Assembly: GCF_000718775.1 (NCBI RefSeq)
Contig: NZ_JOCB01000109.1
Coordinates: 1-51,059, forward strand
DNA: 51,059 nt
Direction of reading: 5' to 3'
Origin: Streptomyces sp. NRRL S-31
GTDB taxonomy: Bacteria > Actinomycetota > Actinomycetes > Streptomycetales > Streptomycetaceae
Below, in pieces: positions 1 to 51,059 of the stretch (the first letter of the stretch is position 1; the number at the start of each line of letters is the position of its first letter). Both the position numbers and the translations under genes were made by a program. The notes under the pieces were generated by a model that was given only the letters and a program-made list of their open reading frames with translations, searched no databases and was not told the origin of the DNA.

Positions 1-696
1 GGCGCCCATCCGGCGGTAGGCGTCGGGGTTCTTCAGGAAGTCCACGACGTCGTTCAGCTCGCCCTCGACCTCGTCGATGCCGGCCACGTCGGCGAAGGTG
101 GTGCGCTTCTGCCCCGGCACCAGCTCCACCGGTTTCGGCGGCGCCTTGCGGCCGAGCATGCCGCCCGGGCCGCCGAGCCCCGCCCGCATCCGCCGCGCGA
201 TGAGCACCCACACGGCGATCAGCAGCAGCATCGGGGCCAGCGAGAGCAGCAGGTTGGCGAGGAAGCTCCGGTGCTGGACGACGGGCTCGGCCGTGACGTT
301 GACCTTGTGCTTGGTGAGGTTGGCCCACAGGTCGTCGTGGGCGAAGGACGGCCGCTCGGTGTTGAACTTGGTGTACCCGCCGCCGCCCTCGGGGTTCTTC
401 CGCTCCTTCTTGAGCTGGCCCTGGATGGAGTCGCCCTTGGCGTAGATCTTGTCGACGTTGCCGTCGGTCACCTGTCTGCTGAACTCGGTGTACGAGATCG
501 TCGGCTCGTTGGCCTGGTCGAAGTAGGACAGCACCAGGTTCGCGATCAGGTACACGATCAGCGCGGTGAGGATCAGCCGCCACCAGCCGCCCCCCATCCT
601 CCCCCCGCCGGACGGCTGTCGCTGCGGCTCCTCCGGGGCGCCCTCGGTACGCCAGGGCTGGTCCGGCGACTTGCGCGGCGGAGCGGGGTTGGTCAT
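1..696 (-). CDS. ftsH: ATP-dependent zinc metalloprotease FtsH, N-terminal part (truncated by window edge)
   Basis: The first 232 residues of an FtsH-type membrane AAA protease are present; the AAA ATPase core and the HEXXH protease domain lie beyond the window. The start is an ATG after a proline-rich cytoplasmic leader. A first membrane helix spans residues 38-58, then comes an extracytoplasmic region of about 85 residues (ISYTEFSRQV near 68-77), then a second membrane helix at 145-167. The segment TTFADVAGIDEVEGEL (199-214) is the characteristic lead-in to the FtsH AAA domain. It lies downstream of ffh on the same strand, separated by a strong hairpin. FtsH proteases degrade misassembled membrane proteins. 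From memory, Streptomyces has more than one ftsH and the copy next to ffh is the second one. The identification is firm; activity cannot be judged from this fragment. Confidence 0.93.
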   Translation of the reverse strand, partial: MTNPAPPRKSPDQPWRTEGAPEEPQRQPSGGGRMGGGWWRLILTALIVYLIANLVLSYFDQANEPTISYTEFSRQVTDGNVDKIYAKGDSIQGQLKKERKNPEGGGGYTKFNTERPSFAHDDLWANLTKHKVNVTAEPVVQHRSFLANLLLSLAPMLLLIAVWVLIARRMRAGLGGPGGMLGRKAPPKPVELVPGQKRTTFADVAGIDEVEGELNDVVDFLKNPDAYRRMGA

Positions 697-733
697 ACCC
701 GGACGGTACGACACCGGCCCGGCCCCGGCACGC

Positions 734-767
734 CCAGGGGCGCCCCTCCTGAAAGGGGCGCCCCTGG
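734..767 (-). terminator. Hairpin terminator between ffh and ftsH
   Basis: A perfect 14-bp inverted repeat (arms 734-747 and 754-767) with a 6-nt loop starts 20 nt past the ffh stop codon. It has no clear U-tract, as is common for Streptomyces terminators. It probably ends ffh transcription before ftsH. Confidence 0.7.
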
Positions 768-786
768 CACGGCGGAACGGGTCCGG

Positions 787-2337
787 TCAGCCCATGAACT
801 TCTTGAACTCGTCGGGCAGCTCGAAGTCCTCGCCGGCCTGCTGCGGCAGCCCGAAGGCGTTGCCGCCCTGCGCGGCGGCCTCGCGGCGCTGGGCCGCCTC
901 CAGCTCCTGCTGCCTGCGCTTCATCGGGTTGCCGGAACGCTGCTTGCCCTTGGCCTTCTTCTGCTGCTTCTTCTGCCGGCCGGGGCCGCCGCCCATGCCC
1001 GGGATGCCCGGCATACCCGGCATCCCGCCGCCCTGCGCCATGCGGGACATCATCTTGCGGGCCTCGAAGAACCGCTCGACCAGGTTCTTGACCGCGCTGA
1101 CCTCGACACCGGAACCCTTGGCGATGCGGGCGCGGCGGGAGCCGTTGATGATCGTCGGGTCCTGGCGCTCGGCCGGGGTCATCGACTTGATGATCGCGGC
1201 GGTGCGGTCGACGTCCCGCTCGTCCAGGTTGGCGATCTGGTCCTTGATCTGGCCCATGCCCGGGAGCATGCCGAGCAGCTTGCTGATGCTGCCCATCTTC
1301 CTGACCTGCTCCATCTGGGACAGGAAGTCGTCCAGGGTGAAGTCCTGGCCCTTCTTGGACGCCAGCTTCGAGGCCATCTTGGCGGCCTCTTCCTGGCTGA
1401 AGGTCTTCTCCGCCTGCTCGATCAAGGTGAGCAGGTCACCCATGTCGAGGATGCGGGAGGCCATCCGGTCCGGGTGGAACGCGTCGAAGTCGTCCAGCTT
1501 CTCGCCGTTCGACGCGAACATGATCGGCTTGCCGGTGATCTGCCGGATCGACAGGGCCGCGCCACCGCGGGCGTCACCGTCGAGCTTGGAGAGGACCACG
1601 CCGTCGAAGCCGACGCCGTCGCGGAACGCCTCGGCGGTGTTGACGGCGTCCTGACCGATCATCGCGTCGACGACGAACAGGATCTCGTCGGGGCGCACGG
1701 CGTCCCGGATGTCCGCGGCCTGCTGCATCATCTCGGTGTCGATGCCGAGGCGGCCGGCGGTGTCCACGATCACGATGTCGTGGACCTTGGACTTGGCGAA
1801 GTCGATGGAGTCCTGGGCGACCTTCACCGGGTCGCCGACGCCGTTGCCCGGCTCGGGCGCGTACACCGCGACGCCGGCGCGCTCGGCGACGACGGTCAGC
1901 TGGTTGACGGCGTTCGGGCGCTGGAGGTCACAGGCGACCAGCAGCGGGGAGTGGCCCTGCTCCTTCAGCCACCGGCCGAGCTTGCCCGCGAGGGTGGTCT
2001 TGCCGGCGCCCTGGAGACCGGCCAGCATGATCACGGTCGGCGGCTGCTTGGCGAAACGCAGCCGCCGGGTCTCGCCGCCGAGGATGGTGACCAGCTCGTC
2101 GTTGACGATCTTGAGGACCTGCTGGGCCGGGTTGAGGGCCTTGGAGACCTCGGCGCCCAGCGCCCTTTCCTTGACGTTCTTGATGAACGTCCGGACGACG
2201 GGCAGGGCGACGTCCGCCTCGAGGAGCGCGATACGGATCTCGCGCGCCGTGGCGTCGATGTCCGCCTCGGAGAGCCGTCCCTTGCCGCGCAGGTTCTTGA
2301 AAGTCGCTGACAGGCGATCGGAGAGAGTGTCGAACAC
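787..2337 (-). CDS. ffh: Signal recognition particle GTPase Ffh (SRP54)
   Basis: This 516-residue protein is the SRP54 homologue that binds signal sequences and 4.5S RNA and docks with FtsY to deliver nascent membrane proteins. The N domain covers about residues 1-95. The G domain shows G1 GLQGAGKTT (107-115), DTAGR (192-196) and SKLDGDARGG (250-259). A methionine-rich M domain follows with LLGMLPGMG and repeated GMPGMPGIPGM-type segments before a basic tail. The Met/Gly/Pro-rich and Lys/Gln-rich C-terminal extension (about 420-516) is normal for actinobacterial Ffh. The start is GTG, which fits the conserved opening MFDTLSDRL. glnD ends 84 nt upstream. Its partner ftsY lies about 7.4 kb away on the same strand. 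Confidence 0.97.
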   Translation of the reverse strand: MFDTLSDRLSATFKNLRGKGRLSEADIDATAREIRIALLEADVALPVVRTFIKNVKERALGAEVSKALNPAQQVLKIVNDELVTILGGETRRLRFAKQPPTVIMLAGLQGAGKTTLAGKLGRWLKEQGHSPLLVACDLQRPNAVNQLTVVAERAGVAVYAPEPGNGVGDPVKVAQDSIDFAKSKVHDIVIVDTAGRLGIDTEMMQQAADIRDAVRPDEILFVVDAMIGQDAVNTAEAFRDGVGFDGVVLSKLDGDARGGAALSIRQITGKPIMFASNGEKLDDFDAFHPDRMASRILDMGDLLTLIEQAEKTFSQEEAAKMASKLASKKGQDFTLDDFLSQMEQVRKMGSISKLLGMLPGMGQIKDQIANLDERDVDRTAAIIKSMTPAERQDPTIINGSRRARIAKGSGVEVSAVKNLVERFFEARKMMSRMAQGGGMPGMPGIPGMGGGPGRQKKQQKKAKGKQRSGNPMKRRQQELEAAQRREAAAQGGNAFGLPQQAGEDFELPDEFKKFMG

Positions 2338-2421
2338 GGCGCTCGCGGTCCTCGGGGTCGGTGACGGTCTTGTAGGAATCGCCCTCCAGGGTATCCCGGC
2401 GCCGGAGGCACCGGGGCAGGG

Positions 2422-4938
2422 TCATCCCCGCAGCGTCTCCTCCAGGGCCCGGGCCGTCGCCACCGCGTCCCGCTCGGGCAGGGGCGCCCCGGCTCCCGTG
2501 GTGACGTAGAACGCGTCGACCGCGTTGGCGCCCAGCGTGCTCACGTGCATGCTCCGCACCCGCACCGCCGCCTTCTCCAGGGCCGCGCCGATGCGGTGCA
2601 GCAGGCCCGGGGCGTCCTGGGCGCGGACCTCGATGACCGTGGCGTGCCGGGAGGCGGCCGGGGCGACGGTGACGCGGGGCGGCGGAGCGGGCCAGCCGCG
2701 GCGGCGGGGGTAGGCCGCGTCCCGTTCGGCGAGGCGGCCGGCGATGTCCAGGGAGCCGTCCAGGGCGCGGGCCAGGTCGGCGCGGAGCCGCGTCGCCTGG
2801 GGCAGGGAGCCGTACTCGGCAGCGACCCGCCAGTCGAGCAGGAGGATCGTGCCCTCGTCGTCCACGTCCCGCGGCAGCTCCAGGGCGCGCAGTTCCGCGG
2901 TGCGGACGGTGAGGCGGTGCACCGCGAGGACGCCGGCGACCGCGGGCAGCACGCCCGGCCGGTCGGGGACGGCGATGAGCAGTTCGACGCCCAGGGGCTC
3001 CGGATCGCCGGGCTGTTCCCCGTCCGGCGCCGGTTCGCTCCGGGCGCGCAGGGCGAGGACCGGGCCGCCGGTGCGATGGGCCTCGATGGCCAGGCGTTCC
3101 TGTTCGGCGGAGGGCGCGGCGGGCTCGGGTTCGCCGGGGGTGTCGCCGGCCAGGACGGCGGAGACCCGCCGGACGAGGTCGGTGACGAGGGAACCGCGCC
3201 AGGCGGACCAGGCGGCCGGGCCGGTCGCGAGGGCGTCCGCCTCGGTGAGGGCGTGCAGCAGCTCCAGGGTGTTCTGGGTGCCGACCGCCTCGGCGACCGA
3301 GCGGACGGTGGCGGGGTCGTCCAGGTCGCGGCGGGTCGCCGTCTCGACGAGGAGCAGGTGGTGGCGGACGAGGGTGGTCAGCACGGTGACGTCGGCGCGG
3401 TCGAAGCCGATCCGGGCGGCGACGTCCTTGGCGATGATCTCGCCGGCCACCGAGTGGTCGCCGGGCCAGCCCTTGCCGATGTCGTGCAGCAGCGCGGCGA
3501 CCAGGAGCAGGTCGGGGCGGCCGACCCGGCGGGTGAGCGCGGAGGCGCGGACGGCGGTCTCGATCAGGTGCCGGTCGACGGTCCAGAGGTGGACCGCGTT
3601 GCGCTGGGGGCGGCAGCGGACCCGTTCCCAGTCCGGGATCAGGCGGCTGACCAGGTCTTCCGCCTCCAGTGCCTCCCAGACGTCGATGGTGGGGCGGCCG
3701 GAGCCGAGCAGGGTGACCAGCTGTTCGCGGGCCTCGGCGGGCCAGGGGGTGGGCAGCGGGCGCGCGGTGGCGGCCAGGCGCCGTACGGCGTGCGGGGAGA
3801 GCGGCAGGCCGGCCTGGGCGGCGGCGGCCGCGGCGCGCAGCGGGAGCACGGGGTCGCGTTCGGGGCGGGCGGTGCGGGCGAGCACGACCTCGCCGTCCTG
3901 TTCCACCACCCCCTCGGCCAGCGGTGACCGTTCGGCGGTCGGCTTGCCGCCGCTCCACATGGCGCGCAGGCGCGGCCGGACGGCGCGGGAACGCAGCACG
4001 CGCCCCACTTCGCGCCAGGTGACGTCACTGGCGTACGAGATGACCCGCGCCGACTCGTAGACCTGCCGCAGCAGGGTGTCGGCGTCCAGCACCCCCAGCC
4101 CGGCGGCCACCTGGTCCTGTTCCTGGAGGGCGAGCCGGTCGGTGGCGCGGCCGGTGGCCAGGTGGAGGGCGTCCCGTACGTCGAGCAGCCGGCGGCGGGC
4201 GTCGTCCAGTCCCTCGCGCGGGGCGTCGGCGAGCCAGGAGGCGGCGACGGCGCGCAGGGCGGTGGCGTCGCGCAGGCCGCCGCGGGCCTCCTTGAGGTCG
4301 GGTTCCAGCAGGTAGCGGAGTTCTCCCTGGCGTGCGGCGCGCTCCGCGCACAGGTCCCGCAGTTCGGGCAGGCGCCTGGGGGCCTGGTTGCGCCAGTCGG
4401 CGAGGGCGGTGGTGCGCAGGCCGGCGGTGAGCCGGGGGTCGCCGGCGAGGTGGCGGGCGTCCAGCAGGCCGAGGTGGACCTTCAGGTCCTCGGCGGCCGT
4501 CCTGCGGGCCTCGGCGGGGGTGCGGACGGAGTGGTCCAGGGAGAGGCCGAGGTCCCAGACGGGGTACCAGAGCCGGTCGGCGAGGGCGGCGACCGCGCCG
4601 GGATCGGAGCCGTCGTGCAGCAGGACCAGGTCGAGGTCGCTGCGCGGGGACAGCTCCCCGCGGCCGTAGCCGCCGACGGCGACGAGCGAGACGCCGGACG
4701 GCGGGCCCTCCCCCCGCCCGTCGGCGCCCTCGCCCGGCGGGCGCTCCGTTCCTGCCCGTCCCTCCCGGCGCACCGCCGTGGTGAACAGCCCCGCGAGCCA
4801 GTCGTCGGTCAGTTCGGCGAGGGCCGTACGGCGCGACGGCCCGGACCGCGCCTCCTCGGTGAGGAGGCGCAGCCGGGCCGCCGCGTAGCCGCCGGGTCCC
4901 GAGCCTTCCGTCCCTGTGCGCGTTCCCGTACCCGTCAC
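2422..4938 (-). CDS. glnD: PII uridylyl/adenylyl-transferase GlnD
   Basis: This 838-residue protein modifies the PII signal protein. In Streptomyces GlnD is known to adenylylate GlnK at Tyr51 rather than uridylylate it. The nucleotidyltransferase signature GGYGRGELSPRSDLDL lies at 89-104. An HD-type hydrolase centre (AALLHDIGKG) ends near 490. Two ACT-type sensor domains fill about the last 170 residues (ELLIAVPDRPGVL and IEVRAQDAPGLL), probably for glutamine sensing. The GTG start is preceded by AGGAG. It is the last gene of amtB-glnK-glnD, 28 nt after glnK, and is expected to follow nitrogen control through GlnR. Confidence 0.95.
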   Translation of the reverse strand: MTGTGTRTGTEGSGPGGYAAARLRLLTEEARSGPSRRTALAELTDDWLAGLFTTAVRREGRAGTERPPGEGADGRGEGPPSGVSLVAVGGYGRGELSPRSDLDLVLLHDGSDPGAVAALADRLWYPVWDLGLSLDHSVRTPAEARRTAAEDLKVHLGLLDARHLAGDPRLTAGLRTTALADWRNQAPRRLPELRDLCAERAARQGELRYLLEPDLKEARGGLRDATALRAVAASWLADAPREGLDDARRRLLDVRDALHLATGRATDRLALQEQDQVAAGLGVLDADTLLRQVYESARVISYASDVTWREVGRVLRSRAVRPRLRAMWSGGKPTAERSPLAEGVVEQDGEVVLARTARPERDPVLPLRAAAAAAQAGLPLSPHAVRRLAATARPLPTPWPAEAREQLVTLLGSGRPTIDVWEALEAEDLVSRLIPDWERVRCRPQRNAVHLWTVDRHLIETAVRASALTRRVGRPDLLLVAALLHDIGKGWPGDHSVAGEIIAKDVAARIGFDRADVTVLTTLVRHHLLLVETATRRDLDDPATVRSVAEAVGTQNTLELLHALTEADALATGPAAWSAWRGSLVTDLVRRVSAVLAGDTPGEPEPAAPSAEQERLAIEAHRTGGPVLALRARSEPAPDGEQPGDPEPLGVELLIAVPDRPGVLPAVAGVLAVHRLTVRTAELRALELPRDVDDEGTILLLDWRVAAEYGSLPQATRLRADLARALDGSLDIAGRLAERDAAYPRRRGWPAPPPRVTVAPAASRHATVIEVRAQDAPGLLHRIGAALEKAAVRVRSMHVSTLGANAVDAFYVTTGAGAPLPERDAVATARALEETLRG

Positions 4939-4966
4939 CGAGCGACTCCTGTCCTGTTGCCCCTGC

Positions 4967-6715
<1,749 letters not shown>

Positions 6716-6743
6716 TTATGCGCCACGAGACTGGCGCAGCGCG

Positions 6744-6781
6744 GTTTCCGTGGAAGCCCCTCGATGTTTCGCCGGGGTGAC
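6744..6781 (-). promoter_or_regulatory. GlnR-type operator upstream of amtB-glnK-glnD
   Basis: On the minus strand four 5-bp boxes lie exactly 6 bp apart: GTCAC (6777-6781), GAAAC (6766-6770), GGGCT (6755-6759) and GAAAC (6744-6748). This matches the published Streptomyces GlnR layout a1-b1-a2-b2; only the third box is degenerate. The amtB operon is a known GlnR target in S. coelicolor. Confidence 0.85.
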
Positions 6782-6972
6782 GAAGACGCCGTGCGTGTTA
6801 CGCGTCGGTGAAGTGCGAGATGTCCGGCCGCGCGCTCGTTATCGTGGCGCGACCTTCCCTTGGGGGACGGGGAACCGGCCGCGGCGGGCCTCTCGATGAC
6901 CTGGCATGGGGGAGCCGAGTCGGGCAGTTCGGGAGGCCCGGCCGCGGCCGGGGCTGGTGGTGGCGGGAGTGG
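6782..6972. other. Intergenic region between nsdA and the amtB operator
   Basis: No gene is supported here. It holds the distal amtB promoter side and the 3' flank of nsdA. A perfect 16-bp GC-only palindrome (6937-6952) lies 21 nt past the nsdA stop codon and could act as its terminator. Confidence 0.5.
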
Positions 6973-8451
6973 TCAGACCGCTTCGGCGGCCTCCGGAAGG
7001 TCGACTGTGAGCTTGTCGGAGAGGTCGACGACGACGGCGAGGTCGCCGTGGTCGCGTACGGCTGTGTCGACCGTCTTCCGGATACGGGTGTTCACCCGCT
7101 CGGAGCGGACCTTCTTGGCCACCTCCATGGCGCGGACCGCGTACTCCGTGCTGCGCTCGGGTTCCCGCTGGAGCAGTTGCACGGTGGCCATGCCGATCAG
7201 GTTGAGCGCGTAGGACCGCTGGTGCTCGGTGTCCTCGGCGAACAGCTCCACGGCCCGCCGCATCAGGGGCTCGGCGAGGGAGGCGTAGGTGGGGCTGCGG
7301 CCCGCGACGTAGGCGAGGTCGCGGAAGGAGTGGGAGTTCTCGCCGTACAGCTCGGCCTCGGAGAAGAAGCGGATCCAGTCGGGGTCCGGCTCGTCCCACT
7401 CGTCGGCCTCGGCGAAGGTGTCCTCGGCCATCCGGACCGCGCGCTTGGTCTTGCCGGGCTGGCCCATGTTGGCGTAGGCGCGGGCCTCCATCGCATACAG
7501 CATGGACTGGGTGCGCGGGCTCGCGCAGTCCCGGCTGCCGTACTGGGCGAGGTGGATCAACTCCAGGGCGTCCTCGGGCCGGCCCAGGTGGATCATCTGG
7601 CGGCTCATGCTGGACAGGATGTAGGAGCCGAGCGGCTTGTCGCCCGCCTCCTTGGCCGCGTGCAGGGCGAGCACGAAGTACTTCTGCGCGGTCGGCTGGA
7701 GACCGACGTCGTACGACATCCAGCCGGCCAGTTCCGCCAGCTCGGCGGCGATCTGGAAGAGCTTGCGGGTGGTGGCCTCAGGCTGGGGCTCCTGGAGCAG
7801 GTCGGTGACCTCGTGCAGCTGGCCGACGACCGCCTTGCGGCGCAGCCCGCCGCCGCACTGGGCGTCCCACTGCCGGAACATGCGGGTGGTGGACTCCAGC
7901 AGCTCCAGCTCGGGCCGGGACAGCCGGCCGGGGCGGCGCGCGTCCGGCTCGGGCACGGGCTCGGCCGGGGCTGCGGGGGCCGGGGTGGGCACGAGCCAGC
8001 GCTGCATGGGCTCGACGAGGGTGGGGCCGGCGGCCAGGCCGAGCGAGGTCCCGAGGAAGCCGCGCCGGGCGAGCATCAGGTCGCTGCGGGAGAACTCGCC
8101 GAGCAGGGCGACCGTCTGCGGTCCGGTCCACGGCAGGTCGACACCGGAGGCGGCGGGCGACTGCCGGGCGGCCCGCAGGCCGAGGTCCTCGATGGAGACC
8201 ACACAGCCGAAGCGCTCGGAGAACAGCTCGGAGAGGATGCGCGGGATCGGCTCGCGCGGGTTCTCCCCGTCGAGCCAGCGGCGCACCCGCGAGGTGTCGG
8301 TGGAGATGTGGTTGGCACCCAACTGGCGTGCCCGGCGGTTCACTTGGCGGGCCAGCTCGCCCTTGGACCAGCCGCTGCGCACGAACCACGAGCCGAGCAG
8401 CTCGTTGGGGCGCTTGTCAGCGTTCGTCCCGCCACCGCCGTTGCCGCCCAC
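6973..8451 (-). CDS. nsdA: NsdA-type negative regulator of development and antibiotic production (TPR protein)
   Basis: This 492-residue protein matches NsdA as I remember it (SCO5582), a negative regulator of aerial growth and antibiotic synthesis in S. coelicolor. The N-terminal part (GSWFVRSGWSKGELARQVN, then RVRRWLDGENPREPIPRIL) resembles a helix-turn-helix domain. A linker rich in Pro and Ala follows, then helical TPR-like repeats from about residue 180 to the end (for example AELAGWMSYDVGLQPTAQKYF and RAYANMGQPGKTKRAVR). I chose the GTG giving MGGNGGGG, with a GGGGGC element upstream, over a TTG 15 codons further up. The position between amtB and the prim-pol gene agrees with the S. coelicolor order. 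Confidence 0.85.
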   Translation of the reverse strand: MGGNGGGGTNADKRPNELLGSWFVRSGWSKGELARQVNRRARQLGANHISTDTSRVRRWLDGENPREPIPRILSELFSERFGCVVSIEDLGLRAARQSPAASGVDLPWTGPQTVALLGEFSRSDLMLARRGFLGTSLGLAAGPTLVEPMQRWLVPTPAPAAPAEPVPEPDARRPGRLSRPELELLESTTRMFRQWDAQCGGGLRRKAVVGQLHEVTDLLQEPQPEATTRKLFQIAAELAELAGWMSYDVGLQPTAQKYFVLALHAAKEAGDKPLGSYILSSMSRQMIHLGRPEDALELIHLAQYGSRDCASPRTQSMLYAMEARAYANMGQPGKTKRAVRMAEDTFAEADEWDEPDPDWIRFFSEAELYGENSHSFRDLAYVAGRSPTYASLAEPLMRRAVELFAEDTEHQRSYALNLIGMATVQLLQREPERSTEYAVRAMEVAKKVRSERVNTRIRKTVDTAVRDHGDLAVVVDLSDKLTVDLPEAAEAV

Positions 8452-8907
8452 TGGAACGCCCCCAATCCTGAGACCACTCGCCGTCGAGTGCGCCAAGCCC
8501 TATCAGAATGCCGGTAAATACGGTCTCCCGTCCGCCGGTTCTCACCCTTCGAACGAGACGACGGCTTGCCTCCGGCATACCCACGAGTGCGCCGCCTCCG
8601 GGGCCCGTGCACTCACAGTAATCCCACGATCACCCGTCCAGCCACGGGGATCCCAGAAACGCCACCATTCGCCACCCCTTCGAATGAACTCCCGGTCAGC
8701 CACCCACGGTTCACTTGACAGAGGGCGCGCGGAGGTCGGCGGAGCGATGCGCGCGGGGGCGCGTGATTCCCGGTATGCCACCCGGTGCGCTTCAAGGCGC
8801 CGCCTTGTCCGCATCGCCGCCCGGGCAGGCGGAGCCGTAGCGTTACGTTCCGCTTCCGTCTCGCTCCGTGTCGTAACCACCGGCGCGCAGGACCCGTTGG
8901 AGGGAGC
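8452..8907. other. Divergent promoter region, nsdA / prim-pol gene
   Basis: This 456-nt gap separates two divergent genes. It is less GC-rich than its surroundings and several open frames across it lack codon bias and Shine-Dalgarno sequences, so I call no gene. Both promoters must lie here. An isolated TTGACA occurs on the plus strand (around 8715) without a convincing -10 partner. I cannot assign start sites. Confidence 0.5.
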
Positions 8908-9564
8908 ATGGGTTTCACGATCGGCGGCATGCGCGAGATCCGTTCCGGCACGCGTCGGCGCGGACGCCTGGCGGAGTGCACCGCCGTGGCCGAGTTCACC
9001 GGGCTGTGGGGCTGGGACGTGGTGCCGGGGGCGCGGGCCGCCGGGGGCGCCTGTTCGTGCGGGCGGTCCGACTGCGCGGCGCCGGGCGCGCACCCGCTGG
9101 AGTTCGCGCCGCCCGTACCGGCCGGGGCCACGCTGGACGAGGTGAGCAAGACCTGGGCCGGGTTCCCGGGGGCGGCGGTGATGCTGCCGGTCGGGCGGGC
9201 CTTCGACGTCATCGAGGTCTCGGAGCCGGCCGGCCAGCGCGCCCTGGTCCGGCTGGAGCGCATGGGTCTCCCGCTCGGTCCGGTCATCGCCACCCCGGAC
9301 GGCCGGGCCCACTTCCTCGTCGCGCCCGGCGCCGCCGCCGACCTCCCCCGGCTGCTCTACCGCATGGGCTGGGACGACCCGGCCGCGCTGGACCTGCGCG
9401 GTCTCGGCCCCGGCGCGCACATCACCGCGCCGCCCTCCGACCGGGGCGGTCTCGGCCCGGTGCGCTGGCTGCGCCCGCCCGCGCTGGACTCGGCGACCCG
9501 TCCGCCGGCGGCACGCCTGCTGCTGGGCACGCTGGCGTACCTGGCCCACCGGTCGCGCGCGTAG
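8908..9564 (+). CDS. Stand-alone bifunctional primase/polymerase (prim-pol) N-terminal-like protein
   Basis: This 218-residue protein resembles the prim-pol domain found at the N terminus of plasmid and phage replication proteins, but has no helicase part. The family hallmark CSCGRSDCAAPGAHP (C49, C51, C56) is present. The catalytic hDhD position reads FDVIEV (99-104), so the second acidic residue is Glu rather than Asp. A conserved His lies in DGRAHF (H135). The ATG follows GGAGGGAG at ideal spacing. Related single-domain proteins occur at this locus in other Streptomyces; their role is unknown to me. It could be a degenerate nucleic-acid binder rather than an enzyme. Confidence 0.75.
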   Translation: MGFTIGGMREIRSGTRRRGRLAECTAVAEFTGLWGWDVVPGARAAGGACSCGRSDCAAPGAHPLEFAPPVPAGATLDEVSKTWAGFPGAAVMLPVGRAFDVIEVSEPAGQRALVRLERMGLPLGPVIATPDGRAHFLVAPGAAADLPRLLYRMGWDDPAALDLRGLGPGAHITAPPSDRGGLGPVRWLRPPALDSATRPPAARLLLGTLAYLAHRSRA

Positions 9565-9661
9565 CCGGTCGCGGGGCCTCCAGGGCGGGCGCGACGCGGG
9601 GGCGCCCGGCGCGAAGAGGTGTGCGGCAGGCGTACGGCGGCGTGCGGTGGTGAAAAGGCGA

Positions 9662-9697
9662 AGCGCCCGCCCCCATTGCACCTGGGGGGCGGGCGCT
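9662..9697. terminator. Bidirectional terminator between the prim-pol gene and ftsY
   Basis: A perfect 13-bp inverted repeat (9662-9674 and 9685-9697) with a 10-nt loop lies between the convergent ends of the two genes, about 30 nt past the ftsY stop codon. Confidence 0.75.
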
Positions 9698-9725
9698 CCT
9701 GGGCGGCCGCTGTGTCCAGTGACCG

Positions 9726-10928
9726 TCAGTCACCGATAAGGGCATCCACGAACGCCTCCGGCTCGAAGGGCGCGAGGTCGTCCGCGCCCTCGCCGAGCCC
9801 GATCAGCTTGACCGGCACGCCCAGCTCGCGCTGGACCGCGACCACGATGCCGCCCTTCGCCGTACCGTCCAGCTTGGTCAGCACGATGCCGGTGATGTCC
9901 ACGACCTCGGCGAAGACCCGGGCCTGCACCAGGCCGTTCTGGCCGGTGGTGGCGTCGAGCACGAGCAGCACCTCGTCCAGCGGGGCGTGCTTCTCGACCA
10001 CGCGCTTGACCTTGCCCAGCTCGTCCATGAGGCCGGTCTTGGTGTGCAGGCGGCCGGCGGTGTCGATGAGGACGACGTCGACCCCCATCTCCTTGCCCTC
10101 CTTGACCGCGTCGAAGGCGACGGAGGCGGGGTCGCCGGCCTCGGGGCCGCGCACGGTGTAGGCGCCGACGCGCTCGCCCCAGGTCTGGAGCTGGTCGGCG
10201 GCGGCGGCCCGGAAGGTGTCGGCGGCACCGAGCACGACGCTGCGGCCGTCGGCGACCAGGACCCGGGCGAGCTTGCCGGTGGTGGTGGTCTTGCCGGTGC
10301 CGTTGACGCCGACGACCATCACGATGCCGGGCTTGCGGTCCTCGGGCTCGGTCCTGACCGTGCGGTCGGCGTCGGTGCCGACCAGCTTGAGCAGTTCCTC
10401 GCGGAGCAGACCGCGCAGTTCCGCGGGGGTGCGGGTGCCGAGCACCTTGACGCGTTCGCGCAGGCGCTCGACCAGTTCCTGGGTGGGCTGCACGCCGACG
10501 TCCGCGGTGAGCAGCGTGTCCTCGATCTCCTCCCAGGTGTCCTCGTCCAGGTGCTCGCGCGAGAGCAGCGTGAGCAGTCCCTTGCCGAGGGCGTTCTGCG
10601 AGCGGGACAGGCGGGTGCGCAGGCGGACCAGCCGGCCTGCGGTGGGCTCCGGGATCTCGATCTCGGGAGCCTCGACAACGGGGGGCTCCTCGACGACGAC
10701 CGGTGCGGGGCCGCCCGGGAGATCCACCTCCTCGATCGTCCGGCGCGGTTCGTCGCGCGGCGTCTCGGCCTCGTCGCCGACATGCGGCTCGGCCGGGGGC
10801 GCGGTGATGTCGGGCGTCCTGGGGGGCGGCGGGGGCAGCGGCTTCCGGCGCCGGCTGCCCACGATCAGCCCGCCGAGCGCACCGAGCACGACCACGGCGA
10901 TGACTACAGCAAGGATGACGGTTTCCAT
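9726..10928 (-). CDS. ftsY: SRP receptor FtsY
   Basis: This 400-residue SRP receptor GTPase binds Ffh at the membrane. It opens with a hydrophobic helix (residues about 2-24) followed by an arginine patch, giving direct membrane anchoring as in other actinobacteria. An acidic, proline-rich A-domain linker follows (about 30-95), then the NG domain with GVNGTGKTT, the insertion-box helices (ADTFRAAAADQL), DTAGR and TKLDGTAKGG. The ATG at 10926-10928 begins with the membrane helix; longer reading upstream has no support. It ends at a strong hairpin. Confidence 0.96.
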   Translation of the reverse strand: METVILAVVIAVVVLGALGGLIVGSRRRKPLPPPPPRTPDITAPPAEPHVGDEAETPRDEPRRTIEEVDLPGGPAPVVVEEPPVVEAPEIEIPEPTAGRLVRLRTRLSRSQNALGKGLLTLLSREHLDEDTWEEIEDTLLTADVGVQPTQELVERLRERVKVLGTRTPAELRGLLREELLKLVGTDADRTVRTEPEDRKPGIVMVVGVNGTGKTTTTGKLARVLVADGRSVVLGAADTFRAAAADQLQTWGERVGAYTVRGPEAGDPASVAFDAVKEGKEMGVDVVLIDTAGRLHTKTGLMDELGKVKRVVEKHAPLDEVLLVLDATTGQNGLVQARVFAEVVDITGIVLTKLDGTAKGGIVVAVQRELGVPVKLIGLGEGADDLAPFEPEAFVDALIGD

Positions 10929-10999
10929 AACCCGACCAGTATCGGACATGGGGTCCGCCGGAAGCCCGTATGTGGCTTCCTCCGAGAGACAAACGCCAC

Positions 11000-11029
11000 T
11001 TAGCGTGCCGACTCGGAGCAAAGTACGAT
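11000..11029 (+). promoter_or_regulatory. Possible promoter of the NCS1 permease gene
   Basis: TTAGCG (11000-11005) and TACGAT (11024-11029) are separated by 18 bp, about 70 nt before the permease start. This is only a consensus-like match in a divergent intergenic region. Confidence 0.3.
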
Positions 11030-11098
11030 GGTGGGGGCGCCATCCACGCGCGTAGAGTCCCCACGTCACTCTGTCCCCCCACGTCTGGCACCTCTTCC

Positions 11099-12544
11099 AT
11101 GAGCAAATCCGTCGAGACCGAAGGCGCTCTCGAGACGCGCGGTATCGAGCAGGTCCCCGACCACGAGCGCACCGGGAAGACCCGGGAGCTGTTCCCCACC
11201 TGGGTCGGCGCGAACATCAGCGTGCTGCTGCTGACCATGGGCGCGAGCCTGGTCGTGGCCTACCACCTCGACATCTGGCAGGCGCTGATCGTCGCCGTGG
11301 CGGCGCCGGTCGTGTCGTACGGCCTCGTCGGACTGATCGGCATCGCGGGCAAGCGGGGCGGAGCGCCCGGCATGGCGCTGTCGCGGGCGGTCTTCGGGCA
11401 GCGCGGCAACCTGCTGCCCGGCGCGCTGATCTGGGTCGCGCGCTGGGGCTGGGAGACGATCAACGCGGTCACCGGCGCCTACGCGATGCTCACCATCCTG
11501 GACATCCTGTTCGGGATCGGGGCGAACAGCGTGCTGGACATGGTGACGCTGCTGGTGTTCGTCGTCGCCACCTTCGCGATCTCCGGGCTCGGCATCAACG
11601 CCGTGCAGAAGTGCAACAAGTACGCGACCTACCTCTTCGGCGTCTTCTCGGTGCTGGTGCTGGCGTACCTGGTGGCGAACACCGACTGGTCGAAGGTGCT
11701 GGACCACGGCGCCGGCTCCACGGCCTCCGTGATCACCGGTGTCGGCATGATCGCGGCCGGCGGTGTCAGCTGGATCCCGACCGCGCCGGACTTCACCCGC
11801 TACCTGCCGCGGACGGCGTCCTCGAAGGCGATCGTGGGTACGGCGGTGGGCGGCGCCGGCGTGGTCGTGCTGCCGATGGTGCTGATGGGCGCGGTGATGG
11901 CGGTCTCCACGCCGGACCTGGCCTCGGCGACCGACCCGGTGTCCTTCCTGGGCGAGATCCTGCCGACCTGGATCGCCGTGCCGTACCTGTGCATCGCGCT
12001 GATCGGCATGCTGCTGATCAACTCGATGTCGATGTACTCGGCGGGCTTCACCGCGCAGACCCTGGGCTTCAAGGTGCCGCGGCACTGGGCGGTCTCGGTC
12101 AACGCCGTGATCTCGCTGGTCTTCGGCGGGGTGCTGATGCTGGTGGCGACGAGCTTCATGGGCTCCTTCATCGCCTTCCTGTCGCTGCTCGCGGTCGCCT
12201 TCTCGGCCTGGGTCGGCGTGTTCGGCGCGGACATGCTGCGCCGTACCGAGTACGACGGCGCGGCGATGGCCGACACCACCCGCGCCAGCGCCTACTGGTA
12301 CAAGGGCGGCTTCTCCCCCGCGGCCGTCGCCGCCTGGGCCGTCGGCCTGGTGTCGGGTCTGATGTTCACCACCTCCGACTGGTTCACCGGCCCGCTCGCG
12401 GCGAACAACGTGATCGGCGAGTACGGCCTCGGCTGGGTCGCCACGATCGTGATCTCGGGCGTGCTGTACCTGGTGCTGCCGAAGCCCGCGGAGCGACGGG
12501 CCCCGGCCGAGCCGGCCGCGCGGTCGGCGGCCGTCGACGCCTGA
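11099..12544 (+). CDS. NCS1-family nucleobase/allantoin-type permease
   Basis: This 481-residue protein has about 12 membrane helices and the pattern of NCS1 (cytosine, purine, thiamine, allantoin) transporters: TWVGANISVLLLTMGASLV near the N terminus, GALIWVARWGWETINA, GGVSWIPTAPDFTRYLP and ADMLRRTEYDG near the C-terminal side. It probably imports a nucleobase or related heterocycle with a proton or sodium ion; the substrate cannot be read from sequence. The ATG has no clear Shine-Dalgarno sequence. The luciferase-like gene begins 97 nt downstream on the same strand, so the two may share a catabolic function. Confidence 0.85.
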   Translation: MSKSVETEGALETRGIEQVPDHERTGKTRELFPTWVGANISVLLLTMGASLVVAYHLDIWQALIVAVAAPVVSYGLVGLIGIAGKRGGAPGMALSRAVFGQRGNLLPGALIWVARWGWETINAVTGAYAMLTILDILFGIGANSVLDMVTLLVFVVATFAISGLGINAVQKCNKYATYLFGVFSVLVLAYLVANTDWSKVLDHGAGSTASVITGVGMIAAGGVSWIPTAPDFTRYLPRTASSKAIVGTAVGGAGVVVLPMVLMGAVMAVSTPDLASATDPVSFLGEILPTWIAVPYLCIALIGMLLINSMSMYSAGFTAQTLGFKVPRHWAVSVNAVISLVFGGVLMLVATSFMGSFIAFLSLLAVAFSAWVGVFGADMLRRTEYDGAAMADTTRASAYWYKGGFSPAAVAAWAVGLVSGLMFTTSDWFTGPLAANNVIGEYGLGWVATIVISGVLYLVLPKPAERRAPAEPAARSAAVDA

Positions 12545-12582
12545 CCACCGCCGACCGGAGCCGCCCCGTTCCGCGTAGCCAT

Positions 12583-12597
12583 CTGACGCTGCGTCAG
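12583..12597 (+). promoter_or_regulatory. Inverted repeat upstream of the monooxygenase gene
   Basis: CTGACGC and GCGTCAG flank a single T, giving a perfect 7-1-7 inverted repeat about 45 nt before the monooxygenase start. It looks like a dimeric-regulator operator or a small hairpin; the regulator is unknown. Confidence 0.45.
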
Positions 12598-12602
12598 CTA
12601 CC

Positions 12603-12635
12603 GTCCCCCTCCACCGCACCGCACCGGAGGGGGAC
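12603..12635 (+). promoter_or_regulatory. Hairpin that buries the monooxygenase ribosome binding site
   Basis: A perfect 10-bp inverted repeat (12603-12612 with 12626-12635) includes the purine-rich Shine-Dalgarno sequence GGAGGGGG in its right arm, 6 nt before the ATG. Folding would hide the ribosome binding site. It could instead end transcripts coming from the permease gene. Confidence 0.5.
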
Positions 12636-12641
12636 TTCTCC

Positions 12642-13614
12642 ATGCCCGTCACGGTCGTCCGTTTCAACCTCGTCGCGCCCGGCGCCGGTCCCGCCGCCCT
12701 CTCCGCCCGGCACCGGGCCGCGCTGGAGATGGCCGCGTACGCGGACGAGCACGGGATCGACACCGTGCAGACCGAGGAGCGCCACGGCGCGGAGAACAAC
12801 TGGCTGCCGTCGCCGTTCGTCTTCACGGGCGCGGTGTTCGGGGCGACCCGGCGGATCACGGTGACGGTGTCGGCGGCGATCGGCCCGCTGCACGACCCGC
12901 TGCGGCCGGCCGAGGACATCGCCGTACTGGACCTGCTGAGCGGCGGGCGCCTGGTGACCGTGGCCGGGATCGGGTACCGGCCCGAGGAGTACGCCCTGCT
13001 CGGCGTCGACTGGCACCGGCGCGGCCGGCTCCAGGACGAGCTGCTGCGGACGCTGCTGGCGGCGTGGACCGGCGAGGAGTTCACCTACCGGGGCCGCAGG
13101 GTGCGGCTGACTCCGCGGCCGTACACCGATCCGCACCCCCTGCTGCTGGTCGGCGGCTCCTCCAGGGCCGCCGCCCGCCGGGCCGCCCGGTTCGGCCTGC
13201 CGTTCTTCCCGAGCGCGCACCTGCCGGAGCTGGAGGCCGTACTACCAGGAGCGGCTCGGCGAGTACGGCACCGAGGGCTGGACGATGACGCCGGCCGCGG
13301 AGACCCCGCTGCTCCACCTCGCCGAGGACCCGGACCGGGCGTGGGCCGAGTACGGCGGGCACCTCCTGCACGAGGCCCGGACCTACGCCGCGTGGCAGTC
13401 GGGCGGGGTCCGCTCGGCGGTGCGGTCGGCGGCCACGACGGTGGCGGAGCTGCGCGCCGAGGGCGTGTACCGGATCGTCACGCCCGAGCAGTGCGTGGCG
13501 CGGGGCCTGGACGCCTTGGTGCTGCATCCGCCGGCGGGCGGGATGCCGGTGGCGGAGGGGTGGCGCAGCCTCCGGCTCCTCGCGGAGCGGGTGGTGCCGG
13601 CGCTGGGGCACTGA
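12642..13614 (+). pseudogene. Luciferase-like monooxygenase (LLM) gene with a frameshift
   Basis: Two adjacent frames together encode one LLM-family flavin- or F420-dependent oxidoreductase of about 323 residues. The first frame gives residues 1-199 (opening MPVTVVRFNLVAPG; family motifs TVQTEERHG and DLLSGGRLVTVAGIGYRPEE). It breaks at 13237-13240. The rest (YYQERLGEYGTEGW to the end at 13614) is one base out of phase. Removing one base near 13239 restores a continuous protein. Past the break the first frame becomes Arg/Gly-rich nonsense running through the terminator to 13826. Either this is a recent pseudogene or a sequencing error. It follows an NCS1 permease; whether it uses FMN or F420 cannot be told. 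Confidence 0.85.
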
Positions 13615-13630
13615 GCGGCGGCGTCCCGCG

Positions 13631-13702
13631 GTGCCCCGCGCACAGCGGACCGCTGTCCCCGGTCCGGTGCCCCACGTACAGCAGACCGCCGCCCCCGGTC
13701 CG
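13631..13702. repeat. Two-copy 36-bp tandem repeat
   Basis: Positions 13631-13666 and 13667-13702 are tandem copies of one 36-bp unit differing at only a few positions. The second copy supplies the left arm of the terminator at 13686-13728. Confidence 0.75.
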
Positions 13703-13728
13703 GGCAGTGACCGGGCCGGGGGCGGCGG
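13686..13728. terminator. Bidirectional terminator between the monooxygenase gene and glcP
   Basis: Arms 13686-13701 and 13713-13728 pair over 16 bp with one G-U wobble. It serves the convergent ends of both genes. Confidence 0.7.
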
Positions 13729-13785
13729 ATGGTACGAGGAGAAGGGCAGCGGGGACTTGGCCCGACTCCTCGGGACTGGGGGGTG

Positions 13786-15204
13786 TCAGCCCATCTCTTC
13801 CAGGGACTTGCCCTTCGTCTCCTTGACGAACTTCAGGACGAACGGGATGGAGAGCGCGGCGAACACCGTGTAGATCACGTACGTGCCGGACAGGTTCCAG
13901 TCGGCCAGCGACGGGAAGCTCGCGGTGATGGCCCAGTTGGCGATCCACTGCGCGGACGCGGCGACACCGAGGGCGGCGGCGCGGATCTTGTTCGGGAACA
14001 TCTCGCCGAGGAAGACCCAGACCACCACGCCCCAGGACAGGGCGAAGAAGAGGACGAACACGTGGGCGGCGATCAGGGCGACCCAGCCCTGGGTGCTCGG
14101 CAGCTTGCCGTCGACCAGGTGGTAGCTGAACGCCCAGGCCTCCAGCGCGAGACCCACGACCATGCCGACGGAGCCGATGAGGGCCAGCGGCTTGCGGCCG
14201 ATGCGGTCCACGAAGATCATCGCGATCACGGTGCCGACGATGTTGATGATCGAGGTCGTGAAGGAGTAGAAGAACGAGTCCGACGGGTCGACGCCGACCG
14301 ACTGCCACAGCGTCGAGGAGTAGTAGAACGCGACGTTGATGCCGACGAACTGCTGGAAGACCGACAGGCCGATACCGACCCAGACGATCGGCTTGAAGAA
14401 GAAGGAGCCGCCGAGCAGGTCCTTGAAGGACGACTTGTGCTCGCTCTTCATCGCGTGCTCGATGTCGGCGACGCGGCCGTCCAGGTCGGTGCCCTCACCC
14501 TCGACCTCGGCGAGGATCTCCTTGGCGCGCTCACGCTTGCCGACGGAGATCAGGAAGCGCGGGGACTCGGGGATCGCGAAGGACAGCAGGCCGTAGAGGA
14601 CGGCCGGGACGACCATCACGCCGAGCATGACCTGCCAGGCCTCCAGGCCCATCAGCTTGCCGCGCTGGTCGCCGCCGGCGGCGTTGAGCAGGCCCCAGTT
14701 GACGAGCTGGGAGATGGCGATGCCGACGACGATCGCGGCCTGCTGGAAGGAGCCGAGCCGGCCGCGGTAGGCGGGCGGGGCGACCTCGGCGATGTAGGCG
14801 GGGCCGATGACGGAGGCCATGCCGATGGCGAAGCCGCCGACGATGCGCCAGAAGGCGAGGTCCCACAGTGCGAACGGCAGTGCGGAGCCGACGGCGCTGA
14901 TGGTGAAGAGGGCGGCGGCGATCTGCATGCAGCGGATGCGGCCGATCCGGTCGGCTATGCGGCCGGCGGTGGCGGCACCGATGGCACAGCCGATCAGGGC
15001 GATGGCGATGACCTGCGCGAGGGCCGCGGAGCCGATGTCGTAGCGGTCGCGGATGGCCTCGACGGCGCCGTTGATGACGGAGCTGTCGTAACCGAAGAGG
15101 AAGCCGCCCATGGCGGCGGCCGCCGCGATGAAGATGACGTGCCCGAGATGCTCGGGATGAGTCGATCTGGCTCCTGACTGAGGCGCCTGCGCTGTGCTGG
15201 TCAC
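13786..15204 (-). CDS. glcP: Glucose permease GlcP (MFS sugar:proton symporter)
   Basis: This 472-residue protein has 12 membrane helices and the sugar-porter signatures GRIADRIGRIR, PESPRFL, GRKPLALIG and VKETKGKSLEE. The length equals that of the main S. coelicolor glucose permease GlcP as I remember it, and its place next to smc agrees with SCO5578. It would import glucose with a proton. I chose the GTG at 15202-15204, preceded by GAGGAG at 7 nt, giving MTSTAQAPQSG. The upstream region carries a promoter, a LacI-type palindrome and spaced repeats, suggesting sugar-responsive control. Confidence 0.88.
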   Translation of the reverse strand: MTSTAQAPQSGARSTHPEHLGHVIFIAAAAAMGGFLFGYDSSVINGAVEAIRDRYDIGSAALAQVIAIALIGCAIGAATAGRIADRIGRIRCMQIAAALFTISAVGSALPFALWDLAFWRIVGGFAIGMASVIGPAYIAEVAPPAYRGRLGSFQQAAIVVGIAISQLVNWGLLNAAGGDQRGKLMGLEAWQVMLGVMVVPAVLYGLLSFAIPESPRFLISVGKRERAKEILAEVEGEGTDLDGRVADIEHAMKSEHKSSFKDLLGGSFFFKPIVWVGIGLSVFQQFVGINVAFYYSSTLWQSVGVDPSDSFFYSFTTSIINIVGTVIAMIFVDRIGRKPLALIGSVGMVVGLALEAWAFSYHLVDGKLPSTQGWVALIAAHVFVLFFALSWGVVVWVFLGEMFPNKIRAAALGVAASAQWIANWAITASFPSLADWNLSGTYVIYTVFAALSIPFVLKFVKETKGKSLEEMG

Positions 15205-15223
15205 GTGTATCTCCTCGGGCCGC

Positions 15224-15235
15224 GGCAACGCTGCC
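15224..15235. promoter_or_regulatory. Imperfect LacI-like palindrome in the glcP leader
   Basis: GGCAACGCTGCC is a near-palindrome with a central CG, 19 nt before the glcP start codon. It resembles the operator at 15307-15316 and could be a second binding site or a small hairpin. Confidence 0.35.
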
Positions 15236-15306
15236 GGGTGGGGGGGCGAGCCCTTCCAGGTCTCCAGTGGCGCACATGATCACGCCGCTCACACCTGAAG
15301 GTAAAA

Positions 15307-15316
15307 GCAACGTTGC
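15307..15316. promoter_or_regulatory. LacI/GalR-type operator at the glcP promoter
   Basis: GCAACGTTGC is a perfect palindrome with the central CG typical of LacI-family operators. It lies just downstream of the predicted -10, overlapping the expected transcription start, where a bound repressor would block transcription. Confidence 0.5.
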
Positions 15317-15318
15317 AG

Positions 15319-15346
15319 AGACTATGCCTTCAAGTTTCGAAGTCAA
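15319..15346 (-). promoter_or_regulatory. Probable glcP promoter
   Basis: On the minus strand TTGACT (15341-15346) and TAGTCT (15319-15324) are 16 bp apart in an AT-rich island. The hexamer TTGAAG occurs at 15328-15333, 15349-15354 and 15391-15396, with start points 21 and 42 bp apart, that is on one helical face. Confidence 0.5.
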
Positions 15347-15444
15347 TACTTCAACTGATGTGAGTTTTCAGATAGGCCCCGTCACTCCGCCTTCAAGAAC
15401 TGAACACAGAGTGAGATGATCTTGTAGTTGATCTCCCGAAGGCG

Positions 15445-18400
15445 CTAGCGCAGCCGCTGGGAGATGACCTTCGACACGCCGTCGCCCTGCATGGACACGC
15501 CGTAGAGGGCGTCCGCCACCTCCATGGTGCGCTTCTGGTGCGTGATCACGATGAGCTGCGACGCCTCCTGGAGCTCCCGCATGATCCGGATCAGCCGCTG
15601 GAGGTTGGTGTCGTCCAGCGCGGCCTCCACCTCGTCCATGACGTAGAACGGGCTCGGCCGTGCCTTGAAGATCGACACCAGCAGCGCCACCGCGGTCAGC
15701 GAGCGCTCGCCGCCCGAGAGCAGGGAGAGCCGCTTGACCTTCTTGCCCGGCGGACGCGCCTCCACGTCCACACCCGTGGTCAGCATGTTGTCGGGGTCGG
15801 TCAGCACCAGGCGGCCCTCGCCGCCGGGGAACAGCCGTCCGAAGACGCCCTCGAACTCGCGGGCGGTGTCCCGGTACGCCTCCGTGAACACCTGCTCGAC
15901 GCGCTCGTCGACCTCCTTCACCACCTGGAGCAGGTCGGCACGGGTCTTCTTCAGGTCCTCCAGCTGCTCGCTGAGGAACTTGTGCCGCTCCTCCAGCGCG
16001 GCGAACTCCTCCAGCGCCAGCGGGTTGACCTTGCCCAGCTGCTGGTACGCCCGCTCGGCCGCCTTGAGCCGCTTCTCCTGCTCGGCGCGCGCGTAGGGGC
16101 GGGGCCGGTTCCGCGGGTGCTCCGGGTCCGCCGGCAGCCGCTCGCCGTCGGCGGGGGGCGAGGGCGGCACGAGCTGGTGCGGTCCGTACTCCGACACCAG
16201 CCCCTCCGGTTCGACACCCAGTTCCTCCAGCGCCTTCGTCTCCAGCTGCTCGATGCGCAGCCGCTTCTCCGCTCCCAGTACCTCGCCCCGGTGCATCGAA
16301 TCCGTCAACTTGTCGAGCTCGGCCTTCAGTTCGCGGCCGGCGAAACGGGCGGCGGCCAGCTCCCGCTCGCCGCGCGCCTTGCCGGCCTCGGCGGCGGAGC
16401 GCTCCCGCTCGGCGCGGGCGAGGGAGACCTCGACATGCGCGAGCAGCTGCCGGGCACCGGAGGCGACGGCCTCGGCGACGGCCGCCTCGTGCCGCAGCCG
16501 GGCCCTGCGCTGCTCGGCACGCGCGCGTGCCTCGCGTTCGGCGCGGGCCGCCCGGTCCAGCGAGTCGGCCCGTCCGGCGAGCCCCTTGACCCGCTCCTCG
16601 TGCGTACGGACCTGGAGGCGGGCCTCCATCTCGGTCTGCCGGGCGTTGGCCCCGTCGGCGGCGAGCCGGTCGCGCACGGAGGTGTCCGGTTCCTCCTCCA
16701 CCGGCAGCTCCTCGGCCACGGCCAGCCGCTCGGCCAGCTCCTCGGCCTCCCGCACGGCCTTCTCCAGCGCCTCCTGCGCGCGGGCCGCCGCGGCGGCCGA
16801 CCGCTCGGCCTCGCCGGCGGCGCCCCGCGCCTGTCCGGCCAGCCGGCCCAGCTGCTGCGCCACGGCCGACTTCTCCCGGTCGGCCGCCCGGCGCCGCTCC
16901 CCGACCTCCTCCACGAGGGCGGCGGCCTCCATACGCCGGCCGTCCGCCGCCCGCTGCTCCCGGGCCAGCTCCTCGCAGCGCACCGCCAGCTCGGCCAGCT
17001 CGGCGGCGGCCTCGTCGACGGAGGCCCGCACCTCCAGCAGGCTCGGGGCGCCGGCGGAGCCGCCGTGCGCGAAGTGCGCCCCGAGGAGATCGCCCTCGGC
17101 GGTCACGGCGGTCAGCTCCGGGTGGGCGTAGACCAGTGCCTCGGCGTCCTCCAGGGTGTCGACGACCACGATGTCGCGCAGCAGGCGGTGGACGGAGGAG
17201 AGGAGTTCGGCGGGGCCGCGGACGAGGTCGGCGGCGAAGAGGGGGGTGCCGGGGCCGGTGGGGCGGGGACGCGGGGTTCCCGGATGAGCGGGTCCGGGGT
17301 GGGGCGTGCCGGGGCGAGGGGTGCCGGGGTGCCGGTCTGCCACGGGTTCGTGGCGGCGGCCCACGGGTTCGTGGCGGCCGGCCACGCCGTTGCCCGCGTC
17401 CCCGCGGGGCACCGGCCCATGGTCGTCGGACACGGGTAGGGCGAGGGCGGGTACGTCGGTTCCCCCGCCCCTGCGGAACGCCGCCCCTCCCCCGTCGGAC
17501 GCGGGGGCGGCGGGGGCTCCGGCGCCGGACAGGGGCTCGGCGGGGGCTCCGGCCAGGAGGAGGGTCGCTCGGCCGCCGTCCTGTTTGCGCAGCAGTCCGA
17601 TCGCCTCGGCCGCCGCCGCGGGGGACGTCACGGCGATCGCGTCCGCCGCCGCGCCGAAGGCCGCCGCCAGCGGTGTCTCGTAGCCCGGGGCGACCGTCAG
17701 CAGTTCGGCGGCGGGGCCGAGGACGCCGGTGAGGCGGTCACGCGCGCCGAGCAGTATCCCGGTGCCGTCCTTGCGGCGCAGGCCCAGCGCCAGCGCCTCG
17801 TGGCGGGCCCGGGTCGCGGCGCGCCGGTGTTCGGCCGCGGTGGCCTCCTCGCGGGCCGCGGCCAGGGCGGCCTCGGCCTCGGCGAGCAGCCGCTTGGCCG
17901 TCTCGTGCTGTCCGGCCAGGTCGGCGTCGCCGGCGTCGAGGCCGTCGACCTCGGCCTTCAGCGCCTCGTACTCCTCCTGGGCGTGGACCGCGCGCTCCCG
18001 GGCCTCGTCGCGGGCCATGGCCAGCCGGTCGATCTCGGCCTGGGCGGCCGCGGCGCGCGAGCGGGCCGCGTTGACCTGTCCGCTCAGCCGGGCGAGGCCC
18101 TCCCGGCGGTCGGCGATGGCGCGGGCGGCGTCCTTCAGCCCGCGCTCCTCGGCGGCCAGCTCCCGCTCCAGTTCGGCGCGGTGGGCGACCAGGTCGTCCA
18201 GTGCCCGCCGGGACGCCTCCAGGGCGGCCTCCAGCTCGGCCTCCTGCTCCCGGACACGGGCGGCCTCGCGCTCCAGGTCCTCGGGGTTCCGGCCGCGCGG
18301 CTCCTCGGGGGGCGCCGAGGTGGCGCTCTTGACCCGGGCGTCGGCCAGCGAGATGGTGCCGCGCACGCGCTCGGCCAGCTGGGACAGCTCGTACCAGGTC

Positions 18401-19263
18401 TGCTGGGCGCGCTGGAGGCGCGGGGTGAGCCGGCGCACGTCGTCCTCCAGCAGAGCCTCGCGCTGGAGGGCCTGCCTCAGCTCCCGCTCGGTGGTCTCCT
18501 TGCGCTCCTTCAGGGCCGTCTCGTCGGCGATCTCGGCGCGCAGGGCCTCGCGCAGCCGGACGAGGTCGTCGGCGAGGAGGCGCAGGCGGGCGTCGCGCAG
18601 GTCGGCCTGGATGACGGCGGCCCGGCGCGCCACCGCGGCCTGCCGGCCCAGAGGCTTGAGCTGGCGGCGCAGCTCGTCGGTGAGGTCCTGCACCCGCGAG
18701 AGGTTGGCCTGCATCGAGTCCAGCTTGCGGAGCGCCTTCTCCTTGCGCTTGCGGTGCTTCAGGACTCCGGCCGCCTCCTCGATGAAGGCGCGGCGGCCCA
18801 TGGGATCGGCGTGCAGCACGGAGTCGAGCTGGCCCTGGCCGACGATGACGTGCATCTCGCGGCCGATGCCGGAGTCGGAGAGGAGTTCCTGGATGTCCAG
18901 CAGACGGCAGGTGTCACCGTTGATCTGGTACTCGCTGCCGCCGTTGCGGAACATTATCCGCGTGAGGGTGACCTCGGCGTACTCGATGGGGAGCGCCCCG
19001 TCGGAGTTGTCGATGGTCAGGGACACCTCGGCCCGGCCGAGCGGCGGGCGGCCGGTGGTGCCGGCGAAGATGACGTCCTCCATCTTGCCGCCGCGCAGCG
19101 ACTTGGCGCCCTGCTCGCCCATGACCCAGCTGAGCGCGTCCACGACATTGGACTTGCCGGAGCCGTTCGGGCCGACGACACAGGTGATCCCCGGTTCGAA
19201 ACGGAGTGTGGTCGCGGAGGCGAACGACTTGAAGCCGCGCAGGGTCAGGGCCTTGAGGTGCAC
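15445..19263 (-). CDS. smc: Chromosome segregation protein SMC
   Basis: This 1272-residue ATPase is the condensin core subunit that compacts and segregates chromosomes with ScpA and ScpB. Walker A GPNGSGKSN lies at 31-39. Long coiled coils flank the hinge, and the ABC signature LSGGERS starts at 1182, followed by the Walker B VMDEVEAALDD. The protein is about 80-90 residues longer than many bacterial SMCs because of a Pro/Gly/His-rich insert in the hinge (about residues 575-675), between ATLLLAG and FAADLV. The GTG start fits the conserved MHLKALTLRGFKSF opening. Upstream is a small coiled-coil gene with its own terminator. The downstream neighbour glcP is probably a separate unit. Confidence 0.97.
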   Translation of the reverse strand: MHLKALTLRGFKSFASATTLRFEPGITCVVGPNGSGKSNVVDALSWVMGEQGAKSLRGGKMEDVIFAGTTGRPPLGRAEVSLTIDNSDGALPIEYAEVTLTRIMFRNGGSEYQINGDTCRLLDIQELLSDSGIGREMHVIVGQGQLDSVLHADPMGRRAFIEEAAGVLKHRKRKEKALRKLDSMQANLSRVQDLTDELRRQLKPLGRQAAVARRAAVIQADLRDARLRLLADDLVRLREALRAEIADETALKERKETTERELRQALQREALLEDDVRRLTPRLQRAQQTWYELSQLAERVRGTISLADARVKSATSAPPEEPRGRNPEDLEREAARVREQEAELEAALEASRRALDDLVAHRAELERELAAEERGLKDAARAIADRREGLARLSGQVNAARSRAAAAQAEIDRLAMARDEARERAVHAQEEYEALKAEVDGLDAGDADLAGQHETAKRLLAEAEAALAAAREEATAAEHRRAATRARHEALALGLRRKDGTGILLGARDRLTGVLGPAAELLTVAPGYETPLAAAFGAAADAIAVTSPAAAAEAIGLLRKQDGGRATLLLAGAPAEPLSGAGAPAAPASDGGGAAFRRGGGTDVPALALPVSDDHGPVPRGDAGNGVAGRHEPVGRRHEPVADRHPGTPRPGTPHPGPAHPGTPRPRPTGPGTPLFAADLVRGPAELLSSVHRLLRDIVVVDTLEDAEALVYAHPELTAVTAEGDLLGAHFAHGGSAGAPSLLEVRASVDEAAAELAELAVRCEELAREQRAADGRRMEAAALVEEVGERRRAADREKSAVAQQLGRLAGQARGAAGEAERSAAAAARAQEALEKAVREAEELAERLAVAEELPVEEEPDTSVRDRLAADGANARQTEMEARLQVRTHEERVKGLAGRADSLDRAARAEREARARAEQRRARLRHEAAVAEAVASGARQLLAHVEVSLARAERERSAAEAGKARGERELAAARFAGRELKAELDKLTDSMHRGEVLGAEKRLRIEQLETKALEELGVEPEGLVSEYGPHQLVPPSPPADGERLPADPEHPRNRPRPYARAEQEKRLKAAERAYQQLGKVNPLALEEFAALEERHKFLSEQLEDLKKTRADLLQVVKEVDERVEQVFTEAYRDTAREFEGVFGRLFPGGEGRLVLTDPDNMLTTGVDVEARPPGKKVKRLSLLSGGERSLTAVALLVSIFKARPSPFYVMDEVEAALDDTNLQRLIRIMRELQEASQLIVITHQKRTMEVADALYGVSMQGDGVSKVISQRLR
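17240..17535 (-). repeat. Low-complexity repeat insert in the smc hinge
   Basis: This stretch encodes an Ala/Gly-rich then Pro/His/Gly/Thr-rich segment. An 18-bp exact repeat (17340-17357 and 17361-17378, 21-bp period) encodes a 7-residue HEPV repeat. Next to it HPGTP and PRPGTP elements recur. The reading frame is kept throughout. Confidence 0.8.
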
Positions 19264-19374
19264 GCCGCTGGACTCTACCCGCCGCCGCTATCCCACTCCA
19301 TGAACCCCCGCAAGCGCTCGGTTTCGCCATTGAACAGGCAGGGCACACCAGACGTTGAAGGAAGTGAAAGGATG

Positions 19375-19410
19375 TGGGGGAAAGAAAGAAGGGACGCCGA
19401 AGCGTCCCTT
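19375..19410 (-). terminator. Intrinsic terminator with UUCG tetraloop
   Basis: On the minus strand a perfect 9-bp stem (arms 19389-19397 and 19402-19410) closes a TTCG loop and is followed by a pyrimidine tract CTTTCTTTCCC. This is a textbook rho-independent terminator, placed 98 nt past the small coiled-coil gene and before smc. Confidence 0.85.
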
Positions 19411-19508
19411 GCAATTCTGCCGACCGGGTTGCAGTCGGTTGGATCAACTGAGCGGTTGATACGGGCAGCCCGATTCACTGCGACTGCTGTTGTGGAGCGA
19501 TGCAGTGA

Positions 19509-19712
19509 TCAGGTGAGCGCAGGCTCCGCCTGGTGTGCGTCGATGCTCTCCATGATCCTCTCCTGAGAGGCGGCAGTCGACAGAGCTTCGTTCTCCGCCT
19601 GGATTCGCACCAGCTCCGATTCCAGGTCCTGGACACGCTGCTGCAACCGTCGCATCTCGGCGAGGAGTCGAGGGTCGGAGCCGCCGACGTAACCGAGAAG
19701 CGCCTTTGCCAT
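19509..19712 (-). CDS. Small conserved coiled-coil protein (67 aa)
   Basis: The protein opens MAKALLGYVGGSDPRLL and continues with a regular heptad pattern (EMRRLQQRVQDLESELVRIQAENEAL), predicting one parallel coiled coil at about residues 16-48 and a loose tail. The ATG follows a strong GGAGGA 9 nt upstream. I recognise the MAKALLGYVGG opening as a recurrent Streptomyces small protein, but know no function. It has its own terminator, so it is probably a single-gene unit. It may be a dimeric adaptor or a nucleoid- or division-linked factor; that is speculation from its shape and position before smc. Confidence 0.8.
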   Translation of the reverse strand: MAKALLGYVGGSDPRLLAEMRRLQQRVQDLESELVRIQAENEALSTAASQERIMESIDAHQAEPALT

Positions 19713-20092
19713 GATGGATGGTCCTCCACAATGAGTGACCGACCGATGCGGTGTGGGTCGTGAGGGATTCGCACCCGCGGTGCTTGGCACATCCGGGTGG
19801 TGCTTAGGTGCTGCTCCATGCCAAACAGCTAAGGTGCGCGGGGCTTTCAGCGTCTCACCAAAAAGTTTGACGGTCAACACGATCACGCCCTGTATTGGGG
19901 GGCGAACCGGGGCGCGCGGCCTTCGAAACGGCTGCGCTGCGACTCCTCCGGGCCCTCAGGGCGTGGCGACCAGCAGTACCAGCGGAGCCTGCCATGCCGC
20001 GCCCGTCTTGGCAACCACCAGGGCGTTTCCGCTTTCCGCACATGCCCCTGGCAGCTCGCCGCCCCCCGGGCCGGGGAGCCGGGCGGGACGGA
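19713..20092. other. Intergenic region between the coiled-coil gene and acylphosphatase
   Basis: This 380-nt region carries the coiled-coil gene promoter. It includes an 11-bp palindrome TTGAC-G-GTCAA (19867-19877) within an AT-richer patch. Open frames across it have low-complexity, Arg/Pro-rich translations and I call no gene. Confidence 0.5.
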
Positions 20093-20374
20093 TCAGCGGA
20101 TGGCGAAGCCGTCGTACCCGCCGCGCGGTGTGTCCCAGATCTCGGTGACACCGTCTACACGCCCGGGCGTGTCGCTGCCCTGGAGCCAGTCCAGCAGTCC
20201 TTGGCAGCCCTCCCGCGCCCCCTCCGCGACCACCTGGACCCGGCCGTCGGCCAAATTGAGAGCAAAACCACTCAGTCCGCCGATCTCCAGCGCCTTGGCG
20301 CGTGTGAACCAGCGGAATCCCACGCCCTGCACGTGTCCGCGCACCCAGGCGATCAGTCGTACATCCTCACTCAT
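20093..20374 (-). CDS. Acylphosphatase
   Basis: This 93-residue protein is the usual acylphosphatase length. It hydrolyses carboxyl-phosphate bonds such as in acetyl phosphate. The signature [15 protein letters not shown] supplies the catalytic Arg (R21), and [13 protein letters not shown] supplies the catalytic Asn (N40). The C terminus GYDGFAIR fits the family end. The gene sits near smc in other actinobacteria too, although no functional link is known. Confidence 0.93.
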
Positions 20375-20461
20375 GGCTGCAACCTAACCGGCCGGTGTTT
20401 CTTCGGACACGTCGCCCCACGGCGAATTCAGGTACGGTCCGGACCCGTCGAATCGCATAAA

Positions 20462-20481
20462 ACCCACTCGATCGAGTGGGT
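20462..20481. promoter_or_regulatory. 20-bp perfect palindrome upstream of the CAP gene
   Basis: A 20-bp perfect palindrome centred on CGATCG lies between the divergent acylphosphatase and CAP genes, 98 nt before the CAP start. It has no loop, so an operator is more likely than a terminator. Confidence 0.55.
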
Positions 20482-20579
20482 CGGGTTGATCGATGGGAGT
20501 CACTCGGCGGCGAATCCCTCGCCGCACGGGCACCGGGTCGACCGCGCGCACGAGGAAGTACCAGGAAGAGGGCAAGGGC

Positions 20580-21968
20580 ATGGGACGCCACCGACGCTCC
20601 GCCGCCGGCCGCGCCGCCACGGGCCGCGCCACGGAGGACACGCACACGCAGGGCTCCGGCGCCGGGGGCGACGCACCCGGGCACCCGTCCGCGGGGGAAC
20701 GCCCGCTGTCCGGGGACGGCGGGCCGTCTCCCGAAGGCCCGCGACGGGCCAAAACCGCACGTCCGGTGCGTACGACCCTGCTCGGGGTCTCGGTCGCCGT
20801 CGCCGTCGGCGCGGCCGCGGTGGGCACGGGCGTGCTGCCGGGTCCGGGGCACCACCGGCTCGACGGCGCCACGCACGCCACCGGCGGGGAGCAGGTGCCG
20901 GCGACGGACGCCATCAGCGACACGGCGAGGCCGCAGGGCGGCACCTCGGGCAGCGCCGACACCGGTGTGGGCACCCCTACGGCGGGCTCCACCGGGTCCG
21001 CCCGTCCTTCGGCCCCCGCGTCCGCCTCCCCCTCCGCCCCCGCCCCCGCCCGGACCTCGGCGTCCGCCGCCCGGACTCCGTCGAGGAAGGCCGCGGAGAA
21101 GCCCGCACCGAAGACCGAGCGGCCGACACCGCGGACCCAGCGACCGACGCCCAAGACCCAGCGGCCCGCACCGAAGACCCAGCGGCCGGCACCGGCCGAG
21201 CCGGCCGAGCCGGCCGAGCCGAGCAGCTCCGCCAAGCCGACCAGGTCCGCCAAGCCGAGCACGTCCGCCGCGCCCGCGAAGCCCTCGGCGCCCTCGAAGA
21301 CCCCGGCGCCCACCAAGCCGTCCGCTTCCACGTCCGCGAAGCCCTCGAAGCCCCCGAAGTCCTCGGCGCCCGCCAAGCCGCCCAAGCCGTCCCCCAAGCC
21401 GAGCGAGCCGAAGGCCACCGCGTCCCGCACGCCCGCCCCGTCCCGGACGGCCACGCCCCCTACCCCTTCCCCCACCCCCACCCCGTCCCGGTCGACGACT
21501 CCGACCCGAACGGCGACCCCCTCCCCCACCCCCTCCCGCACAGCCACCAAGGCGCCGGAGTCGGGCTCCGCGTCGGGGGCGGTGTCGCGGGAGGCCGTCG
21601 CCGGGGCCGAGGTGCTCAAGCTGGTCAACGACGAGCGCGCGAAGGCCGGGTGCAGCCCGCTCGCGGCGAACTCCTCGCTGACCGGGCTGGCCGGGGCGTT
21701 CAGCGACGACATGGCCGCGCGGGACTTCTTCGGTCACACCGATCCGGACGGCAGGACGCCGTGGGACCGGGCCGCCGAGGCCGGTGTCACCGGCCTCGGC
21801 GGCGAGAACATCGCCCGCGGCCAGTCCGGCGCGGCGGCGGTGACAGCGGCCTGGATGGGCAGCCCGGGCGATCGCGCCAACATCCTGAACTGCGGCTTCA
21901 AGACCCTGGGTGTCGGCGTCCACTTCGGCCCGGGCGGGCCTTGGTGGACGCAGGACTTCGGGTACTGA
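20580..21968 (+). CDS. Secreted or membrane-anchored CAP/SCP-domain protein
   Basis: This 462-residue protein has a basic N terminus, one membrane helix at about 66-86 (signal anchor), and a long Pro/Ala/Lys/Ser/Thr-rich linker (about 140-335) with repeats such as PKTQRPAPKTQRP. A C-terminal CAP domain follows (about 341-462). CAP motifs are LVNDERAKAGCSPL, FGHTDPDG, GENIARG and WMGSPGDRANIL. The usual His of the last motif (GHR) is Asp here. Two cysteines, AGC and NCG, probably form a disulfide. The linker should span the cell wall. I chose the ATG giving MGRHRRSAAG, the common opening of this family; upstream codons are not conserved in type. Function of bacterial CAP proteins is mostly unknown. 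Confidence 0.85.
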   Translation: MGRHRRSAAGRAATGRATEDTHTQGSGAGGDAPGHPSAGERPLSGDGGPSPEGPRRAKTARPVRTTLLGVSVAVAVGAAAVGTGVLPGPGHHRLDGATHATGGEQVPATDAISDTARPQGGTSGSADTGVGTPTAGSTGSARPSAPASASPSAPAPARTSASAARTPSRKAAEKPAPKTERPTPRTQRPTPKTQRPAPKTQRPAPAEPAEPAEPSSSAKPTRSAKPSTSAAPAKPSAPSKTPAPTKPSASTSAKPSKPPKSSAPAKPPKPSPKPSEPKATASRTPAPSRTATPPTPSPTPTPSRSTTPTRTATPSPTPSRTATKAPESGSASGAVSREAVAGAEVLKLVNDERAKAGCSPLAANSSLTGLAGAFSDDMAARDFFGHTDPDGRTPWDRAAEAGVTGLGGENIARGQSGAAAVTAAWMGSPGDRANILNCGFKTLGVGVHFGPGGPWWTQDFGY

Positions 21969-21994
21969 GGCCACCGCCGGGAGGGCGCCGGTTC

Positions 21995-22036
21995 CTGCCG
22001 TACGGGGTCTGCCGTACGGGGTCTGCCGTACGGGCT
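21995..22036. repeat. Three tandem copies of a 14-bp unit
   Basis: The unit CTGCCGTACGGGGT occurs at 21995, 22009 and 22023, with one change in the last copy, in the short gap between the CAP and beta-helix genes. Confidence 0.8.
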
Positions 22037-22045
22037 CGGCAGGGG

Positions 22046-22909
22046 TCAGCCCGTGCAGTTCAGGACGGGGACGTCGCTGCCTGCGCAGTTGGTCGGCGTG
22101 TTGCCGTTGACCCGGCTGCCGTTCAGCACGACGAGTCCGCCGGTGTTGAGGACACCGCCGGGGGCCACGTCGGCGACGTTGGAGTTGACGTTGCTGGACG
22201 TGATGACCGTCGTACCGCCGCCGAAGTTGGCGACGCCTCCGGCGCGGTGGGCCCGGTTCTCGTTCACGTTGGTGCTGGTGATCTGGAGGGTCCCGTCGTT
22301 GGCCGCGCCGCCGCCGGCGCCGTTGACGGCGGTGTTGCCGATGATCCGGCTGCCGAGGATGGTCATGACCCCGTCGTTGGCGACACCGCCGCCGTTCACG
22401 TTGGCGGTGTTGTTCATGATGGAGGTCCCCTCGATGCGGGTGACGGTCCCCGAGCCGCCGCCGATCCCGCCCGAGAAGTTGGCGTGGTTGTTGCGGATGG
22501 CGCTGTCGGTCACCGACAGCCTGCCGCGGTTGGCGATGCCGCCGCCGAAGTCGGGCGCGTCGCCGTTGGTGATGGTGACCTTCGTGATCGCGAGGTTGCC
22601 GCTGGGGCTGACCGAGAGGATGCCGAAGCCGGCCGCGGAAACCCGGGTGATGGTGCTGTTCCGGGCGTCGATGCTGATCGTGCTGGTGATGGCCGGCAAC
22701 GGCGTGGTGAGCCCGTAGACGCAGCCCGGCGACAGCCGCAGGGCCCCGCCGCCCAGGGCGTTGGCGGTGGAGATGGCGCCGGCCAGGGCAGCGGCGCTGC
22801 ACGGGACGTCGGTCTGGGCCGCCGCGGGGGTGGCGGTGGCCACGACCGTCGCGACGGCTCCGGCACACATGGCCTGCGCGATGAGTGCCGACGGCATACG
22901 AGTCAACAT
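22046..22909 (-). CDS. Secreted right-handed beta-helix repeat protein
   Basis: This 287-residue protein has a signal peptide (MLTRMPSALIAQAMCAGAVA onward, ending near TPAAAQT). The rest is a ladder of short repeats rich in Asn, Gly, Thr and Ser: GGGIANRG, NNHANFSGG, NNTANVNGGGVANDG, NTAVNGAGGGAANDG. These are typical of parallel beta-helix proteins related to polymorphic outer-membrane-type repeats. There is a Cys pair near the N terminus and another near the C terminus (NCAG, NCTG). I chose the ATG with AAGGAG 9 nt upstream over one further upstream. Role is unknown; candidates are a surface protein or a polysaccharide-binding fold. No lyase active site is evident. Confidence 0.75.
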   Translation of the reverse strand: MLTRMPSALIAQAMCAGAVATVVATATPAAAQTDVPCSAAALAGAISTANALGGGALRLSPGCVYGLTTPLPAITSTISIDARNSTITRVSAAGFGILSVSPSGNLAITKVTITNGDAPDFGGGIANRGRLSVTDSAIRNNHANFSGGIGGGSGTVTRIEGTSIMNNTANVNGGGVANDGVMTILGSRIIGNTAVNGAGGGAANDGTLQITSTNVNENRAHRAGGVANFGGGTTVITSSNVNSNVADVAPGGVLNTGGLVVLNGSRVNGNTPTNCAGSDVPVLNCTG

Positions 22910-23102
22910 GGACCTGCTCCTTCGGAAGTCCGGGAATCGCGGGGTGCTCCCGGCACCTGGGTCGGGGCGCCGCATCTCGGGGAGCGGAGTTGATGTGCCC
23001 TCGCCGGCCGTCGACGGCTACCGGGGCGAACGGATGGTTGCCCCGGACGGGGTAGCCGTTTCCATCCGACGGCCGATGCCCCAGGGGCGCCCACCACACG
23101 AC
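22910..23102. other. Intergenic region upstream of the beta-helix gene
   Basis: It holds the beta-helix gene promoter and leader. I see no gene and no clear -10/-35 pair. Confidence 0.4.
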
Positions 23103-23144
23103 GGCACCCCCGCACGGACCGTCTCCGGTTCGTGCGGGGGTGCC
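23103..23144 (-). terminator. Terminator of the flavodoxin-like gene
   Basis: A perfect 13-bp inverted repeat (23103-23115 and 23132-23144) with a 16-nt loop lies about 60 nt past the flavodoxin-like gene stop codon. Confidence 0.75.
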
Positions 23145-23205
23145 GGACGGGGCGCCGGACGCCGGCCGACGGCGGCCGTCGGGCGGGTGCGGCGGCCGGG
23201 CTCCG

Positions 23206-23790
23206 CTACGCGGCGGCGCGCCCGTGCGCGAAGACCCGCGCCGTCTCCGCCACCCGGCGGCCCAGGTGCTCGGCGGTGGCCGTGTCGGCCTTGTGGACGC
23301 CCTCGGGGCCCTGGTCGTTGTTGCTCTGGGCGGCGGCGCCGGCGAAGAAGCCGAGGCGGTTGAGGTCGTTCTCGGAGGCGGTGCTGCTGTTCCAGCCGGG
23401 CAGCAGGCCGAGGTTGATCCAGTGCATGCCGTGCTGGGCGGCGAGCGTCTGGAAGAACTGGAGGGTGTGCAGCTTGTCGCCGCTCTTGGAGGCCGAGTTG
23501 GTGAAGCCGGCGGCCAGCTTGTCCTTCCAGTCCTGGCCGAACCAGCGCTTGGAGGTGGCCTCGGCGAAGGTGTGGAAGGCGCCGGACGCGGTGCCCATGT
23601 AGGTGGGCGAGCCGAAGACGATCGCGTCGGAACGGTCCAGCGTCGCCCACTGTTCGTCGGTGATCTCGTCCACCTTGATCAGATGCACCTCGGCACCCGC
23701 TTCGGCGGCGCCGGCCCGGACGGCCTCGGCGAGGACGGCGGTGTGGCCGAAGCCCGAGTGGTAGGCGATGGACACCACGGGCGTGGTCAT
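23206..23790 (-). CDS. Flavodoxin-like NAD(P)H:quinone/FMN reductase (WrbA-like)
   Basis: This 194-residue protein has the flavodoxin fold of WrbA-type reductases. The phosphate-binding loop YHSGFGHTAVLAEAV follows the first strand, and the FMN-binding GSPTYMGTASGAFHTFAE lies near residues 60-77. It probably reduces quinones by two electrons. The ATG follows AGGAG. It is divergent from a HxlR regulator 168 nt away, with repeats between them, a typical arrangement for redox- or electrophile-responsive control. Confidence 0.85.
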   Translation of the reverse strand: MTTPVVSIAYHSGFGHTAVLAEAVRAGAAEAGAEVHLIKVDEITDEQWATLDRSDAIVFGSPTYMGTASGAFHTFAEATSKRWFGQDWKDKLAAGFTNSASKSGDKLHTLQFFQTLAAQHGMHWINLGLLPGWNSSTASENDLNRLGFFAGAAAQSNNDQGPEGVHKADTATAEHLGRRVAETARVFAHGRAAA

Positions 23791-23880
23791 GGGGACTCCT
23801 TGTAACAGGCCGGAAGGGCCGGAAGGTGGAAAGGCGGAACGGGTGGCGGGAAGAGCGGCTCGGCGCGGAGCCGCTCGGGC

Positions 23881-23919
23881 AGCACTAACTTCAGGAAAGC
23901 ACTAACTTGTAGCTAGTGC
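23881..23919. promoter_or_regulatory. Probable HxlR operator between the reductase and regulator genes
   Basis: Two exact direct copies of AGCACTAACTT start at 23881 and 23898, 17 bp apart. The second forms an inverted repeat GCACTA/TAGTGC (23899-23904 with 23914-23919). Placement between the divergent pair suggests the HxlR protein binds here. Confidence 0.6.
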
Positions 23920-23958
23920 AACCTGGTGGGTAGCGCTGTGCGGGCGTACCCTGGTGCC

Positions 23959-24354
23959 ATGAGCTCCGCCACCCAGGACCACGACGGCCTCGCGTACGAC
24001 GTCTTCGCCAAGGCGTGCCCGTCGCGCGGGACCCTGGAGCACGTCACGGGGCGCTGGGGCGGGCTGACGCTCGGCGCGCTGTACGAGGGGTCGCTGCGCT
24101 TCAACGAGCTGCGCCGGCGCGTGGACGGGGTGAGCGAGAAGATGCTCTCCCAGACGCTGCACGCGCTGGAGCGGGACGGCCTGGTGCACCGCGAGGCCCA
24201 GCCGACCAACCCGCCCCGCGTGGACTACCGGCTGACGCCCCTGGGCCGCCAGGTCGCCGAGCGGCTGCTGGCGCTCATCCACTGCGTGGAGGGCGCGATG
24301 GACGACGTCCTCGCCTCCCGCGCGCGTTACGACGAGGCGCGCGGCGCCCTCTGA
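23959..24354 (+). CDS. HxlR-family winged-helix transcriptional regulator
   Basis: This 131-residue protein shows HxlR features: an early cysteine ([13 protein letters not shown]), the wHTH core [37 protein letters not shown] in consecutive parts, and the wing [12 protein letters not shown]. HxlR/QorR/HypR regulators often sense quinones, aldehydes or oxidants, sometimes through that cysteine. The ATG at 23959 gives [10 protein letters not shown]. It is divergent from the flavodoxin-like reductase, its likely target. Its 3' end overlaps the 3' end of mutM on the other strand by 28 nt. Confidence 0.9.
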
Positions 24355-25187
24355 CACTTCGGGCAGAAGTAGCTGGACCGGTTCATCCAGGGGCGGCGAC
24401 GCATCGGCGTCCCGCAGCGGCGGCAGGGCTCGCCCTCACGGCCGTAGGCGTCCAGGGACCGGTCGAAGTAGCCGGACTCGCCGTTGACGTTGACGTACAG
24501 GCTGTCGAAGCTGGTGCCGCCGACGGCGAGGGCCGCGTTCATCACGTCGCGGATGTGGCCGAGGAGTTCCGCCGTGACCGGGCGGGTGAAGTGGGCCGTG
24601 GGGCGCTCGTAGTGGATGCGGGCGCGCCACAGGGCCTCGTCCGCGTAGATGTTGCCGACCCCGCTGATCAGCGACTGGTCCAGCAGGGCGCGTTTGACGG
24701 TGGTCCGCTTGCGGCGCAGCGCCTGGTGGAACGCCTCGTCGTCGAAGAGCGGGTCCAGCGGGTCGCGGGCGATGTGCGCGATGACGTCGGGCAGTCCGTC
24801 GGGGGTGTTGTCGTGCAGCGACAGCCCGCCGAAGGTGCGCTGGTCGACGAAGCGGAGTTCGGTGCCGAGGGTGTCGGCGAACCGGACGCGGATGCGCAGG
24901 TGCTTCTCGTCCGGCGCGTCGTGCGGCTGGACCAGCAGCTGGCCGCTCATGCCGAGGTGGGCCAGGACCGACTGGTCCGTCTCCTCCAGCGGCAGCCACA
25001 GGTACTTGCCGCGCCGCTTGGGCGTGCCGATGTGGTGGCCCTTCAGCCGGTGCGCGAAGTCGTCGGGTCCGGCGAGGTGCCGGCGCACGGCACGCGGGTG
25101 CAGCACCTCGGTCTCGGCGACGGTCCGGTGGGCGACCCAGCGCTCGAGACCGCGCCGGACGACCTCGACCTCGGGCAACTCGGGCAT
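24327..25187 (-). CDS. mutM: Formamidopyrimidine-DNA glycosylase MutM (Fpg)
   Basis: This 286-residue DNA glycosylase/AP lyase removes 8-oxoguanine and formamidopyrimidines. The catalytic N-terminal Pro-Glu is in [13 protein letters not shown], the hairpin lysine lies in GKYLWLPL, and [12 protein letters not shown] fits the helix-two-turn-helix. The C-terminal zinc finger is C-x2-C-x16-C-x2-C (CRRCG to CPKCQ). A short extension follows and overlaps hxlR antisense by 28 nt. It is preceded by a terminator after rnc, so it may have its own promoter. Confidence 0.96.
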
Positions 25188-25227
25188 CGGAACCCCCGTG
25201 GGACGCGTACGGACCGGTGGATGAACC

Positions 25228-25266
25228 GAGCGCCCGTCCCCGACGTGGCCGACGGGGCGGGCGCTC
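25228..25266 (-). terminator. Terminator between rnc and mutM
   Basis: GC-rich arms (25228-25241 and 25254-25266) pair with one bulged base, 14 nt past the rnc stop codon. It should end the DUF177-rpmF-rnc transcript. Confidence 0.65.
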
Positions 25267-25279
25267 GTGTGCTGCTCGT

Positions 25280-26089
25280 TCAGGCGGTGGCGGACGACGG
25301 GTCGCCGTCCTTGGCGGCGGCCTCCCCGGCCGCCTTGGCGCGCTCGTCCGCCGCGGCCCGGATGGACCGCCAGGCGGACTCGGCGGCCTGCTGCTCCGCC
25401 TCCTTCTTGCTGCGGCCGGTGCCGGTGCCGTACGAGACGCCTCCGACGCGGGCGGCAGCAGTGAAGGTCTTCTCGTGGTCGGGGCCCGTCTCCGTGACCA
25501 GGTACTCGGGTACGCCGAGTCCCTCGATGGCGGTCAGCTCCTGTAGGGATGTCTTCCAGTCCAGGCCGGCGCCCAGGTTGGAGGACTTCTCGATCAGCGG
25601 GTCGAACAGGCGGTGCACCAGTTCGGAGGCCGCGTCGAGGCCCTGGTCGAGATAGACCGCGCCGATCACCGCTTCCAGGGTGTCGGCGAGGATGGATGCC
25701 TTGTCCCGGCCGCCCGTGCCCTCTTCACCCCGGCCGAGCCGGATGAAGGCGCCCAGGTCGAGGCCACGTCCGACCTCCGCCAACGCACGCGAGTTGACCA
25801 CCGCGGCCCGCAGCTTGGCCAGCTGGCCTTCGGGCAGGTCGGGGTGGGTGCGGTACAGCGTGTCCGTGACGACGAGACCGAGCACGGAGTCCCCGAGGAA
25901 CTCCAGCCGCTCGTTCGTCGGCAGACCGCCGTTCTCGTACGCGTAGGAACGGTGGGTCAGCGCACGCACCAGAAGGGCGGACTCGAGCTGGTAGCCGAGC
26001 CGCCCTTCCAGAAGCGTGTGGGACGAGGCCTGGTGGTCCGCCGGGCCACCCCCGCTCACGCGGGAGGAGTTCTTCTTCGCCGTGGACAC
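25280..26089 (-). CDS. rnc: Ribonuclease III
   Basis: This protein of about 269 residues cleaves double-stranded RNA in rRNA processing and mRNA decay. In S. coelicolor the gene is also known as absB and affects antibiotic production. The RNase III signature [14 protein letters not shown] is present, with acidic residues continued by [14 protein letters not shown]. The C-terminal dsRNA-binding domain ends with [18 protein letters not shown]. An Ala-rich tail follows. I chose the GTG at 26087-26089 with GAGAGG upstream; a GTG four codons earlier is possible. rpmF lies 20 nt upstream. Confidence 0.95.
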
Positions 26090-26109
26090 AGTGCCTCTCA
26101 CCAGCCCGC

Positions 26110-26283
26110 TCAGACTTCGAGGACCTGGCGCTTGTTGTAGGTGCCGCAAGACGGGCACGCGATGTGCTGCTGCTTGGGCTCGTGGCAGCGCTCGCACGCA
26201 ACCAGGGTGGGGACCGCAGCCTTCCACTGCGACCGGCGGTGGCGCGTGTTGCTGCGCGACATCTTCCGCTTCGGAACAGCCAC
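26110..26283 (-). CDS. rpmF: 50S ribosomal protein L32 (zinc-binding form)
   Basis: This 57-residue protein starts [20 protein letters not shown], typical of L32. Four cysteines (C30, C33, C43, C46) make it the zinc-ribbon form. Streptomyces often carry Cys-free paralogues elsewhere that replace it under zinc starvation. The start is GTG, 2 nt after the DUF177 stop codon, and rnc follows, the classic yceD-rpmF-rnc order. Confidence 0.97.
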
Positions 26284-26285
26284 GG

Positions 26286-26939
26286 CTACTTCTCCTGCTT
26301 CTCGTCGGCGCGTGCTGACTGAGGCGCGCCGCCGCTCATCTCGTCCTTCTCGCCGTCTTCGAGTGAACCGGCGAGTCCCTGCAAAGCCGCCCAACGGATG
26401 TCGACGGCGTCGTGGTGGTGGTCCGGGTCGTCCGCGAGCCGCGCTCCGCACTCGGAGCACAGGCCCGGGCAGCCTTCCTGGCACACCGGCTGCATCGGCA
26501 GTGCGAGCACCACCGCATCGCGCAGCAGAGGTTCGAGGTCGAAGAGTCCGTCCTCGAGGAAGAACCTGTCCTCGTCGTCCTCGGCGTCGTCGCCCGGTTC
26601 CGCGATCACGCGGCCCCGGTCGTCGGCGTCAGGGTACGAGAACAGTTCCTGGAAGTCCGCTTCGAGCTCCAGCTCGACCGGCTCCAGACACCTTACGCAC
26701 TCCCCCTCGGCCTGTGCACGGGCGGTGCCTGTGACGAGCACCCCTTCCATGACCGACTCGAGTCGGAGTTCGAGTTCCAGCGGGGCGCCTTCCGGCACTC
26801 CGATGACTCCCTGGATACCGAGGTCCCGGGGGGCGTCGATCGTGCGGGTCAGGCGCTGGAGCGCGCCAGGACGCCGACCCAGCTCGTGCGTGTCGAACAC
26901 GAGGGGGTTGCGGTGGTCGAGGCGGGCGTTGGAAGCCAT
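26286..26939 (-). CDS. YceD/DUF177 family protein
   Basis: This 217-residue protein belongs to the DUF177 (YceD) family, usually encoded just before rpmF and implicated in 23S rRNA or large-subunit biogenesis. Conserved features are the early [34 protein letters not shown], and the C-terminal cysteine cluster [13 protein letters not shown]. The acidic middle ([18 protein letters not shown]) is typical of actinobacterial members. The ATG at 26937-26939 begins [11 protein letters not shown]. It is the first gene of the rpmF-rnc unit. The DivIVA-like gene ends 203 nt upstream. Confidence 0.88.
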
Positions 26940-27142
26940 TCCTGCTTTCGATCTCGAACTCGGAGGGACGCCGCCCGTCGGTGTTCCGGGCAGCGGTGAT
27001 CGCGGAGATACGCGCGACCGAAGAGCCAGGATACTGGACCTTTCGCTCAGCGCCCAATCCGGTGCCCGGCCCAGGGGGGTTTCGTTTGGATCAGGTCGGA
27101 TCAGGCCGCGGCGTCCGGTGCGGTGCATCGCAAGGCGGAGGA

Positions 27143-28201
27143 TCACCCGCGTACTGGGCGTACTCGGGTGGTCGTCTCGTCGAGGGCGTAGCCCGGCCGG
27201 GGCTGCTGCTCCGGCTGGTGCTGGGGCTGCTGCGGCTGGGTCTGCTGGGGCTGGTGGGCCTGCTGGGGGTCGTAGGCGCCCTGCTGCGCGTCGTACCCCT
27301 GGTAGGCGTAGGGCTCGGCCTGCTGGTAGCCGTACGGGTCCTGCTGCGGGGCGTACTGCGGCTGCTGCGGGAAGTTCGCGTAGGGGTCCGGCTGCTGGTC
27401 GTAGCCGTAGGCGGGCTGCGGTTCGTACGACGGCTGGGCCGGCTCCTGGCGCTCCGGCTGCCGCCGGTCCGCGCGGTCGCCCTCGGCCAGGGCCGCGAGG
27501 TCGGCGAGGTAGTCGGCGTCGCTGGAGTGCTGGAAGGTCGTGGTGTCGTCGGCGAGGGCGCCGAGGTCGTCGGTGGCGATCCGGCCGTGCAGCGTCTGCC
27601 GGCCGCGGCCGACGGCCTGGAGGGTCTTGGCGAGGACCGCCTCGAAGGCGCCCAGCTTGGCGTCCACGTACTGGTCGGCGTTGTGCCGCAGGGTCTCCGG
27701 GTCGTGGCTGCGCTCGGGGGCGTCCTCGTCCTCGTAACCGTTCTCGTCCACGCCGGGACCGGTGCCGAGCAGCTTCTCGCGGCCCCGGCCGACCGAGCCG
27801 AGGGTCTTGGTGAGGACGACCTCGAAGTTGGCGAGCTTGGAGTCGACGTAGTCGTCGGCCTCGGCTCGGACCTCCTCGGCCTCCTTGCGGGCCTCGGCGA
27901 GGATCCGGTCGGCCTCGGCCTGGGAGCGGCGGGCGATCTCGGTGCCGGAGATCAGCGAGCCGCGCTCGGCGTGCGCGCTCTCGATGATCCGGTCGGCCTC
28001 CTGCCGGGCCTGCTCGACCATCTGCTCACGGTCGCCGATCAGCTCCTGCGCCTGGGCGAGGGAGCCGGGCAGCGCCTGGCGCAGCTCTTCGAGCATCGCG
28101 AGCAGCTCAGCGCGGTTGACCACGCACGACGCCGACATGGGCATGGACCGGGCGCCGGAGACCGTGGAGACGATCTCGTCGAGCTTCTTCTGCACGTCCA
28201 C
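27143..28201 (-). CDS. DivIVA-like coiled-coil protein (SepIVA-type)
   Basis: This 352-residue protein starts MDVQKKLDEIVSTV. It has a long charged coiled coil (about 30-125: REQMVEQARQEADRII, AEADRILAEARKEAEEV), then two copies of a 29-residue module, YVDSKLANFEVVLTKTLGSV and YVDAKLGAFEAVLAKTLQAV, each followed by GRGR. A Gln/Pro/Tyr-rich tail covers about 240-352. Position beside DUF177-rpmF-rnc matches mycobacterial Rv2927c (SepIVA), a septal DivIVA-like protein, so a role in polar growth or division is a reasonable guess. ATP-synthase subunit-b-like annotations of such proteins reflect only the coiled coil. The start is GTG with a weak ribosome site. Confidence 0.75.
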   Translation of the reverse strand: MDVQKKLDEIVSTVSGARSMPMSASCVVNRAELLAMLEELRQALPGSLAQAQELIGDREQMVEQARQEADRIIESAHAERGSLISGTEIARRSQAEADRILAEARKEAEEVRAEADDYVDSKLANFEVVLTKTLGSVGRGREKLLGTGPGVDENGYEDEDAPERSHDPETLRHNADQYVDAKLGAFEAVLAKTLQAVGRGRQTLHGRIATDDLGALADDTTTFQHSSDADYLADLAALAEGDRADRRQPERQEPAQPSYEPQPAYGYDQQPDPYANFPQQPQYAPQQDPYGYQQAEPYAYQGYDAQQGAYDPQQAHQPQQTQPQQPQHQPEQQPRPGYALDETTTRVRPVRG

Positions 28202-28258
28202 CTGTGCTCGCCACTCTCTACAGCCGGGTTGGAGACGGACGGGACGACTGTAGCCCCA

Positions 28259-28738
28259 TCAGCCCTTCGCGAGACGCTCGTTCAGCGCCCGCAGGACCTC
28301 GGCCGGCACCAGGTGGGAGACGTCGCCGCCCCAGGTCGCGACTTCCTTGACCAGGGAGGAGGAGAGGAAGCTGTAGGTGGGGTTGGTCGGCACGAACAGC
28401 GTCTCCACGCCGGACAGCCCGTTGTTCATCTGGGCCATCTGGAGTTCGTAGTCGAAGTCGCTGACGGCGCGCAGGCCCTTGACGATGGCGGGGATGTCGC
28501 GCTGCTTGCAGAAGTCGACGAGGAGGCCGTGGAACGCCTCGACGCGGACGTTGGCGTACTCGGAGGTGACCTCGCGGATCAGCTCGATCCGCTGCTCGAC
28601 CTCGAACAGGCCCTTCTTGGCCTTGTTGATCATCACCGCGACATAGACCTCGTCGTAGAGACGGGAGGCTCGGGCGATGATGTCGAGGTGTCCGTTGGTG
28701 ATCGGGTCGAACGACCCGGGACAGACGGCACGGCGCAC
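28259..28738 (-). CDS. coaD: Phosphopantetheine adenylyltransferase CoaD
   Basis: This 159-residue enzyme makes dephospho-CoA from phosphopantetheine and ATP, the fourth step of CoA synthesis. The nucleotidyltransferase motif CPGSFDPITNGHLDII opens the protein, GLRAVSDFDYELQM lies in the middle, and FLSSSLVKEVA matches the ISSTxVR region. I chose the GTG at 28736-28738, with GAGGGA 7 nt upstream, giving MRRAVCPGSF and the usual family length. An upstream ATG would add 10 unconserved residues. rsmD ends 26 nt upstream, so the two are probably co-transcribed. Confidence 0.95.
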   Translation of the reverse strand: MRRAVCPGSFDPITNGHLDIIARASRLYDEVYVAVMINKAKKGLFEVEQRIELIREVTSEYANVRVEAFHGLLVDFCKQRDIPAIVKGLRAVSDFDYELQMAQMNNGLSGVETLFVPTNPTYSFLSSSLVKEVATWGGDVSHLVPAEVLRALNERLAKG

Positions 28739-28764
28739 TTGTGATCCCTCGCTCTCCGGTCCGG

Positions 28765-29352
28765 TCATCGTGCGTCTTCGCACATAGAGGCGGCGCGACC
28801 GTACCAAAACGTTCCCTCGCCGTAGCGACGGGACCGGATCGCCTCGAAGCCGTCCGGCCAGTGGAATTCGCCGCCTCTGGTGCTGCGCTCCACGGTGACG
28901 AGGGCATCCGCCGCGAGCCAGCCCTCCGTCCGGAGTGTGAGCAGGATCTCGCGAAGATCGTCGTCCGTGACGGCGTACGGCGGGTCGAGGAAGGCCAGGT
29001 CGTACGGGTCGGCGGGGGGTGCGGTCCGGATGACTTGTTCCGCTTTGCCCGCTCTGACCTCCGCGCCGGGCAGGCCCAGGTTCCGCACGTTCTCCCGGAC
29101 GGTTCGCGCGGCGCGGGCGTCCGCCTCGACCAGCAGGGTGTGGCCCGCGCCCCGGGAGAGTGCCTCCAGGCCCACGGCGCCCGAGCCGGCGTAGAGGTCG
29201 AGGACCCGTTCGCCGTCCAGGGGGCCGCCGAGGAGGGACTGCCAGGTGGAGAAGAGACCTTCGCGGGCGCGGTCCGAGGTGGGGCGGGTGCCGGTGCCGG
29301 GAGGTACCGAGAGGCGCCGTCCGCCGGCCCGGCCGGCGATCACGCGGGTCAT
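28765..29352 (-). CDS. rsmD: 16S rRNA (guanine(966)-N2)-methyltransferase RsmD
   Basis: This 195-residue SAM-dependent methyltransferase would modify G966 of 16S rRNA. It shows MTRVIAGRAGGRRL at the start, the SAM-binding VLDLYAGSGAVGLEALSRGA, and the catalytic FLDPPY (DPPY motif). The pairing rsmD-coaD is conserved in many bacteria, and recG lies just upstream. The ATG is preceded by AAGGAC. Confidence 0.93.
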   Translation of the reverse strand: MTRVIAGRAGGRRLSVPPGTGTRPTSDRAREGLFSTWQSLLGGPLDGERVLDLYAGSGAVGLEALSRGAGHTLLVEADARAARTVRENVRNLGLPGAEVRAGKAEQVIRTAPPADPYDLAFLDPPYAVTDDDLREILLTLRTEGWLAADALVTVERSTRGGEFHWPDGFEAIRSRRYGEGTFWYGRAASMCEDAR

Positions 29353-29434
29353 GTGTGGTCCTTCTTCATGGGCGACTTTACGTTCATTGTGGCTGGTCGC
29401 GCGGTCCCCCGCGCCCCTCGCGGGGCGCCGGTCC

Positions 29435-31642
29435 TCACCCCTTCTCCAGGTACTGCTCCCGGTCCTCGTCCAGGAGGGCGTCCAGGGCGGTGCGCAGGGC
29501 CGGGAGACCGGTCAGCTCCGGGTCGGCCGCCACGACCGCCGCCGCCTCCTGTCTCGCCTCCGCGATGACCTCCTCGTCCTCGATGACGGCCAGCACCCGC
29601 AGGCTGGAACGGGCGCCGGACTGGGCCTGGCCGAGGACGTCGCCCTCGCGGCGCTGTTCCAGGTCGATGCGGGACAGCTCGAAGCCGTCGAGGGTGGAGG
29701 CGACCGCGTTCAGGCGCTGGCGGGCCGCGCTGGCCTCGGGCATCTCGGTGACCAGCAGACACAGGCCGGGGGCGGAGCCACGGCCGACCCGGCCGCGCAG
29801 CTGGTGCAGTTGGGAGACGCCGAAGCGGTCGGCGTCCATGATGACCATGGCGGTGGCGTTGGGGACGTTGACGCCGACCTCGATGACGGTGGTGGCGACC
29901 AGGACGTCCGTCTCGCCGGCCGCGAAGCGGCGCATCACGGCGTCCTTGTCGTCGGGGTGCATACGGCCGTGCAGGACCTCGACCCGCAGGCCCTCGAGGG
30001 GGCCCCGGGCCAGTTGCCCGGCCACCTCCAGCACGGCCAGCGGCGGGCGCTTCTCCGCCTCGTCCTCGGGGGTCTTCTTCTTCCCGGCCTTCTCGGGGTC
30101 GTCCTCCTCGTCGCCGATGCGGGGACAGACCACGTACGCCTGGTGGCCGCCCGCCACCTCCTCGCGCACCCGCTCCCAGGCGCGGGCCAGGAAGTGGGGC
30201 TTGTCGGCGGCCGGGACGACATGGCTGGCGATCGGGGAGCGGCCGGCCGGGAGCTGGTCCAGGACCGAGGTCTCCAGGTCGCCGAAGACCGTCATGGCGA
30301 CCGTGCGCGGGATGGGCGTCGCCGTCATGACGAGCAGGTGCGGGGGCTGCCTGCCCTTGCCGCGCAGGGCGTCGCGCTGCTCCACGCCGAAGCGGTGCTG
30401 CTCGTCGACCACCACCAGGCCGAGGTCGTGGAACCGGACCTTGTCCTCGATCAGGGCGTGGGTGCCGATGACGATCCCGGCCTCGCCGGTGGCCAGGTCG
30501 AGCAGGGCCTGGCGGCGGGCCGCCGTGCCCATCGAGCCGGTGACCAGCACCACCTTGGTGGCGTGCTCGGCGCCGCCCAGCATGCCCGGCTCGGCCAGGT
30601 CCCCCATCATCTCGGTGATCGAGCGGTGGTGCTGCTGGGCGAGGACCTCGGTGGGCGCGAGCATGGCCGCCTGGCCGCCCGCGTCGACCACGGCGAGCAT
30701 GGCGCGCAGGGCGACCATGGTCTTGCCGGAGCCGACCTCGCCCTGGAGCAGGCGGTGCATCGGGTGGGCCGTGGCGAGGTCGTCGAAGATCTCGCGGGAG
30801 ACCTTGCGCTGGCCCTCGGTGAGGGTGAAGGGGAGGCGGTCGTCGAAGGCCGTGAGGAGGCCGTCGGGCCGGGGGGCGCGGGGGACGGCCGGGAGCTGGG
30901 TGTCGGCGTGCCGGCGGCGGGCCAGGGCGACCTGGAGGACGAACGCCTCGTCCCACTTCAGGCGGGCGCGGGCGTCGTCGATGTCGGCCTTGGTGTGCGG
31001 GCGGTGGATCTTGAGCAGGGCCTCGGGGAGGGTGAGCAGGCCGCGGCCGTCGCGCAGCGAGTCCGGGAGGGGGTCGGCGGCCTCCTGAGCGCTGGGCAGC
31101 ACCGTCTGGACCGCCTTGCCGATCTTCCAGGACTCCAGCTTGGCCGTGGCGGGGTAGAGCGGGATGAGGGCGCCGGCCCAGGTCTCGACGGTCTCCTCGC
31201 CCTCTCCCCGCAGCAACTCGTAGGCGGGGTGGGCGAGCTGGAGGCGGCGGTTGAAGACGGAGACCTTGCCGGCGAACATCGCGCGGGTGCCCGGCAGCAG
31301 CTCCTTGTGGGGCTTGTGCACGCCGGCGCCGAAGAAGACGAGCTGGAGCCGGCCGCTGCCGTCCGTGATGGTGACCTCCAGCCGCTGGCCCTTGCCGCGC
31401 GGGGCCTTGGCCGAGGCGAAGCTGTGCAGCCGGGCGTCGGCGACCTGGGCGACCACCGTGACGTGCTCGTCCATGGGGAGGTCGGCGAGGTGGGTGAGCT
31501 GGCCGCGCTCCTCGTATCTGCGCGGGTAGTGGTGCAGCAGGTCGCCGACGGTGTGCAGGCCGAGGTGCTCGGCCATCACCTTCGCGGTGGCGGGGCCGAG
31601 CACCTTCTTGAGCGGTTCTTGCAGTGCGGGCACGCGAACCAT
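29435..31642 (-). CDS. recG: ATP-dependent DNA helicase RecG
   Basis: This protein of about 735 residues remodels stalled replication forks and Holliday junctions. The wedge (OB) domain occupies the N-terminal third. Helicase motifs are GEVGSGKT (I), VVDEQHRFGVEQRD (II, with DEQH), TATPIPRTVAMT (III), and QLRGRVGRG (VI). An acidic/Lys-rich insertion (EEDDPEKAGKKKTPEDEAEK) between motifs is unusual in length but common in Streptomyces. The ATG at 31640-31642 has no clear Shine-Dalgarno sequence; a GTG three codons later is an alternative. rsmD begins 82 nt downstream. Confidence 0.95.
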   Translation of the reverse strand: MVRVPALQEPLKKVLGPATAKVMAEHLGLHTVGDLLHHYPRRYEERGQLTHLADLPMDEHVTVVAQVADARLHSFASAKAPRGKGQRLEVTITDGSGRLQLVFFGAGVHKPHKELLPGTRAMFAGKVSVFNRRLQLAHPAYELLRGEGEETVETWAGALIPLYPATAKLESWKIGKAVQTVLPSAQEAADPLPDSLRDGRGLLTLPEALLKIHRPHTKADIDDARARLKWDEAFVLQVALARRRHADTQLPAVPRAPRPDGLLTAFDDRLPFTLTEGQRKVSREIFDDLATAHPMHRLLQGEVGSGKTMVALRAMLAVVDAGGQAAMLAPTEVLAQQHHRSITEMMGDLAEPGMLGGAEHATKVVLVTGSMGTAARRQALLDLATGEAGIVIGTHALIEDKVRFHDLGLVVVDEQHRFGVEQRDALRGKGRQPPHLLVMTATPIPRTVAMTVFGDLETSVLDQLPAGRSPIASHVVPAADKPHFLARAWERVREEVAGGHQAYVVCPRIGDEEDDPEKAGKKKTPEDEAEKRPPLAVLEVAGQLARGPLEGLRVEVLHGRMHPDDKDAVMRRFAAGETDVLVATTVIEVGVNVPNATAMVIMDADRFGVSQLHQLRGRVGRGSAPGLCLLVTEMPEASAARQRLNAVASTLDGFELSRIDLEQRREGDVLGQAQSGARSSLRVLAVIEDEEVIAEARQEAAAVVAADPELTGLPALRTALDALLDEDREQYLEKG

Positions 31643-31832
31643 TGCACACCACGGCACTGACAATGCCGTAGCCGCCGCCCTGCCGGTTCCCCGCGAGATG
31701 CCGTAAACATCAGGGAAACTCCTGGTCAGGCAGGATGATCCGGGCCTAGGATGACGCGCTCCGGCCATCCTTCGCGGTCACCGCCCCGCCGGGACCGCCC
31801 GACCCCGCGCCGCCCGCACCGCCTCCGGCGCA
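31643..31832. other. Divergent promoter region, recG / Hsp90 gene
   Basis: A 190-nt gap between divergent genes with one AT-richer patch (about 31690-31750). No gene is supported; promoters of both genes must lie here, but I cannot place them. Confidence 0.4.
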
Positions 31833-33677
31833 GTGACGATGGACTCCCAGACCTCACAGCCGTCCCCGGCATCCCAGTCGCCTCCCCCGTCCCACAGCTT
31901 CCAGGTCGACCTGCGCGGTCTGGTGGACCTGCTCTCCCATCACCTCTACTCCAGTCCCCGGGTCTACCTGCGCGAGCTGTTGCAGAACGCCGTGGACGCC
32001 GTCACCGCCCGGCGGGCCGCCGAGCCGGACGCCCCGGCGCGGGTGCGGCTGTACCCGGTGGACGGCGAGCTGCGGGTGGAGGACACCGGTGTCGGGCTCA
32101 CCGAACCGGACGTGCACGGCCTGCTGGCGACCATCGGCCGCAGCTCCAAGCGGGCCGAAAGCCTGGCGCAGGCCCGGTCGGACTTCCTCGGCCAGTTCGG
32201 CATCGGGCTGCTCGCCTGCTTCCTGGTGGCCGAGCGGATCAGGGTCGTCAGCCGCAGCGCCCGTACACCGGACGCCCCGCCCGTCGAGTGGACGGCCCGG
32301 GACGACGGGTCGTACACCGTGCGGACGCTGCCCGCCGCCGCCCGGCCCGAGCCGGGCACGACCGTGTACCTGACGGCGCGGGCCGGGGCGGCCCAGTGGC
32401 TGGCGCCCGAGCGGGTCCGCGACCTGGCCCGGGACTTCGGCTCCCTGCTGCCGTACGACGTCCGGGTCGGCGACGAGCCGGTCACCGAGCTGCCCGCGCC
32501 CTGGGACCGCGCCCATCCCGGGCCGGCGGACCGGCGGGCGGCGCTGGCCCGGCACTGCCGGGAGCTGTTCGGGTTCACCCCGCTGGACTCGATCGACCTG
32601 CGCGTGCCGCTGGCCGGCATCCGCGGGGTGGCGTACGTGCTGCCGTCGGCGGTCAGTCCGGCGCAGCGGGCGACCCACCGGGTGCACCTGAAGGGCATGC
32701 TGCTCACCGAGCGGGCCGAACAACTCCTGCCGGACTGGGCGTTCTTCGTGCGCTGCGTGCTGGACACCGACAGTCTGCGGCCCACCGCCTCGCGCGAGTC
32801 GCTGTACGAGGACGAGACCCTGGCCGCCGTCCGGGACGCGCTCGGCGAGCGGATCAGGTCCTGGCTCACCGGGCTCGCGGCCGGCGACCCGGAGCGCCTG
32901 TCGGCCTTCCTCGCCGTGCACCACCTGGGCGTGAAGTCGCTCGCCCGGCACGACCGGGAGATGCTGCGCACGATGCTGCCGTGGCTGCCGTTCGAGACGA
33001 CCGACGGGCGGATCTCCCTGGAGGAGTTCGCGCGGCGGCACCCGGTGGTGCACTTCACGCGGACGGTCGAGGAGTACCGGCAGGTCGCGCCGATCGCCTC
33101 GGCACAGGGCGTCGGGGTGGTCAACGGCGGCTACACCTACGACAGCGAGCTGGTCGAGGCGCTGCCGTCGGTGCGGCCGGGGACGGTGGTCGCCGAGCTG
33201 GACGCGGACACCGTGACCGCGCACCTGGACGCGGTCGACCCGGGCGAGGAGCTGGCGCTGTCCGGGTTCCTGGCCGCCGCGAGGGCGAGGCTCGACCCGC
33301 TGGGCTGTGACGTCGTGCTGCGGGCGTTCCACCCGCTGTCCGTGCCCGCGCTGCACCTGGACGACCGCTCCGCCCGGCACGAGCAGGCCCGGGCCGAGGC
33401 CGAGGAGCGGGCCGACGACCTGTGGGCGGGCATCCTGGGGTCGCTGCGCGGCAGCGCCCCGCGCGCGCGTCTGGTGCTCAACCAGCTCAATCCGCTGGTC
33501 CGGCGGATCGGCGCGCTCGGCGATCCGGAGCTGATCGGCACCGCGACCGAGTCGCTGTACGGGCAGGCGCTGCTGATGGCGCGGCGCCCGTTGCGGCCCG
33601 CCGACTCGGCGCTGCTCAACCGGGCGTTCATCGGGCTGCTCGAGTGGGCGACCCACGGGGAGGGGAACGGGCGATGA
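31833..33677 (+). CDS. Hsp90-family (HtpG-like) ATPase
   Basis: This 614-residue protein keeps the GHKL ATPase core of Hsp90: LRELLQNAVDAV (E48, N52), VEDTGVGLTEP (D84, G86, G88) and DFLGQFGIGLLACFLVAE (glycine lid, 118-135). The middle domain carries LRPTASRESLYED, matching the catalytic-arginine loop of HtpG. The C-terminal half is divergent from HtpG and no MEEVD-like tail is present. Either the GTG at 31833 or the ATG at 31839 may start it. Its TGA overlaps the next ATG (ATGA), so the TPR protein downstream is probably its partner. Known Hsp90s fold or remodel client proteins; the client here is unknown. Confidence 0.88.
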   Translation: MTMDSQTSQPSPASQSPPPSHSFQVDLRGLVDLLSHHLYSSPRVYLRELLQNAVDAVTARRAAEPDAPARVRLYPVDGELRVEDTGVGLTEPDVHGLLATIGRSSKRAESLAQARSDFLGQFGIGLLACFLVAERIRVVSRSARTPDAPPVEWTARDDGSYTVRTLPAAARPEPGTTVYLTARAGAAQWLAPERVRDLARDFGSLLPYDVRVGDEPVTELPAPWDRAHPGPADRRAALARHCRELFGFTPLDSIDLRVPLAGIRGVAYVLPSAVSPAQRATHRVHLKGMLLTERAEQLLPDWAFFVRCVLDTDSLRPTASRESLYEDETLAAVRDALGERIRSWLTGLAAGDPERLSAFLAVHHLGVKSLARHDREMLRTMLPWLPFETTDGRISLEEFARRHPVVHFTRTVEEYRQVAPIASAQGVGVVNGGYTYDSELVEALPSVRPGTVVAELDADTVTAHLDAVDPGEELALSGFLAAARARLDPLGCDVVLRAFHPLSVPALHLDDRSARHEQARAEAEERADDLWAGILGSLRGSAPRARLVLNQLNPLVRRIGALGDPELIGTATESLYGQALLMARRPLRPADSALLNRAFIGLLEWATHGEGNGR

Positions 33678-36631
33678 GCGGGATCACGGACCTCGACGCG
33701 CTGCGCCAAGCGCTGGCGGAGAACGCCGAGGAGCCGGAGGGGCCGGCCCGCAACGCGCGCGCGGAGCACCTGCTGGCGGAGGCCGAGAGGCTGGACGTCC
33801 CGCTCGCCGTGATCGAGGCGCTCGGGCACCAGCTGAAGGTCTACAACTACAGCTCCGAGAAGGACAGGATGTTCGTCCCGTTCGCGCGGCTGCTGCGCAT
33901 GTGGGACGAACGGCCGGAGGACTTCGACGCCTACGAGGCGCACACGCTGCACTGGGTCTTCAAGTGGGTGTCGGCGGGCATGCTGGACCAGCCGCACGTC
34001 CCGCTCGCCTCGGTCGAGAAGTGGCTCGCCGAGATGGAGCACCGCTACCGGCTCGCCGGGCACTCCGAACGGGCGGTGCGCGGCGCCGAGTTCACCGTGG
34101 CCGCGCACATCGGTGACCTCGCGCGCGCGGAGCGGGCGTACGCCGCGTGGCTGGCCGCCGACCGGGACGAGATGGCCGACTGCGAGGCGTGCGAGCTGCA
34201 CGGGCAGGGCACCTGGCAGGTCCGCCGCGGCCGGGACGCGGCGGCGCTCGGGCTGTGGCGGCCGGTGCTGGAGGGCGAGCTGGCGTGCGCGCACGAGCCG
34301 CACTCCGTGCTGGCCGCCTCGCTGCTCCCGCTGCTGCGGCTCGGCCGCGCGGACGAGGCCCGCGCGCACCATCTGCGCGGCTTCCGGCTGGTCCGCCCGA
34401 TGGAGAGCATGCGGAGCGCGTTCGCGGAGCACGTGGAGTTCTGTGCGCTGACCGGCAACGAGGCGCGCGGTCTGGAGCTGCTGGCCGAGCGGCCGGCGTA
34501 CTTCACGGACACCGGGCATCCGCGCAGCCGGCTGGAGTTCATGGCCGTGGTGACGCTGCTGACGGACCGGCTGACCGAGCTGGGGCTGGGCGAGCGGCGG
34601 GTGCCGGGGCCGGCCGGGCGGAGCTGGACCGCGCGGGAACTCGCCGCGCACGCGCGCGCGGAGGCCATGGAACTCGCCGGGCGGTTCGACCGCCGCAACG
34701 GCACCGGTGACGTCGGCGACCGGATCCGCGCGCGGATGGCGCAGCGCCCGCTGGTGGAGCGGCTGCCGCTGGGGGTGCGGACCGTACGGCCCGCGCCGGC
34801 GCCGGTGGCCGCTCCGGCGGTGCCGGACGTCCCCGGCGGGGCCGGTCTGCCCGCCCTGCTGGCCGAGGCGCGGCGGCTGTCGGAGTCCCTGCGGCCGCAC
34901 GCGCTTGAGGCGTGGGCGGCGGTGGCGCGGGCCGCCGGGGACACCGAGCTGGCGCCGCGCGACCGCGCGGAGATCGCCGACCACGAGGCGATGGCGCGCG
35001 GCCCCGAGGGGGTCGCCCTGTTCGAGCGGGCGGCGGAGCTGTATGCGGCTGCGGGCGACCCCGGGGAAGCGCTGGCGGCCCGCGCGCGCGGGGCGTACGT
35101 CCGCGCGCTCACCGGCGAGGTCACCGCGGCCCTGGCCACGGTCACGGAGCTATACGACGAGGCGCTCGCGCTGTACGCCGACGCGGGCACCGGGGTACGG
35201 CAGACCGCGTCGGTGCTGATGAGCCGCGCGCGGGTGCTGATGCGGCGGGTGCACGAGGCGGCCGGGCAGGGGGCACGGGACGAGCGGGCCGTCGCACGGG
35301 CCGTCGCGGACGCGGAGGCGGCCGTACGGGAGGTGCGGGCGCTCGTCGGGGAGCGGGGCGCGGACGACGTGCGGCTGGCGGCGCGGACCGCCGAGGCGCG
35401 GGCGATGCGCGCCGAGCTGGCCGGGCTCACCGGGGACGCGGAGCGGGCGGCACAGCTGTTCCGGCGGGCCGCCGACGCGTACGTGGCCGCCGGGCTGCCC
35501 TGGTTCGCGGTGGAGTACGAGGTACAGGTCGCCGCACTCGCCCACCAGGCCGGTGACCTGGCCGGGTCGGAGCGGGCGCTGCGGGCGGCCGTGGAGCACG
35601 GCGGGCCGTACGTGGAGCCGGTCGGGCGGGCCCAGCTGCACCTCCAGCTGGCCGAGGTGCTCGGCGCGCTGGACGCGCCCGGCGAGGCGGCCGAGCACGC
35701 GCTGGAGGCCGCGCACTGGGCCGACGAGGCCGGGGAGAGCGCCACCCTGGGCGCCTGGGCGCGGCAGCAGTTGGGGGGTTTCCTGCTGCGTCTGGGCCGG
35801 TACGCGGAGGCCGCCGAGGTGCTGGAGTCGGCGCTGGCCGACCTGAGCGCCGGTACGCACGGCGACGGGGCGGTCGTCCAGGCCCGCTGGTGGCTCGGGG
35901 ACTGCCTGGGCGAGCTGGGTGAGCACCGGGCCGCGGCCGAGCAGCGGCTCCAGGCCGCCGACCTGGCCCGGCACTGGCCGGAGCAGCAGGACCACGCCAC
36001 GCTCGCCCACCTCGCCGCCGAGTCGCTGGGCAACGCGGGACTGGCGGCGGAGGCGGGCCGGGCCTACGCGCGCGCGGGCGACCTGTGGCAGGCACTCGGC
36101 AACGCCCCGTTCCTGGTCCGCTCGCTGCGCGCCCGCGCGTGGCTGGCGCTGGACGACCCGGCCGGGACGGCGGAGGCCCGCGCGCTGATGGCGCGGGCGG
36201 TGCGGGAGTGCGAGACGGCGCTGGCGGCGGCCGAGGACCCGGAGCGGGCCGAGCTGGCGGCGGAACTGGGCGGCACGCACCGGCAGTTCGCGCAGTTGCT
36301 GACCCGGGTGGCGGTGGCGGAGACCGAGGAGCCGGGGGACGCGGCGGTCCGGGCCGGGCTGGAGGCGGCGCTGGAGCGGATGTCCCGGGCCGTGGCGGTG
36401 TTCGCCGGGCTCGGCGCGGCCGGACTGCACGACCGTACCGGCGCCGAACTGGACGCGGCCCGGCTGGAGGCCGACCTCGGCCGGCCGGAACGGGCGGCGG
36501 CACGCGCGCGTGCGGTGCTCGCGGCCTACGCGGGCGCCGACGACGGGGACGACACGGTCCGGTCACGACGGGACGAGGCGACCCGGGTGCTGACGGCGGC
36601 CCGGGAGGGGACGGACGCGGACCGGCACTGA
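33674..36631 (+). CDS. Large TPR-like repeat protein coupled to the Hsp90 gene
   Basis: This 985-residue protein is almost entirely alpha-helical with TPR-type spacing (A/G/L at helix contacts): ALFERAAELYAAAGDPGEAL, AAQLFRRAADAYVAAGLPWF, AEVLGALDAPGEAAEHALEAAHW, LGRYAEAAEVLESALADL and AGRAYARAGDLWQALG. The N-terminal third is distinct (HTLHWVFKWVSAGMLDQPHV; then DCEACELHGQGTW with a C-x2-C). There is no signal peptide, membrane helix or catalytic motif that I recognise. The ATG overlaps the Hsp90 stop codon and follows GAGGGGAACGG. Coupling to an Hsp90 suggests a co-chaperone or client adaptor, as TPR proteins are in eukaryotes; this is inference. Confidence 0.85.
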   Translation: MSGITDLDALRQALAENAEEPEGPARNARAEHLLAEAERLDVPLAVIEALGHQLKVYNYSSEKDRMFVPFARLLRMWDERPEDFDAYEAHTLHWVFKWVSAGMLDQPHVPLASVEKWLAEMEHRYRLAGHSERAVRGAEFTVAAHIGDLARAERAYAAWLAADRDEMADCEACELHGQGTWQVRRGRDAAALGLWRPVLEGELACAHEPHSVLAASLLPLLRLGRADEARAHHLRGFRLVRPMESMRSAFAEHVEFCALTGNEARGLELLAERPAYFTDTGHPRSRLEFMAVVTLLTDRLTELGLGERRVPGPAGRSWTARELAAHARAEAMELAGRFDRRNGTGDVGDRIRARMAQRPLVERLPLGVRTVRPAPAPVAAPAVPDVPGGAGLPALLAEARRLSESLRPHALEAWAAVARAAGDTELAPRDRAEIADHEAMARGPEGVALFERAAELYAAAGDPGEALAARARGAYVRALTGEVTAALATVTELYDEALALYADAGTGVRQTASVLMSRARVLMRRVHEAAGQGARDERAVARAVADAEAAVREVRALVGERGADDVRLAARTAEARAMRAELAGLTGDAERAAQLFRRAADAYVAAGLPWFAVEYEVQVAALAHQAGDLAGSERALRAAVEHGGPYVEPVGRAQLHLQLAEVLGALDAPGEAAEHALEAAHWADEAGESATLGAWARQQLGGFLLRLGRYAEAAEVLESALADLSAGTHGDGAVVQARWWLGDCLGELGEHRAAAEQRLQAADLARHWPEQQDHATLAHLAAESLGNAGLAAEAGRAYARAGDLWQALGNAPFLVRSLRARAWLALDDPAGTAEARALMARAVRECETALAAAEDPERAELAAELGGTHRQFAQLLTRVAVAETEEPGDAAVRAGLEAALERMSRAVAVFAGLGAAGLHDRTGAELDAARLEADLGRPERAAARARAVLAAYAGADDGDDTVRSRRDEATRVLTAAREGTDADRH

Positions 36632-36910
36632 GCCCCCGCGGACTCCCGCCGCCCACCACGACCGACGGCCCCCACGCACCGGCCCCCGGCCGCGCGAGCG
36701 GCGCCCACGGCCCCGGGACGCCCACCCGCGCACCGGCTCGCCCCGGAGACGCACGGACACCGAAGGAGACGGCCCCGGCCCCACCCCGGCCGAAAACACC
36801 GCACACTCCCCACCGCCCACCGCCACCCACGGCACCCACACACCGGCCCCCGGCCACCCGGCCACGCGAGTGGCGACCCGCACTGTGCGGCGCCCACGGC
36901 CCTCGACGGC
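36632..36910. other. Gene-free region with duplicated segments
   Basis: No coding frame is convincing. CACCGGCCCCCGGCC recurs near 36678 and 36841, each followed by GCGAG and GGCGCCCACGGCC, so a block of roughly 50 bp seems to be imperfectly duplicated about 165 bp apart. Confidence 0.5.
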
Positions 36911-37171
36911 CGGCCGGGCGCCGGAACGGCCAGGCCCCGGGACGGCCGGGTGCCGGGACAGCCAGGCGCCGGGACAGCCGGGTGCCGGAAGGGCCGGACG
37001 CCAGAGGGGCGGGGCGCCGGGACGGCCGGATGCCGGGACAGCCAGGCGCCGGAACGGCCGGGCGCCGGGAGGACCGGAGGCCAGGCCAGAACTACCGGGC
37101 ACCGGAGCAGCCGGACCCCGGAAGGGCCGGACCCCGGAGGGGCCGGGCTGCGGGACGGCCGGACGCCGGGA
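36911..37171. repeat. 16-bp tandem repeat array, about 16 copies
   Basis: From 36911 to 37171 the sequence is a head-to-tail array of a degenerate 16-bp unit, approximately CGGCCGGGCGCCGGGA. Most units are exactly 16 bp; one near 37087 is 21 bp. Each unit holds CCGG-type half sites and can pair with itself. Because 16 is not a multiple of three and all frames are low complexity, I read it as non-coding. Confidence 0.85.
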
Positions 37172-37180
37172 AGGGGCTGA

Positions 37181-37270
37181 GCCGGGGTCCGGTCGGTCGG
37201 GGCGGAGTCGGGGTCCGGTTGGTCGGGGTCCGGTCGGTCGGGGCGAGTCGCGGTCCGGTCGGGGCGGGCG
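37181..37270. repeat. Second repeat block (GGGGTCCGGTCGGT units)
   Basis: GGGGTCCGGT recurs several times with GTCGGGGCGGAGTC-like spacers between the 16-bp array and the DAK gene stop codon. It differs in unit and length from the first array. Confidence 0.7.
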
Positions 37271-37300
37271 GGCGTCGGGCGCGGCCCCGGGGCCGGTGGG

Positions 37301-38983
37301 TCACTCCACGCCGATGAGCAGCAGTGCTCCCTGTCGGCCGCCGCGGTAGACCACCGTGTCCACGGCCAGGTAGGACTCCCGTACCCGGGCCTCCAGGTGC
37401 GCGGCGACGCTCGCGGGTGCCTCGTCGCCGATGACGAGGGTGACCAGTTCGCCGCCGGCCTGGAGCATGCGGTCGAGGACGGTCCGGGCGGTGGTCGTGA
37501 CGTCCGCGCCGATCACGGCCACGTCCCCGTCGATCAGGCCGAGGACGTCCCCGGCCTGGCAGATGCCGGCCGTCGTCCAGGACTGGTGCTCCGCCACGGC
37601 GACCTCGGCGTACCGGGTGGCGCCGGCCGCCGAGGTCATCTGGACGACGTCCTCGTCGAACCGGCGCTCCGGCTCGTGCACGGCGAGCGCGGCGATGCCC
37701 TGGACCGCCGAGCGGGTGGGGATGAGGGCCACCCGGACGCCCTCGGCGCGGGCCTGTTCGGCCGCCGCGGCGGCGGTGTGGCGCAGCTCGGCGTCGTTGG
37801 GCAGCAGCACGACCTCGCGCGCGTGGGCACGCCGTACGGCCTGGACCAGCTCGCCGCTGGCGGGCGGTTCTCCGGGGCGGGCCAGCACGGTGGTCGCGCC
37901 GGCCTCGGCGTACAGCCCGGCCAGCCCCTCGCCGGGCACCACGGCGACCACGGCCCGCTGGGCGCGCTCGGGGGACGGGCGTGCGCCGCCGGTGTGCGCG
38001 TCGCCGAGCCCGAAGTGGGTGATCCGGATCCGGTACGGCCGTCCGGCCTCCACTCCGGCCTCCACGGCGGCGCCGGCGTCGTCGACGTGCACGTGGACGT
38101 TCCACAGGCCGTCGCCGCCGACCACGACCAGGGAGTCCCCGAGGGCGTCGAGCCGCGCGCGCAGCCGGGTCACGGCCGCGTCGTCGGCCTCCAGCAGGTA
38201 GATCACCTCGAACGCGGGCCCGCCGGTCCCGGCCGCGTCGGGGCACGGCTCGGCACCGGCACCAACACCCGCGTCCTCGCGCGCGGGCCCGCCGGACGGC
38301 GCGTCGGCCGACTTCGCGGGTTCCCGTACGGCTTCCCCGGTGCACGCCTCCACCAGCGCCCCCAGCACCGCCAGCAGCCCCCGGCCGCCCGCGTCGACCA
38401 CCCCGGCCCGGCGCAGCACGGGCAGCCGGTCCGGGGTCGCCGCCAGGGCCGTGCGCGCGCCTTCGTAGGCGGCCCGCGCGACCGCCCCGCAGTCGCCCTC
38501 GGCCCGCTCGGCGGCGACGGCGGCGGCCGAGGCGACCGTCAGCACCGTGCCCTCGACGGGGTGGGCCACGGCCTGCCGGGCGGAGTCGGCGGCCCGGCGC
38601 AGGGCCAGCCGCAGCCCGGAGCCGTCGGCGCGGGACGGCTCGGCGGTCTCCGCGAGGACCTGGGCCATGCCGCGCAGCAGCTGCGCGAGGATGGTCCCGG
38701 AGTTGCCCCGGGCCCCGATGAGCGCGCCGTGCGCCATGGCCCGCACCGCGTCCGCGAGGGACGGTTCGGCGCAGCCGGTCCCGTACCCGGCGAACACCGC
38801 CTCCACGGCCGTGGCCGCCGACTCCAGGGTCAGGTAGAGGTTCGTCCCGGTGTCGCCGTCCGCCACCGGGTAGACGTTGATCGCGTCGATCTCCTCCCGG
38901 GCGCGCCCCACCGCCCGGAGCGCCAGACCGCACCAGGTGCGCACCGCGAGAGCATCGAAGAACGTCTGCGGCACCTGCGCCAC
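37301..38983 (-). CDS. DAK2/DhaL-domain kinase-like protein (FakA-like)
   Basis: This 560-residue protein begins with a DAK2 (DhaL) domain: INVYPVADGDTGTNLYLT (ADP-Mg binding), GARGNSGTILAQLLRG and VVDAGGRGL. A linker rich in Ala, Gly and Asp follows (about 225-255), then a C-terminal domain of the FakA type with NVHVHVDDAGAAVEAG and VVLLPNDAELR. FakA phosphorylates fatty acids held by FakB proteins in Firmicutes; the actinobacterial role is not established to my knowledge. The GTG follows GGGAGG. It is divergent from rpmB, as in mycobacteria. Confidence 0.87.
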   Translation of the reverse strand: MAQVPQTFFDALAVRTWCGLALRAVGRAREEIDAINVYPVADGDTGTNLYLTLESAATAVEAVFAGYGTGCAEPSLADAVRAMAHGALIGARGNSGTILAQLLRGMAQVLAETAEPSRADGSGLRLALRRAADSARQAVAHPVEGTVLTVASAAAVAAERAEGDCGAVARAAYEGARTALAATPDRLPVLRRAGVVDAGGRGLLAVLGALVEACTGEAVREPAKSADAPSGGPAREDAGVGAGAEPCPDAAGTGGPAFEVIYLLEADDAAVTRLRARLDALGDSLVVVGGDGLWNVHVHVDDAGAAVEAGVEAGRPYRIRITHFGLGDAHTGGARPSPERAQRAVVAVVPGEGLAGLYAEAGATTVLARPGEPPASGELVQAVRRAHAREVVLLPNDAELRHTAAAAAEQARAEGVRVALIPTRSAVQGIAALAVHEPERRFDEDVVQMTSAAGATRYAEVAVAEHQSWTTAGICQAGDVLGLIDGDVAVIGADVTTTARTVLDRMLQAGGELVTLVIGDEAPASVAAHLEARVRESYLAVDTVVYRGGRQGALLLIGVE

Positions 38984-39124
38984 CTGCGCCTCCCTGAGCT
39001 GGCTGGACGTGGGACGCAGCGTAGACCCCGGACCGGTGGCTTCCGGAAGAGGGCCGGGACGGGGCCCCGGTCCGCCGTGGTAGTTTCGTTGTACGGGCGC
39101 AGCCGTTGTATGCTGCTCCGGTTG

Positions 39125-39205
39125 CCCGATCCGATCGGGCTTGTTCCCCTGGCACCGCCACTCAAGATCTCAGGTCTTAGGATCTCGATCCCGGCATGCC
39201 GGGAT
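39125..39205 (+). promoter_or_regulatory. Palindrome-rich rpmB leader
   Basis: Between a -10-like TATGCT (39109-39114) and rpmB lie two perfect inverted repeats. CCCGATC-C-GATCGGG is at 39125-39139. An 18-bp loopless palindrome with core CCGGCATGCCGG is at 39188-39205. Between them lies an AGATCTC/AGGATCT imperfect repeat (39164-39185). The set could form hairpins in the 5' leader or be protein binding sites. No known ribosomal leader motif was recognised. Confidence 0.5.
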
Positions 39206-39241
39206 TAACCGTAAGTGCATCTGAAGTCTTTGGAGTGACCC

Positions 39242-39427
39242 GTGGCTGCCAACTGCGACGTCTGCGGCAAGGGGCCGGGCTTCGGCAACAACATCTCGCA
39301 CTCGCACCGCCGTACGTCCCGTCGCTGGAACCCGAACATCCAGCGTGTGCGTACCGTGGTCGGCGGGACGCCGAAGCGCGTGAACGCTTGCACCTCGTGC
39401 ATCAAGGCCGGCAAGGTCTCGCGCTGA
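39242..39427 (+). CDS. rpmB: 50S ribosomal protein L28
   Basis: This 61-residue protein matches L28: [21 protein letters not shown] at the start, then [10 protein letters not shown] and [11 protein letters not shown]. Two C-x2-C pairs (CDVC and CTSC) make it the zinc-binding form. The start is GTG after GGAG. It is monocistronic, with a terminator about 80 nt downstream and a structured leader upstream. Streptomyces usually also have Cys-free L28 paralogues under zinc control. Confidence 0.96.
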
Positions 39428-39507
39428 CGCAACCTCCCCCACTCTCGGCTCCGGCCGGGCGGGGGGACCCCCATCCGCGCGCGGCCACTGCCTGGTTCGC
39501 TGCACTG

Positions 39508-39540
39508 AGCCGGTCCACCTCACGGTGGGCCGGCTTCTTG
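39508..39540 (+). terminator. rpmB terminator
   Basis: A 12-bp stem with one G-U pair (39508-39519 with 39524-39535), a TCAC loop and a following TCTTG end the rpmB transcript. Confidence 0.75.
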
Positions 39541-39624
39541 CCGTACCCGGGAACGGAACGCGGCCGGCCCGCCGGAATCCGGCCGGTGCTCGGGGACCCT
39601 CCCGTCTGAGCGCCCGCCCGGCGC

Positions 39625-40415
<791 letters not shown>

Positions 40416-40419
<4 letters not shown>

Positions 40420-41381
40420 GACTCGATGTCCCCGAAGTGGTCCCAGCCGCCCTTGCTGGTCCAGGGCGCCCCGTCGACCGTCACCTGGGGCAGCGCGGAG
40501 GGGTGGAGGACCTCGCCGATGACCTTCCAGCGGGCCGGGAGCTTGGTGTCGGACGGGAAGGTGGCCACGATGGCGTGGTCCTCTCCCCCGCTGAGCACCC
40601 ACTGGAGCGGGTCCACGCCGACGGCCTGTCCGATGTCGTGCATCTGCGTCGGGATGTCGATCGCGCCGGAGCGGATGTCGATCCGGACCTTGCTGGACTC
40701 GGCGATGTGCCCGAGGTCGGCGATGAGCCCGTCGCTGACGTCGCACATCGCGGTGGCGCCGAGCGCGGCGGCGGCCGGGCCCGCGTGGTAGGGCGGCTCG
40801 GGGCGCCGGTGGGCCTCGACGAAGGCGCGCGGCGAGCGGAAGCCGCGGGAGAGCACCGCGTATCCGGCGGCGGACCAGCCCAGCCAGCCGGTGACGGCCA
40901 CGAGGTCGCCGGGCTGGGCGCCCCCGCGCGTGACGGGTTCGTGGTTGCGCAGATCGCCGAGCGCGGTGATCGACACCATGATGGTGTCGCCTCGTACGAC
41001 GTCCCCGCCGACCACGGCGGCACCGGCGACCTGGCACTCGTCGCGCAGGCCGTCCATCAGCTCGGTGGGCCAGGTGACCGGCAGTTCGGCCGGGACGACC
41101 AGGCCGAGCAGCAGCGCGGTCGGCACGGCGCCCATCGCGGCGATGTCCGCGAGGTTCTGCGCGGCGGCCTTGCGGCCGACGTCGTAGGCCGTGGACCAGT
41201 CGCGGCGGAAGTGCCGGCCCTCCAGCAGGATGTCGGTGCTCGCCACCACCCGGCGGTCGGGCGCGGCGACCACCGCGGCGTCGTCGCCGGGGCCGACCCG
41301 GACCGCCGCGGTGGTGGTGAGACGGGAGGTGAGCTCCCTGATGAGCCCGAACTCCCCGAGCTCACCAACAGTGCCCTTCAT
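40416..41381 (-). CDS. thiL: Thiamine-monophosphate kinase ThiL
   Basis: This 321-residue kinase converts thiamine monophosphate to the active diphosphate. The N-terminal [20 protein letters not shown] with [10 protein letters not shown], the middle GGDVVRGD, and [19 protein letters not shown] are ThiL features; [12 protein letters not shown] lies near the C terminus. The ATG at 41379-41381 follows AGGAAC and begins [14 protein letters not shown], the common opening. No THI-box riboswitch was recognised upstream. It is divergent from the Lrp RAM gene. Confidence 0.94.
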
Positions 41382-41644
41382 GTTCCTAAGCTCCCCTTCT
41401 CTCCGTGCAGTGCCCGGTCGCGCGTCATCAGTGTCCCCGATACGGTCGAGGTGTCCGTCGTCGCGGTCGTACCGGCCGCCGACGCGGATGACCGTCGGTA
41501 CGGTCCGGGTGACCGTCAACGTCCGTCGTGCCCGCACCCTGGCGCGCAAGCCCGGTTCCCGCAGGTCTCCCCGCGGGGAGCGGCGACGCGATACCGTGGC
41601 GTTCCTTTCCCCCACATGATCCTCGTGGCCGCCCTGGAGGTTCC

Positions 41645-41878
41645 GTGGTACAGGCGTACATCCTGATCCAGACGGAGGTCGGCAAGGCGTCGACCGTCGC
41701 CGAGACGATCAGCAAGATCCCTGGAGTGATCCAGGCGGAGGACGTGACCGGGCCGTACGACGTCATCGTGCGCGCCCAGGCGGAGACGGTCGATGAACTC
41801 GGCCGCATGGTGGTCGCGAAGGTCCAGCAGGTGGACGGCCTCACGCGCACGCTGACCTGCCCGGTCGTGCATCTGTAG
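41645..41878 (+). CDS. Stand-alone Lrp/AsnC RAM (ligand-binding) domain protein
   Basis: This 77-residue protein is the effector-binding RAM domain of Lrp/AsnC regulators without the DNA-binding helix-turn-helix. It opens MVQAYILIQTEVGKASTVAETISKI; GPYDVIVRAQAETVDELGRMV contains the RAM motif. The GTG has a strong GGAGG 5 nt upstream. Such free domains form oligomers that bind amino acids and may modulate full Lrp proteins. Divergent from thiL. Confidence 0.9.
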   Translation: MVQAYILIQTEVGKASTVAETISKIPGVIQAEDVTGPYDVIVRAQAETVDELGRMVVAKVQQVDGLTRTLTCPVVHL

Positions 41879-41898
41879 CCCCCGTCTACGCTGGGCCG

Positions 41899-42420
41899 GT
41901 GAACATCTTCCGTCACCGGCCGCTCGGCCTGCTCGCGCCGGCCCTGCTCCTCGCCGTCGCCGGCTGCTCCGCGGCCGGCGACGGCCGCACCGTGACGGCG
42001 CCCACCCCCGACGCGAGGACGGCCCCGCTCTGCCGGGACCTGGACAAGGCGCTGCCACGCACGGTGGACGGGCGCGACCGCCGGGACCCCGAGCCCCGGT
42101 CCGCCTACACGGCGGCCTGGGGAAGCCCGGCGATCATACTGCGCTGCGGCATCGTCCGGCCGCCGAAGATGGTCGATCCCGAGGTGGCGCAGGGCAACGA
42201 CCCGAACGCGATCGGCGGCGGGGTCGACGGGGTCGACTGGCTGATGGAGAAGGAGGACGACGGGACGTGGCGGTTCACCACGTCCGGTCGCCTCGCGTAC
42301 GTGCAGGTGACGCTGCCGAAGGAGCTGTCCGGGCCGGACGACAGCGCCCAGGTGATGTCCGATCTGGCGGCGGCCGTGAAGAAGACGGTCCCGACGGGGC
42401 TCGCCTCCATGCGGCACTGA
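41899..42420 (+). CDS. DUF3515 lipoprotein
   Basis: This 173-residue protein has a lipoprotein signal peptide with lipobox VAGC (lipidated Cys23). The mature part carries LCRDLDKALPRTVDGRDRR, ILRCGIVRPP and WRFTTSGRLAYVQVTLP, the pattern of DUF3515 proteins found next to ddl in actinobacteria. Only 20 nt separate it from the RAM gene. It should sit on the outer face of the membrane; function unknown. Confidence 0.85.
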   Translation: MNIFRHRPLGLLAPALLLAVAGCSAAGDGRTVTAPTPDARTAPLCRDLDKALPRTVDGRDRRDPEPRSAYTAAWGSPAIILRCGIVRPPKMVDPEVAQGNDPNAIGGGVDGVDWLMEKEDDGTWRFTTSGRLAYVQVTLPKELSGPDDSAQVMSDLAAAVKKTVPTGLASMRH

Positions 42421-42432
42421 GCCGCCACCGGG

Positions 42433-43590
42433 TCAGCGCAGGCCGGTGGAGCGGCCGAGCGCCGCCTGCACCAGGCGGTCGACCAGCTCGGGGTAGCCGA
42501 TCCCGGTCGCCTGCCACATCTTCGGGTACATCGAGATCGGCGTGAAGCCGGGCATGGTGTTGATCTCGTTGATCACGAACTCGCCGTCCTCGGTGAGGAA
42601 GAAGTCCGCGCGGACCAGGCCCTCGCAGGAGGCCGCCTCGAACGCCTCGACCGCGAGCCGCCGCACCTCGGCGGTCTCCTCGTCGGTGAGCGGGGCCGGG
42701 ACGACGCCGGGCGTGGAGTCGATGTACTTGGCCTCGAAGTCGTAGTACGCGTGCGCGTCCGGCGGCGGGATCTCGGCCGGGACCGAGGCGCGCGGGCCGT
42801 CCTCGAACTCCAGGACGCCGCACTCGATCTCGCGGCCCCGCAGGGCGGCCTCGACCAGGATCTTCGGGTCGTGCTTCCGGGCCTCGGCGATCGCGTCGTC
42901 CAGGCCGGAGAGGTCGTCGACCTTGGTGATGCCGATGGAGGAACCCGCGCGCGCGGGCTTCACGAACAGCGGCCAGCCGTGCTCGCCGGCGAAGTCGACG
43001 ATCTTCTTGCGGGCGGCGGACTCGTCCCGGGCCCACTCGCGGGGCCGGATCACCACGTACGGGCCGACCTTCAGCCCGAAGGAGGTGAACACCCGCTTCA
43101 TGTACTCCTTGTCCTGGCCGACGGCCGAGGCGAGCACGCCCGAGCCCACGTACGGCACCCCGGACAGCTCCAGCAGTCCCTGGAGGGTGCCGTCCTCGCC
43201 GTAGGGGCCGTGCAGCACCGGGAAGACCACGTCGACCTCGCCGAGCGCCTTGGGCACGGAGCCGGGCTCGCTGTAGACGACCTCGCGGTTGGCCGGGTCG
43301 ACGGGGAGCACCACACCGCCCTCCCGCGACTCCGCCAGCTCCGCCACGCTCGGGGTGCGGCGGTCGGTGATGGCCATCCGCTCCGGCTCGTCGGCCGTCA
43401 GGGCCCAGCGGCCGTCCGTGGTGATGCCGATCGGCAGGACGTCGTACTTGGTCCGGTCGATGGCCTTGAGGACAGCGCCGGCGGTGACCACGGAGATCCC
43501 GTGTTCGGAGCTGCGACCGCCGAACACGACGGCGACGCGCGGCTTGCGCGACGGCTGCTCAGGGCTCTGGGGAAGGTTCTCGGTGCTCAT
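42433..43590 (-). CDS. ddl: D-alanine--D-alanine ligase
   Basis: This 385-residue ATP-grasp ligase makes D-Ala-D-Ala for peptidoglycan. The N-terminal VVFGGRSSEHGISVVTAG, the ATP-binding VKPARAGSSIGITKV, and the metal-binding EINTMPGFTPISMYPKMW are clear. An insertion typical of actinobacterial Ddl separates lobes. The ATG follows GAGAGTACC-type sequence without a strong ribosome site; MSTENLPQ is the usual opening. gpsA lies upstream on the same strand (127 nt). Confidence 0.95.
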   Translation of the reverse strand: MSTENLPQSPEQPSRKPRVAVVFGGRSSEHGISVVTAGAVLKAIDRTKYDVLPIGITTDGRWALTADEPERMAITDRRTPSVAELAESREGGVVLPVDPANREVVYSEPGSVPKALGEVDVVFPVLHGPYGEDGTLQGLLELSGVPYVGSGVLASAVGQDKEYMKRVFTSFGLKVGPYVVIRPREWARDESAARKKIVDFAGEHGWPLFVKPARAGSSIGITKVDDLSGLDDAIAEARKHDPKILVEAALRGREIECGVLEFEDGPRASVPAEIPPPDAHAYYDFEAKYIDSTPGVVPAPLTDEETAEVRRLAVEAFEAASCEGLVRADFFLTEDGEFVINEINTMPGFTPISMYPKMWQATGIGYPELVDRLVQAALGRSTGLR

Positions 43591-43717
43591 ATCGCGATGA
43601 GAGTACCCGCAGGCGGCGCCCAAGTCAGCGCGCGCTCCCGGGCCGTCGCTCAGCGTCGCGCGGACGGTCGCACAGCGTCGCGCGGCGGGCCCGGGAGGGG
43701 CGTTCGGAGGGCCGGTG

Positions 43718-44728
43718 TCAGCGCCGTTCGGGCTTGGCGCTGCGCGCCATCAGCTCCCGGAGCGCGACGACCGGCGGCTTGCCCTCGTGCACGATGCCGA
43801 CGACCGTCTCGGTGATGGGCATGTCGACGCCGTGCCGGCGGGCCAGATCCAGCACGGACTCGCAGGACTTGACGCCCTCGGCGGTCTGCCGGGTGACCGC
43901 GATGGTCTCCTGGAGGGTCATGCCCTTGCCGAGGTTGGTGCCGAAGGTGTGGTTGCGCGACAGCGGCGAGGAGCAGGTGGCCACCAGGTCGCCCAGGCCC
44001 GCCAGTCCGGAGAAGGTCAGCGGGTCGGCGCCCATGGCGAGGCCGAGCCGGGTGGTCTCGGCGAGGCCGCGGGTGATGAGCGAGCCCTTGGCGTTGTCGC
44101 CGAGCCCCATGCCGTCGGCGATGCCGACCGCGAGCCCGATGACGTTCTTGACCGCGCCGGCGAGTTCGCAGCCGACCACGTCGGTGTTGGTGTACGGCCG
44201 GAAGTACGGCGTGTGGCAGGCGGCCTGGAGCCGCTGGGCGACCCGTTCGTCGGTGCAGGCCACGACGGCCAGGGCGGGCATGCGGGCGGCGATCTCGCGG
44301 GCCAGGTTGGGGCCGGTGACCACCGCGACCCGGTCGGCGCCGACCTTGGCGGTGTCCTCGATGACCTCGCTCATGCGCATGGTGGAGCCGAGTTCGACGC
44401 CCTTCATCAGAGAGACGAGGACGGTGTCCGGCGCCAGCAGCGGGGCCCATTCGGCGAGGTTGGCGCGGAGCGTCTGGGAGGGGATCGCGAGGACGGTGAA
44501 GTCCGCGTCCCGCAGCGCCCCGGCCGCGTCCGCGGTGGCGCGCAGGTTCTCCGGCAGCTGCACGCCGGGCAGATAGTCGGGGTTGGTCCGGGTGGAGTTG
44601 ACCGCCTCGGCCAGCTCCGGCCGGCGGGCCCACAGGGTCACGTCACAGCCGGCGTCGGCGAGCACCATGCCGAAGGCGGTGCCCCACGAACCGGTGCCCA
44701 TGACGGCCGCCCGCACAGGCTTGCTCAC
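43718..44728 (-). CDS. gpsA: NAD(P)-dependent glycerol-3-phosphate dehydrogenase GpsA
   Basis: This 336-residue enzyme makes sn-glycerol-3-phosphate for phospholipids. The Rossmann motif AAVMGTGSWGTAFG opens it, and GCELAGAVKNVIGLAVGIADGMG supplies the catalytic lysine. SRNHTFGTNLGKG lies in the C-terminal domain. The GTG overlaps the plsC stop codon as GTGA; the two enzymes act in the same pathway, plsC acylating the product line downstream. Confidence 0.95.
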   Translation of the reverse strand: MSKPVRAAVMGTGSWGTAFGMVLADAGCDVTLWARRPELAEAVNSTRTNPDYLPGVQLPENLRATADAAGALRDADFTVLAIPSQTLRANLAEWAPLLAPDTVLVSLMKGVELGSTMRMSEVIEDTAKVGADRVAVVTGPNLAREIAARMPALAVVACTDERVAQRLQAACHTPYFRPYTNTDVVGCELAGAVKNVIGLAVGIADGMGLGDNAKGSLITRGLAETTRLGLAMGADPLTFSGLAGLGDLVATCSSPLSRNHTFGTNLGKGMTLQETIAVTRQTAEGVKSCESVLDLARRHGVDMPITETVVGIVHEGKPPVVALRELMARSAKPERR

Positions 44729-45549
44729 TTGCTCTGCCCTTCCGCTTGCTTGTCCTGCGCCTGCGCCTGCGCCTGCGCCTGTGCCTGCGCTTTCGCCTGT
44801 GCCTGCGCCTTCGCCTGCGCCTGGGTGCGACGCCGCTGCTCGATGCGCTCGCGACGCGGGTCGTACGGCGTCTCGGGCGCCTTCTCGCCGCGGATCTCCT
44901 CCAGCTGGCGGGTGATGGCCGCCATGATGACCTCGGTGGCGTCCTTCAGCACGTCCGGGGTCATCTCCTTGCCGTAGAACCGGGAGAGGTCCACGGGCGG
45001 GCCCGCCAGCACGCGGTGGGTCTTGCGCGGAAGGAGGTTCGGCTTCTTGGCGTACGGCGGCAGCAGTTCGTTGGCGCCCCACTGGGCGACCGGGATGACC
45101 GGGCACCTGGTCTGGAGGGCGACCCGGGCGGCGCCGGTCTTGCCGGTCATGGGCCAGCCGTCCGGGTCGCGGGTGAGGGTGCCCTCGGGGTAGAAGGCGA
45201 CGCACTCGCCGCGCTCCACGGCGTCGATGGCGGCCCGGAAGGCGCTGAGCGCGTCCGTGGACTCCCGGTAGACGGGGATCTGCCCGGTGCCGCGCATGGC
45301 GGCGCCGACGAGTCCCTTCTTGAAAAGGCCGCTCTTCGCCAGGAATCGCGGGACCCGTCCGGTGTTGTACTGATAGTGCGCGTATGCGAAGGGGTCCACG
45401 TGTGAATTGTGGTTCACCACGGTGATAAATCCGCCCTCGGCCGGAATGTGCTCCATTCCACGCCAGTCCCGCTTGACCAGAACCACCAGCGGCGGTTTGC
45501 AGATCACCGCGGCGAAGCGGTACCAGAAGCCGATTCTGCGGCGGGGCAC
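44725..45549 (-). CDS. plsC: 1-acyl-sn-glycerol-3-phosphate acyltransferase (PlsC-like)
   Basis: This 274-residue membrane acyltransferase makes phosphatidic acid from lysophosphatidate. The NHxxxxD motif reads NHNSHVD, and the second block FYPEGTLTRD is intact. Its C terminus ends in a Gln/Ala/Lys repeat (RRTQAQAKAQAQAKAQ...), encoded by a GCCTGC-type hexamer array, an unusual tail. I chose the GTG at 45547-45549 with GAGGAAGG upstream. It overlaps gpsA by 4 nt. It diverges from cofC. Confidence 0.9.
   Translation of the reverse strand: MPRRRIGFWYRFAAVICKPPLVVLVKRDWRGMEHIPAEGGFITVVNHNSHVDPFAYAHYQYNTGRVPRFLAKSGLFKKGLVGAAMRGTGQIPVYRESTDALSAFRAAIDAVERGECVAFYPEGTLTRDPDGWPMTGKTGAARVALQTRCPVIPVAQWGANELLPPYAKKPNLLPRKTHRVLAGPPVDLSRFYGKEMTPDVLKDATEVIMAAITRQLEEIRGEKAPETPYDPRRERIEQRRRTQAQAKAQAQAKAQAQAQAQAQAQDKQAEGQSK
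44752..44822 (-). repeat. Hexanucleotide repeat encoding the PlsC tail
   Basis: About 12 head-to-tail hexamers, mostly GCCTGC on the plus strand with some GCTTTC/GCCTTC variants, encode alternating Gln-Ala and Lys-Ala pairs. Hexamers keep the frame when copy number changes. Confidence 0.85.
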
Positions 45550-45702
45550 AAGGACACCTTCCTCTAGGACTGCCACCCCGGCGGGGGCCGCACAAGTGTG
45601 GCCCCGGGCCGCCGGTCTGTCGAGAACACCGTACGCCCCGCGCCCATCGACACCCGATAGCCCGGGTGACAATGAACGCGACGAGAGAGGGGCGGTACGC
45701 CG

Positions 45703-46341
45703 GTGCAGTGGACCTTGGTCATCCCCCTGAAGCCCCTGCCGCAGGCCAAGAGCAGACTCGCGGACACCGCCGGCGACGGGGTGCGCCCGGGGCTGGCGCT
45801 GGCGTTCGCCCAGGACACCGTGGCGGCGGCGCTGGCCTGCGCGGCGGTGGCGGATGTGGCGGTCGTCACGGACGACGAACGGGCCGGCCGGGAGCTGTCG
45901 GCGCTGGGCGCGCGGATCGTCCCGGACACCCCCGGCAGCGGTCTGAACGCCGCTCTGGTCCACGGCACGGCCGCCGTGCGGCGGCTGCGCCCCGGCGCCG
46001 CGGTCGCGGCCCTGAACGCCGATCTGCCGGCCCTGCGTCCGGCGGAACTCTCCCGGGTGCTGGGCGCCGCCGCCGAATTCCCCCGCGCTTTCCTGGCGGA
46101 CGCGGCGGGGACGGGCACGACTTTGCTGGCGGCGGCCGGTGATCGCGCCTTGCGGCCGGCGTTCGGTGTGGATTCCCGCATCAGGCACCGGGCCTCAGGC
46201 GCGACGGAACTCGGGCTCGCCGGGGTGGATTCGGTACGGCAGGACGTGGACACCGGCGAGGACCTGCGCGCGGCGCTGGCGCTGGGCGTGGGACCGCGTA
46301 CGGCCGCGGCGTCGGCGGGGCTGCTCATCCCCGGGTCCTGA
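45703..46341 (+). CDS. cofC: 2-phospho-L-lactate/phosphoenolpyruvate guanylyltransferase (CofC/FbiD)
   Basis: This 212-residue nucleotidyltransferase makes the GDP-activated side-chain precursor of coenzyme F420. The N-terminal VIPLKPLPQAKSRLAD is the CofC signature, LNADLPALRPAEL supplies the metal-binding Asp, and AFGVDSRIRHRASGA lies in the C-terminal half. Actinobacterial members (FbiD) prefer phosphoenolpyruvate; substrate cannot be told here. The start is GTG without a clear Shine-Dalgarno sequence. Confidence 0.92.
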   Translation: MQWTLVIPLKPLPQAKSRLADTAGDGVRPGLALAFAQDTVAAALACAAVADVAVVTDDERAGRELSALGARIVPDTPGSGLNAALVHGTAAVRRLRPGAAVAALNADLPALRPAELSRVLGAAAEFPRAFLADAAGTGTTLLAAAGDRALRPAFGVDSRIRHRASGATELGLAGVDSVRQDVDTGEDLRAALALGVGPRTAAASAGLLIPGS

Positions 46342-46384
46342 ACGCGCCCGGCGGCACGGCGCGGGAGGCACTACGCTGGCCGCC

Positions 46385-46588
46385 ATGCAGGCCACCGCGT
46401 ACACCTACGACCCGCAGACCCGCAGCGGCCAGGTACTCCTCGACGACGGCACTCCGGTCCCGTTCGACACCGCCGCGTTCGACGCCGGGGGTCTGCTGCT
46501 GCTGCGCGCGGGCCAGCGGGTGCGGATCGAGACCGAGGGGCGGGGCGACGCCCTGCGCATCACCCTGGTAACCCTCCAGACCCTGTAA
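46385..46588 (+). CDS. Small beta-barrel (cold-shock-like) protein
   Basis: This 67-residue protein reads MQATAYTYDPQTRSGQVLLD then DGTPVPFDTAAFDAGGLLLLRAGQRVRIETEG. The pattern GxVLLDDGTxVPF and GQRVRIE resembles a shortened cold-shock/OB fold, but the RNA-binding aromatic motifs are absent. It lies 43 nt after cofC on the same strand and ends just before a terminator. Function unknown. Confidence 0.75.
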   Translation: MQATAYTYDPQTRSGQVLLDDGTPVPFDTAAFDAGGLLLLRAGQRVRIETEGRGDALRITLVTLQTL

Positions 46589-46598
46589 CCCCCTTACA

Positions 46599-46642
46599 CA
46601 CGCCGCGGGCCGGGCTCCCAGGGGAGTCCGGCCCGGCGCGTG
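46599..46642. terminator. Bidirectional terminator between the small protein gene and hupS
   Basis: Arms 46599-46616 and 46625-46642 pair over 18 positions with a two-base internal mismatch and a G-U pair. It serves the convergent ends. Confidence 0.7.
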
Positions 46643-46656
46643 GCTGTACGACGGTC

Positions 46657-47328
46657 TTACGACGTCGCCTTGCGGGCGGTCGTCTTCTTGGCGGTGGTCT
46701 TGCGGGCCGTCGACTTCTTGGCCGGGGCCTTCTTCGCGGTGACCTTCTTCGCCGGGGCGCTCTTCGCCGCGGTCTTCTTGGCGGCGGTCTTGGACGGGGT
46801 GGCCTTGGCGGTCGCCGTCGTCTTCTTGGCGGGCGCCTTCTTCGCGGCGGCCGTGGTCTTCTTCGCGGCGGCGGCCGTGGTCTTCTTCGCCGCCGCCTTC
46901 TTCGTGGCCGCGGCCGTGGTCTTCTTCGCCGCGCCCGCCGTCTTCTTGGCGGCGGCCTTCTTGCCGGCGGCCTTGGCGATGGTGGGCGGCGGGCCGGACA
47001 GGCTGCCCTTCGGCGCCTTCTTCACGGAGACCTCGCCACCGCGCGGGAGCTTCTTCGAACCGCTCACCAGGTCCTTGAAGCCCTGCCCGGCACGGAAGCG
47101 CGGTACGGAGGTCTTCTTGACCCGAACGCGCTCGCCGGTCTGCGGATTGCGGGCGTATCGGGCGGGGCGGTCCACCTTCTCGAAGGACCCGAAGCCGGTG
47201 ACCGAGACCCGCTCGCCCGCGACGACCGCGCGGACGATGGCGTCCAGGACATGATCGACAGCGTCGGCGGCCTGCTGGCGGCCGCCCAACTTGTCGGCAA
47301 TCGCTTCTACGAGCTGCGCCTTGTTCAC
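46657..47328 (-). CDS. hupS: HU-family nucleoid protein with lysine-rich tail (HupS)
   Basis: This 223-residue protein has an N-terminal HU domain (1 to about 93: MNKAQLVEAIADKLGG, GFGSFEKVDRPARYARNPQTGE, VPRFRAGQGFKDLV). A histone H1-like tail of Lys/Ala/Thr repeats (KKTTA, AKKAPAKK) runs from about 115 to the end. Only HupS in Streptomyces has this tail; it compacts the spore nucleoid. The start is GTG with GGGGAAG upstream. A consensus-like promoter lies about 50 nt upstream in an AT-rich patch. Confidence 0.95.
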   Translation of the reverse strand: MNKAQLVEAIADKLGGRQQAADAVDHVLDAIVRAVVAGERVSVTGFGSFEKVDRPARYARNPQTGERVRVKKTSVPRFRAGQGFKDLVSGSKKLPRGGEVSVKKAPKGSLSGPPPTIAKAAGKKAAAKKTAGAAKKTTAAATKKAAAKKTTAAAAKKTTAAAKKAPAKKTTATAKATPSKTAAKKTAAKSAPAKKVTAKKAPAKKSTARKTTAKKTTARKATS

Positions 47329-47379
47329 GTCTTCCCCTTCGGAGACCTCGCCAGAACGAAAGTGTTCAAGCTTTTTCGC

Positions 47380-47408
47380 ACGTTAGGCAGATATATACCG
47401 CAAATCAA
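47380..47408 (-). promoter_or_regulatory. Probable hupS promoter
   Basis: On the minus strand TTGATT (47403-47408) and TAACGT (47380-47385) are separated by 17 bp in an AT-rich island that includes TATATAT. Confidence 0.5.
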
Positions 47409-47464
47409 ACACGAAACGGGCTTATCACCCTTGTGCCGCAACGGACTCGGCCGCGCCGGACGGT

Positions 47465-47695
47465 TCAGCGGTCCTCCCCGGGGATCCGACCCGCGTCGAG
47501 GTCCGCCGCGAACCGTTCGAGCCGCCTTGCCGCGTCGGCGAGATCATGCTTGGCCGAGGCCGTAACGACCAGCAGCTTCCGGGTCAGCGCCATCCGTACG
47601 CCCTCCGGGACTTGCAGTGCGCGCACCCCTGCGTGCGCTTCCTTGAGCTGGTTCGCGACCGCCGCATAGAGCTGGAGTTGGCCGTCGTGTTCCAT
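47465..47695 (-). CDS. Small conserved protein of unknown function (76 aa)
   Basis: The protein MEHDGQLQLYAAVANQLKEA... is predicted to be all-helical (HAGVRALQVPEGVRMALTRKLLVVTASAKHDLADAARRLERF). No motif is recognised and there is no signal peptide. The ATG has no Shine-Dalgarno; a CACAAT hexamer lies 12 nt upstream of it, so a leaderless or short-leader transcript is possible. It sits between leuD and hupS on the same strand, as I remember a small gene doing in S. coelicolor. Confidence 0.7.
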   Translation of the reverse strand: MEHDGQLQLYAAVANQLKEAHAGVRALQVPEGVRMALTRKLLVVTASAKHDLADAARRLERFAADLDAGRIPGEDR

Positions 47696-47880
47696 GCACA
47701 GATTGTGCCATCTGGGGCGAGTTGTCGCCTGCGCAGGGTATAACTACCGCCTCGAATGGCCTTCCAGGCACTTGCGCCGGAGCCGGACACACCACTCGCC
47801 TACCCGGACAACAACCGCCGTAACGTGGGCAGTTGAGCGGATCCGAGGGGGGCGGCAGGGCCGTACGGGTGCAGACATGG

Positions 47881-47913
47881 CTGTACCCCCAATCGTGGCG
47901 ATCGGGGGTACAG
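47881..47913 (-). terminator. Terminator of leuCD
   Basis: CTGTACCCCC and GGGGGTACAG form the base of a 15-bp stem with one mismatch and a 3-nt loop (arms 47881-47895 and 47899-47913), 55 nt past leuD. Confidence 0.75.
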
Positions 47914-47968
47914 GCGGGGTGTTGGGGTGGCTGAAACTCGACCTATGCGAGATCGGGTCCGGGCCGGA

Positions 47969-48562
47969 TCAGACCGGGAGCGTCCGCGGCTTGTAGCCGG
48001 GCCGGCCGGCCTCGTACCCGGCGATGTCCGCCTCGTTGCGGAGCGTGAGGGAGATGTCGTCCAGGCCGTTCAGCAGCCGCCAGCGGGCGTTCTCGTCCAG
48101 CTCGAAGGCGGCGGTGACGTCCCCGGCGCGCACCTCACGTGCCTCAAGGTCCACAGTGACCTCAACCGTGGGGTCCGCCTCGGTCAGCTCCCACAGCGCG
48201 TCCACGGTCTCCTGGTCCAGGACGACCGTCAGCAGGCCGTTCTTCAGCGAGTTGCCGCGGAAGATGTCGGCGAAGCGGGCGGAGATCACGGCCTTGAAGC
48301 CGTAGTTCTGGAGCGCCCAGACGGCGTGCTCGCGGGAGGAACCGGTGCCGAAGTCGGGGCCGGCGACCAGGACCGTGGCGCCCTGCCGCTCGGGGCGGTT
48401 GAGGACGAACTCGGGGTCCTTGCGCCAGGCCTCGAAGAGCCCGTCCTCGAAACCGTCGCGGGTGACCTTCTTGAGCCAGTGGGCGGGGATGATCTGGTCG
48501 GTGTCGACGTTGCTGCGGCGCAGCGGGACGGCCCGGCCGGTGTGGGTGGTGAATGCTTCCAT
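47969..48562 (-). CDS. leuD: 3-isopropylmalate dehydratase small subunit LeuD
   Basis: This 197-residue subunit completes isopropylmalate isomerase with LeuC. Motifs: [37 protein letters not shown] and [19 protein letters not shown]. The ATG lies 6 nt after leuC, with its ribosome site inside the leuC end. Regulated with leuC, probably by NdgR. Confidence 0.97.
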
Positions 48563-48568
48563 GACTGA

Positions 48569-49996
48569 TCAGACTCCAGCGGGCGCGGCGGTTGCGTCGG
48601 TCAGGTCGGCCGGGGAGGCCAGGTGGCCCAGGACGGCGGTGGCCGCCGCGACCTGCGGGGACACCAGGTGCGTACGACCGCCCTTGCCCTGCCGGCCCTC
48701 GAAGTTGCGGTTGGAGGTGGAGGCGGAGCGCTCGCCGGGAGCCAGCTGGTCGGGGTTCATGCCGAGGCACATCGAGCAGCCCGCGTGCCGCCACTCGGCG
48801 CCGGCCTCCTTGAAGACCACGTCCAGTCCCTCGGAGACCGCCTGGAGACCGACCCGCGCGGAGCCCGGGACGACCAGCATCCGTACGCCGTCGGCGACTT
48901 TGCGCTCCCGCAGGATGTCGGCGGCGGCGCGCAGGTCCTCGATGCGGCCGTTGGTGCAGGAGCCTACGAAGACGGTGTCCACCTCGATGGAGCGCAGCGG
49001 CTGCCCGGCCTCCAACCCCATGTACTCCAGGGCCTTTTCGGCGGCGAAGCGCTCCGAAGCGTCTTCGTACGAAGCCGGGTCGGGGACGGACGCCGAAAGC
49101 GGTGCGCCCTGGCCGGGGTTGGTGCCCCAGGTGACGAACGGCGACAGCTCGTCGGCGCGGATGACGACCTCGGCGTCGAAGACGGCGTCCTCGTCGGTCC
49201 GCAGGGTCCTCCAGTACGCGACGGCCGCGTCCCAGTCGGCGCCCTCGGGGGCGTGCGGGCGGCCCTTGAGGTACTCGAAGGTGGTCTCGTCGGGGGCGAT
49301 CATGCCCGCGCGGGCGCCGGCCTCGATCGACATGTTGCAGATGGTCATCCGGGCCTCCATCGAGAGCTTCTCGATGGCGGAGCCGCGGTACTCCAGGACG
49401 TAGCCCTGGCCGCCGCCGGTGCCGATCTTCGCGATGATCGCCAGGATCAGGTCCTTGGCGGTGACGCCGTCGGGCAGCTCGCCCTCGACGGTGATCGCCA
49501 TCGTCCGGGGGCGGACCATCGGCAGCGTCTGGGTGGCCAGGACGTGCTCGACCTGGGAGGTGCCGATGCCGAACGCCAGCGCGCCGAAGGCACCGTGCGT
49601 GGAGGTGTGCGAGTCGCCGCAGACGACGGTGGTGCCGGGCTGGGTCAGGCCCAGCTGCGGGCCGACCACGTGCACGACGCCCTGCTCGACGTCGCCCAGC
49701 GGGTGCAGCCGGACGCCGAACTCGGCGCAGTTCTTGCGCAGGGTCTCCAGCTGGGCGCGGGAGACCGGGTCGGCGATGGGCTTGTCGATGTCGAGGGTGG
49801 GGGTGTTGTGGTCCTCGGTCGCGATGGTGAGGTCGAGCCGGCGCACGGTACGGCCGTTCTTGCGGAGCCCGTCGAAGGCCTGGGGGCTGGTCACCTCGTG
49901 CAGCAGGTGCAGATCGATGTAGAGGAGGTCGGGCTCGCCCTCGGCGCGCCGGACGACGTGGTCGTCCCAGACCTTCTCCGCGAGTGTCCTACCCAT
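48569..49996 (-). CDS. leuC: 3-isopropylmalate dehydratase large subunit LeuC
   Basis: This 475-residue aconitase-family subunit carries the 4Fe-4S cluster. Cluster cysteines lie in [12 protein letters not shown] and in [32 protein letters not shown] is the family signature. The ATG at 49994-49996 follows GGAGGG. Its leader (about 177 nt to the ndgR operator) contains an inverted repeat GTCGGC/GCCGGC near the start. Confidence 0.97.
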
Positions 49997-50172
49997 CGCT
50001 TTCCCTCCGGCCGGCAAACGTCCGCCGACCCAACTAGAGATCTCAAGGAGCGGTGACTGCCCGTCTCGGGGCCCCTGAAGTCGTGATTCCGGGCGTCGAC
50101 CGCCAGGCCCGTTTGGTCTGCGGGCCGCTGTGTGATTCCAGGGTGGCGCGTTCCACGGAAAATTGAACTTGC

Positions 50173-50189
50173 GTTTCACAGAGTGAGAC
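50173..50189. promoter_or_regulatory. NdgR/AreB-type operator between leuC and ndgR
   Basis: GTTTCAC-AGA-GTGAGAC is a 7-3-7 inverted repeat with one half-site difference, 14 nt before the ndgR start and upstream of leuC. IclR proteins of the NdgR/AreB group are known to bind this intergenic region. Confidence 0.75.
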
Positions 50190-50203
50190 GTGAGTATCGT
50201 TGC

Positions 50204-50920
50204 ATGGACAACAGTAGCGGCGTCGGCGTTCTGGACAAGGCGGCCCTCGTCCTGAGCGCCCTGGAGTCCGGTCCGGCCACCCTCGCGGGTCTGGTCGGCG
50301 CCACCGGACTGGCACGACCCACGGCCCACCGCCTGGCCGTGGCCCTGGAACACCACCGCATGGTGGCACGCGACATGCAGGGCCGGTTCATCCTCGGTCC
50401 GCGCCTCGCGGAACTCGCGGCGGCGGCGGGCGAGGACCGCCTGCTCGCGACGGCGGGCCCCGTGCTCACCCACCTCCGTGATGTCACCGGCGAGAGCGCG
50501 CAGCTCTACCGGCGCCAGGGTGACATGCGGATCTGTGTGGCCGCGGCGGAACGCCTGTCCGGCCTGCGGGACACGGTCCCGGTCGGCTCCACATTGACCA
50601 TGAAGGCGGGTTCCTCGGCCCAGATCCTGATGGCCTGGGAGGAGCCCGAGCGTCTGCACCGCGGCCTCCAGGGCGCCCGCTTCACGGCGACGGCCCTGTC
50701 GGGCGTGCGGCGGCGCGGCTGGGCCCAGTCGATCGGCGAGCGCGAGCCGGGCGTCGCGTCCGTCTCCGCGCCGGTGCGCGGCCCCTCCAACCGCGTGGTG
50801 GCCGCCGTGTCCGTCTCCGGCCCCATCGAGCGCCTGACCCGCCACCCGGGCCGGATGCACGCCCAGGCGGTCATCGACGCGGCTGCCCGTCTGTCGGAGG
50901 CCCTGCGCCGCTCGGGCTGA
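50204..50920 (+). CDS. ndgR: IclR-family regulator NdgR
   Basis: This 238-residue protein has an N-terminal winged helix-turn-helix ([30 protein letters not shown]) and a C-terminal IclR ligand domain ([35 protein letters not shown]). Length and context equal S. coelicolor NdgR, which controls leucine and other amino-acid genes and links them to antibiotic production. TATCGT lies just before the ATG, so the transcript may be leaderless. It is divergent from leuCD. Confidence 0.93.
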
Positions 50921-51059
50921 CGCCCGCCGGGAACACGAAGAGGAGCACTCCGGCCCACTTCGGGGAGGACCCGCCCCAACGCCGCGGCAGGCCCTCCCCA
51001 CGCCCATGCGCTCCCCGCTCCCCGCCGCCTCGGCGCTTCCCGACCCCCCGTCCCCACGC
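50921..51059. other. End of window after ndgR
   Basis: No gene is seen. GGGGAGGAC near 50962 and CCCTCCCC near 50992 could form an imperfect terminator stem for ndgR. Confidence 0.35.

Follow-up and report, generated by a model that had tools for sequence, protein, structure and literature searches.

The Hsp90s of eukaryotes act with tetratricopeptide repeat (TPR) co-chaperones such as Hop/Sti1 and FKBP51, helical-repeat proteins that work with Hsp90 via MEEVD, and other chaperone components, including Hsp33 and the zinc domain of DnaJ, carry conserved cysteine motifs and bind zinc or sense oxidation. The accessible part of Chen et al. 2006 (PMC1525184) lists a second HtpG of Streptomyces coelicolor, HTPG2 (NP_625688.1; 615 aa), assigns the two S. 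coelicolor copies to different groups, and has a basal Group C in its Hsp90 tree. The family entry NF010683/PRK14083, named 'HSP90 family protein', covers the Hsp90 alone.

Here we analyse a stretch of 51,059 nucleotides from Streptomyces sp. NRRL S-31 (the window) in which an Hsp90 gene is followed by the gene for a second, larger protein, the partner. HTPG2 is a second Streptomyces HtpG of near-equal length to the window Hsp90, a likeness by description only, and the word tetratricopeptide is absent from the main text of Chen et al. The window Hsp90 is a clear NF010683 member, to which the pair adds a partner without a family in Pfam, NCBIfam or PADLOC. It shares its three-domain (N-M-C) architecture and ATPase residues with HtpG, but differs from it in tree position and in having the partner beside it. 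As with Hop/Sti1 and FKBP51, a helical-repeat protein accompanies an Hsp90, but this Hsp90 lacks MEEVD, the conserved portion of the partner is a cysteine-motif domain with no Pfam TPR hit, and the TPR part is optional. The conserved cysteine motif is also common to Hsp33 and the DnaJ zinc domain, a likeness by motif description in which metal binding by the partner is putative. We found no description of the pair in the accessible text of open-licence PubMed Central papers; an earlier note on this DNA had named a previous characterisation of the pair as refuting its proposal, and none was seen there. That note's proposal of an undescribed system holds to this extent for the pair, but not for the Hsp90, whose family is already named and whose possible S. 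coelicolor counterpart, HTPG2, is listed by Chen et al.

Results

Two overlapping genes between recG and DAK2

The window lies in an 8.7-Mb genome (contig C109), and the closest relatives of both proteins of the pair are from Streptomyces. The two genes lie on the forward strand between recG and a DAK2/YloV-type gene, both on the reverse strand, in the order recG (-), Hsp90 (+), partner (+), DAK2/YloV (-) (Table 1). The earlier note had read here an Hsp90 with intact ATPase motifs and no MEEVD tail, its gene overlapping that of a 985-residue protein by ATGA, and the closer analysis agrees on each point. The overlap is present in the sequence; E48, N52, D55, D84, G120, G123 and G125, which we take to be the GHKL ATP-site residues, and R321, presumably the middle-domain arginine, are invariant in 57 aligned Hsp90 rows; and no MEEVD C-terminus occurs in 20 aligned rows, whose tails are variable. 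The N, middle and C-terminal Hsp90 domains are all matched when the AlphaFold model is compared with TRAP1, HtpG and Hsp90, and judged by sequence and model the protein has the complete N-M-C architecture and is likely to form dimers and to run through an ATP cycle.

In profile searches the window Hsp90 scores 859.9 bits with NF010683 (cut-off 455) and 169.3 bits with the HtpG model NF003555, below its cut-off of 371. An ordinary HtpG is also present in the same genome, on contig C26 (411.6 bits with PF00183), so that the pair Hsp90 represents a second, distinct Hsp90. A single branch splits pair-type Hsp90s from ordinary HtpG in each of two trees (95 against 21 rows, and 38 against 21), and by these trees the pair-type Hsp90 is a branch separate from HtpG.

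Table 1. Positions of the two genes, their parts and flanking features in the window.
Feature	Position	Strand	Evidence
Hsp90 gene, NF010683 type, 614 aa; alternative ATG start at 31839	31833..33677	+	NF010683 859.9 bits, cut-off 455; TRAP1, HtpG and Hsp90 match the AlphaFold model in all three domains
Partner gene, 985 aa, all-helical	33674..36631	+	Translation; model pLDDT 95.3, pTM 0.92; adjoins Hsp90 in 51/52 and 79/80 relatives
Conserved N-terminal partner domain, residues 1-365	33674..34768	+	Alignments, six-frame HMM hits, ORF lengths
C170-x2-C173 ... C205 motif of the partner domain, with H233 (34370) and H253 (34430) conserved as well; putative metal or redox site	34181..34288	+	Cys in 81/81 domains, each His in 76/81; absent in L100
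C-terminal TPR solenoid, residues 392-985, actinomycete extension	34847..36628	+	
ATGA stop-start overlap of Hsp90 and partner genes	33674..33677	+	Sequence
Putative promoter-like element ahead of the Hsp90 gene: TGGTCA-N18-TAGGAT	31723..31752	+	TGGTCA in 15/15 and TAGGAT in 13/15 recG-locus copies, spacing 17-18
recG, flanking gene outside the system	29435..31642	-	NF008167, 1153.7 bits
DAK2-domain YloV-type gene, flanking gene outside the system	37301..38983	-	TIGR03599, 447.8 bits

Upstream of the pair, the element TGGTCA-N17/18-TAGGAT is conserved in the recG-locus copies. The vegetative promoter consensus resembles it, and it looks like a vegetative promoter, although a generic sigma-70 scan did not match it. 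Promoter and terminator scans of positions 31600-37400 found none, and no HspR (HAIR) site with up to three mismatches occurs in the window. With a vegetative-like promoter and no HspR site, heat-shock control is not indicated. Much of the intergenic stretch between the partner and DAK genes is filled by GC-rich degenerate tandem repeats (36911-37268), with units of 16, 80 and 41 bases in up to 16 copies.

The recG–DAK site is variable. We compared 18 same-genus genomes without an NF010683 gene at recG, 14 of them without one anywhere (E 1e-80) and four with one elsewhere, and the DAK gene is beside recG in 16; the remaining two are L219, where a partner-like gene is present, and L230, where recG is in two pieces. 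The emptiness of the site in these Streptomyces agrees with the suggestion that the pair interrupts recG and DAK, and it may reflect either gain or loss of the pair.

A conserved cysteine-motif domain with an optional TPR extension

Alignments, six-frame HMM hits and ORF lengths agree that the conserved portion of the partner is its first ~365 residues and not the TPR stretch, and in 16 of 16 complete genes from outside the actinomycetes this domain constitutes the entire protein. From this distribution of sequences, the TPR solenoid is an actinomycete extension. Fold comparison identifies residues ~462-880 as a TPR solenoid, the Pfam TPR hits being below threshold, and aligns the TPR part with RapI; by its solenoid fold the C-terminal part belongs to the TPR superfamily. 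The earlier description of the partner as a TPR-like helical-repeat protein is therefore apt for the C-terminal part, but the portion that is conserved is the N-terminal cysteine-motif domain.

Within the partner domain a C-x2-C...C motif is invariant in 81 of 81 aligned sequences, and H233 and H253 are each kept in 76 of the 81; one further copy, actinomycete L100, lacks the cysteine motif. This site, with its histidines, is probably a zinc site or a sensor of thiol oxidation. No family in Pfam, NCBIfam or PADLOC matches the window partner above threshold, four stand-alone partner domains match no Pfam family and give no Pfam TPR hit, and among the matches listed the current annotation of partner relatives is mostly 'tetratricopeptide repeat protein' or 'hypothetical protein'. 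A profile search of the N-terminal domain against solved structures yielded nothing beyond PPR/TPR proteins, designed helical ones and matches that were short and weak (best E 2e-6). No recognised Hsp90 co-chaperone is among the listed fold-comparison rows, which barely cover the N-terminal region of the model and so say little about it.

The partner domain is linked to pair-type Hsp90s

To survey the pair we used a phylum sample of 296 Actinomycetota genomes and a class sample of 394 Actinomycetes genomes. The NF010683 cut-off is exceeded in 10 of the former and 46 of the latter, including 26 of 40 Streptomyces (the window's own genome among them). Of 14 control genomes, those of Deinobacterium chartae and Corynebacterium glutamicum also exceed it. 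The 46 class genomes hold 53 NF010683 genes including that of the window, and the other 52 loci were fetched. A partner homologue directly follows the Hsp90 in 51 of these 52, recognised in 49 by a direct match to the window protein, in L068 through a match to L105, and in L092 through a separate match. A start codon 4 bases ahead of the Hsp90 stop was chosen for 28 of the 53, a count biased upward by a method that preferred the starts nearest to that point.

A scan across phyla, with one genome per species and patterns derived from pair-type Hsp90s, gave 569 confirmed loci, of which the best 80 were examined: 60 from Actinomycetota, 10 from Myxococcota, six from Planctomycetota, two from Acidobacteriota, one from Bacillota and one without phylum assignment. 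The partner domain is beside the Hsp90 in 79 of these best 80, on the same strand and directly downstream in 78 and on the opposite strand in one (L201); at the 80th (L164) the contig stops 47 bases past the match. Several of the partners are themselves cut by contig ends, with as few as 62 residues visible in L138. As a control, we searched 20 canonical HtpG loci from phylum-sample genomes, 19 of them with at least 4.9 kb after the match, and did not find the partner domain (best E 0.44); a first control with 21 HtpG loci and short flanks likewise gave none. The proposal of a two-gene unit is thus borne out at 51 of 52 class loci and at 79 of the best 80 of 569 cross-phylum loci, and the two families do not occur mostly apart, the outcome that the earlier note would have taken as refuting it. 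The pair is not confined to Streptomyces but is found in five phyla.

Hsp90 and partner are inherited together. Seven genomes contain two pairs. Six of them were compared, and in all six an Hsp90 and its neighbour have their nearest relatives in one and the same clade; G624 was excluded, since L100, its second copy, had been dropped. Distance matrices of the two proteins, calculated without L100, L101, L107 and L108, correlate with r 0.947 (n=49; none of 2000 permutations was as high), a correlation to which species history also contributes, and the single nearest neighbour is identical for both proteins in 32 of 49 cases.

The surroundings of the pair are less constant. recG adjoins it in 16 of the 53 class loci, and clade-specific neighbours include one gene upstream in three loci, which we take to be mshC-like, and one nearby in three, presumably malate dehydrogenase-like. 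Clustering of neighbours gave no third conserved gene common to all clades, and a conserved third member was rejected. Because the flanking genes vary between clades, the pair itself is the unit. In one Streptomyces clade of seven loci (L082, L083, L086, L089, L091, L092 and L093) a helical protein of ~325-390 aa (one frame has 505 aa) is encoded just upstream of the Hsp90, and there it is possibly a third component.

Unpaired and atypical copies

A profile of partner residues 1-400 matched at 29 places, spread over 25 of 197 genomes; 26 of the places are beside an NF010683 Hsp90 and three are not. L129 is a full-length orphan partner in a same-genus genome without NF010683. In L130 (9032-11106) a partner domain without Hsp90 has a YbjN end by Pfam and is preceded by a second YbjN gene, with genes nearby that we take to be ftsK-like and dapA-like; L131 (9265-11019) also lacks the Hsp90 and has a similar YbjN-type end, judged by eye. 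The partner-like gene at recG mentioned above (L219:4036-5211, genome G655) matches at 71% over residues 7-402, with no Hsp90 match in the fetched flank, and the same genome holds a complete pair elsewhere (L078). The orphan partner domains and L219 indicate that the domain need not have an Hsp90 next to it.

A different arrangement is seen at L108 (8204-10869), where a divergent Hsp90 (34%; 479.8 bits, above the NF010683 cut-off) overlaps by 4 bases the gene of a 297-aa protein with Pfam TPR matches. We detected no relation between this TPR protein and the usual partner, and L108 is a possible case of an independent Hsp90-TPR pairing.

Plasmid, phage and gammaproteobacterial relatives

Among 72,556 plasmid records nine contain a relative of any kind (E 1e-30), as do 11 among 50,697 phage records (E 1e-10). 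With so few such records the pair is not mainly mobile, and an origin mainly from mobile elements, plasmids or phages was rejected. Seven of the 20 matches were inspected. Four of them have the pair with the partner domain, namely a plasmid of Streptomyces globosus, the Paenibacillus and Listeria monocytogenes records and a gut scaffold with the label 'Bacteriophage sp.'. Pseudanabaena has a TPR gene one gene further on from the Hsp90, which matches the partner-domain HMM with E 0.01 only. At the Listeria locus (L233:6791-8759) a single Hsp90 gene is followed by two partner-domain genes in tandem, and fri lies alongside. We take lmo0941 to be the Listeria partner gene. In the accessible text of two papers, lmo0941 is called of unknown function (2019, PMC6901971) and lmo0942 adjoins fri (2012, PMC3534079), as fri adjoins the Hsp90 in L233.

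In a Xanthomonas plasmid and in Salmonella Infantis an Hsp90-like gene is followed by a ~770-aa TPR-like gene, and 149 of the 5426 complete E. coli genomes have the same kind of pair, annotated 'ATP-binding protein' and 'hypothetical protein', always chromosomal and at 60-80% DNA identity. In the one E. coli genome inspected (L238:9001-13144) it lies between fdhD and yiiG. Two gammaproteobacterial Hsp90s score 277-286 bits with NF010683, below its cut-off, against 185-195 with HtpG, and in the tree the gammaproteobacterial Hsp90s stand apart from both the pair-type and HtpG groups. Their partners are not matched by the partner-domain HMM. H66, C101, C106, C144 and C147 are present in 29 of 29 gammaproteobacterial partner rows chosen from 86 relatives, and in an hhalign comparison their CxxC lines up with the CxxC of the window family (142 columns, probability 84.4%, E 7e-6), which is suggestive, though not proof, of common descent of the two groups of partners.

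Discussion

An ATP-driven clamp that is made together with a helical neighbour, and kept with it in distant phyla, reads most simply as a chaperone with a dedicated co-chaperone. On balance we favour this reading, in which the ATP-driven Hsp90 is served by a partner that is probably metal-binding or redox-sensitive. The Hsp90 would dimerise and cycle with ATP as a clamp, with the neighbouring partner as its obligate regulator. The N-terminal cysteine-motif domain of the partner would dock on the Hsp90 by an MEEVD-independent route, the C-x2-C...C site and its histidines would carry metal or redox control, and the docked partner would set the ATPase cycle of the Hsp90 or its loading with clients; in Actinomycetota the added C-terminal TPR solenoid may hold clients or adaptors. 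What the sequences establish is the existence of the two genes, their linkage and joint inheritance, the domain layout and the conserved residues; a chaperone system in function we infer, and with it physical binding of the two proteins, the metal or redox role, the clients and the effect on the ATPase.

The same linkage would also be seen if the partner were a dedicated client, a large helical protein that carries out the actual task, perhaps as a scaffold, and that the Hsp90 folds or holds; co-translation would suit a chaperone and its client, and a few genomes retain the partner domain with no Hsp90 beside it. We think this unlikely, since the conserved ~365-residue helical core is modelled with high confidence by AlphaFold and is not obviously a difficult fold, and since the existence of orphans means that the Hsp90 need not be required for folding.

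Another explanation gives the pair a signalling role, the partner being a metal, redox or ligand sensor with RapI-like TPRs that uses the Hsp90 as an ATP-driven actuator on a regulator. The conserved cysteine motif and the alignment of the TPR part with RapI are consistent with such a switch, as is the joining of the partner domain to YbjN, in Pfam a putative sensory transduction regulator, in L130 and, by eye, L131. The clades, however, share no conserved third gene that might be its output, and we regard a switch of this kind as rather improbable.

A role in anti-phage defence or another conflict might be suspected from the patchy presence of the pair (26 of 40 Streptomyces genomes) and from copies on plasmids. 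In PADLOC the Hsp90 ATPase domain alone matches parts of the TmtA and type II restriction enzyme models, its likeness to TmtA reaching E 5e-8 for the window protein and 2e-15 for the Listeria protein. No PADLOC system with both genes was matched, however, none of the four partner proteins tested has a PADLOC family, and several clades have the pair at a recurring position among ordinary genes, which also argues against defence, a role that we consider very unlikely. That the Hsp90 is simply a paralogue from an already named family, with its neighbour conserved merely by operon inertia, is scarcely credible given a linkage that has persisted in five phyla, with outer neighbours that differ from clade to clade.

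If the pair is a chaperone with its dedicated co-chaperone, a broader proposal, which we make tentatively and would not yet back against the alternatives, is that these Hsp90s form a separate and possibly ancient bacterial branch with a dedicated metal- or redox-sensing helical co-chaperone, linked in five phyla and with the Hsp90 and TPR pairs of Gammaproteobacteria, E. coli included, as more distant cases. Were this true, eukaryotes would not have invented the dependence of Hsp90 on co-chaperones, and TPR extensions for selecting clients would have arisen a further time in Actinomycetota.

The analysis points to a widespread and so far unnamed gene family as a candidate Hsp90 partner that can be put to the test, and the pair in E. 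coli offers a distant counterpart in a workable host. A partner linked to Hsp90 in five phyla gives a direct handle on the interaction between a bacterial Hsp90 and a helper, and on when Hsp90 first had helpers. These observations suggest that bacterial Hsp90s can have dedicated helpers, as those of animals, plants and fungi do.
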